This document shows, one piece after another, positions 1 through 33,749 of a DNA stretch of 33,749 nucleotides (the stretch's first letter is position 1; every line of letters begins with the position of its first letter). The position numbers and the translations under genes are program-made. The stretch comes from Desulfobacca acetoxidans (lineage in GTDB: Bacteria; Desulfobacterota; Desulfobaccia; Desulfobaccales; 0-14-0-80-60-11), in assembly GCA_020722205.1 (NCBI GenBank), contig DYLF01000009.1, positions 2,229 through 35,977 of the forward strand, read 5' to 3'. Below the pieces are notes generated by a model. It was given only the letters and a program-made list of their open reading frames with translations, ran no database searches and was not told where the DNA came from.

Positions 1-24
1 ATAGCTATTTTCCCGGTCAATGCC

Positions 25-53
25 TTGACTTGTCTGGAGATAGTTAATAGATT
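25..53 (+). promoter_or_regulatory. Sigma-70-type promoter for tRNA-Leu
   Basis: The -35 box TTGACT (25-30) and -10 box TAGATT (48-53) are separated by exactly 17 bases. Transcription would start near 60, about 13 bases before the mature tRNA 5' end, which is a normal leader for a tRNA gene. Both boxes are seen directly; promoter function is inferred. Confidence 0.65.
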
Positions 54-72
54 AAGGCAGAATGGCCGCAGA

Positions 73-155
73 GCGAGAGTGGCGGAATCTGGCAGACGCA
101 CTGGACTTAGGATCCAGCGGGTTGACCCGTGGGGGTTCGAGTCCCCCCTCTCGCA
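73..155 (+). tRNA. tRNA-Leu, anticodon UAG
   Basis: This is a class II tRNA cloverleaf. The acceptor arm GCGAGAG (73-79) pairs with CTCTCGC (148-154), and the discriminator base is A155. The anticodon stem CTGGA/TCCAG encloses loop CTTAGGA, giving anticodon TAG, which reads CUA and probably other CUN leucine codons. The long variable arm is typical of tRNA-Leu, and the T arm is GGGGG/CCCCC with a TTCGAGT loop. The 3' flank reads CACCA after the discriminator, so CCA is not directly templated next to A155 and must be added or formed by trimming. The gene has its own promoter and stands just upstream of tig. Confidence 0.95.
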
Positions 156-208
156 CACCATCGGCCGGGTGGGTTGAGCCGGGGGAAAAGGGTAACCCCA
201 GATGATAT

Positions 209-228
209 AAGGTTATTGAAGGTTATTG
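209..228 (+). repeat. Perfect tandem repeat of a 10-mer
   Basis: AAGGTTATTG occurs twice back to back (209-218 and 219-228), between the tRNA and tig. It lies 60-80 bases before the tig start, so it could be a regulator site in the tig leader or promoter. No function is known. Confidence 0.6.
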
Positions 229-290
229 TTCAAGGCTTAAGACCGGACGTCAGTTAATCAAAAATCACGGCCTAAGGAGTCCATCAAAAG

Positions 291-1628
291 TTGCGAGACA
301 GCACCATGACCGAACAGGCGATTCAGGTAGAAGTGGAAAATCTCAGCGACATTAAACGCAAACTGCACATTGTGGTGCCGAAAGAAGAGGTGCACAGGCA
401 AGTCAACCGGGCTTATCGGGATTTGGGGAAAAAGGTAAAGGTGAAAGGCTTCCGACCCGGCAAAGCTCCTCGGGCGGTGTTAGAATTGTATTATCGCCAA
501 CAGGTGGAACGGGAAATTTCTGAGCTTCTGGTGCGCCACGGGCTTTCAGAGGCTCTGAAGGAAAAGGCCTTGGAACCGCTGGACCTGGAATGGCCCAATC
601 CCATGCCGCAGGTCACCGATGGTGAGGATTATCGGTTTACGGTGGAACTGGAGATCACCCCGGAACTCACCGTGGCCAATTACTTGGGCCTGACCCTTGA
701 GGACCCTGGGGTGGAGGTGACGGAGGAGGAAGTGGACAAGCGTTTGGAAGAGATCCGTCAGACCAACACCATTTTACAGCCTCTGGCGACCCCTCGGGGG
801 GTCCAAGAGGGCGATTTTGTAGTCCTGTCTTATCAGGGCTATTTCGCCGGACAGCCCCTGGCGGAAGCCAAGGCTGACAGCACCTACCTGGAAGTCGGGG
901 CCGGCAAGTTTAACCTGGACTTTGAGAAGCAGCTTCTGGGGCTTACTCCCGAGGCGGAAACCCGCTTTGCGGTGGATCTGCCTCAGGACTTCTTTAATCC
1001 CCTCCTGGCCGGCAAAACCATTGAGTTCTTGGTAACGATACACGATATCAAAGAAAAGCAGACGCCGGAACTAAATGACGCTTTCGCCCAAAGCCTAAGC
1101 GGAGATTTTCAAACTTTAGCAGACTTGCGCACCTCGGTGCGACAGGGTATCATTAAAGCAAAGGAGAAAGAACGCCAAGGCCGTCTGGAACAGCAGGTCT
1201 TGGATAAGCTACTGGCCGACCACCCCATGGCGGCACCCCCTTCCCTGGTCCGGCAGGAAAAGTATCAGATGGTGCGGGAACAGATGGAGCGCCTGCAACA
1301 GTACGGGGTTAACCTGGCGGGCATGGATACGGAGAAGATGATGGAGAAGGTGCAGCCGTCAGCCGAACGCCGGGTGCGCGCTCGTCTTTTGCTGGACAAG
1401 GTGGCTGCGCAGGAAAATATTGTTATCGACGACGCCGAGGTGGAAGCCAGCCTGGCGCAGTTGGCTGACAAGACCAACCAAAGCCTGGCGGAAGTACGAA
1501 AGTTTTATCAGGACCGGCAACTTCTGGAACCTCTGCGCCGACAATTGCGGAACGAGAAGACCATGAAATTTATCTTGGAGAATGCCACCCTGACACCCAA
1601 GGCTGCCGCTGGTGAGGAGAACGTCTGA
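291..1628 (+). CDS. tig: Trigger factor
   Basis: Ribosome-associated chaperone and peptidyl-prolyl isomerase that receives nascent chains at the exit tunnel. The order is the ribosome-binding N-terminal domain (about residues 6-120) with the signature GFRPGKAP near residues 53-60, an FKBP-type PPIase domain (about 165-255), then the helical SurA-like C-terminal chaperone domain. At 445 residues the length is normal. I chose TTG 291 because AAGGAG (274-279) sits 11 bases upstream. The ATG at 306 matches the family's usual short N terminus better but lacks a nearby Shine-Dalgarno site, so the start is uncertain by five codons. It is the first gene of the classic tig-clpP-clpX-lon order, and its stop lies one base before the clpP start, so translational coupling is likely. 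Family assignment is secure. Confidence 0.95.
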
Positions 1629-1629
1629 G

Positions 1630-2229
1630 ATGCCCCTGATTCCCATTGTGGTTGAACAGAGCAGTCGCGGTGAGCGGGCTTATGATATTTATTCCCGGCT
1701 TCTGAAAGACCGTATTATTTTCCTGGGGACTGCAGTCAATGATGAGGTGGCGAATCTCGTAATTGCCCAACTCCTTTTCCTGGAGGCCGAGGATTCAGAG
1801 AAGGACATTCACTTTTACATTAATTCCCCCGGAGGGTTGGTCACGGCCGGTTTGGCCATCTATGACACCATGCAATATATTCGCTCTCCGGTAGCCACCT
1901 ACTGTCTAGGACAGGCGGCGAGCATGGCGGCCATCCTTTTAGCGGGCGGGGAGGCGGGTAAGCGCTACGCCCTGCCCCATGCCCGCATCCTGATTCACCA
2001 GGTTCTGGGTTCTTTTGCCGGGCAGGCCACCGACGTGGACATTCAGGCCAGGGAAATCCTGCGCCTGCGGGAAGAGTTGAACCGCATCCTGGCCAAACAC
2101 ACCGGCCAGCCCATAGACCGCGTCCACCAGGATACGGAACGGGATTTCTTCATGTCCGGAGAGCAGGCCAAGGAATACGGCCTGGTGGATGAAGTGATCG
2201 TGCAAAGGGAGGTACCCCAAAAGGCTTGA
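1630..2229 (+). CDS. clpP: ATP-dependent Clp protease proteolytic subunit
   Basis: Serine peptidase that forms the tetradecameric barrel and degrades substrates fed by ClpX or ClpA. The catalytic triad is visible: Ser98 in GQAASMAA, His123 in ILIHQVLG and Asp172 in ERDFF, matching E. coli spacing. The protein has 199 residues. I chose ATG 1630 because the product then begins [10 protein letters not shown], the usual family start, and GAGGAG lies at 1613-1618 inside the end of tig. An in-frame GTG at 1612 would add six residues but has no such support. One base separates it from the tig stop, so the two are probably cotranscribed. A 375-base gap follows before clpX. Confidence 0.97.
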
Positions 2230-2604
2230 AGTAAAACCCTTATATTAAGCTAGGCCTACCTTAATTGAGCGGTTTGGGGAAAGTCTTAAATGATGGTGAG
2301 GGGGCCACATTAAAGCCAAGGGGGGATGGTCAGTCGCTTTTGGCCACCTCCTTGAATGGGTTGCCGAACTTTAGCCCGGCATGGCTTTAAGTCTAAAGAC
2401 CTGCGACGTTATGGGTTAAATTATGATAACAGGGTAATCTGCCGATACAATAACCGGAAACTTTCAGCCAGGCATGAGGCTGCTCCCCACCGGGATCAGG
2501 TGGGGAAGGAGGCAAAGGACAAGGCAGCAGGCTTAGGCATCGCCAAATGGCCGCCACGCTGCCAGGGCTTCAGGGGCTTTCCGGTTATGGAGAGGTAACT
2601 TCTT
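2230..2604 (+). other. clpP-clpX intergenic leader, no gene
   Basis: I see no convincing coding sequence here; an 80-codon open frame at 2356-2598 has a composition unlike real proteins. The gap holds a perfect 8-bp hairpin (2484-2506) and a weak heat-shock-like promoter match. CTTGAA at 2351-2356 is followed 18 bases later by CCCGGCAT, compared with the E. coli sigma-32 pattern CTTGAA-N13-17-CCCCAT. Its size suggests that clpX-lon has its own promoter. Confidence 0.5.
2484..2506 (+). promoter_or_regulatory. Hairpin in the clpX leader
   Basis: TCCCCACC (2484-2491) and GGTGGGGA (2499-2506) form a perfect 8-bp stem with a 7-base loop, about 100 bases before the clpX start. No U-tract follows, so it is not an intrinsic terminator. 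It may stabilise or control the clpX-lon mRNA. Confidence 0.4.
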
Positions 2605-3888
2605 ATGAGCAAGCGTAGTTCCGAAAAAAATTCCGAACTGTTCTGTTCCTTCTGTGGGAAAAGCCAAAGCGAAGTCAAAAAACTCATCGCCGGTCCCGGT
2701 GTTTACATCTGCGATGAATGCATCGAACTGTGCAACGACATCATCGCTGAAGAATACGAAAAAGAAGAAGCCAAGCAAGGCCGCCTGGCCATCCTGGAAC
2801 CGGCCGCCATCAAAAAACAGATTGATGAATACGTCATCGGCCAGGAGCGAGCGAAAAAGATCTTGTCGGTGGCGGTTTACAATCATTATAAACGCATCAA
2901 TTCCCGGGTCGATCTGGACGGGGTGGAGCTTCAGAAAAGCAACATCATTCTCATCGGCCCCACCGGCTCCGGCAAAACCTTGTTGGCCCAGACACTGGCC
3001 CGCATTCTCAATGTGCCCTTCACCATCGCCGACGCCACCACCCTGACCGAGGCCGGCTATGTGGGCGAAGATGTGGAAAATATAATTCTTAATCTCCTGC
3101 AAATTGCCGATTATGACGTGGACAAGGCCTGCCGCGGCATTGTCTATATTGACGAAGTGGACAAGATAGCCCGGAAAAGCGACAGTCCCTCCATCACCCG
3201 GGATGTCTCCGGGGAGGGTGTGCAACAGGCCTTGTTGAAGATCATCGAAGGCACCTTGGCCTCGGTGCCTCCCAAAGGCGGCCGCAAACACCCCCAGCAA
3301 GAGTTTATCAAGGTGGACACCACCAATATTCTCTTTATCTGCGGCGGGGCTTTTAACGGCCTGGAAGACATCATCGGCGCCCGCATCGGCAAGAAGTCCC
3401 TGGGCTTCGGCGCCGACATCAAGGGCAAAAAAGACCGGCCAGTGGGAGAGATTTTAGCCAAAGTGCAGCCCCAGGACCTCCTGAAGTTCGGTCTTATTCC
3501 GGAGTTCGTCGGCCGCCTGCCGGTCATCGCCACCTTGGACGAACTGGACGAAGAGGCCCTGGTGAAAATCCTCACCGAGCCAAAAAACGCCTTGGTCAAA
3601 CAGTTCCAGAAGCTCTTTGAAATGGACCGGGTCTCCTTGAAATTTACCGATGACGCGTTAGTGGCCGTGGCCCGGGAGGCCCTGAAACGCAAGTCCGGCG
3701 CCCGGGGGCTCAGGGCCATCCTGGAAGGGGCCATGCTGGATCTGATGTATGAATTACCCTCGCGCAAGAACGTACACGAGTGTCTGATTAATGCTGAATT
3801 CATCCTCAACCATGCGGCCCCCGTCTTCAAATACGAGATGGGCGAAGGCCAAGCGTGGGAAAAGCCTGGTATGGTGGTGAAAAAATGA
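2605..3888 (+). CDS. clpX: ATP-dependent Clp protease ATPase subunit ClpX
   Basis: Hexameric AAA+ unfoldase that delivers proteins to ClpP. The N-terminal zinc-binding domain has Cys14, Cys17, Cys36 and Cys39 in the usual CX2C-X18-CX2C arrangement. Walker A is GPTGSGKT (118-125) and Walker B ends in Asp183-Glu184. The pore loop GYVGED, the RKH loop (RKHPQQEF) and a GLIPEFVGR element with the conserved arginine are all present. At 427 residues it is full length. ATG 2605 is preceded by GAGAGG in the leader. The stop overlaps the lon start as ATGA (3885-3888), so lon is probably translationally coupled. Confidence 0.97.
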
Positions 3889-6344
3889 TCTTTCGTCTGA
3901 ATCGCCTGCGGGGTGACGAAGAGGGCCACCGCCGGGTACAGACTCTGCCCCTCTTGCCGCTGCGGGATATCGTGGTCTTTCCCCATATGGTGGTTCCCCT
4001 CTTCATCGGCCGGGACCGCTCCATAGCCGCCTTAGAATTTGCCATGGGGCAGGAAAAATACATCTTGCTCTGCACCCAGAAAGACCCCCGGCGGGACGAA
4101 CCCAAAGAGTCCGAAATCTATCGGGTGGGCACCATGGCCATGATTTTGCAGATGCTTCGCCTGCCGGACGGCACCGTCAAGGTCCTTATCGAAGGCAAAC
4201 ACCGGGGCCAAGTGCGGCAGTTTCTGGCCAACCCTCATTTCTTCCTGGTTGACGCCGAGGAACTTCTGGAATACTGGGAGCCCAGTCCCGAGCTGGAAGC
4301 TTTGCGCCGGGCCATCCTCAACGCCTTTGAAACTTACACCAAGTTCAACAAGAAGGTGCCCCAGGAGGTCTTCCAAACCGTGAGCACGGTGGAAGACCCC
4401 GGCCGCCTGGCCGATATTGTGGCCGGACATCTGGCCGTCAAGGCTGAGGACAAACAGGCGCTGTTGGAAACCATTGACCCAGCCTCACGCCTGGAAAGCC
4501 TGCTGACTCTTCTCAACCGGGAGAATGAGGTCCTATCTTTGGAAAACCGCATCAAGAACCGGGTCAAGAAACAGATGGAGAAGACCCAGCGGGAGTATTA
4601 CCTCAACGAACAGATGCGGGCCATCCAGAAGGAGATGGGTGAAAAGGAGGACCTCAAGGGGGAAATCCAGGAACTGGAACGCCGCCTGCGGAAGAAAAAG
4701 ATGAGCGCCGAAGCCGCGGCCAAGGTGAAGCATGAAATCAAAAAGCTCAAGCTCATGAGCCCCATGTCCGCCGAAGCCACCGTGGTGCGCAACTACATCG
4801 ACTGGCTCCTGTCGCTTCCGTGGTATGAAAAGACCAAAGACCGTTACGACTTAGGTGAAGCTGAACGCATCCTGGAAGAAGACCACTACGGCCTGGAGAA
4901 ACCCAAGGAGCGCATCCTGGAACACTTGGCGGTGCAGAGCCTGGTGAAAAAGATGAAGGGCCCCATCCTCTGCCTGGTGGGGCCGCCAGGGGTGGGCAAA
5001 ACCTCCCTGGCCAAGTCCGTGGCCCGGGCCCTGGGGCGCAATTTCGTCCGCCTCTCCCTGGGCGGGGTGCGGGATGAAGCGGAAATTCGCGGCCACCGCC
5101 GCACTTACATCGGCGCCTTGCCCGGCAAGATTATCCAGTCCCTGCGCAAGGCCAAGACCAACAACCCCGTCTTCTGCCTGGATGAAGTGGACAAGATGAG
5201 CATGGACTTCCGCGGCGATCCCTCCGCCGCCCTGTTGGAAGTCCTGGATCCAGAGCAGAACTTCGCCTTCAATGACCACTACCTGGACGTGGACTATGAC
5301 CTTTCCCAGGTCATGTTCATCACCACTGCCAACAATCTCTACTCCATCCCTTTGCCGTTGCAGGACCGCATGGAGATCATCCGGCTGCCCGGCTATACCG
5401 AAGTGGAAAAGCTTCAGATCGCCGAAAAATTCCTAATCCCCAAGCAGTGCCAAGCCAACGGCCTCTCCTCGGAAAACGTCCAGTTCTCCGAAAACGCCAT
5501 CCTCACCATCATCCGGCAATACACCCGGGAGGCCGGGGTGCGCAACCTGGAACGGGAGTTGGCGGCCGTCTGCCGCAAGGTGGCGCGGGAGGTGGCAGCC
5601 AAAGGCAAAGATCACAAGGTTCAGGTGAACAGCCAGATGGTGGCCAAATTCTTAGGCGTTCCCAAATACCGGTATGGCCGCACCGAAGAAAAAGACGAGA
5701 TAGGTCTCACCAACGGCTTGGCCTGGACCGACTTCGGGGGAGAGCTATTGCAAACAGAAGTGGTGGTGCTGCCGGGCAAGGGCAAGCTTCTGATTACCGG
5801 CAAACTGGGTGAGGTCATGCAGGAATCCTGCCAGGCAGCCCTGAGCTACGTGCGCTCCATCGCCGAGCAGATCGGCCTGGACCGCGACTTCTACCGGCAC
5901 GTGGACCTTCATGTCCATGTCCCGGAAGGGGCCATTCCCAAGGACGGGCCTTCCGCCGGCATCACCATCGGCACCAGCATTGTCTCTGCCCTGTTGAAGA
6001 TTCCGGTAAAACGGGACGTCGCCATGACGGGCGAGATCACCTTGCGGGGGCGGGTGCTCCCCATCGGCGGCCTCAAGGAAAAAATCATCGCCGCTCACCG
6101 CCATCAGATCAAGACGGTCATCATCCCCCGGGACAACGAAAAGGATATCAAGGAGATTCCGCCCCGCATCCTCAAAGCCGTGGACCTGGTGCCCGTGGAC
6201 CACATGGACGAAGTCCTCAGACTGGCCCTGGCCATGGAGAACCCTGACATCCTCTTCCGGCCGGCGCCAACCCTAGCCCCGCCGGAGGCCACCTTCATGC
6301 CCACTGAGACCTTGCCGGTAGCCACCGACATCCAGGCCCATTGA
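3885..6344 (+). CDS. lon: Lon ATP-dependent protease
   Basis: Cytosolic AAA+ serine protease that removes damaged and regulatory proteins. The N-terminal LAN substrate-binding domain starts [16 protein letters not shown]. It is followed by a coiled-coil/helical region, an AAA+ module with Walker A GPPGVGKT (366-373) and Walker B CLDEVDKM, and the C-terminal protease domain. The Ser-Lys dyad is Ser690 in PKDGPSAG and Lys733 in GGLKEKI, 43 residues apart as in E. coli Lon. I chose ATG 3885, which overlaps the clpX stop and follows GGTGGTGA; an upstream in-frame GTG at 3855 lies inside clpX. The last 35 or so residues are a Pro/Ala/Thr-rich tail not expected from the catalytic core. A strong terminator follows. 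Confidence 0.97.
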
Positions 6345-6370
6345 TAAGCATATCAGCAGAGACAGGCAAA

Positions 6371-6416
6371 AAACCGGGGCAGTTGTAGCTTTCCCGCCCC
6401 GGTTTCTTTATTTTTC
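6371..6416. terminator. Bidirectional intrinsic terminator between lon and waaA
   Basis: AAACCGGGGC (6371-6380) pairs perfectly with GCCCCGGTTT (6396-6405). On the plus strand the stem is followed by CTTTATTTTT, and on the minus strand by a run of Ts from the A-run at 6368-6373. It can therefore end transcripts of the convergent lon and waaA genes. Confidence 0.85.
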
Positions 6417-6486
6417 CAGGCGTTAAGTTAAAACCTCGCCTTCAGGCAAAAAGCTCCAACACGGCTGGGTTAACGGTTTCACGGTT

Positions 6487-7863
6487 TCAGCTATCCCAAG
6501 GCCTACGATCACTGCTCACTCTCGCCAACAACTCAGTCACCATTTCTGCTTGGCGGCGGGCGGCGCCCTGATGCCGAAGCAGGGCCTCCCGGGCCCGCAG
6601 GCCGGCGGCCTGGCGCAGCTCAGGTTGATCCAGAAGACGTCGGGCGATGGTCGTCAGGGATTCCACCTCCGGGACCAGAAAACCCCCTGCAACCTCTTCC
6701 AGGATCTCTTGGGCCCAGCGGAAGTTATGGACATGCGGGCCATACAGGGGGGCCAGCCCCCAAGCCGCGGCCTCCAGGATATTCTGTCCTCCATGAGGCA
6801 CCAGGCTGCCGCCCACAAAGGCCACGGTGGCGACGCCATAGAAGGCCAACAGATCGCCGATGGTGTCCACCAATACCACCGATTCTGTCCTGCCCTCCTC
6901 TCCGGATTTCAGGCGATGCCAGTGGTGATACGGCAGGCCGCGCCTCTGCAGGAGAGCGCCGATTTCCTGTGCCCGCTCAGGATGGCGCGGAGCCAGAATT
7001 AGAAGGAGGGTAGGGTAGGGGCCCCGGAGACGTTTATAGGCTTCCAACACCATGGCTTCCTCTCCCGGATGGGTGGAGGCGGCCAGGAAGACAGGCCGGC
7101 CCGGCAAGAGCTTGAGAGCCGCCTGGAGAGAAGATCTCGGCGAAGCTTGAGCAAACCCCTGCCTTCTCGCCTCGGAACCCTCTTGACTGAGCTCAGCCAC
7201 CCGCGACAACAGACCATCCACCTTCAGATTGCCAGTGAGGTGGAGTTTGTGTCGGGGCAGACCCAAAGCGGCCAACCGATCGTAGTCCTGAGCGGAGCCG
7301 GCGGCGATAATTTCAAATAAATTAATGATATCAAATATATATTTCCTATATCGTCGAAATCTGGCAAAAGAGCGCGCCGACAGGCGGGCGTTGAGCAGTG
7401 CCAAGCGGATTCCCCGGTGGTGCGCCGCCAGTAGGAAGTTGGGCCAGATTTCTGATTCCAGGGAGATGTACAAGTGGGGGCGCAGGTATTCCAGGTAGCG
7501 CCGCACCGCCCAGGGGAGGTCCAGGGGAAAGTAGCACACCAGGGCGCTAGCCGGCGCAAAATGCCGGCGGGCCACAGCTTGGCCGGTTTCGGTGCCGGTA
7601 CTGATGATCAGGCCGGCTTGAGGGAGTAGAGCCTTAATTTCACGGACCAAAGGAACGGCGGCTAAAATTTCGCCCACCGAGACGCCATGCAGCCACAGGC
7701 GTGGCCAGCCGGGCGGCGGAGCGGACATGGGCAGCTTGAGACCCAGCCGGGGTAAAAAGCTCTCACCGCGCCGGCGGGAGCGCAGATGCCAATAAAACCA
7801 AGGCCAACCGGCCAAGCCGGCCAAGCCGGCGGCCAAGCGGTAGAAAAAAAAATATTTTTTCAC
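6487..7863 (-). CDS. waaA: 3-deoxy-D-manno-octulosonic acid (Kdo) transferase
   Basis: Glycosyltransferase that adds Kdo from CMP-Kdo to lipid A precursor in LPS core assembly, on the cytoplasmic face of the inner membrane. The 458-residue length fits the family. A hydrophobic N-terminal anchor is followed by the signature HGVSVGE with the presumed catalytic Glu65 (GT-B fold, GT30). Later motifs are LESEIWPNFL, LTGNLKVDG, ASTHPGEE, FVGGSLVPHGGQN and the end motif HVHNF. The start is a GTG at 7863 with no obvious Shine-Dalgarno site; no better start gives the N-terminal helix. Its presence shows an LPS-bearing outer membrane. Confidence 0.92.
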   Translation of the reverse strand: MKKYFFFYRLAAGLAGLAGWPWFYWHLRSRRRGESFLPRLGLKLPMSAPPPGWPRLWLHGVSVGEILAAVPLVREIKALLPQAGLIISTGTETGQAVARRHFAPASALVCYFPLDLPWAVRRYLEYLRPHLYISLESEIWPNFLLAAHHRGIRLALLNARLSARSFARFRRYRKYIFDIINLFEIIAAGSAQDYDRLAALGLPRHKLHLTGNLKVDGLLSRVAELSQEGSEARRQGFAQASPRSSLQAALKLLPGRPVFLAASTHPGEEAMVLEAYKRLRGPYPTLLLILAPRHPERAQEIGALLQRRGLPYHHWHRLKSGEEGRTESVVLVDTIGDLLAFYGVATVAFVGGSLVPHGGQNILEAAAWGLAPLYGPHVHNFRWAQEILEEVAGGFLVPEVESLTTIARRLLDQPELRQAAGLRAREALLRHQGAARRQAEMVTELLARVSSDRRPWDS

Positions 7864-8307
7864 TATAAAATCAGTTACTTATACAATATTTTAACCGCCG
7901 GTAGGGGAGGGGAGCGGAATCAGACGGCTGAAACCATTTCCTTCGGAAGCCGCCTCGTTATTAATCGTCTTGGGTTATAGCAAATACGCCACTTGCTCAC
8001 CAGCAACTGCGGGCAGGTCTAAAATGGCGCGGTGCCGGACTGTCAGTGAAAAAGCCCAGACAGGGCCGGTGAGAGAGGTTTCTTCCCCGGGGTTGACTGG
8101 AAGGTCAGCCCCCGGCAGCGAGGGCGACTTCCCCAAGCCGGTGCGCAGCCCCAAAATGTCTGTCTAAAGGTCATGCTTCACCTCAGGTGTAGAAAGACCA
8201 CCAGACTTGCCGCCGATCAGAAATTTATCGAGGCCCCTAGGGGGATAGCGTTTTTCAAGGTTGCCGGCCTGACCCTTGTTAGTTTACATAATATATATTA
8301 TCAGACA
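7864..8307. other. Gene-poor 444-base gap with structured centre
   Basis: No credible protein gene is seen; a 65-codon frame at 7970-8167 resembles no family I know. The central part (about 8010-8170) is GC-rich and folds into at least two stable hairpins, annotated separately. The right end is AT-rich and includes a perfect 14-bp palindrome ATAATATATATTAT (8288-8301) just past the end of the DUF2939 gene. Confidence 0.5.
8033..8112. ncRNA. Candidate structured RNA element (two stable hairpins)
   Basis: Hairpin 1: TGCCGG-A-CTGTC (8033-8044) pairs with GACAG-GG-CCGGTG (8059-8071), giving 11 pairs around a small internal loop. Hairpin 2: GGGGTTGAC (8089-8097) pairs with GTCAGCCCC (8104-8112), giving nine pairs with one G-U and a 6-base loop. 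I could not match it to 6S, SRP, RNase P, tmRNA or the cobalamin riboswitch consensus. Strand is unknown: on the minus strand it would lie about 170 bases upstream of waaA. It may be a genuine RNA or chance structure. Confidence 0.25.
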
Positions 8308-8877
8308 CTATAATAATTCATATTTAATGATTCTTTTGAGATCATCATAGTTTACGTCCACCACCTTCCATGTTTTCTCCCCCGGGGGGCGTCGCATGGT
8401 GAGGCGAAAGGTTTCGCCTTTGGTGGGCCCCTTAATGGTCACCAGGGCCTCTTCTCCCCGCACTTGAATGTCCGCCATGCTCACCGCCGCCCCAATCGCC
8501 AGAATTTTGGCATTGTCCAGAGTTGCCAAAAAATGCTGGACCCCTTTTTTTATCTGGCCCTCAAAATTCTCCAGCAACCGGGGCAATACTTGGTTGGCGA
8601 ATCTCTTACCCAAACGGCGTCCGAGCCGCGTCCAGTCATCTTCCTCGGGTTCTTCCGGCGGAGCCAGTTCTTTGGTTACGGAGACGCCCAAGTTCTTTAA
8701 TATTTCCTGTATATCCAAATAGTTAAAAAATTTGTCATAATTCTTGTCCTTGAGGGCCAGCACCATCTGATGCAAAGTATAACGGGGGGAGGTGTAATAG
8801 CGCCAGAAAAAGGCGCCGCCAATCCCACTGCTAACCACCACCAGGGCCAGAATGAGCCAGCAGATTCGACGCCGCAT
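8308..8877 (-). CDS. Membrane-anchored DUF2939-like protein
   Basis: Function unknown. The 189-residue product starts MRRRICWLILALVVV, a single N-terminal transmembrane anchor or uncleaved signal. Next comes the motif SPRYTLHQMVLALKDKNYDK, which resembles the start of DUF2939 proteins, then a Pro/Glu-rich linker, a helical middle and a beta-rich end with VTIKGPTKGETFRLTMRRP and WKVVDVN. Most of the chain is therefore probably periplasmic. I chose ATG 8877 because GGAGG sits at the right distance; an upstream ATG at 8916 would put 13 polar residues before the anchor. No partner gene lies beside it on the same strand except waaA, 445 bases away. Confidence 0.7.
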   Translation of the reverse strand: MRRRICWLILALVVVSSGIGGAFFWRYYTSPRYTLHQMVLALKDKNYDKFFNYLDIQEILKNLGVSVTKELAPPEEPEEDDWTRLGRRLGKRFANQVLPRLLENFEGQIKKGVQHFLATLDNAKILAIGAAVSMADIQVRGEEALVTIKGPTKGETFRLTMRRPPGEKTWKVVDVNYDDLKRIIKYELL

Positions 8878-9140
8878 ATCGCCTCCACGTAAAGTGTGAT
8901 TAAGGTTTAGAGACAAGCACTAAGGGAAGGTGGCAACTGTTTGCCCCGAGACAACGTTTGCCCTTGGCAATCAGCCCTTCCTGGTTTAAATAACAAGAGT
9001 CCGAGGCTATAAGTCCAAAAGCCAACGGAGCGGACGCCTTCTGGCATCCGGCTTCCTACCTACAACGCTCAGCTGATAGCTTCTTAGTTAGATTACGGCA
9101 AATGCCAGGGAAAAGCCAGTCCTTAGCCGATGGAAAGTCT

Positions 9141-9533
9141 ATGAAGGCGCAGGAATTGTTATCCCAACATCGCCTGGATAATGGTTTGACTTTGGAGTTC
9201 TGGGAGCTGTCACGCCCCCTGGCCGGAGACCGCTGGCAAGTGGTGATGCGGGCGAGGGTGGCGGTGCAGGTAAACAGGGAAACTGTGCCGCCGGAGCTAA
9301 AAGACCGGCTGTCTGAGGTGATCTCAAGCTTGGGCCCCGAAATTGCCTTTATCAAGGACGAGGTGCGCAACTTCATTGATGCTAGCGAAAAGCCAAAACT
9401 ACTGAAAGATATTGAAGCCCAATTGCTTTCCTCCCTGAGAAGCTATCTAGGACACCAGGAATTCGCTCCCCGCCTGATCCGCCGGCAATTTGCCGAATAC
9501 CAGCAGAAGCGCCTGTTTCAACGGGAAGGTTAA
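9141..9533 (+). CDS. Hypothetical protein, conserved-looking
   Basis: I do not recognise a named family. The product is 130 residues and begins MKAQELLSQHRLDNGLTLEF. It is a soluble alpha/beta protein with a beta-rich first half (LDNGLTLEFWELSRPLAGDRW, VVMRARVAV) and a charged helical second half ending in EYQQKRLFQREG. There is no signal peptide or membrane segment. ATG 9141 is preceded by GGAAAG; an ATG at 9102 would add 13 residues but has no ribosome site. It diverges from the DUF2939 gene. Codon use and the regular helix pattern suggest it is real. Confidence 0.6.
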   Translation: MKAQELLSQHRLDNGLTLEFWELSRPLAGDRWQVVMRARVAVQVNRETVPPELKDRLSEVISSLGPEIAFIKDEVRNFIDASEKPKLLKDIEAQLLSSLRSYLGHQEFAPRLIRRQFAEYQQKRLFQREG

Positions 9534-9546
9534 GAAATCCTCTGTT

Positions 9547-9578
9547 GATGACCGGGAGGTCAGGATTTTCCGGTCATC
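9547..9578 (+). terminator. Possible stem-loop terminator
   Basis: GATGACCGG (9547-9555) and CCGGTCATC (9570-9578) form a perfect 9-bp stem with a 14-base loop, 13 bases after the stop of the preceding gene. No U-tract follows on either strand, so it could be a Rho-dependent end or an mRNA 3' stabiliser instead. Confidence 0.4.
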
Positions 9579-9634
9579 TCAATAAGGTATGACTCTGTGG
9601 CTTTAACCGGGCAAGGAAAAGATACAAACTTTTT

Positions 9635-9916
9635 ATGGGGGGTTGGCCAGCCGGACCGACTTGGCAGGAAAGAGTTGACTTTGGACAAGTATCTGATAAT
9701 AATAACCTTATAAACGCCTTAGCCTTCGATACCCTGGAGTTTGCCAAACGCCTACGGGCGGCGGACTTCACCGAGAAACAGGCGGAGACTTTGGCTTGTG
9801 CAGTGGCGGAAATTGTTGAAAGCCGGTTGCCACCAAAGGAGATATTCCCCTGCCTGAGGAAGACCAAACCGAGAGGGGAAAAAGGCTTGCAAGAGAGCAG
9901 AGGCCGGCAGAACTGA
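9635..9916 (+). CDS. Short DUF1640-like protein
   Basis: The 93-residue frame contains the stretch AFDTLEFAKRLRAADFTEKQ followed by AETLACAVAEI. This closely resembles the N-terminal motif of DUF1640 (CCDC90-like) proteins, which normally go on into a long coiled coil and a C-terminal membrane helix. Here both are missing, and the chain ends in a short basic tail. Neither other frame downstream restores a coiled coil. It may be a shortened homologue or a decaying remnant. ATG 9635 has no Shine-Dalgarno site and the residues before LINALAFDT look unconserved, so the start is doubtful. Confidence 0.45.
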   Translation: MGGWPAGPTWQERVDFGQVSDNNNLINALAFDTLEFAKRLRAADFTEKQAETLACAVAEIVESRLPPKEIFPCLRKTKPRGEKGLQESRGRQN

Positions 9917-10010
9917 GCCAAACCTGATAATATATATCTGCCGACAGCCGCTGATTGGGAGGGGCCGGGCAGGCGCCTCAAATATAGAAGAAGGCGCCTC
10001 ACCCGTTTTC

Positions 10011-10361
10011 TTAACCGTGGTATTCGTGGGTTCCCAGGATCACCGGTATGCCGGGGGCTTTGCCCTGGATGATCTGCGCAAATTCTTCGGGGCTGCTGTA
10101 GGGACAGGCCGGTTTGGCTTTGGCCAGGCAGGAACTGAGGTAAATGGCATCCGGCTTCATGTCCGCCAGCTTCATGGCCATTCCCACGTTAGCGGCCACA
10201 CTGCGGCCGGGACATTGGCATTTGACAAAAGACATGACCTGGACCGGTTCAGTAAAGTTCCCTTCGCCCAAGGTGGCCGCCTTCAGGCAGCGCCACTCCC
10301 CCGGACAGCCGTAACCGCTGTCCATGTAGGCCCCACATCCCACCAACATCACCTTTTTCAT
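10011..10361 (-). CDS. CGGC-domain protein, putative metal binding
   Basis: The 116-residue protein starts MKKVMLVGCGAYMD. It carries Cys-rich motifs in the order expected of the CGGC family: VGCG, GCPGEWRC and VKCQCPGRS, then YLSSCLAKAKPACPY. The family is thought to bind metal through these cysteines, but no reaction is established. The typical CGGC signature is here CQC followed by PGR, so the motif is degenerate. AGGAGG lies just ahead of ATG 10361. It is the last of nine minus-strand genes, 103 bases after the CoA-binding protein. Confidence 0.65.
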   Translation of the reverse strand: MKKVMLVGCGAYMDSGYGCPGEWRCLKAATLGEGNFTEPVQVMSFVKCQCPGRSVAANVGMAMKLADMKPDAIYLSSCLAKAKPACPYSSPEEFAQIIQGKAPGIPVILGTHEYHG

Positions 10362-10464
10362 GATGAAAACCTCCTTTCGTCAGTAGCAATAAACGCTGCA
10401 GTCGCCCTGCCGCAGCCTGAAGTTTTCCAAGCACTACCGGTTTGCAGTGACTCTCCCTTGAGAA

Positions 10465-10905
10465 CTAGTCCGGGAAATAGCGACTGTGTTCGATTTTCAT
10501 ACACTTGTTCATGACCACCGTCAGGCCGGCCTCCCTGGCTTTCCGGGCTGATTGGTTTTCAGCCAGGCCAAGCTGCATCCAGACCACTTTGGCGCCGATG
10601 GCGATGGCTTCCTCGACAATGCCTGGGATAGCCTCAATATTCCGGAAAATGTCCACGACATCCACTGCAACCGGAATATCTTTGAGAGCCGCATAAACCT
10701 TTTCACCGAGAATTTCGTCGGCCTTAGGGCGCACCGGAATGATTTGGTAACCATGCTCTTTCAGGTATTTGGCCACTCGATGACTGTCCCGCTCGGGCTT
10801 GGGTGAGAGGCCCACCACCGCCACGGTCTTACTGTTGGCCAGAATTGCCTTAATTTCCTCATCTTCCGGGTTGAACTCGGGGAATTGACACTCAGCAGTC
10901 GACAT
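10465..10905 (-). CDS. CoA-binding domain protein (YccU type)
   Basis: A 146-residue Rossmann-fold protein of the CoA_binding_2 family. Residues TVAVVGLSPKPERDSHRVAK hold the glycine-rich nucleotide loop. They are followed by YQIIPVRPKADEILGEKVY, VDVVDIFRN and the end motif VVWMQLGLAEN, with a late MNKCMKIEHSRYF characteristic of YccU-like proteins. These small proteins bind CoA in vitro in known cases, but the physiological role is unclear. GGAGGAGAGG precedes ATG 10905. It sits in the metal/sulfur gene block between a zinc ribbon and the CGGC protein. Confidence 0.85.
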   Translation of the reverse strand: MSTAECQFPEFNPEDEEIKAILANSKTVAVVGLSPKPERDSHRVAKYLKEHGYQIIPVRPKADEILGEKVYAALKDIPVAVDVVDIFRNIEAIPGIVEEAIAIGAKVVWMQLGLAENQSARKAREAGLTVVMNKCMKIEHSRYFPD

Positions 10906-10975
10906 GAGCCTCTCCTCCTGTCAAGAAATGCTTTATCTGTCAGAGTGATCGAGGGTGGTTAGAGACGGGCGGGGA

Positions 10976-11194
10976 TCATCTCTCCCGGGTCATCACGGCC
11001 CCACATTGCGGGCATTTCACTTCAAAACAGGGAACGCCCTGCTGGTGGGGCTCCTTGTGACCACAGGCCGGACAGATGCAAAATCCGCCCGGACCCATGC
11101 GAAACCCGCCCCCACGTCCACCGCCCCGGCCCATACCACCGCCTCTGCCAGCGCCACCACCGCCGCCCATGCCACGTCCTTTGACTTGCAACAT
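10976..11194 (-). CDS. Gly/Arg-rich protein with C-terminal zinc ribbon
   Basis: The 72-residue product has two parts. Residues 5-37 are almost all Gly, Arg and Met in RGGG-like repeats, a flexible, probably nucleic-acid- or protein-sticking tail. Residues 38-70 hold a zinc ribbon with CICPAC, a middle CF and CPQC. Small Gly-rich, Cys-containing proteins often accompany NifX-domain genes in anaerobes, which fits the CDF-NifX gene just upstream (91 bases). GGAGG lies ahead of ATG 11194. I cannot name a precise family. Confidence 0.7.
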   Translation of the reverse strand: MLQVKGRGMGGGGGAGRGGGMGRGGGRGGGFRMGPGGFCICPACGHKEPHQQGVPCFEVKCPQCGAVMTRER

Positions 11195-11285
11195 TAAAAT
11201 CCTCCTCTCCGACCGCCGTGGGTCTGGAAACTTAGTAGGTTCTGCACCAATAATTGATTAAGTCCGTGAAGTGTGCCATTCAGTT

Positions 11286-12524
11286 TTAAGCTGCACCAAC
11301 CGAAGACCGGTCGTTCTTTTCTGCTGGGGTGACTGATGCTGATGGTGTCAGCAATTCCTGTTTGATAAGGTCCAGGTCCCTTACAGTGGTGGTTTCCAGC
11401 ACCACGCCGGCATCGGCCAAGACGTAAAAGGGGCCCTTATGTTCAAGGCTCTTGGCTGCCAACACTTCATCCACCCCCTGGCTGATGAGCCACTCGCTGA
11501 CCTTGATCCCCTTACCGGAGGGCACTAGACGATGGGGATTCTCCAAGAGCCTTTCTTCCGTCAGTTGGTTGTCCTGGCTTCTCAAGGTAAGCAGAAGAAA
11601 ATAGGGTGCCTCCCCAAAGTGTTCCGACAGGTGCTGCCGGTCTTCCGACAGCGGCAGAGCAATGACCGTGGACATCTTTTGGGTGGGCTCATAATGGATG
11701 ACTAAGCGATCAACGTTGGAAACCCGGGACTTGATACGGTTCTCCATCTGATTAATAACAAAATGGGCCCTATCCAGTTCCTTCACCTTAAGGGAGAGGT
11801 CGGCTTCGATAAACTTATAGCGACCGGAGTTTCTCCCGCGCAGGGCATTGATTTTGCTGACTTGTGGAGTTTCCAGGATGATTTCTCTGACAATGTCCAG
11901 GGTGGCGAAATCCAGGGAGGCATCCAAGAGCACCCGGATGGCATCTACCGCAATTTTTAGGCCCACCCAGGCTACCAGCACCACGATGACCAGCGCCGCA
12001 GCCTTATCCAGGGGAAATTTGACCTGTAAATAGGCGCCGGCCAAGCCCATCAGGATAATACAGGAGGAAAACAGATCCGTGCTCAGGTGATGGGCGTCAG
12101 CCTCCAAGCTGGGGGAGTTGAGTAACTTGGCCTTTTTCAGTTCGTAGCGGCAAAAGGCTAAGAGGATCAAGGAAAGGGCGATCACTCCGGCAATGGCATA
12201 AGGCAGGCGTTCGGCCCTGACCCGCTCGCCGGCCCACAAGACACTTTGCGCGATTTCGTAACCTGCCAAGAAAATAATGACCGCAGTAACCAAAGCGGCC
12301 AGATTTTCTACTTTATAAAGACCATAGGGAAACATTTTCGATTTGCGGCGCGACAGCCGGATGCCGGCCCAAATTGAGGCGGAGGAGACCACATCTGCGG
12401 CCGAGTGCACAGCGTCGGCCAGAAGCGCCAGACTGCCAGAAAACATCCCCAGAAGATACTTCAGCCCGGCCACCAACAGGTTGACCAGCACCGAAGCTAA
12501 GGCCAATCGTTCTCCTGAATCCAT
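11286..12524 (-). CDS. CDF metal transporter fused to a NifX-type domain
   Basis: A 412-residue inner-membrane protein. The first 200 residues are a cation diffusion facilitator with six helices and metal-site residues Asp37, His40 and Asp44 in LADAVHSAAD (helix 2) and His146-X3-Asp150 in HHLSTD (helix 5). Residues 200-280 form the cytosolic CDF dimerisation domain. Residues 285-395 look like a dinitrogenase iron-molybdenum cofactor (NifX/NifB-C) domain: VIALPLSEDRQHLSEHFGEA, then PYFLLLTL and VDEVLAAKSLEHKG. CDF proteins export divalent metals (Zn, Fe, Mn) against protons. The added domain suggests metal-cluster sensing or hand-off in the cytosol. No good Shine-Dalgarno site is seen at ATG 12524. 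Confidence 0.88.
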   Translation of the reverse strand: MDSGERLALASVLVNLLVAGLKYLLGMFSGSLALLADAVHSAADVVSSASIWAGIRLSRRKSKMFPYGLYKVENLAALVTAVIIFLAGYEIAQSVLWAGERVRAERLPYAIAGVIALSLILLAFCRYELKKAKLLNSPSLEADAHHLSTDLFSSCIILMGLAGAYLQVKFPLDKAAALVIVVLVAWVGLKIAVDAIRVLLDASLDFATLDIVREIILETPQVSKINALRGRNSGRYKFIEADLSLKVKELDRAHFVINQMENRIKSRVSNVDRLVIHYEPTQKMSTVIALPLSEDRQHLSEHFGEAPYFLLLTLRSQDNQLTEERLLENPHRLVPSGKGIKVSEWLISQGVDEVLAAKSLEHKGPFYVLADAGVVLETTTVRDLDLIKQELLTPSASVTPAEKNDRSSVGAA

Positions 12525-12642
12525 CTTACCTCTAAGATAAGGCTTGCATAATCATTTCGCCATGTGTACCGAGGCGTTTAGTTAACGAAAATTCCCTCGG
12601 CTGATGGTGGCCTAATCTCCAAAGCCTTATTGCCAGCATCAT

Positions 12643-13782
12643 TCAGGCCCCCAAGCTCTTCAAGCACCCATGACAGGCCGGCGGCCAGCGGCCAGAGCTG
12701 GCCGAAAACGGGTGGAGTTTTTTAATTTCTTTTGCTGCCCGGCTGTCAGGGATTGCCGATGGCAGGAGGCCAAAGATTGCGGCGGGAGTTTTGAAATAAT
12801 CAATGAAGTTGAGATAAGCCGATTTCTGCAGCAGGCTTTCCAGACTATTTTCTGCCACCTGGCCATAGAAATAGTTGCCGGCCAAATAAGATTCCTTGAA
12901 AAAGCGGCGCGTAAAAGGCCCGTCCACCGGCAATCCCAAGTAAACGCAGGGAGCCACTTCCCCCGAGGCGGTCACAAAGACCTGGCGGAGCGGATTGGCA
13001 TCGCACACTCTCAGGTCGAACTTCAGAGAGAGACTGAAATCTCGGAATGGCAGATGCAACCTTTGGGCTTCTGCCGCCGCTTCCTGCGAAATGGCTTCTA
13101 ATTCAGGGTCTGGTGGGCTCAGAGAAAGCAGGCTCAAAGAATCCATCTCCGGGAGGGGGATGAAATCCAAGTTGGGGGCGTTCACCCGGTCAACTCCGAG
13201 GGAGGCGGCAAGTCGCAAAAACTCCGGCAACTCTTTTAGGTTTGGCCGCATTTTCAGAAACAGCAACACCACCTCTGGCCTTTGTTGCCCCAGGGTGCGC
13301 TTGGCGGAGCAAAGGGTGGCGATATTGTCAATAACCCTTTGAAAGTCGCTGCCGGGACGCAATTTTTCATAGGTGTCGGCCCGGGTTGCATCCAGGGAGA
13401 TAGCCACCATATCAAGATGCTCCAGCACCCGCTTCCGCACCTCGGCGTTTAATCCTAACCCATTGGTGGTCAAGCTAACCTTCACTCCCTGAGCCCGCAA
13501 GGCCCGGGCCATATCCCAGAGCCGGGGGTGAAGAAGGGGCTCGCCCCAACCGCTGAGGTGGGCCTGGGAGAACAACGGTCGGGAGCTCAACAAGGCCTCA
13601 AAGGTCTGCCAGGACAGATCGCGAGATTGCCAGCTGGCGGGCCAAGCCGTACGGGGGCACATTACACAACCCGGCAATTGGCAGCGGGTGGTCACCTCCA
13701 CTTGCAGATAATCCCAGCGCGGTGGTTCCATCCCCCAAACCTTTTGGAAATATTCCAAAAGGGATTTTATCCGCATTAACAT
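12643..13782 (-). CDS. Radical SAM protein with SPASM-like C-terminal cysteines
   Basis: A 379-residue enzyme predicted to cleave S-adenosylmethionine at a [4Fe-4S] cluster. The cluster motif is Cys34-X4-Cys39-X2-Cys42 in TTRCQLPGCVMCPR, one residue longer than the usual CX3CX2C. The radical SAM barrel continues with LSGWGEPLLHPRL, SLTTNGLGL and MVAISLDATRADTYEKLRPG. The C-terminal part has VCDANPLRQVFVTASGEVAPC and a final PACHGC, consistent with a reduced SPASM or twitch auxiliary-cluster domain. Such enzymes modify peptides, cofactors or sugars; the substrate here is unknown. The start at ATG 13782 lacks a clear ribosome site. Confidence 0.85.
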   Translation of the reverse strand: MLMRIKSLLEYFQKVWGMEPPRWDYLQVEVTTRCQLPGCVMCPRTAWPASWQSRDLSWQTFEALLSSRPLFSQAHLSGWGEPLLHPRLWDMARALRAQGVKVSLTTNGLGLNAEVRKRVLEHLDMVAISLDATRADTYEKLRPGSDFQRVIDNIATLCSAKRTLGQQRPEVVLLFLKMRPNLKELPEFLRLAASLGVDRVNAPNLDFIPLPEMDSLSLLSLSPPDPELEAISQEAAAEAQRLHLPFRDFSLSLKFDLRVCDANPLRQVFVTASGEVAPCVYLGLPVDGPFTRRFFKESYLAGNYFYGQVAENSLESLLQKSAYLNFIDYFKTPAAIFGLLPSAIPDSRAAKEIKKLHPFSASSGRWPPACHGCLKSLGA

Positions 13783-13904
13783 GACAGAATTGTCGGCAAA
13801 AACCGTTTAGGTGGTTGAAATATGGTTTTTTTATCTTTTATTGAATCCCTCTCCCGGCCCCCGGAGAACTTTTTGTATTAAAGGGTTTTGTCCGGCCAGT
13901 GAAC

Positions 13905-14252
13905 CTAAAAAGTCAGTATGGTGAAGCCGGCTTGCAGGTAGCGCCCCAAGCTGGGGTGCCCGCTCATGTCATCCAACAGGGCAAGGTTTTGGGCTTGCGC
14001 TTCAGCCAGTGCCCCGGTCTTTGTGGCGCAGGCCCGGCACACCCCCTCAAGCAGGCCGGCTTCCTTGGCTTGGCGGTAAAGAGAATGGAAGGCATTATCC
14101 GGCCGGTTCAGATCCTGGAGCAGCTTGGTGGCCAGGCCCTCAATTATGATTCTGACTTCCGCCCCCCGCCGCTTCAGGTCCAAGGCATTGAGAAGGACAT
14201 GGACAAAGCACATGGGCTCACCTTGAAAAGCCACCAGGGCAACTTTGAGCAT
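13905..14252 (-). CDS. DsrE-family protein
   Basis: A 115-residue cytosolic protein of the DsrE/YchN fold. It begins MLKVALVAFQGEPMCFVHVL, followed by a helix-rich middle and the conserved-looking GVCRACATKTGALAEAQAQN, ending MSGHPSLGRYLQAGFTILTF. DsrE-type proteins act as sulfur-carrier subunits or in sulfur-related regulation, and the Cys-X2-Cys pair in GVCRACA could carry sulfur or bind metal. AAAGGAGG precedes ATG 14252. It lies 38 bases after the MBL gene in the same direction, so the two are probably cotranscribed. Confidence 0.8.
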   Translation of the reverse strand: MLKVALVAFQGEPMCFVHVLLNALDLKRRGAEVRIIIEGLATKLLQDLNRPDNAFHSLYRQAKEAGLLEGVCRACATKTGALAEAQAQNLALLDDMSGHPSLGRYLQAGFTILTF

Positions 14253-14290
14253 ATGTATTACTCCTCCTTTAAAAAATAGAGTTTTTTAAG

Positions 14291-14950
14291 CTACTCAAAC
14301 TCCAGAATACGGCCGACTCCTCCCGACACCGCAATGTCAGGGAAAAGTCGCAACATCTCAGACCTAGATTGAGAGCAATGGCACGGACAGACTAACCTTA
14401 AACCAGCCAAGAGGTCAAAATTCTTGCAAGCGTGAAAGCCCCCCACCAAGGCGGAAACCTTCCCGAAAGTAGAGGCGGTCTCCACGATAGCTGCTAATCC
14501 GGGATGGGCGCAGCCGCAGATGACAACCAGGCCTCTGGAAGTCTTGACCACCAGTGATTGCTCCACCCCCTGCAGAACCCCGGTGGAAAATCGGTTTTCA
14601 GACAGTGAGCAGGGGCCCTGTATCCGGATCACCTGCCGGGCGTCGCCCACCACAGGGCAGTCACCGGGGAGGTAAACGGTGGCCTCTGGGTTGACCTGGA
14701 GAAATTTGCGTATTCCCCCCAGATGATCCCAGTGCTCATGCGAAATAAAAACCTCCGGGATGGTGGTGGGGTCCAGATGGAGCCTCTTTAGATTGCGCAT
14801 CAACAGCTCGCCGTCTCCCCCAGTGTCAAACAGCAGTCGCCGGCCCTCCATTTCCACCAGGCAGGAAAACCCCCATTCAGATTCGAATCCGGGCCTGGCG
14901 ACTTCGTTATCATAGACAATAACAAGTTTCAGTTTCTTCCCGCAGGTCAA
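14291..14950 (-). CDS. Metallo-beta-lactamase-fold hydrolase (COG1237-like)
   Basis: A 219-residue soluble protein with the MBL metal motif SHEHWDHLGG (HXHXDH) and later metal ligands in CGCAHPGL and GGFHACKNFD. The overall pattern, starting LVIVYDNEVARPGFESEWGF followed by SCLVE, resembles COG1237. That family includes the beta-ribofuranosylaminobenzene phosphate synthase-like proteins of methanopterin metabolism and many uncharacterised bacterial relatives. The late CPCHC segment adds cysteines near the active site. Start TTG 14950 follows GGGGAGG. It is the third gene of the minus-strand block. Confidence 0.82.
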   Translation of the reverse strand: MTCGKKLKLVIVYDNEVARPGFESEWGFSCLVEMEGRRLLFDTGGDGELLMRNLKRLHLDPTTIPEVFISHEHWDHLGGIRKFLQVNPEATVYLPGDCPVVGDARQVIRIQGPCSLSENRFSTGVLQGVEQSLVVKTSRGLVVICGCAHPGLAAIVETASTFGKVSALVGGFHACKNFDLLAGLRLVCPCHCSQSRSEMLRLFPDIAVSGGVGRILEFE

Positions 14951-15189
14951 TTTCCTTTTCCTCCCCGGCCGACGCCATATTTACCGCCACAGGAAATCTT
15001 GGGCATCATTAATAAGACCCTATCCCGGCGAGCAAAGCAAGGACATAAAAAGTGCAGAAGTCTTTCTAGGAACAAAATGAACCCCATTAATATGTTATTA
15101 GGTGCAAAATGTTCCGGATAGCTTTTTCTCTTCGGGGAAACTTGTTTACCCAGGGAAAAGCTGAAGAGGTGCCGAGCCTGGTCCCCGGC

Positions 15190-16143
15190 TTAATGGGGAC
15201 GACTCTTTCTTTCATAAAAAACCGCCCCCTTTAGCCGGACGGCCGAAATTTCGCCTTGCTCGCTCAAAGCCTGCAGTCGTTTTATGGCCTCCCCCACATG
15301 CATACCGAGACCGGCGGCCACCCCGTGAAGGCTGGACGGACGACGGCTGAGCAAGGCCAGGATTTCCGCGTCGGTTGGGGCGCCGTTGGTCGGGGAGGAC
15401 AATGCCAGTGGTTCTTCTTGGGTGATCACTTCCACTTTGAGGTCAAACATCTGGGCAAAGACCCTCATCTGCTCTTCAGGGACCGGGGAGGCGAATTCTT
15501 CGGCAGTTGGACGGGACACCGTATTCAGTTGCACTCGTCCCGGTTTAATACTCTTGGCCAGCGCGGCGATTTTCTCCACTTCCGACTTTATACCGGTTAT
15601 TCCTGTCAGGAGAAACACTTCCAGCCACACCGCGCCGGGAAAATCTCGGGTGAAGGCAGCCAGACCGTTGACCATTCGGTCAAAGGTAATGTTGCGATGG
15701 GGACGATTGACATAACGGAACAAATGTTCGTCTCCGGCGTCTAAAGAGGGGATGACCAAGTCGGCGGCCATTAAGGCCTCTTGCACCTCAGGTTGCCACA
15801 GGAGCGAACCATTGGTGAGCACTGCTACGGGGATCCGGGTTAAGCTCTTGATCTTACTGATCAGCTCACCGATCCGGTTATTCAGCGTGGGTTCTCCAGA
15901 GCCCGCCAAGGTGAGGTAATCCGGAGACGGCGAGGCGGCCAGTTTCTGTTCCAATTCTCTGAGGATGTCGACCACCGGAAAATATTCTTGCCTTTGGACG
16001 GTCTTGCGCGTCGTCCGCCCCAACTGGCAGTAAATGCAATCATAGGTGCAGACCTTAAAGGGCACCAGGTCTATTCCCAGGGAGCGTCCCAAACGCCGGG
16101 AGTTTACCGGACCATAAAGGTAGCGAAATCCAGTTGCCTTCAC
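15190..16143 (-). CDS. Radical SAM protein, COG0731-like
   Basis: A 317-residue radical SAM enzyme. Its N terminus GPVNSRRLGRSLGIDLVP and cluster motif Cys32-X3-Cys36-X2-Cys39 (CTYDCIYC) match the COG0731 group, the group that includes wyosine-forming Fe-S enzymes and many uncharacterised bacterial proteins. LAGSGEPTL, VLTNGSLLW and DAGDEHLFRYVNRPH follow. The last 60 residues look like a winged-helix domain (ILALLSRRPSSLHGVAAGLG). I chose GTG 16143 because it overlaps the FmdB stop as TAGTG and has GGGGAGG five bases ahead; an in-frame ATG at 16158 lies inside the FmdB gene with no ribosome site. Bacterial substrate unknown. Confidence 0.85.
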   Translation of the reverse strand: MKATGFRYLYGPVNSRRLGRSLGIDLVPFKVCTYDCIYCQLGRTTRKTVQRQEYFPVVDILRELEQKLAASPSPDYLTLAGSGEPTLNNRIGELISKIKSLTRIPVAVLTNGSLLWQPEVQEALMAADLVIPSLDAGDEHLFRYVNRPHRNITFDRMVNGLAAFTRDFPGAVWLEVFLLTGITGIKSEVEKIAALAKSIKPGRVQLNTVSRPTAEEFASPVPEEQMRVFAQMFDLKVEVITQEEPLALSSPTNGAPTDAEILALLSRRPSSLHGVAAGLGMHVGEAIKRLQALSEQGEISAVRLKGAVFYERKSRPH

Positions 16144-16406
16144 TAAGCCTCCCCACATGGCGGCCGTTCGCAGCGGCTCTCCCGACCACAGCAGGTGCCG
16201 CCCCCCTGATCCAGAGAACAGGCCTGGTCCCGCTTTCTTGCCCGCCCAGGGCTTCCGCCCTTGAGGATGAAGCCTGTCCCCCCGCTGACCAGGCGTCGCA
16301 ACTCACCGCCACATTCAGGACACTCGCCCAGGGACGGCTCCATTATGCCTTGTTGCACTTCAAACTGGCGGCCGCATTGCTGACATTCGTATTCATAGGT
16401 CGGCAT
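16143..16406 (-). CDS. FmdB-family zinc ribbon protein
   Basis: An 87-residue protein starting MPTYEYECQQCGRQFEV, the standard FmdB-type zinc ribbon opening. Two CX2C knuckles, CQQC and CPEC, bind the metal. They are followed by the usual short core (LRRLVSGGTGFILKGG) and a Cys-rich tail containing CSL, TCCG and CERPPC. Members are described as putative regulators, named after a formylmethanofuran dehydrogenase locus, but evidence is thin. It is the first gene of the minus-strand block. Its TAG stop overlaps the GTG start of the radical SAM gene. A sigma-54 promoter match lies 70-85 bases upstream. Confidence 0.85.
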   Translation of the reverse strand: MPTYEYECQQCGRQFEVQQGIMEPSLGECPECGGELRRLVSGGTGFILKGGSPGRARKRDQACSLDQGGGTCCGRESRCERPPCGEA

Positions 16407-16475
16407 AAGGAATCCTTTCCTGCTTGGTTTTAACCTTTTATTTTATGAGAGAAACAAATTCATTTATATTAAAAA

Positions 16476-16491
16476 TGCAGATAGCGTGCCA
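16476..16491 (-). promoter_or_regulatory. Sigma-54 (RpoN) promoter candidate for the fmdB-led block
   Basis: Read on the minus strand the sequence is TGGCACGCTATCTGCA, preceded by C. It fits the RpoN consensus YTGGCACG-N4-TTGCW with the GG (-24) and GC (-12) pairs at exact spacing; the first T of TTGC is C here. Transcription would start about 60 bases ahead of the FmdB start codon. Dependence on RpoN is inference. Confidence 0.6.
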
Positions 16492-16501
16492 GCTCTTTTA
16501 T

Positions 16502-16532
16502 TGCACCAAAGATTATAGTTGACCCTGGTGCA
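16502..16532. promoter_or_regulatory. Inverted repeat TGCACCA-N17-TGGTGCA
   Basis: Perfect 7-base arms at 16502-16508 and 16526-16532 lie just upstream of the -24 element of the sigma-54 candidate, in the divergent gap between fmdB and the M15-like gene. It could be a regulator-binding dyad. The distance is shorter than the usual 100 or so bases for an enhancer site. Confidence 0.4.
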
Positions 16533-16653
16533 GGTTTAATAAGGGGAAGCTGCTCAGTCGTTATTAATTCCTTGAAATTACTCTTAATTCTTAACTCTGA
16601 AGATAGAGAAGAATGGATTGCATCGTTTAGTGTCCTCGCATAAAATAGGTGAC

Positions 16654-17730
16654 ATGGTATCCCGGCGGGCGATTTCTGGGCTGGTACTGCTTTTCTTCTT
16701 ACTGCTGGTCGCCTTCCCTTTGTCCCCCCTGGCGGCAGACAGCTCTTTCTTGGCCGCGCCGCCGCGGCCCCAAGTGCTGGCACCCGCAGAATTCCCCCAC
16801 ACGGCCAGGATGCTCCGCCGGCTTGCCTTAAGCTATGTGCCAGGACTCTCCCGGGAGGCCCGGGAGCAGGATTTTCTCCAGAAACTGACCCAGGCCAGAA
16901 GCATGCTTGGGCTGACGCGCTTAGTGGCCCTTCGGCATCAGACCCTGGCTTTGGCGGCAGCCAACGGACGGGAGCCCTCCTGGGAATTTTTGCGGCGCCA
17001 ACGCTGGCCTCAGGGTGAAAAAGTGGGCCTCACCCTGAGTGTGCCGGTGTGGGTGCCCTGCCGGGCCCGCCGTGTCACTACCTATGCCGGCTTCGAAAAG
17101 CGCTGGGAAACGGTGGCGATGCAATTACCCCGCCATTCCGGCTATGTGTGGTTCGCCGGGCAATTAGCCGACATCAATGACAAGGCCCGGTATCGGGCAG
17201 AAACCATTCAGTTCGAGATTAACAGCCGCTTTGCCCCACTGGTGGCATTGTTCCTAGAATATATCTTTCGGGAAGGATGGTATGAGAGGGAGAAAAGGAT
17301 ACCTTTGCTGGTGGTGCGGGGCGGCGAAGACACTTATGCGGCCAGTGGCTACAGCGGCCCGGTAACGGCGGAGTGTTTGAGTTTCCCCGATGAGGAGGGA
17401 GCTTCTCTTTCGGCTCAGGTTAAAACCCTGATTCATCCCAGCCTGGCCGCCATTCACCACGGCCGCCACAGTAAGACCTCCAACCATCGTCTGGGGCTGG
17501 CCTTGGACCTGAATGACTTCAATTTCGCCGAAGTCGTGGATGGCTCTCCCAACCCCATCAGCCGGGCCACCCGTCAGTATGACCGTGACGCCATGCATAA
17601 ACTGGATGCCCGCCATCTCCCGGCCTGGGTCTATCGAGCCGGCAAGTGGGTGGGTTTACGCCTGCCCCAAGAGTGGATTTACTTCGGCTACCACACGGAT
17701 TGGGCCCATTTCGACGTCGGCACCAGATGA
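16654..17730 (+). CDS. Secreted M15-like peptidase (D-Ala-D-Ala carboxypeptidase type)
   Basis: A 358-residue exported protein. From ATG 16654 it opens with basic residues and a hydrophobic run (LVLLFFLLLVAFPLSPLAA), a signal peptide cleaved near AADS. The C-terminal part has SNHRLGLALD, which fits the zinc motif SXHXXGXAXD of M15 peptidases, and a late HTDWAHFDVG resembling their EXWH end, with Asp in place of the usual Glu. Such enzymes trim peptidoglycan stems in the periplasm. The middle (about residues 90-230) matches nothing I know. ATG 16654 is better than a TTG at 16618 because the signal peptide then starts properly and AGGTGA is close by. Confidence 0.72.
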   Translation: MVSRRAISGLVLLFFLLLVAFPLSPLAADSSFLAAPPRPQVLAPAEFPHTARMLRRLALSYVPGLSREAREQDFLQKLTQARSMLGLTRLVALRHQTLALAAANGREPSWEFLRRQRWPQGEKVGLTLSVPVWVPCRARRVTTYAGFEKRWETVAMQLPRHSGYVWFAGQLADINDKARYRAETIQFEINSRFAPLVALFLEYIFREGWYEREKRIPLLVVRGGEDTYAASGYSGPVTAECLSFPDEEGASLSAQVKTLIHPSLAAIHHGRHSKTSNHRLGLALDLNDFNFAEVVDGSPNPISRATRQYDRDAMHKLDARHLPAWVYRAGKWVGLRLPQEWIYFGYHTDWAHFDVGTR

Positions 17731-17795
17731 GTCACGGGATAAGGGGTCTGGTTTTGGGTAGGGAAGCTGAAAATTGAATTGACCCCAGCGCGAAC

Positions 17796-20720
17796 ATGAC
17801 TAATGCCATGCTGTCAGAGCTAGTCCATGCCCTGCGGAGTGCCCCCGAATATCAAGATATTATTCGGCACTACCAATATGTCGAACCCCGGCCGGTGGAA
17901 TTTTATGACGGTGACCCGAAATTGCCGGGGCCAGTGCTGGTAGCCTTACAGCGCCTGGGCATCCCTCGTCTCTACCGGCACCAGGGGGAGGCCCTGGCCG
18001 CCATCCGGGAGGGACGCCACATCCTGGTGGCCACTCCCACAGCCAGCGGCAAGACCCTGATTTACAACCTGCCGGTGCTGGCCACCTTACTGGCCGAGCC
18101 GCAGGCACACGCTCTGTACCTTTTTCCACTGAAAGCCCTGGCTCAGGATCAGCTCAAGGCCCTGAAAGAACTTGATAATGCCCTACCCTCCCCTTTTGTC
18201 TCGGCGGCCATTTACGACGGCGACACTCCTCCCTCCCAGCGCCAAGCCCTGAAAGCCTGGCCGCCTCAGGTGCTGATCAGCAATCCGGACATGCTGCATC
18301 TGGGCCTTTTGCCGTACCACGACGGCTGGGCCCGGTTCTTTGCCCGCCTGCGTTTTGTGGTCATCGATGAAGTCCACACCTATCGCGGCATTTTCGGCAG
18401 TCATCTGGCCCAGGTGCTGCGGCGGCTCCGCCGCTTGTGTGCCCATTACGGAGCAGCGCCGCAATTTTTGATGTCTTCGGCCACCATTGCAGAAGCACCT
18501 GATTTTATTGATAAATTGACCGGGTTGGAAGTGACTCTCATTGGCGACAGCGGCGCACCTCAGTCAGGACGTCACTTTCTCTTTCTCAATCCGTTGACTG
18601 GCGGCGCTACGGTCGCCGCCCAGATTTTCGCCCACTGCGTCAAGCAGAATCTGGCCACCATCTGCTTCACCCAGAGTCGCAAGCTCACGGAGCTCATTCA
18701 TCTTTGGGTTCAGCGCCAGATTCCAGAGCTGAGGCGCTACCTGAGCTCTTACCGGGCCGGCTTCCTGCCTGAGGAGCGCCGGGAGATCGAAGCCAAACTG
18801 GCCAAGGGCAAGATGCGGGGGGTCATCTCCACCAGTGCCCTGGAGATGGGCATTGATATCGGAGGCCTAAACGTTTGCATCCTGGTGGGTTACCCCGGCA
18901 CTATGGTCACCGCCATGCAGCGCATTGGTCGGGTGGGGCGGGGCAATGGGGATTGCCTGATTGTCCTGGTGGCCATGCCGGATGCCCTGGATCAATATTT
19001 CATCAAGTATCCGGAGGAATTTTTTGGTCGTTCCCTGGAGGCGGCGGTGGTGGACCCGGACAATCCGGTGGTAGTCCGGGCTCATCTGCCCTGCGCTGCC
19101 CAGGAACTGCCCCTTAATCCTGAGACGGAAAAGTTTTTCGATCTAACTGCTCATCAAGAGGAACTGGCCGCGCTGGCGCAGCAGGGACGCCTCCTGCAGA
19201 GCGCGCAGGGCCAGGTCTGGTTGGCCCGTTCCCGCTTTCCCCAGAAGGAAGTGAACATTCGGGGCGTGGGCGAGAGCTTCGCCATCTTCCAGATCGGCAA
19301 AAAAAAGCCCCTGGGACATGTGGACGGACACCGGGCCTTAAAGGAATGCCATCCCGGCGCCGTCTATCTGCACAAAGCCGACACTTTCACGGTTGAAAAA
19401 CTGGACCTCGACAAGCGCAATGTCTGGGTAAAACCCATCGACCCCCATTACTTCACCCGCATCCAAACTGATAAGGAAACAGAGATTCTGGAGGTGCTGG
19501 CGACCAGGCAGGTCGCCAAGTTTACCGCTCACAGCGGCCGCCTCAAAGTTACCGAACGGATCCTGTCTTATGAGAAGCGCCGCCTCCCCGGGCAGGAACT
19601 TTTAGGTATCATCCCCCTGGACCTGCCGCCGCAAATCTTTGAAACCGTGGGGATGTGGATGGAGATACCCCAAACGGTGAAGGAGGCCATCTATCAGAGC
19701 GGTCTTCACTTTATGGGCGGCATCCACGCCCTGGAGCATACTCTGATCAGCATGTTTCCCCTTTTTGCCTTGGCGGACCGCAATGACATCGGCGGCATTT
19801 CCACCCCGGCCCATCCCCAGGTGGGCGGCGCCGCTATTTTTATTTATGATGGTTATCCGGGGGGCGTAGGTTTGGCGGCCCGGGCTTTTCAGATTCTGGA
19901 CGAGCTGCTCCGGCGGGCCTATGAAACTATTACTGCCTGTGCCTGCGAAGAGGGTTGTCCTTCCTGCATCCACTCCCCCAAGTGCGGCTCCGGCAACAAA
20001 CCGTTAGACAAGGAGGCTGCCCGCCAGGTGGCCGAGATGCTTTTGACCGGGCGGGTCTGCCAGCCGGTTGTGGTCTCCGCCTCCCCCCCGGTCACCCTGC
20101 CTCCTGTCCCCCCTCCCTCCCCTACCCTTCTGCCCCCGAGCACCGTTCCTTGGATGCACAGCCGCCGGGTGGGGTTTCTAGACTTGGAGACCTGTTGCTC
20201 CGCCGAAGAGGTGGGCGGCTGGCACCGCTGCCACGAGATGGGAGTATCCGTGGCGGTGCTGATCGAAACCCAACCGGAGCGCTGCACTGTTTACCGACAG
20301 GAAAACCTGGAGCAGTTGGGGCGCCGCCTGAAGGAGCTTGAGCTGGTAGTGGGTTTTAACCTCAAACGCTTCGATTATCGGGTCCTGCAACCGTACCTCA
20401 ATCTGCCTCTCACCGAATTGCTCACTCTGGACATTCTGGAGGAAATCTACCAGGTGTTGGGGTTCCGGCTCTCCCTGAACCATCTGGCAGAAATGACTCT
20501 GGGCCAACAGAAGACCGGGGACGGCCTGTTGGCCTTGGAGTATTACAAGGAGGGCAAGTGGCAGGAATTGGAGGACTACTGCCGCCAGGATGTGCTCCTC
20601 ACGCGGAGCCTCTTTGAATTCGGAGCCAAGGAGGGCTACCTGCTTTATCGCCACCGCCAGGGGACCGTGGTCAAGGTGCCGGTGGCTTGGCAGGAGGAGC
20701 GGTTTTTTCGCAAACCGTGA
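17796..20720 (+). CDS. MrfA-type DEAH helicase fused to MrfB-type exonuclease
   Basis: A 974-residue protein. Residues 50-450 are a superfamily 2 helicase with Walker A ATPTASGKT (79-87), DEVH (191-194), SSAT, SALEMGIDIGG and QRIGRVGR. Residues 600-760 form the DUF1998-type region with the cysteine cluster Cys715-X-Cys717-X3-Cys721-X2-Cys724, as in Bacillus MrfA (YprA). After a Pro-rich linker, residues 790-955 are an RNase-H-like 3'-5' exonuclease with Asp796 and Glu798 in FLDLET, Asp860 in KRFDYRV, and Tyr928-X3-Asp932. This matches YprB (MrfB), normally a separate protein. In B. subtilis the pair repairs mitomycin C damage; a DNA repair role here is inferred. The start has a poor ribosome site; ATG 17808 is an alternative. 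Confidence 0.9.
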   Translation: MTNAMLSELVHALRSAPEYQDIIRHYQYVEPRPVEFYDGDPKLPGPVLVALQRLGIPRLYRHQGEALAAIREGRHILVATPTASGKTLIYNLPVLATLLAEPQAHALYLFPLKALAQDQLKALKELDNALPSPFVSAAIYDGDTPPSQRQALKAWPPQVLISNPDMLHLGLLPYHDGWARFFARLRFVVIDEVHTYRGIFGSHLAQVLRRLRRLCAHYGAAPQFLMSSATIAEAPDFIDKLTGLEVTLIGDSGAPQSGRHFLFLNPLTGGATVAAQIFAHCVKQNLATICFTQSRKLTELIHLWVQRQIPELRRYLSSYRAGFLPEERREIEAKLAKGKMRGVISTSALEMGIDIGGLNVCILVGYPGTMVTAMQRIGRVGRGNGDCLIVLVAMPDALDQYFIKYPEEFFGRSLEAAVVDPDNPVVVRAHLPCAAQELPLNPETEKFFDLTAHQEELAALAQQGRLLQSAQGQVWLARSRFPQKEVNIRGVGESFAIFQIGKKKPLGHVDGHRALKECHPGAVYLHKADTFTVEKLDLDKRNVWVKPIDPHYFTRIQTDKETEILEVLATRQVAKFTAHSGRLKVTERILSYEKRRLPGQELLGIIPLDLPPQIFETVGMWMEIPQTVKEAIYQSGLHFMGGIHALEHTLISMFPLFALADRNDIGGISTPAHPQVGGAAIFIYDGYPGGVGLAARAFQILDELLRRAYETITACACEEGCPSCIHSPKCGSGNKPLDKEAARQVAEMLLTGRVCQPVVVSASPPVTLPPVPPPSPTLLPPSTVPWMHSRRVGFLDLETCCSAEEVGGWHRCHEMGVSVAVLIETQPERCTVYRQENLEQLGRRLKELELVVGFNLKRFDYRVLQPYLNLPLTELLTLDILEEIYQVLGFRLSLNHLAEMTLGQQKTGDGLLALEYYKEGKWQELEDYCRQDVLLTRSLFEFGAKEGYLLYRHRQGTVVKVPVAWQEERFFRKP

Positions 20721-20844
20721 GCAAGATATTCAAGAGAATCCAATCCGTTGCACACGAAGGTAAATTATTGGGTTTTTAGCCGCCCTTATGGATCAGCCTG
20801 AAACAGAGCAGGCAGTTAAGTCGGGAAGGGTTGCTGCAGGTTTT

Positions 20845-21684
20845 TTATAGAAACAGCACCCCTCCGTAGCCCACAAAGCTATCCCCCGGCATGATATCGT
20901 AGCTGGTATAGTAATCCACGAGCATGGCCTTGGTGGCCCCCAATTTTTTGGCCGCGGCGATGGCGGCCGCCGGGGCTCCGGGACTGCAGGAACTCTGGTC
21001 CCGGGTGGCGGCCTGCACTGCAGCGAGGCCATCCAGCTTCAGCACCTGATCCAGGAAGTATTTGTCATTCACCTCCTTGACCCACTTCACCGCCGCCGCC
21101 CCATAGCCTTTGGGGGCCCAACCGTAATTAGGGCCGTAATGGGTCAAGTCGGCGGAGCCGAAGCACATCAGGGAGACTCTTAGTTCCTGAGCCACCGCAG
21201 CCACCGCCTCACCCAGCTCCAAGGCATGAGCCGACTGTGGCGAACGGATGGCCAGTACCTTGGCCTGGGGGAAGAAGTACTTCACGAAAGGCAGATTGAC
21301 TTCGATGGTGTTGTCCCCGGGATACTCCTCCCGCAGGGGGAGGCGGCGCTGCAAGGGCTCATAAAATTCCGTGGCCAACCGCACCTCTCCCAGAGGTGTC
21401 TCCCAACTTTCCTCTGTCGCCAGGAGAGGAGGCGAGTCTGCTCCCAGATGACCGCCGAAGACACAGATCACCTGTGGCTGACCACTCAGAGAAGCCAGAT
21501 AAAAGACTCGGGCGGCCAGCTTTCCGGAAAAATACCACCCGGCATGGGGCACCATGCCGCCGAAAACCTTAGTCCCAGCCGGCAGTGGCTTGACACCGGC
21601 GATATATTGCTCTATTTCCTTCTGGCAGCCGCTCTTGCTGCCAGGATACCAGCCCGGGGGCAACATTCTGGGACGGATGCGCAT
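20845..21684 (-). CDS. MEMO1-family protein (AmmeMemoRadiSam system protein B type)
   Basis: A 279-residue protein of the MEMO fold, related to class III extradiol dioxygenases. The family start is clear: LPPGWYPGSKSGCQKEIEQY followed by GGMVPHAGWYFSGKLAARVF. Later motifs are VFGGHLG, PGDNTIEVNLPFV and FGSADLTHYGPNYG. The histidines in PHAGW, GGHLG and LTHYG sit where the metal ligands of this fold are found. In many prokaryotes the gene is linked to an AMMECR1-like and a radical SAM gene; neither is adjacent here. GGAGGAAGCC precedes ATG 21684. The biochemical role of the family is unresolved. Confidence 0.9.
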   Translation of the reverse strand: MRIRPRMLPPGWYPGSKSGCQKEIEQYIAGVKPLPAGTKVFGGMVPHAGWYFSGKLAARVFYLASLSGQPQVICVFGGHLGADSPPLLATEESWETPLGEVRLATEFYEPLQRRLPLREEYPGDNTIEVNLPFVKYFFPQAKVLAIRSPQSAHALELGEAVAAVAQELRVSLMCFGSADLTHYGPNYGWAPKGYGAAAVKWVKEVNDKYFLDQVLKLDGLAAVQAATRDQSSCSPGAPAAAIAAAKKLGATKAMLVDYYTSYDIMPGDSFVGYGGVLFL

Positions 21685-22224
21685 GGCTTCCTCCGAAGTC
21701 AGCCGTGGAAATTCGAGATTTGGCGGCTGATTGCAGGGTTTTCAGGCCTTACATTTTTCTGAGTAGTTTCAAGTTCCAGGTCGCAATCCTTTAGTAAATA
21801 GGTTGAGCACCGCCCACCTTGCTTGTCATGTTCTCATGGTGAGCCGCAGGAGCAAGAGTTTTTTGTTCTGTTAGTAAGCTTGTTTGGATGGGAATCAACA
21901 AACGATTCCGGTGGTTTAAGCTGGGCCCGCCGGCGGCGCCTTCTGCTAATACCCGAAAAGCCCGCAGAATAATTTGTTTTTTCTTTTTAATCCGAAGCCT
22001 GTTGTTTGTCAAGGCAGCTGTTTTTGAGCCCCCCCACCCTAAGGGCCGTGATCCCACGATGACCACTAAAAAACATGAATATGCCCTATGAATGCCTTGC
22101 AGTAGCAACTTATTGATTATTTTTCTGGTAACCTGCCCCCAGTTTGGCAGGCTGTGCCAGCAGCACCTTTTCTTGGCGACAGCCTGTCGACAAGCTATAA
22201 AATTTATATTAAAAAAAGACTACC
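21685..22224. other. 540-base divergent intergenic region
   Basis: It separates the MEMO gene (minus) from the APC permease (plus). No credible gene is seen; a 67-codon frame at 21888-22091 has the composition of noncoding DNA. The right end holds a promoter match for the permease (separate entry) and a small dyad TGGCA-N5-TGCCA (22145-22159). Confidence 0.5.
22173..22201 (+). promoter_or_regulatory. Sigma-70-type promoter for the APC permease
   Basis: TTGGCG (22173-22178) and TATAAA (22196-22201) are exactly 17 bases apart. The expected start of transcription is near 22208, about 17 bases before the permease ATG, leaving a very short leader without a clear Shine-Dalgarno site. Confidence 0.5.
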
Positions 22225-24021
22225 ATGACTGAGTTGAGTCTCTCCGCCGTGTCAGGTAAGCCTGCACCGACGCCGGAGGAACTTTTAGAGGGTGAGACCA
22301 AGAAGGAGCGGCTGGGTGTTTGGTATGCCACAGCCATCTGCGGCAATGACATCACCTCGTCCTGCCTTTACGTGGCGGCCATTTCGGCGGTGTATGCTCA
22401 TGCCCTGGCGCCCTTGGCGCTGTTGATTGTTGGTGGCATCCTCTATTTATATCGCAAAATCTACACGGAAGTAGTGGAGGCTCTGCCTCTTAACGGCGGG
22501 GCCTATAACTGCCTGCTGAACAGCACCCGCAAGTTTACTGCGGCCCTGGCCGCTTGTTTCACCTTGCTGTCCTATCTGGCCACCGCCGTGATCTCGGCCA
22601 AAACTGCGGCCGAATATCTGGATAACCTGTTGCCTTTCCTGCCAACCATGGAGGCCACCGCCGCGGTCTTGCTCATCTTTGCCATCCTCACCATTCTGGG
22701 AATTACTGAGTCCGCCCGGGTGGCCCTGGTGATTTTTCTTATCCACCTGGCCACCTTGACTTTATTTATTCTTTTGAGCCTGCCGGTGGTCCTCCAGTCT
22801 CCGATAATGTGGCTGCAAAACTTTCAGGTCCTGCGTCTCGAGGTGGAGTGGCCCAAAGCCTTGTTCTTAGGGGTCTCGGCGGCCATGCTGGGGGTGAGTG
22901 GCTTTGAGAGTTCCGCCAATTTTGTCGAGCAGCAGCAACACGGAGTTTTTCGTTTGACACTGCGCAACATGTGGCTGGCAGTCATCATCTTCAATCCTCT
23001 TATCTCTCTGCTGGCTTTGGGGTTAATGCCGGTTAGTGAGATTTCTGTGTATCGGGACGATCTGCTCTCCCATCTCGGACTCTTGGTAGGGGACACCTAT
23101 TTGCACAACCTGATCGTGGCCGACGCCTTTCTGGTGTTGTCCGGGGCGGTGCTTACCAGCTATGTGGGGATCACCGGCTTGGTGCACCGTATGACCCTGG
23201 ATCAGTGCTTCCCCCAATTCTTTCTGAAAACCAACCGCCGCGGCACTTACCACCGCATTATTCTGGGATTCATGGGGCTATGCATCTCCATTCTCTATCT
23301 CACCAAGGGCAACCTGCTGTCCCTGGCCGGAGTGTACACCATCTCTTTTCTGGGGGTCATGACCCTTTTCGGCGTCGGCAACCTCCTGCTCAAAATCAAC
23401 CGCAAAGAACTGAAACGCACTTACCGGGCGGGGTGGTGCACCGTGATCCTGGGAGTTTTAGCCACCCTGGTGGGCATCATCGGCAATGTCATCATCAACT
23501 ATCGGTTTTTCCTGTATTTTGCCGTTTATTTTGTTCCCGCCGTGCTCCTGGTGAGCCTGATGTACTCCCGCATCGCCCTTTACAAGACCGTCCTTACCCT
23601 GGCCAATGAGGCCCTGGAGCGAATTTTCGTCTGGCGCTCGGTGATTATTGACCACATCATGGAGATCACTAATATCAGGGTGGTACTGTTTATCAGGGGC
23701 GGCAGACTAAACCGGCTGGCCAAAGCTTTTGAGTACATTGCCAAAAACGAATCTAGTAGGATGATCACGGTGGTGCGCCTTTACCTGCACCCTAATGAGG
23801 CCGAGGAAGAGGAAGTCAAACAGAATCTCAAAATCATGCAAGAGCTCTACCCGGACTTTAAAGTGGCGTATCTGTCCAAACAGGGGGTTTTTGGGCCGGC
23901 GGTGGTGGAAGCTATCTCCCAAGAACTTAAGGTCCCGAAGAATAATATCTTTATTGGCGCTCCGGAAGAAAAACACCGGTTTTCTCTAGAAGAAATGGGC
24001 GGCGTCCGGGTTATTTTCTAA
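22225..24021 (+). CDS. APC-superfamily permease with C-terminal cytosolic domain
   Basis: A 598-residue inner-membrane transporter. Residues 30-450 form about 12 hydrophobic helices with APC-like features: LGVWYATAICGNDITSSCLY, where the first helix is interrupted, LNGGAYNCLLNS, LGVSGFESSANFVE and VLTSYVGITGLVHRM. Residues 455-598 are soluble, with an alpha/beta pattern (IRVVLFIRGGRLNRLAKAFE, MITVVRLYLH, FKVAYLSKQGVFGPAVVEAI) that recalls universal-stress-like regulatory tails of some APC transporters. The substrate may be an amino acid or a cation such as K+; I cannot choose. No neighbour on the same strand suggests a pathway. Confidence 0.8.
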   Translation: MTELSLSAVSGKPAPTPEELLEGETKKERLGVWYATAICGNDITSSCLYVAAISAVYAHALAPLALLIVGGILYLYRKIYTEVVEALPLNGGAYNCLLNSTRKFTAALAACFTLLSYLATAVISAKTAAEYLDNLLPFLPTMEATAAVLLIFAILTILGITESARVALVIFLIHLATLTLFILLSLPVVLQSPIMWLQNFQVLRLEVEWPKALFLGVSAAMLGVSGFESSANFVEQQQHGVFRLTLRNMWLAVIIFNPLISLLALGLMPVSEISVYRDDLLSHLGLLVGDTYLHNLIVADAFLVLSGAVLTSYVGITGLVHRMTLDQCFPQFFLKTNRRGTYHRIILGFMGLCISILYLTKGNLLSLAGVYTISFLGVMTLFGVGNLLLKINRKELKRTYRAGWCTVILGVLATLVGIIGNVIINYRFFLYFAVYFVPAVLLVSLMYSRIALYKTVLTLANEALERIFVWRSVIIDHIMEITNIRVVLFIRGGRLNRLAKAFEYIAKNESSRMITVVRLYLHPNEAEEEEVKQNLKIMQELYPDFKVAYLSKQGVFGPAVVEAISQELKVPKNNIFIGAPEEKHRFSLEEMGGVRVIF

Positions 24022-24425
24022 CCCTCAGAGACAACAATTTTTTTTCTGCTTGATTTCCTTGCTCCGAAAATCAAAGTTTTTGGCACCGAATGTCGGGGGG
24101 CAGGGACTGCTTTGAGAATTCAGAGTTCACGCCTCAGATTAAAGAATAAAGGGTTGTTAACTCTTCCTGATTTTAGTTGGGGCGGAAGTCCCGTGATTTG
24201 GGTTGAGCCGCTGGGTGATAAGGGCCTACCTAAGACTTTGATCTCTGAATTTGAAATATTTTATTGGGTCTTGAGTAGCTGGCGGAGCACCCGGAGCCAG
24301 GTTGAATACCCACAACTCTATCATAAAAATTTCTCACTTTTGGGGGCATCACACCCTGCTATTCTACTCATATTTTAGTCAGCCCAGACCTGACAGATCT
24401 CCAATAGCTTACCACCAAGGACTCG
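24022..24425. other. 404-base convergent gap
   Basis: It lies between the permease (plus) and nadC (minus). An 88-codon frame at 24112-24378 has no recognisable protein features. A run of eight Ts after the permease stop lacks a stem, so it is not a convincing terminator. I see nothing else in it. Confidence 0.4.
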
Positions 24426-25322
24426 CTATTCACATCCTTCCACCGCGGTCACCCGCAGATGAATGTCCACTGCCGGTGCGCTGTGGGTGAGGGCGCCCAT
24501 AGAGATGAACTGCACGCCCGTGGCGGCCACCCGGGGAAGGCGCTCGGCGGTCAGGCCGCCAGAGGCCTCCAGGATCGCCCGGCCTTTGGCCAAGGCCGCG
24601 GCTCGTTGCAAGGTAGCGTCATCCAGGTTGTCCAACATGACGACCTCAGCCCCGGCAGCCAGCGCCTCCTGGAGGCCGTCCAAGTCGGTAACCTCCACTT
24701 CAATCTTGAGGAGATGATGGGTATGGCGGCGGGCCCGGCGGATGGCCTCAGTAATTGAGCCTACACAAAATAGGTGATTGTTTTTGATGATAACGCCGTC
24801 GGCCAGGCTGAAACGGTGGTTGCGGCCCCCTCCCAGACGGACGGCGTATTTTTCCAACGCCCGCCACCCCGGGGTGGTCTTGCGAGTGTCCAACAAGGCC
24901 ACCGGCTTGGCCGCCACCGCGGCCGTCAAACGTCGGGTATAGGTAGCGATGCCGGATAAGCGCATGAGGAAGTTCAGGGCCACCCTTTCCCCGGTGAGGG
25001 TTGCGGCCAAGGACCCCACAACTTCAGCCAATACGGTCCCGGGCTCAACTTCCTGTCCCTCCGCTACCCGCGGATAAACGTCGAGTTCTGGATCAAGTCG
25101 GTGAAAAACCAAGGCCGCCGCCGGCAGACCGGCCACCACCAAAGTCTGCTTGGCCCGGATCTCCGCCCTGCCCCGCCAGCCGGCCGGGATGAGGGCCTGG
25201 GTGGTGATATCCCCCGATCCCAGGTCTTCTTCCAGAGCCAGGTCTATGAGGCGCGTTAGGTGGGGAGAAAACGGAAAGGGGATTTCCGGGGTTTTGAGTT
25301 TTGGATTTTGGGTTTTGATCAT
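24426..25322 (-). CDS. nadC: Nicotinate-nucleotide pyrophosphorylase (carboxylating)
   Basis: Quinolinate phosphoribosyltransferase, which converts quinolinate and PRPP to nicotinate mononucleotide in de novo NAD synthesis. The 298 residues include LALEEDLGSGDITTQALIP, LNFLMRLSGIATYTRRL, LLDTRKTTPGWRALEKYAVR (PRPP and quinolinate contacts), GGGRNHRFSLADGVIIKNNH, IEVEVTDLDG, VVMLDN and ASGGL, all family hallmarks. The first dozen residues (IKTQNPKLKTP) are not conserved family sequence: they are encoded by a heptanucleotide repeat (25289-25316), and ATG 25322 is the only usable start before the conserved region. The ribosome site is poor. nadA and nadB are not in the window. A Cys-rich small gene ends 27 bases upstream. 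Confidence 0.93.
   Translation of the reverse strand: MIKTQNPKLKTPEIPFPFSPHLTRLIDLALEEDLGSGDITTQALIPAGWRGRAEIRAKQTLVVAGLPAAALVFHRLDPELDVYPRVAEGQEVEPGTVLAEVVGSLAATLTGERVALNFLMRLSGIATYTRRLTAAVAAKPVALLDTRKTTPGWRALEKYAVRLGGGRNHRFSLADGVIIKNNHLFCVGSITEAIRRARRHTHHLLKIEVEVTDLDGLQEALAAGAEVVMLDNLDDATLQRAAALAKGRAILEASGGLTAERLPRVAATGVQFISMGALTHSAPAVDIHLRVTAVEGCE
25289..25316. repeat. Heptanucleotide tandem repeat at the nadC start
   Basis: Four consecutive 7-mers of pattern GRRTTTT (GGGTTTT, GAGTTTT, GGATTTT, GGGTTTT) lie inside the first codons of nadC. This kind of degenerate 7-base periodic repeat resembles short tandemly repeated repetitive (STRR) sequences described in cyanobacteria. A related 7-base array lies at the right end of this window. 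Confidence 0.6.
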
Positions 25323-25349
25323 GATCGGGCTGATCGACCTGGCAGCGAA

Positions 25350-25544
25350 TCAATCAAAATCTTCAGTCCAGTAGATAATACAGGAGCTGTGGAGGTACGA
25401 TATATCCACTGCCTCCAGGGAGGTGTAATCCCCCCAGCACAAGCCGCTGCAATCCTGGTGCTCATCGTCCCAAAAGTTGCAGCGCTGATAAATGCAATAG
25501 CCCACATGGGGGATAGGGCAGATGGCCCGCCGATCGTCAGACAT
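25350..25544 (-). CDS. Small cysteine-rich protein, possible metal binder
   Basis: A 64-residue product starting MSDDRRAICPIPHVGYCIYQ. Cysteines fall at 9, 17, 22, 32, 36 and 55, with the compact run CIYQRC...DCSGLCW giving a CX7CX4CX9CX3C pattern that could bind Zn or an Fe-S cluster. There is no signal peptide. The ribosome site is weak (TGGGATAA before ATG 25544). It ends 27 bases before nadC and could be cotranscribed with it. I know no named family. The dense ordered cysteines are my reason for calling it. Confidence 0.5.
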   Translation of the reverse strand: MSDDRRAICPIPHVGYCIYQRCNFWDDEHQDCSGLCWGDYTSLEAVDISYLHSSCIIYWTEDFD

Positions 25545-25701
25545 GGTTTATCCCAGAACATTCATCCTTCATGAGAGTTTCACTCATCAAGCATGAAAAG
25601 ATTTCCTTGTTAAAGAACTCTGCCAGCCAAAACCTTTCAGGATACCAGACCCTTGCCGAGCAGATAGTCCAAGGCGTATTGCCCAGCAGGCAGTATTAAT
25701 G

Positions 25702-25983
25702 CTAATACGTAAAAACCCGTATCTGGGTGGGGGATTCCAGGTAGCTGTCCACTTCAGCCTGCAGTTTCTGGCGTTCTGGATTATTAAACCAGGCATTCCA
25801 ATGGCTTATGGATTCCCAAGTGCTGATCACCAAATAATGATTGGGGTCATCCGCAGCATGTAGGGTTTCTCCGGAGATATAACCTGGCTGTTGCATAGCC
25901 AGAACACGCATCTGCCTTAGTAATCTGACAATTGCGCTGACATATTTGCCTTTGATGGTTCTTTCGAGGATAACTTTCACCAT
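25702..25983 (-). CDS. Antibiotic biosynthesis monooxygenase (ABM) domain protein
   Basis: A 93-residue single ABM domain (dimeric alpha-beta barrel). The pattern is MVKVILERTIKGKYVSAIVR, then QQPGYISGETLHAADDPNHY, LVISTWESISHWNAWFNNPE and a terminal beta strand. Such small proteins include quinol monooxygenases, haem-degrading enzymes and many of unknown role; no haem ligand can be assigned by eye. GAGGAGG lies ahead of ATG 25983. The gene is divergent from the dGTPase-like gene across an AT-rich gap. Confidence 0.85.
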   Translation of the reverse strand: MVKVILERTIKGKYVSAIVRLLRQMRVLAMQQPGYISGETLHAADDPNHYLVISTWESISHWNAWFNNPERQKLQAEVDSYLESPTQIRVFTY

Positions 25984-26094
25984 AGTAGGCCTCCTCTAAT
26001 CAACAAGCCTTGGTCAGCGGTCCCAATCCGGACCTGACTGCTTAAGGTGTCGGGTTTGATAATTGATAATATAACTATGATGATTTTAAGATAA

Positions 26095-26100
26095 TATAAT
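26095..26100 (+). promoter_or_regulatory. Consensus -10 box in an AT-rich divergent gap
   Basis: TATAAT (26095-26100) lies in the AT-rich stretch 26055-26102 between the ABM gene and the dGTPase-like gene. The candidate -35 region 17 bases upstream (TAACTA) is poor, so a plus-strand promoter is only possible. The same region would also serve the ABM gene on the minus strand. Confidence 0.25.
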
Positions 26101-26245
26101 CTCAGAGGGAAAGCCAGAACTATTAGGTTAGCAGGCTGGCCTTTTGCTCCGGCCTTTCCCTTGGTATTTAGCGGCAACGCCCGGTCTTCGGTAAGCTCTT
26201 GAGAACTCGCGTCTTTTATGCTATTTTAATCACTAGGGGGAGGAA

Positions 26246-27409
26246 GTGGTTAAACTGGGAGAGTTACGGCGTCTGTTGGAGCGCCGGGAAGGAGATTTAC
26301 TATCGTCTTACGCCACCCGGAGTTCCCAGGCTATTCGCCGCCGGTATGAGGAGCGCATCTCGGAAGGCCATCGCCAGGAGTTCGCGGTCGATGCTGACCG
26401 CATTCTTCACTCCCAAGCTTACACCCGTTATATTGACAAAACCCAGGTCTTTTATCTCATAGAGCATGAGCACATCAGCCACCGGGTCTTGCATGTGCAG
26501 CTCCTCTCCAAGATCGCGCGCACCATCGGCCGATATCTGCGCTTGAATGAAGACCTCCTGGAGGCCATCGCGCTGGGCCATGACATCGGCCACCCGCCTT
26601 TCGGGCATGACGGTGAACGCATCCTCTCCGAAATCAGCCAATCTTACGGCATCGGACCTTTTCTTCATAGCCTGCAGGGAGTCAGGTTCTTAGACCGTCT
26701 GGAAAAAAACGGTCGCGGCCTCAATCTTTCTTTACAGGTGCTGGACGGCATCCTCTGTCACGATGGGGAAACCCACTTGGAACGCCTGGCCCCGGAGCGG
26801 GATAAAAGTTTCGAACGCCTGGAAGAGGAGATGCGCTTGAAGCTCAAAGACCCCAACTATCCCCTCAGACCCATGACCCTGGAGGGCTGCGTGGTGCGTC
26901 TGGCCGACACCATCAGCTATATCGGCCGTGATCTGGAGGATGCCATCACTCTGAATCTGGTGCGCCGGGAGGACCTGCCCCCGCTGGTGGCAAAGCGCTT
27001 GGGCCGCACCAACGGCGCCATTGTCTACAGCCTGGTGACAGACCTAATCCGGCACAGCTACGATAAAAATTACGTGGGCTACAGTCCCGAGGTCGGCCAA
27101 GCTTTGAAAACTCTGAAGGACTTTAACTATGCCCACATCTATCACAGCCCCCGCATCAAGGCCGAGACCGGCAAGATCGAGGAGCTTTTCCGGACCATGT
27201 TTGGCCGCTTTCTGGCTGACGTTGAGGAGCACCAGCAAGACTCGCCTATCTGGCGCAATTTTCTGGCCTTCATGTCTGAGGACTATCTCCACCAACACCA
27301 GCCGGCTGAAATAGTGCGCGATTATTTAGCCGCCATGACCGACGACGCTTTCCTCAGACAGGCTCACAAGCTGTTTTTTCCCCAACCTCTGCCTTCCCGA
27401 TTTGAATAG
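26246..27409 (+). CDS. dGTPase-like HD-domain triphosphohydrolase
   Basis: A 387-residue HD-superfamily enzyme, most like deoxyguanosinetriphosphate triphosphohydrolases, which cut dNTPs to deoxynucleoside and triphosphate. It has the start RYEERISEGHRQEFAVDADR, RILHSQAYTRYIDKTQVFYL, the metal set His in HISHRVLH, His-Asp in GHDIGHPPFGHDGE, and a late Asp in VRLADTISYIGRDLEDA. The start is GTG 26246 with GGGGGAGGAA in front, a good ribosome site. Related enzymes need dNTP activators, so the true substrate cannot be told from sequence. Confidence 0.88.
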   Translation: MVKLGELRRLLERREGDLLSSYATRSSQAIRRRYEERISEGHRQEFAVDADRILHSQAYTRYIDKTQVFYLIEHEHISHRVLHVQLLSKIARTIGRYLRLNEDLLEAIALGHDIGHPPFGHDGERILSEISQSYGIGPFLHSLQGVRFLDRLEKNGRGLNLSLQVLDGILCHDGETHLERLAPERDKSFERLEEEMRLKLKDPNYPLRPMTLEGCVVRLADTISYIGRDLEDAITLNLVRREDLPPLVAKRLGRTNGAIVYSLVTDLIRHSYDKNYVGYSPEVGQALKTLKDFNYAHIYHSPRIKAETGKIEELFRTMFGRFLADVEEHQQDSPIWRNFLAFMSEDYLHQHQPAEIVRDYLAAMTDDAFLRQAHKLFFPQPLPSRFE

Positions 27410-27495
27410 AGGGGTGCTAGCTTCTGGAAATAAACACATGTCTGGTGAAAATATTGCCGATATCCAATTGATAGAACATATTTTTCTCCCAGCTT

Positions 27496-28275
27496 ATGGC
27501 TCTCGGGCAACCCTTGCGTCTCATGACCTTTAATCTCCGGTTCGCCAACCCTTTGGACGGCCCCAACCACTGGGACTGCCGCAAAGAGCTGGTAGTGGAG
27601 ACCATCCTGGCCTGGGCTCCGGATCTAATAGGCACACAGGAAGGCACGGTGCCGCAGCTGGAATACCTGGCGGCGCACCTGCCGGGGTATGCGCCACTCA
27701 TCGGGCATCGCGAGATTGATCGCACTTGTCAGTACCCCACCATCTTTTATCAGACGGCGTCGGTGGAGGTGCTGGAAAGCGACGAATTCTGGTTGTCGGA
27801 AACCCCCAGGCAGCATCGCAGCCTGAGCTGGGGCAGCGCCTTCCCCCGTATGGTGACCTTTGGAGTGTTCCGCCAACCGCAGCGGCACCTGCGGTTTTAC
27901 TTTTTGAATACGCATTTGGACCACATTTCCGCCTCGGCCCGCTGGCACGGCGCCCGCATGATCCGTGAACATTTCCTCGACCACCAGAGGACTGTCATCC
28001 TGGTAGGTGATTTTAATGAGCCGCCGGAGGCACCGGTCCATCAACTGCTCCTGGCAGCCAACAGTAACCTCACGGACACTTGGCGGGTTTTTCATCCAGT
28101 CGGCGATGATCCCACCACCCAGCACGATTTTACCGGCAAAGGCCGCGGCAGCCGCATCGATTGGATTCTAGTGACTCCGCCTTTTCAGACTCGAAAGGTG
28201 GAAATCATCACCTATAACCGGGGGGGGCGTTACCCTTCAGACCATTTCCCTTACCTGGCAGAGGTTGATTACTAA
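27496..28275 (+). CDS. Endonuclease/exonuclease/phosphatase (EEP) family hydrolase
   Basis: A 259-residue metal-dependent phosphohydrolase of the EEP fold. Visible motifs are LRLMTFNLRFAN (metal Asn), IGTQEG (metal Glu), FYFLNTHLDH (His), VILVGDFNEPP (Asp and Asn), RGSRIDWILV and the closing SDHFPYLAEVDY (Asp-His pair). Pattern and length resemble the soluble bacterial proteins related to CCR4/sphingomyelinase-type phosphatases. Substrate unknown. No signal peptide is seen, so it is probably cytosolic. It starts a tight plus-strand run; one base separates its stop from the next gene. Confidence 0.87.
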   Translation: MALGQPLRLMTFNLRFANPLDGPNHWDCRKELVVETILAWAPDLIGTQEGTVPQLEYLAAHLPGYAPLIGHREIDRTCQYPTIFYQTASVEVLESDEFWLSETPRQHRSLSWGSAFPRMVTFGVFRQPQRHLRFYFLNTHLDHISASARWHGARMIREHFLDHQRTVILVGDFNEPPEAPVHQLLLAANSNLTDTWRVFHPVGDDPTTQHDFTGKGRGSRIDWILVTPPFQTRKVEIITYNRGGRYPSDHFPYLAEVDY

Positions 28276-28276
28276 C

Positions 28277-29233
28277 ATGAAGCTCACGAGGTTTTTTCTG
28301 AACATGTTGCTCCCCAGTCTTTGCCTTGTGGTGGGTTTGGCTGACTTGCCACCGAATCTTTATCATCACCTGACGGGGGGCGAAGAACTCTTTGAGGTTC
28401 CCAAGAGAATGGATTTGACCCGTCTGGCCTTGGAAAAAGGGGTGCGTTTCTCGGTACTCGCCCGGCACAATGGGATTAACAAACCTTATCGGCTCAAGGC
28501 CGGGATGGTACTTAAAATTAACAACACGAGAATCGTCCCCAACGAGCTCTCCCACGGCATAGTGATCAATCTCCCGGAATTGACTCTCTATCATTTTCAT
28601 CAGGGCGTCTATCAGCGTCGCTATGCCTTGGCCATAGGCAAAAGGGATTGGCCCACCCCCACGGGTGATTTTTATGTCCATAACAAAGCTCAGAACCCTA
28701 CCTGGGTGGTGCCGGCCTCCATCCAGGAGGAGATGGCCGATCTAGGGCGAGAGGTAACGGAGCGGGTGCCCCCCGGGCCCAAAAATCCTCTGGGTGCCTT
28801 CTGGCTCGGGCTGTCGGCCCCTGGCATAGGCTTGCACGCCACCAATCGGCCGTGGAGCGTTGGCCACGTGGTGTCGCACGGCTGCATGCGCATGCTCCCC
28901 GAGGACATTGCAGAGCTTTACCCACAGGTCGAGGTCGGCACACCAGTTAGAATCATCTATCAGCCTTTCAAGTTGGCCGTCACTCCCCAGGGACGAATCT
29001 ATGTGGAGGCACATCCGGATGTTTATCGACAAAAGATTGATCCCCAAGAGTGGCTGGCCGCCGCCGCCCGGCATTATCTGCTCACAGAGCGCCTTGACTG
29101 GCCCCGGGCTCTTCAGGTTCTAAAGGCCAAGGAGGGCATCGCCCAGGAGGTCACCCGACCGGAGGCTACTGCCACCAAAACTCACGACGACAGGCTTTCC
29201 ACTTTACAGAAGCAGGAGGTTACGGTAAAATAA
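28277..29233 (+). CDS. LysM and YkuD L,D-transpeptidase
   Basis: A 318-residue exported cell-wall enzyme that forms 3-3 crosslinks in peptidoglycan or links proteins to it. The N terminus MKLTRFFLNMLLPSLCLVVG is a signal sequence with a Cys that might allow lipidation, though no clear lipobox is present. Residues 50-80 resemble a LysM domain (FSVLARHNGINKPYRLKAGM). The YkuD catalytic motif SHGCMR holds Cys203, with the upstream His in GIGLHATN. ATG 28277 follows the EEP stop by one base; a TTG at 28265 is inside the EEP gene. The C-terminal 60 residues are charged and not part of the catalytic domain. Confidence 0.92.
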   Translation: MKLTRFFLNMLLPSLCLVVGLADLPPNLYHHLTGGEELFEVPKRMDLTRLALEKGVRFSVLARHNGINKPYRLKAGMVLKINNTRIVPNELSHGIVINLPELTLYHFHQGVYQRRYALAIGKRDWPTPTGDFYVHNKAQNPTWVVPASIQEEMADLGREVTERVPPGPKNPLGAFWLGLSAPGIGLHATNRPWSVGHVVSHGCMRMLPEDIAELYPQVEVGTPVRIIYQPFKLAVTPQGRIYVEAHPDVYRQKIDPQEWLAAAARHYLLTERLDWPRALQVLKAKEGIAQEVTRPEATATKTHDDRLSTLQKQEVTVK

Positions 29234-29249
29234 GCCGGAAGTAGCAGAT

Positions 29250-29522
29250 ATGGCACAGGACTCAAAACCAGGAATTCAGAGCGCTCGCCAATCTCAAGCT
29301 ATCCGGGAGGAGAACCGCCGGCTGGCTTACCTGCGCTTTCTGGTTGACGTAGCGTTGCGGGCCATACGAGCCGGGTACTTCTCCCGCCGGCAGGCAGAAA
29401 CGGTCGTGGCCAATATCCGCAGCCAGGCCTTACAACTCTTTCCCGGCAAGGATCAGACTTTCGACCTGATCTATCTATCCCGATTCAGGCGAGCCATCAC
29501 CGAGACCTACCGACTTCACTGA
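29250..29522 (+). CDS. Small hypothetical protein
   Basis: A 90-residue protein of unknown function, all helical in appearance and basic. Its core reads LRFLVDVALRAIRAGYFSRR, then QAETVVANIRSQALQLFPGK, DQTFDLIYLSRFRRAITETY. There is no signal peptide, membrane segment or cysteine. It starts 17 bases after the L,D-transpeptidase stop and ends 15 bases before the next gene, so the three are likely one operon. ATG 29250 has GGAAG at 29235 as a ribosome site. Confidence 0.6.
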   Translation: MAQDSKPGIQSARQSQAIREENRRLAYLRFLVDVALRAIRAGYFSRRQAETVVANIRSQALQLFPGKDQTFDLIYLSRFRRAITETYRLH

Positions 29523-29536
29523 TCAAAGGCGGCACC

Positions 29537-30058
29537 GTGCACCTGGGGCAACTTCTTTTGACGGTGGTGATTTTTCTTGGCTTGGCGGTTCCTTCCGCCT
29601 TGGCCCAGAACGCCAAAACTACCTGCGGCCCTGACCATGCCATCCTTTACCATCGGGCTGTGTCCTTGGTGAATCAGGCCGAGAAGAAACTCCGGGGCAG
29701 GTACACCGCCGAAGCCAAGGCCCTATTAAAAGAGGCAAATTCCCTTTTCTCCATCCTGGTCAAAGAATGCGGCCCGGTGCAGCGGGAGCGATTGCTCACT
29801 GACCAGGAAGCCCAGCAGGAAGCCGTCAACCAGAAACTGGCTGCGGACTCCCTGTCGCAGGCCGAACGTTTGATGGCCTCAGCTACCCAGAAGGAGGCCA
29901 AGAGCGCCGAACTGGAACGCCAAGGTCACAAAGACCTGTCCATTTCTTATCAACGCCAAGCCAAGGGAGAATACGAGCTGGCCCATATCAGGGCTATTCA
30001 GTCCCAAATTTATGCCCTGCGCAATCAGCAGCTCATTTTCCGATATCTGTCCCGTTGA
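29537..30058 (+). CDS. Periplasmic helical protein, unknown
   Basis: A 173-residue secreted protein. The signal peptide is clear (LGQLLLTVVIFLGLAVPSALAQ, cleavage after ALA), followed by two cysteines (TCGPD and ECGP) that may form a disulfide. The rest is a long amphipathic helical region rich in Gln, Ala and Glu (RLMASATQKEAKSAELERQG), suggesting a coiled coil. The start is GTG 29537 with AAGGCGG in front. By position it belongs with the LysM-L,D-transpeptidase and may act on or near the cell wall. I recognise no family. Confidence 0.65.
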   Translation: MHLGQLLLTVVIFLGLAVPSALAQNAKTTCGPDHAILYHRAVSLVNQAEKKLRGRYTAEAKALLKEANSLFSILVKECGPVQRERLLTDQEAQQEAVNQKLAADSLSQAERLMASATQKEAKSAELERQGHKDLSISYQRQAKGEYELAHIRAIQSQIYALRNQQLIFRYLSR

Positions 30059-30166
30059 GGGGACAGATAGCCGTCAACCAAATAACCACTAGCCATGCGG
30101 CCCTCACTCCGGCGACAGACGCTTATCCAACCAGGGCCGGACCTATAGAAAGTTACCTGCCCAAAA

Positions 30167-30844
30167 ATGCAGAAACTTAATAACTTCGATGCCAGACAGT
30201 CTCTACTCATCATCCCGGCAAAAGTCGGCCCCTTGGAGGTCATCAGTTATTTGGTGGCCTGCCCGGAAAGCGGTGAAGCTTTGCTCATCGATCCGGGCGG
30301 CGAAGCTTTGGTTCTGCTGACCAGGTTGCATCAGGAGGGTTGGCGCCTGCGCTGGATTGTCAACACTCATGGCCATGCCGATCACATCGCGGGCAACGAC
30401 TTCTGGGCCCAGGAAACCCATGCTCCGGTGGCCATGCACCGCCTGGACTGGGAATTCTTCCGGCAGCCTGAGATGCAGGAACAGGCTCGGGCCGAAGGCT
30501 TTCCACCCCTGACTCGGGTGGATGTCCTCCTCGAAGACGGCCACATTCTGCCTTTGGGCCGATGGCAGCTGCAGGTGCTCCACACCCCTGGGCACACCCC
30601 TGGCTCCATCTGCTTATACCTCCCCCCTAACCTATTCACCGGTGATACCCTTTTTGTGGAAGCCGCTGGCCGGACCGATCTGCCGGGCGGCTCTCTGACG
30701 CAACTGGTGCACTCCCTCCAGGAAAAAATTTTGCCCCTGCCGGAGGACACCCAAATCTGGCCCGGCCATGATTACGGTGAGCCACCCCCCTCCACCTTGG
30801 CCCACGAAAAAGAGAATAATCCCTACCTCACAGATTTCTTTTGA
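30167..30844 (+). CDS. Metallo-beta-lactamase-fold hydrolase, glyoxalase II-like
   Basis: A 225-residue cytosolic enzyme with the dinuclear metal motif THGHADHIAGN (HXHXDH), a second ligand in LHTPGHTPGSICLY, FTGDTLFVEAAGRTDLPGG and a final His in WPGHDYGEPPPS. The order matches hydroxyacylglutathione-hydrolase-like MBL proteins, often thioesterases or persulfide-related hydrolases. The typical C-terminal substrate-binding extension of true glyoxalase II is missing; after PGHDYGE only 20 or so residues follow, so the substrate is open. A gap of 108 bases precedes it and no good ribosome site is visible at ATG 30167. Confidence 0.87.
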   Translation: MQKLNNFDARQSLLIIPAKVGPLEVISYLVACPESGEALLIDPGGEALVLLTRLHQEGWRLRWIVNTHGHADHIAGNDFWAQETHAPVAMHRLDWEFFRQPEMQEQARAEGFPPLTRVDVLLEDGHILPLGRWQLQVLHTPGHTPGSICLYLPPNLFTGDTLFVEAAGRTDLPGGSLTQLVHSLQEKILPLPEDTQIWPGHDYGEPPPSTLAHEKENNPYLTDFF

Positions 30845-30917
30845 CCTAAGGCTCTAGACTGTAGTTTAGGAGCTAACTGAGACTGAACTACCAGCTACCG
30901 GTTTGAGGCTGGGGCTA

Positions 30918-30929
30918 CCAAATATTTGG
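30918..30929. promoter_or_regulatory. Perfect 12-bp palindrome in the leader of the REC gene
   Basis: CCAAATATTTGG is an uninterrupted palindrome followed by a second TTTGG half-site at 30933-30937, about 160 bases before the response-regulator gene. It could be an operator for a dimeric regulator; this is inference only. Confidence 0.3.
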
Positions 30930-31086
30930 CTATTTGGCGAGGGTCTTTTGAGAACTTGTGCGGACAGTGGCCTTTTTTTTATACCTCCGGCCAAGGCAAC
31001 CGATAAGTAAGGAGAAGGAAAGATTAAAATAACCGAGGGTTCCTGCCCTGTTAAGCCTATGGACGCGACAGCACGCGACGAAAAAA

Positions 31087-31770
31087 ATGATGCCAGGCTC
31101 TGACCAGGAAGGCGAACGAGATGCCATAACCGCATCGATGGTCCCTCTGGCCATCCTGGTGGCCGAGGATGATGTCACCTTGGGGCAGGCACTAACTGCC
31201 TTTTTACAGGAGAAAGGCCACGAGGTGGATTTTGCCCGAGATGGCTTGGAGGCTTTGGAACTCATCGGCCAAAAGACTTATTCTCTGGTGATCACCGATC
31301 TGGTAATGCCCGGCGCAGATGGTTTAGAAGTGCTTAGAAAAGCCCGGCAGCGTGATCCTGCCACCCTGGTGGTGATCATGACGGGGCATGCCTCCATCGA
31401 CAGCGCTATCCAAGCCACCCGTGAGGGCGCTTATGTTTATCTTCGCAAGCCCTTTAATCTGCAGGAAATTTATATCGCAGTGGCTAATGCCGCTCAGCTT
31501 CTGCATCTCCACCGGAAAAATCAGGAACTGCTACACAAGCTTAACTGTCTGACCGCCAAACTGGAGGAGCAAGACTACCAGAGAGAGACGATGGTGCGAG
31601 AAAAAGCTCAAGAGCCTGCCTTTGACCCCTCCGCCTCCCGAGAGCGCCAGGCAGAGTGGGAGCGGCAGAGGCAGTCACAGGCCGATCTGGAAAGGTTGCA
31701 CAACCTATACCGGGAAAACCTCCTGACGGACAAAGAGTATCAGGTATTAAAACAACGTTTGTTTATCTAA
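31087..31770 (+). CDS. Response regulator with coiled coil and SHOCT-like end
   Basis: A 227-residue protein. Residues 20-140 form a CheY-like receiver with the acidic pair in VAEDD, phosphoacceptor Asp71 in LVITDLVMPG, Thr in IMTGHAS and Lys in YVYLRKPF. A coiled coil follows (RKNQELLHKLNCLTAKLEEQ). The last 30 residues (LERLHNLYRENLLTDKEYQV and on) look like a SHOCT oligomerisation motif. There is no DNA-binding domain, so output must be through partners. It lies 20 bases before the HD-GYP gene. The start at ATG 31087 is uncertain: no ribosome site, and ATG 31138 would also keep the whole receiver. Confidence 0.85.
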   Translation: MMPGSDQEGERDAITASMVPLAILVAEDDVTLGQALTAFLQEKGHEVDFARDGLEALELIGQKTYSLVITDLVMPGADGLEVLRKARQRDPATLVVIMTGHASIDSAIQATREGAYVYLRKPFNLQEIYIAVANAAQLLHLHRKNQELLHKLNCLTAKLEEQDYQRETMVREKAQEPAFDPSASRERQAEWERQRQSQADLERLHNLYRENLLTDKEYQVLKQRLFI

Positions 31771-31790
31771 GATGCTGAGGGGGTGGGCTG

Positions 31791-32489
31791 GTGATTTACG
31801 ATAAAGGCATTTTCGGGGGTATCCCTTGGCTTGATCATACCCCGGGAATTGACTCCCTCAGGATTGTGCCCCCGGAAAAAAGGATTCCATTTCCGGTGAG
31901 CCGAGGCACGCCGGTCTTCCTGCAGGAATCCATCCAGACCCTGCTCAGGACCCTCACCGCTCGGGACCCTTATACAGGTCACCACTCTGCCCGGGTCACG
32001 GACCTGTCTCTACATTTCGCCAGGTTCCTTGGCCTGTCCTCCCAAGAGCAGGAATCTTTGAAAATCGCCGGATACCTACATGATATCGGTAAAATCGGCG
32101 TCCGGGACACCATCCTTCTGAAGCCCGGCCCTCTGACAGCGGAGGAACGGGCCATTATTGAAACCCACCCCCTCATTGGCGAAAAGATCGTCGAACCCCT
32201 GGGACTCTTGCCCCAAGAAAGACAAATCATCCTGCACCACCATGAGGCCTGGGATGGCCGTGGTTATCCTCATGGCCTGGCCCGCGACCAAATCCCTTTG
32301 CTCTGTCGCGTGCTAGCCCTGGCGGATGTCTTTGACGCCCTCACCTCCGACCGCCCCTACCGCCCGCGCTTTTCCTGGCCCGATGCCGTGACGGAAATCG
32401 AAAACCTGGCTGGGCGGCAGCTAGATCCGGAACTCACCGAAAAATTCGTCTACATGATTACCTCCCGCACTCCCCAAATCTTTGCCTGA
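31791..32489 (+). CDS. HD-GYP domain protein
   Basis: A 232-residue cytosolic protein, predicted cyclic-di-GMP phosphodiesterase. It has HHSARV, LHDIGKIGV, a following His in IIETHPLIGE, the pair HHHEAWDGRGYP (the GYP signature) and ALADVFDALTSDRPYR. About 50 unassigned residues precede the domain. There is no receiver or sensor domain in the protein itself. It probably works with the separate receiver gene 20 bases upstream. The start is GTG 31791 with GAGGGGGTGG ahead of it, a workable ribosome site. Confidence 0.9.
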   Translation: MIYDKGIFGGIPWLDHTPGIDSLRIVPPEKRIPFPVSRGTPVFLQESIQTLLRTLTARDPYTGHHSARVTDLSLHFARFLGLSSQEQESLKIAGYLHDIGKIGVRDTILLKPGPLTAEERAIIETHPLIGEKIVEPLGLLPQERQIILHHHEAWDGRGYPHGLARDQIPLLCRVLALADVFDALTSDRPYRPRFSWPDAVTEIENLAGRQLDPELTEKFVYMITSRTPQIFA

Positions 32490-32654
32490 AACCCAGGCCA
32501 ACGAACACAAAAAATATCGGTAGCCAAGGCCCTTCAACCTTCAGGGAGAACAACCCGCCAAACCGACCTCACCCAAAGCCTGAAAAGTTTCAGTTCCCCT
32601 CAGATCAAATTTGAACCATGGACTCTATTCTTTGATTTCTTCAGGACTGTTTCA

Positions 32655-32683
32655 TTTACAATTACCGCTTGGACGGGTATAGT
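32655..32683 (+). promoter_or_regulatory. Sigma-70-type promoter for the histidine kinase
   Basis: TTTACA (32655-32660) and TATAGT (32678-32683) are exactly 17 bases apart. Transcription would start near 32690, 30 bases before the TTG start codon, leaving room for the ribosome site GGAGGTG at 32710-32716. This suggests the kinase can be expressed separately from the HD-GYP gene. Confidence 0.55.
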
Positions 32684-32721
32684 ATTGACCGTAAGTCCAG
32701 GATAGACTTGGAGGTGGACCA

Positions 32722-33546
32722 TTGTTAGCACAGAGCGACCACTTACAAAATATCACTGCCAGCCATTCCCACCAAGATCTGCTGGAACGATGTTACAACG
32801 AATTGGTGCGCTACTACCGCTTCTCCGCGGTGGGGCAGCGCTGCTCCGGTATCATCCACAATATGAATACTCCCTTGCAGGTGCTCTCCTTTGTGGTTGA
32901 TGTTATGGAGCAGAAAAGTGCCGAAGAAACGGCTACTCTATCTGAGGCCGTCACTCCACTTTCCGCGGAGTTATTGGCTTTGGCGGAACAACGGCAAAAA
33001 AGTCTCAAGCAACTGCGCCAAGAGGTGGACAATCTCCTCGCCATCTCAAGACAGTTGGTTTATCAGGGGATGCACGAAAGCAACCATGATCCCCTCCCTT
33101 TGGACTTGAATCGACTCATTCAAGAAGAACTGGAGCTATATCGGGCCAACCTTTTCTTTAAGCACAAGGTGACCAAGAACTTTCGGTTCTCTGACAATCT
33201 GCCCATCATTTCCGGCTATTATATCGACTTCAGTCAGAGTCTCCGCCTGCTGGTGGACAATGCCCTGGAGGCCCTGGAAAAGGTGGAACAACGGGAACTG
33301 CGGGTGGAAACCGCCTTGGAGGATGGTCACCGCCTCATCCGGGTCGGCGACACCGGTGAGGGCATTGCCCCCGAAGTGCTGCCCCTTGTTTTTGAGCCAT
33401 TTTTCACTACCAGGGGCAGTCCTGATAAGCCCCGCGCCGGCCTGGGTTTGTTTATGGTAAAACGTTTGCTGGCTCCGTACCGGGGCCAGGTCGCCATCAC
33501 CAGCCAACCAGGTGCAACTTTGGTGACCGTAAGCCTGCCGGTCTGA
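32722..33546 (+). CDS. Sensorless histidine kinase
   Basis: A 274-residue cytosolic histidine kinase. The H box is SGIIHNMNTPLQVL with His46; ATP-binding elements are the N box LVDNALEAL, G1 VGDTGEGI, F box FEPFFTTR and G2 GLGLFMVKRLL. There is no transmembrane segment and only about 30 residues precede the H box, so any signal must come from a partner. The start is TTG 32722, with GGAGGTG five bases ahead. It is separated by 232 bases and its own promoter from the REC and HD-GYP genes, which are its plausible phosphotransfer partners. Confidence 0.9.
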   Translation: MLAQSDHLQNITASHSHQDLLERCYNELVRYYRFSAVGQRCSGIIHNMNTPLQVLSFVVDVMEQKSAEETATLSEAVTPLSAELLALAEQRQKSLKQLRQEVDNLLAISRQLVYQGMHESNHDPLPLDLNRLIQEELELYRANLFFKHKVTKNFRFSDNLPIISGYYIDFSQSLRLLVDNALEALEKVEQRELRVETALEDGHRLIRVGDTGEGIAPEVLPLVFEPFFTTRGSPDKPRAGLGLFMVKRLLAPYRGQVAITSQPGATLVTVSLPV

Positions 33547-33713
33547 GCAAATCACTTCGCCAAGCATAATATTAGGGACAAAGTGAAAAAATATCCCACC
33601 ATGTTGCCAGAGAGTCATAAGTTAACATCATATTAGATACTTAATTTCAGTTCAGCCCCCATGCGTCTTTATCCCACCCGAGGTCATGAAAAGTTCGCTC
33701 CCACTCTTCGATT

Positions 33714-33749
33714 TTTAACCTTGACCCTTGAACCTCGGACTTTGAACTT
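33714..33749. repeat. Heptanucleotide repeat array running off the window
   Basis: Five successive 7-mers, TTTAACC, TTGACCC, TTGAACC, TCGGACT and TTGAACT, show a 7-base period and reach the last base of the window. The array is degenerate but regular and belongs to the same class as the repeat at the nadC start. Its right end lies outside the window. Confidence 0.55.

Follow-up and report, generated by a model that had tools for sequence, protein, structure and literature searches.

A probable sigma-54 promoter ahead of an fmdB-radical SAM gene pair in Desulfobacca acetoxidans, with a candidate activator encoded in an orp-type cluster

A block of metal- and cofactor-related genes in Desulfobacca acetoxidans is preceded by a sequence resembling a sigma-54 promoter with a perfect inverted repeat beside it, which raises the question of whether the block is under sigma-54 control, which activator would serve it and whether the repeat belongs to the regulatory element. 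The initial annotation of the window (the whole stretch of 33,749 nucleotides that was analysed) had read promoter and repeat as one element. The reading that we favour, with a probability of about 0.6, is that a sigma-54 promoter points into the genes fmdB and rSAM, that its likeliest activator is a PAS-AAA-Fis protein encoded in an MrpORP/NifX (orp) cluster on another contig of the same genome, C74, and that the dyad is incidental. The features at the head of the block are as follows.

16492-16476, minus strand: probable sigma-54 -24/-12 promoter CTGGCACGCTATCTGCA, assessed by pattern, matrix and shuffle tests
16502-16532, no strand: dyad TGCACCA-N17-TGGTGCA, probably incidental
16143-16406, minus strand: fmdB, zinc-ribbon protein (Zn_ribbon_8; TIGR02605 FmdB family, 70 bits against a cut-off of 31.3)
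15190-16158, minus strand: rSAM, a radical SAM protein gene overlapping fmdB

The putative promoter is present as had been described, on the minus strand and facing fmdB, with GG at -24, GC at -12 and the exact GG-N10-GC spacing, and its single mismatch to TGGCACNNNNNTTGCW is a C replacing the first T of TTGC, so that the -12 element reads CTGCA. The -12 GC lies at 16478-16477 and the transcription start is therefore expected near 16465, which, with the fmdB ATG at 16406, predicts a leader of approximately 59 nt; AAAGGA-type spacing is seen ahead of the fmdB start. The region between fmdB and a divergent reading frame (ATG at 16656) is AT-rich and spans 249 bp. Within the window, CTGGCACGCTATCTGCA is the sole match to TGGCACNNNNNTTGCW with one mismatch, and it is also the top-scoring position (15.3 bits) for a matrix derived from 14 other intergenic sites of this genome, whose own leave-one-out scores range over 12.7-21.1 bits. 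When the intergenic sequence was dinucleotide-shuffled 5000 times, an equal or better match arose 25 times. The CTGC at -12 recurs in two other intergenic sigma-54 sites of the genome.

Sigma-54 promoters need an enhancer-binding ATPase, and distal activator sites occur. The genome carries a single rpoN gene and encodes 16 strong Sigma54_activat proteins. Allowing at most one mismatch, TGGCACNNNNNTTGCW gave 82 matches in the 2.64-Mb genome versus 37 for a reversed control pattern. When the surroundings of all 82 were compared, 26 lay outside coding-like ORFs, among them all five perfect matches, versus about 3% of random positions; this latter figure underestimates the intergenic share, the ORF criterion being lenient, and the excess stands even at 10-15%. 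The fmdB-facing site resembles intergenic sigma-54 sites ahead of glnA-like, FliL-like and flagellar-hook-like genes of this genome, whose products we take, by eye from the protein sequences, to be glutamine synthetase, FliL and a flagellar hook/rod protein. With RpoN, the activators and plausible promoters of the same pattern elsewhere in the genome, the proposed sigma-54 reading holds, and CTGGCACGCTATCTGCA is probably a real promoter of the fmdB-rSAM pair, as judged from sequence evidence; its match and the excess over chance are computed, and from these we infer that it is probably used. In Desulfovibrio vulgaris the sigma-54 regulome shows -24/-12 elements tGGcacg and tTGCt, with regulons mostly comprising one to four operons (PMC4641369); the fmdB promoter is like these elements, while differing in organism and in its -12 CTGCA.

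It is improbable, in our estimation, that the match is a product of chance and that transcription starts from another intergenic promoter, such as the TATAAT within the dyad spacer (about 16514-16519, minus strand). An equally good match in one of every 200 shuffles would be compatible with such an explanation, as would the lack of conservation of the site in orthologues, but pattern matches in intergenic positions are far commoner in the genome than expected, and a sigma-70 scan found no promoter-like pair in the region. A simple scan around the fmdB promoter returned neither sigma-70 promoters nor terminators.

The matter of conservation depends on how the gene pair is arranged elsewhere. 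Another 37 loci, mostly of Syntrophaceae type and from other phyla, contain the overlapping fmdB-rSAM pair at 50-61% identity; in most of these fmdB begins a few bases past an upstream gene, in operons of NifX, TrmO and MinD/ferredoxin type. A search for the same element in orthologous blocks had been proposed as a check on the promoter, and its outcome is formally negative: a comparable -24/-12 element near fmdB is absent from the 37 pairs, and no conservation of the element was found at their operon heads. This is weak counter-evidence, because fmdB is mostly an internal cistron in those loci and not the head of a transcript. Operons of the NifX-TrmO-MinD type in Smithella and other Syntrophaceae hold the same overlapping pair at 50-61% identity, usually close behind other genes, whereas the pair in the window heads its block with 249 bp upstream. 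The window's own family yielded only more distant copies of fmdB-rSAM, among a list of relatives that is without another genome of the window's genus. At about 60% identity to Syntrophaceae and other-phyla copies, fmdB-rSAM (15190-16406) is nearer to these than to own-family proteins, and the pair may possibly have been acquired horizontally. A second rSAM copy, 47% identical to that in the window, is located on contig C53.

As regards the dyad, it is present and perfect where it had been reported (arms TGCACCA at 16502-16508 and TGGTGCA at 16526-16532, spacer 17), but the role assigned to it in the element was not supported. A perfect 7-bp dyad with a spacer of 0-40 occurred in 2879 of 5000 shuffles (58%), or in 294 of 5000 (6%) where at least 4 G/C were demanded. 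The dyad occurs once in the genome and one arm ends approximately 10 bp from the -24 box, and for these reasons, together with its frequency in shuffles, it is unremarkable and probably incidental. As a shared regulatory motif it was rejected, being present as a single copy in its own genome with no repeats in the family; TGGTGCA combined with a sigma-54 architecture was likewise rejected, as it was found in 6 of 395 genomes, about the control level, and in unrelated contexts.

We consider it very unlikely that the dyad is a true operator, at which an activator or repressor would control either the fmdB promoter or its divergent neighbour gene. Its perfection speaks for this, as does the orp-type half-site hexamer GGTGCA, which occurs twice in the dyad at N19 (real pairs have N17), and its arms appear to equal the half-site of enterobacterial NtrC. 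Against it, more than half of shuffled sequences hold such a dyad, this one is unique in the genome, its arms score -7.5 and -7.8 as activator sites, the distance from the -24 box would be unusual for a hexameric activator, and a comparable architecture in the 395 genomes is not above control level. The 17-bp spacer is, moreover, far from the NtrC spacing, and no NtrC sites containing TGCACC turned up when the literature was searched for them.

In the region upstream of the fmdB promoter, a matrix scan of 16407-16900 detected no orp-type activator site (best 7.2 bits), no TGT-N8..13-ACA was present in 16407-16655, and no IHF-like sites were found. This region may still hold a site for some other activator. 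The initial annotation had suggested checking the genome for an enhancer-binding regulator near an equivalent locus. One such regulator exists, but it is encoded on another contig and its probable paired sites (15069-15115) fall outside the interval then reported. Contig C74 carries an MrpORP/NifX cluster in which MrpORP (NF041136, 520 bits against a cut-off of 450) is accompanied by NifX-type proteins, two P-loop/ferredoxin-type ATPases, two sigma-54 sites and the cluster's own PAS-AAA-Fis activator, which has PAS, Sigma54_activat and HTH_8 domains and is one of the genome's 16 strong Sigma54_activat proteins. Orthologues of this activator, with 75-83% identity, mark orp clusters in the genomes of the family.

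The orp operons of Desulfovibrio vulgaris Hildenborough depend on sigma-54, the activator DVU2106 and IHF (PMC3897727). The C74 cluster is like them in its MrpORP, NifX-type proteins and paired P-loop/ferredoxin ATPases, and also in its PAS-AAA-Fis activator and its sigma-54 promoters with upstream palindromic sites (PMC3897727). The block in the window differs from the D. vulgaris orp operons: it is off the contig of the activator's cluster, has no activator gene inside and begins with fmdB-rSAM, and its strong promoter lies upstream of the paired sites.

Among relatives, sigma-54 promoters stand before the NifX and MrpORP operons and are themselves preceded by a conserved near-palindrome with the consensus GGTGCATTTTGTTCC, and for most copies scoring at least 17 bits a sigma-54 site starts 41-106 bp away, with the motif upstream. 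The fmdB promoter shares 15 of its 17 bases with CTGGCACGCAATCTGCT, the orp NifX promoter of relative L292, and 14 of 17 with those of L293 and L300, a resemblance which bears out the previously suggested link to NifX-type operons. The MrpORP-type sigma-54 promoters of the family end in TTGAT and not TTGCT, a consistent -12 variant seen at L291, L293, L296-L298, L300-L304 and L311. In the MrpORP operon of the genome itself, two copies of the motif form an inverted pair, TGCACC-N17-GGTGCG. A pair of this type was also located within the block, whose remaining features are listed below.

15069-15115, minus strand: paired candidate activator (UAS) sites GGAACATTTTGCACC-N17-GGTTCATTTTGTTCC, of orp-cluster type, from a matrix scan
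14291-14950, minus strand: metallo-beta-lactamase-fold protein (MBL), first gene past the paired sites
12643-13782, minus strand: radical SAM/SPASM protein, nearest to metalloenzyme maturases
11286-12524, minus strand: cation-efflux (CDF) transporter fused to a C-terminal NifX-type domain
10976-11194, minus strand: Gly-rich zinc-ribbon small protein
10011-10361, minus strand: CGGC-domain protein

The pair reads GGAACATTTTGCACC-TAATAACATATTAATGG-GGTTCATTTTGTTCC from 15115 to 15069, between rSAM and the MBL gene, and shares its N17 spacing with the pair of the genome's own MrpORP operon. The activator matrix, built exclusively with sites from other genomes (12-13 sites, assembled by eye before scanning), gave its two highest hits in the window at 15084 (minus strand, 22.1 bits) and 15100 (plus strand, 15.5 bits), the third-best hit being 12.3. 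The best of 501892 other positions, taken from fetched loci in unrelated parts of this genome, reached 16.8 bits, and none of 3000 shuffles of the gap reached 22 bits. A strict pair pattern was found in 3 of 395 genomes of the phylum, versus none for the reversed control, and in two genomes of other families the pair adjoins an activator gene with the same domain make-up as that on C74. At one locus from another family (L309:1500-1548) paired activator sites have an activator gene on one side and, on the other, the sigma-54 promoter CTGGCATAGAAGTTGCT. Approximately 0.8 Mb of fmdB-relative loci contained one single matrix hit of at least 17 bits, so that the motif is tied to the orp system rather than to fmdB-rSAM pairs at large.

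The motif in the relatives' orp clusters and the pair in the window are, like the promoter excess, computed, and it is binding of the activator to the pair, and which promoter the pair would serve, that we infer from them. In the favoured reading transcription would start near 16465 from the 16476-16492 promoter and run into fmdB and the overlapping rSAM, perhaps continuing through the MBL, SPASM, CDF-NifX and CGGC genes, while the likeliest enhancer-binding ATPase would be the C74 activator of the MrpORP/NifX cluster, which would bind the orp-type pair at 15069-15115. Pairs elsewhere mostly lie no more than about 110 bp upstream of the promoter, but this one is approximately 1.37 kb downstream of the transcription start predicted for fmdB. 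The usual distance would place a sigma-54 promoter at about 15027-14984; no good one was found 41-106 bp from the pair, the best in the gap being GTGGCGGTAAATATGGC at 14990 (9.9 of 16.8), and fmdB has the sole strong sigma-54 promoter in the block. The alternatives, which may also coexist, are that the activator acts on fmdB from a site within the operon and that MBL has a degenerate promoter. That an orp-type activator drives the fmdB promoter from this distal pair, between the second and third genes, is in itself a proposition to which we give little credence.

It is rather unlikely, if possible, that the pair drives a separate, degenerate sigma-54 promoter before MBL, leaving fmdB-rSAM as a two-gene unit of its own with another activator. 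Such an arrangement would account for the position of the pair in the 240-bp gap before MBL, for the distance of 77 bp between GTGGCGGTAAATATGGC and the pair, which is inside the range of the relatives, and for the orp-cluster relative of MBL. However, the score of GTGGCGGTAAATATGGC is at chance level in comparable stretches, and the leader would be approximately 13 nt.

Returning to the reading in which the block is governed from the fmdB promoter and the C74 activator, several of its genes have relatives in orp-cluster loci. MBL has a 58% identical copy in the orp cluster locus of L293, the SPASM protein (TIGR04317, 141 bits, under the cut-off of 380) has a counterpart in L307, 65% identical and encoded close to an orp activator homologue, the C-terminal part of the Gly-rich zinc-ribbon protein is 73-88% identical in the orp cluster loci L292, L294, L300 and L305-L307, and the CGGC protein has an 83% identical copy in that of L294. 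These relatives support common control, and an orp-type regulon probably extends to the block. If this is true, the orp circuit, known as a local system of an activator plus two operons, reaches unlinked genes in this family, namely those of metal transport and radical-SAM maturation, and GGTGCATTTTGTTCC in N17 pairs becomes a concrete motif with which to search for the regulon in anaerobes.

The Gly-rich zinc-ribbon gene is preceded by two TTGGTGCA octamers at a distance of 49 bp from each other (11243-11250 and 11292-11299, minus strand); the octamer occurs four times in the window versus approximately one expected, and one of these copies lies in the dyad. The repeats at 11243 and 11292 were considered as activator sites and rejected, as the activator matrix gives no hit there. 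A secreted-looking protein (16618-17730) is encoded ahead of an HRQ1/MrfA-type helicase (17796-20720) that combines an MZB domain with an RNase H-like domain.
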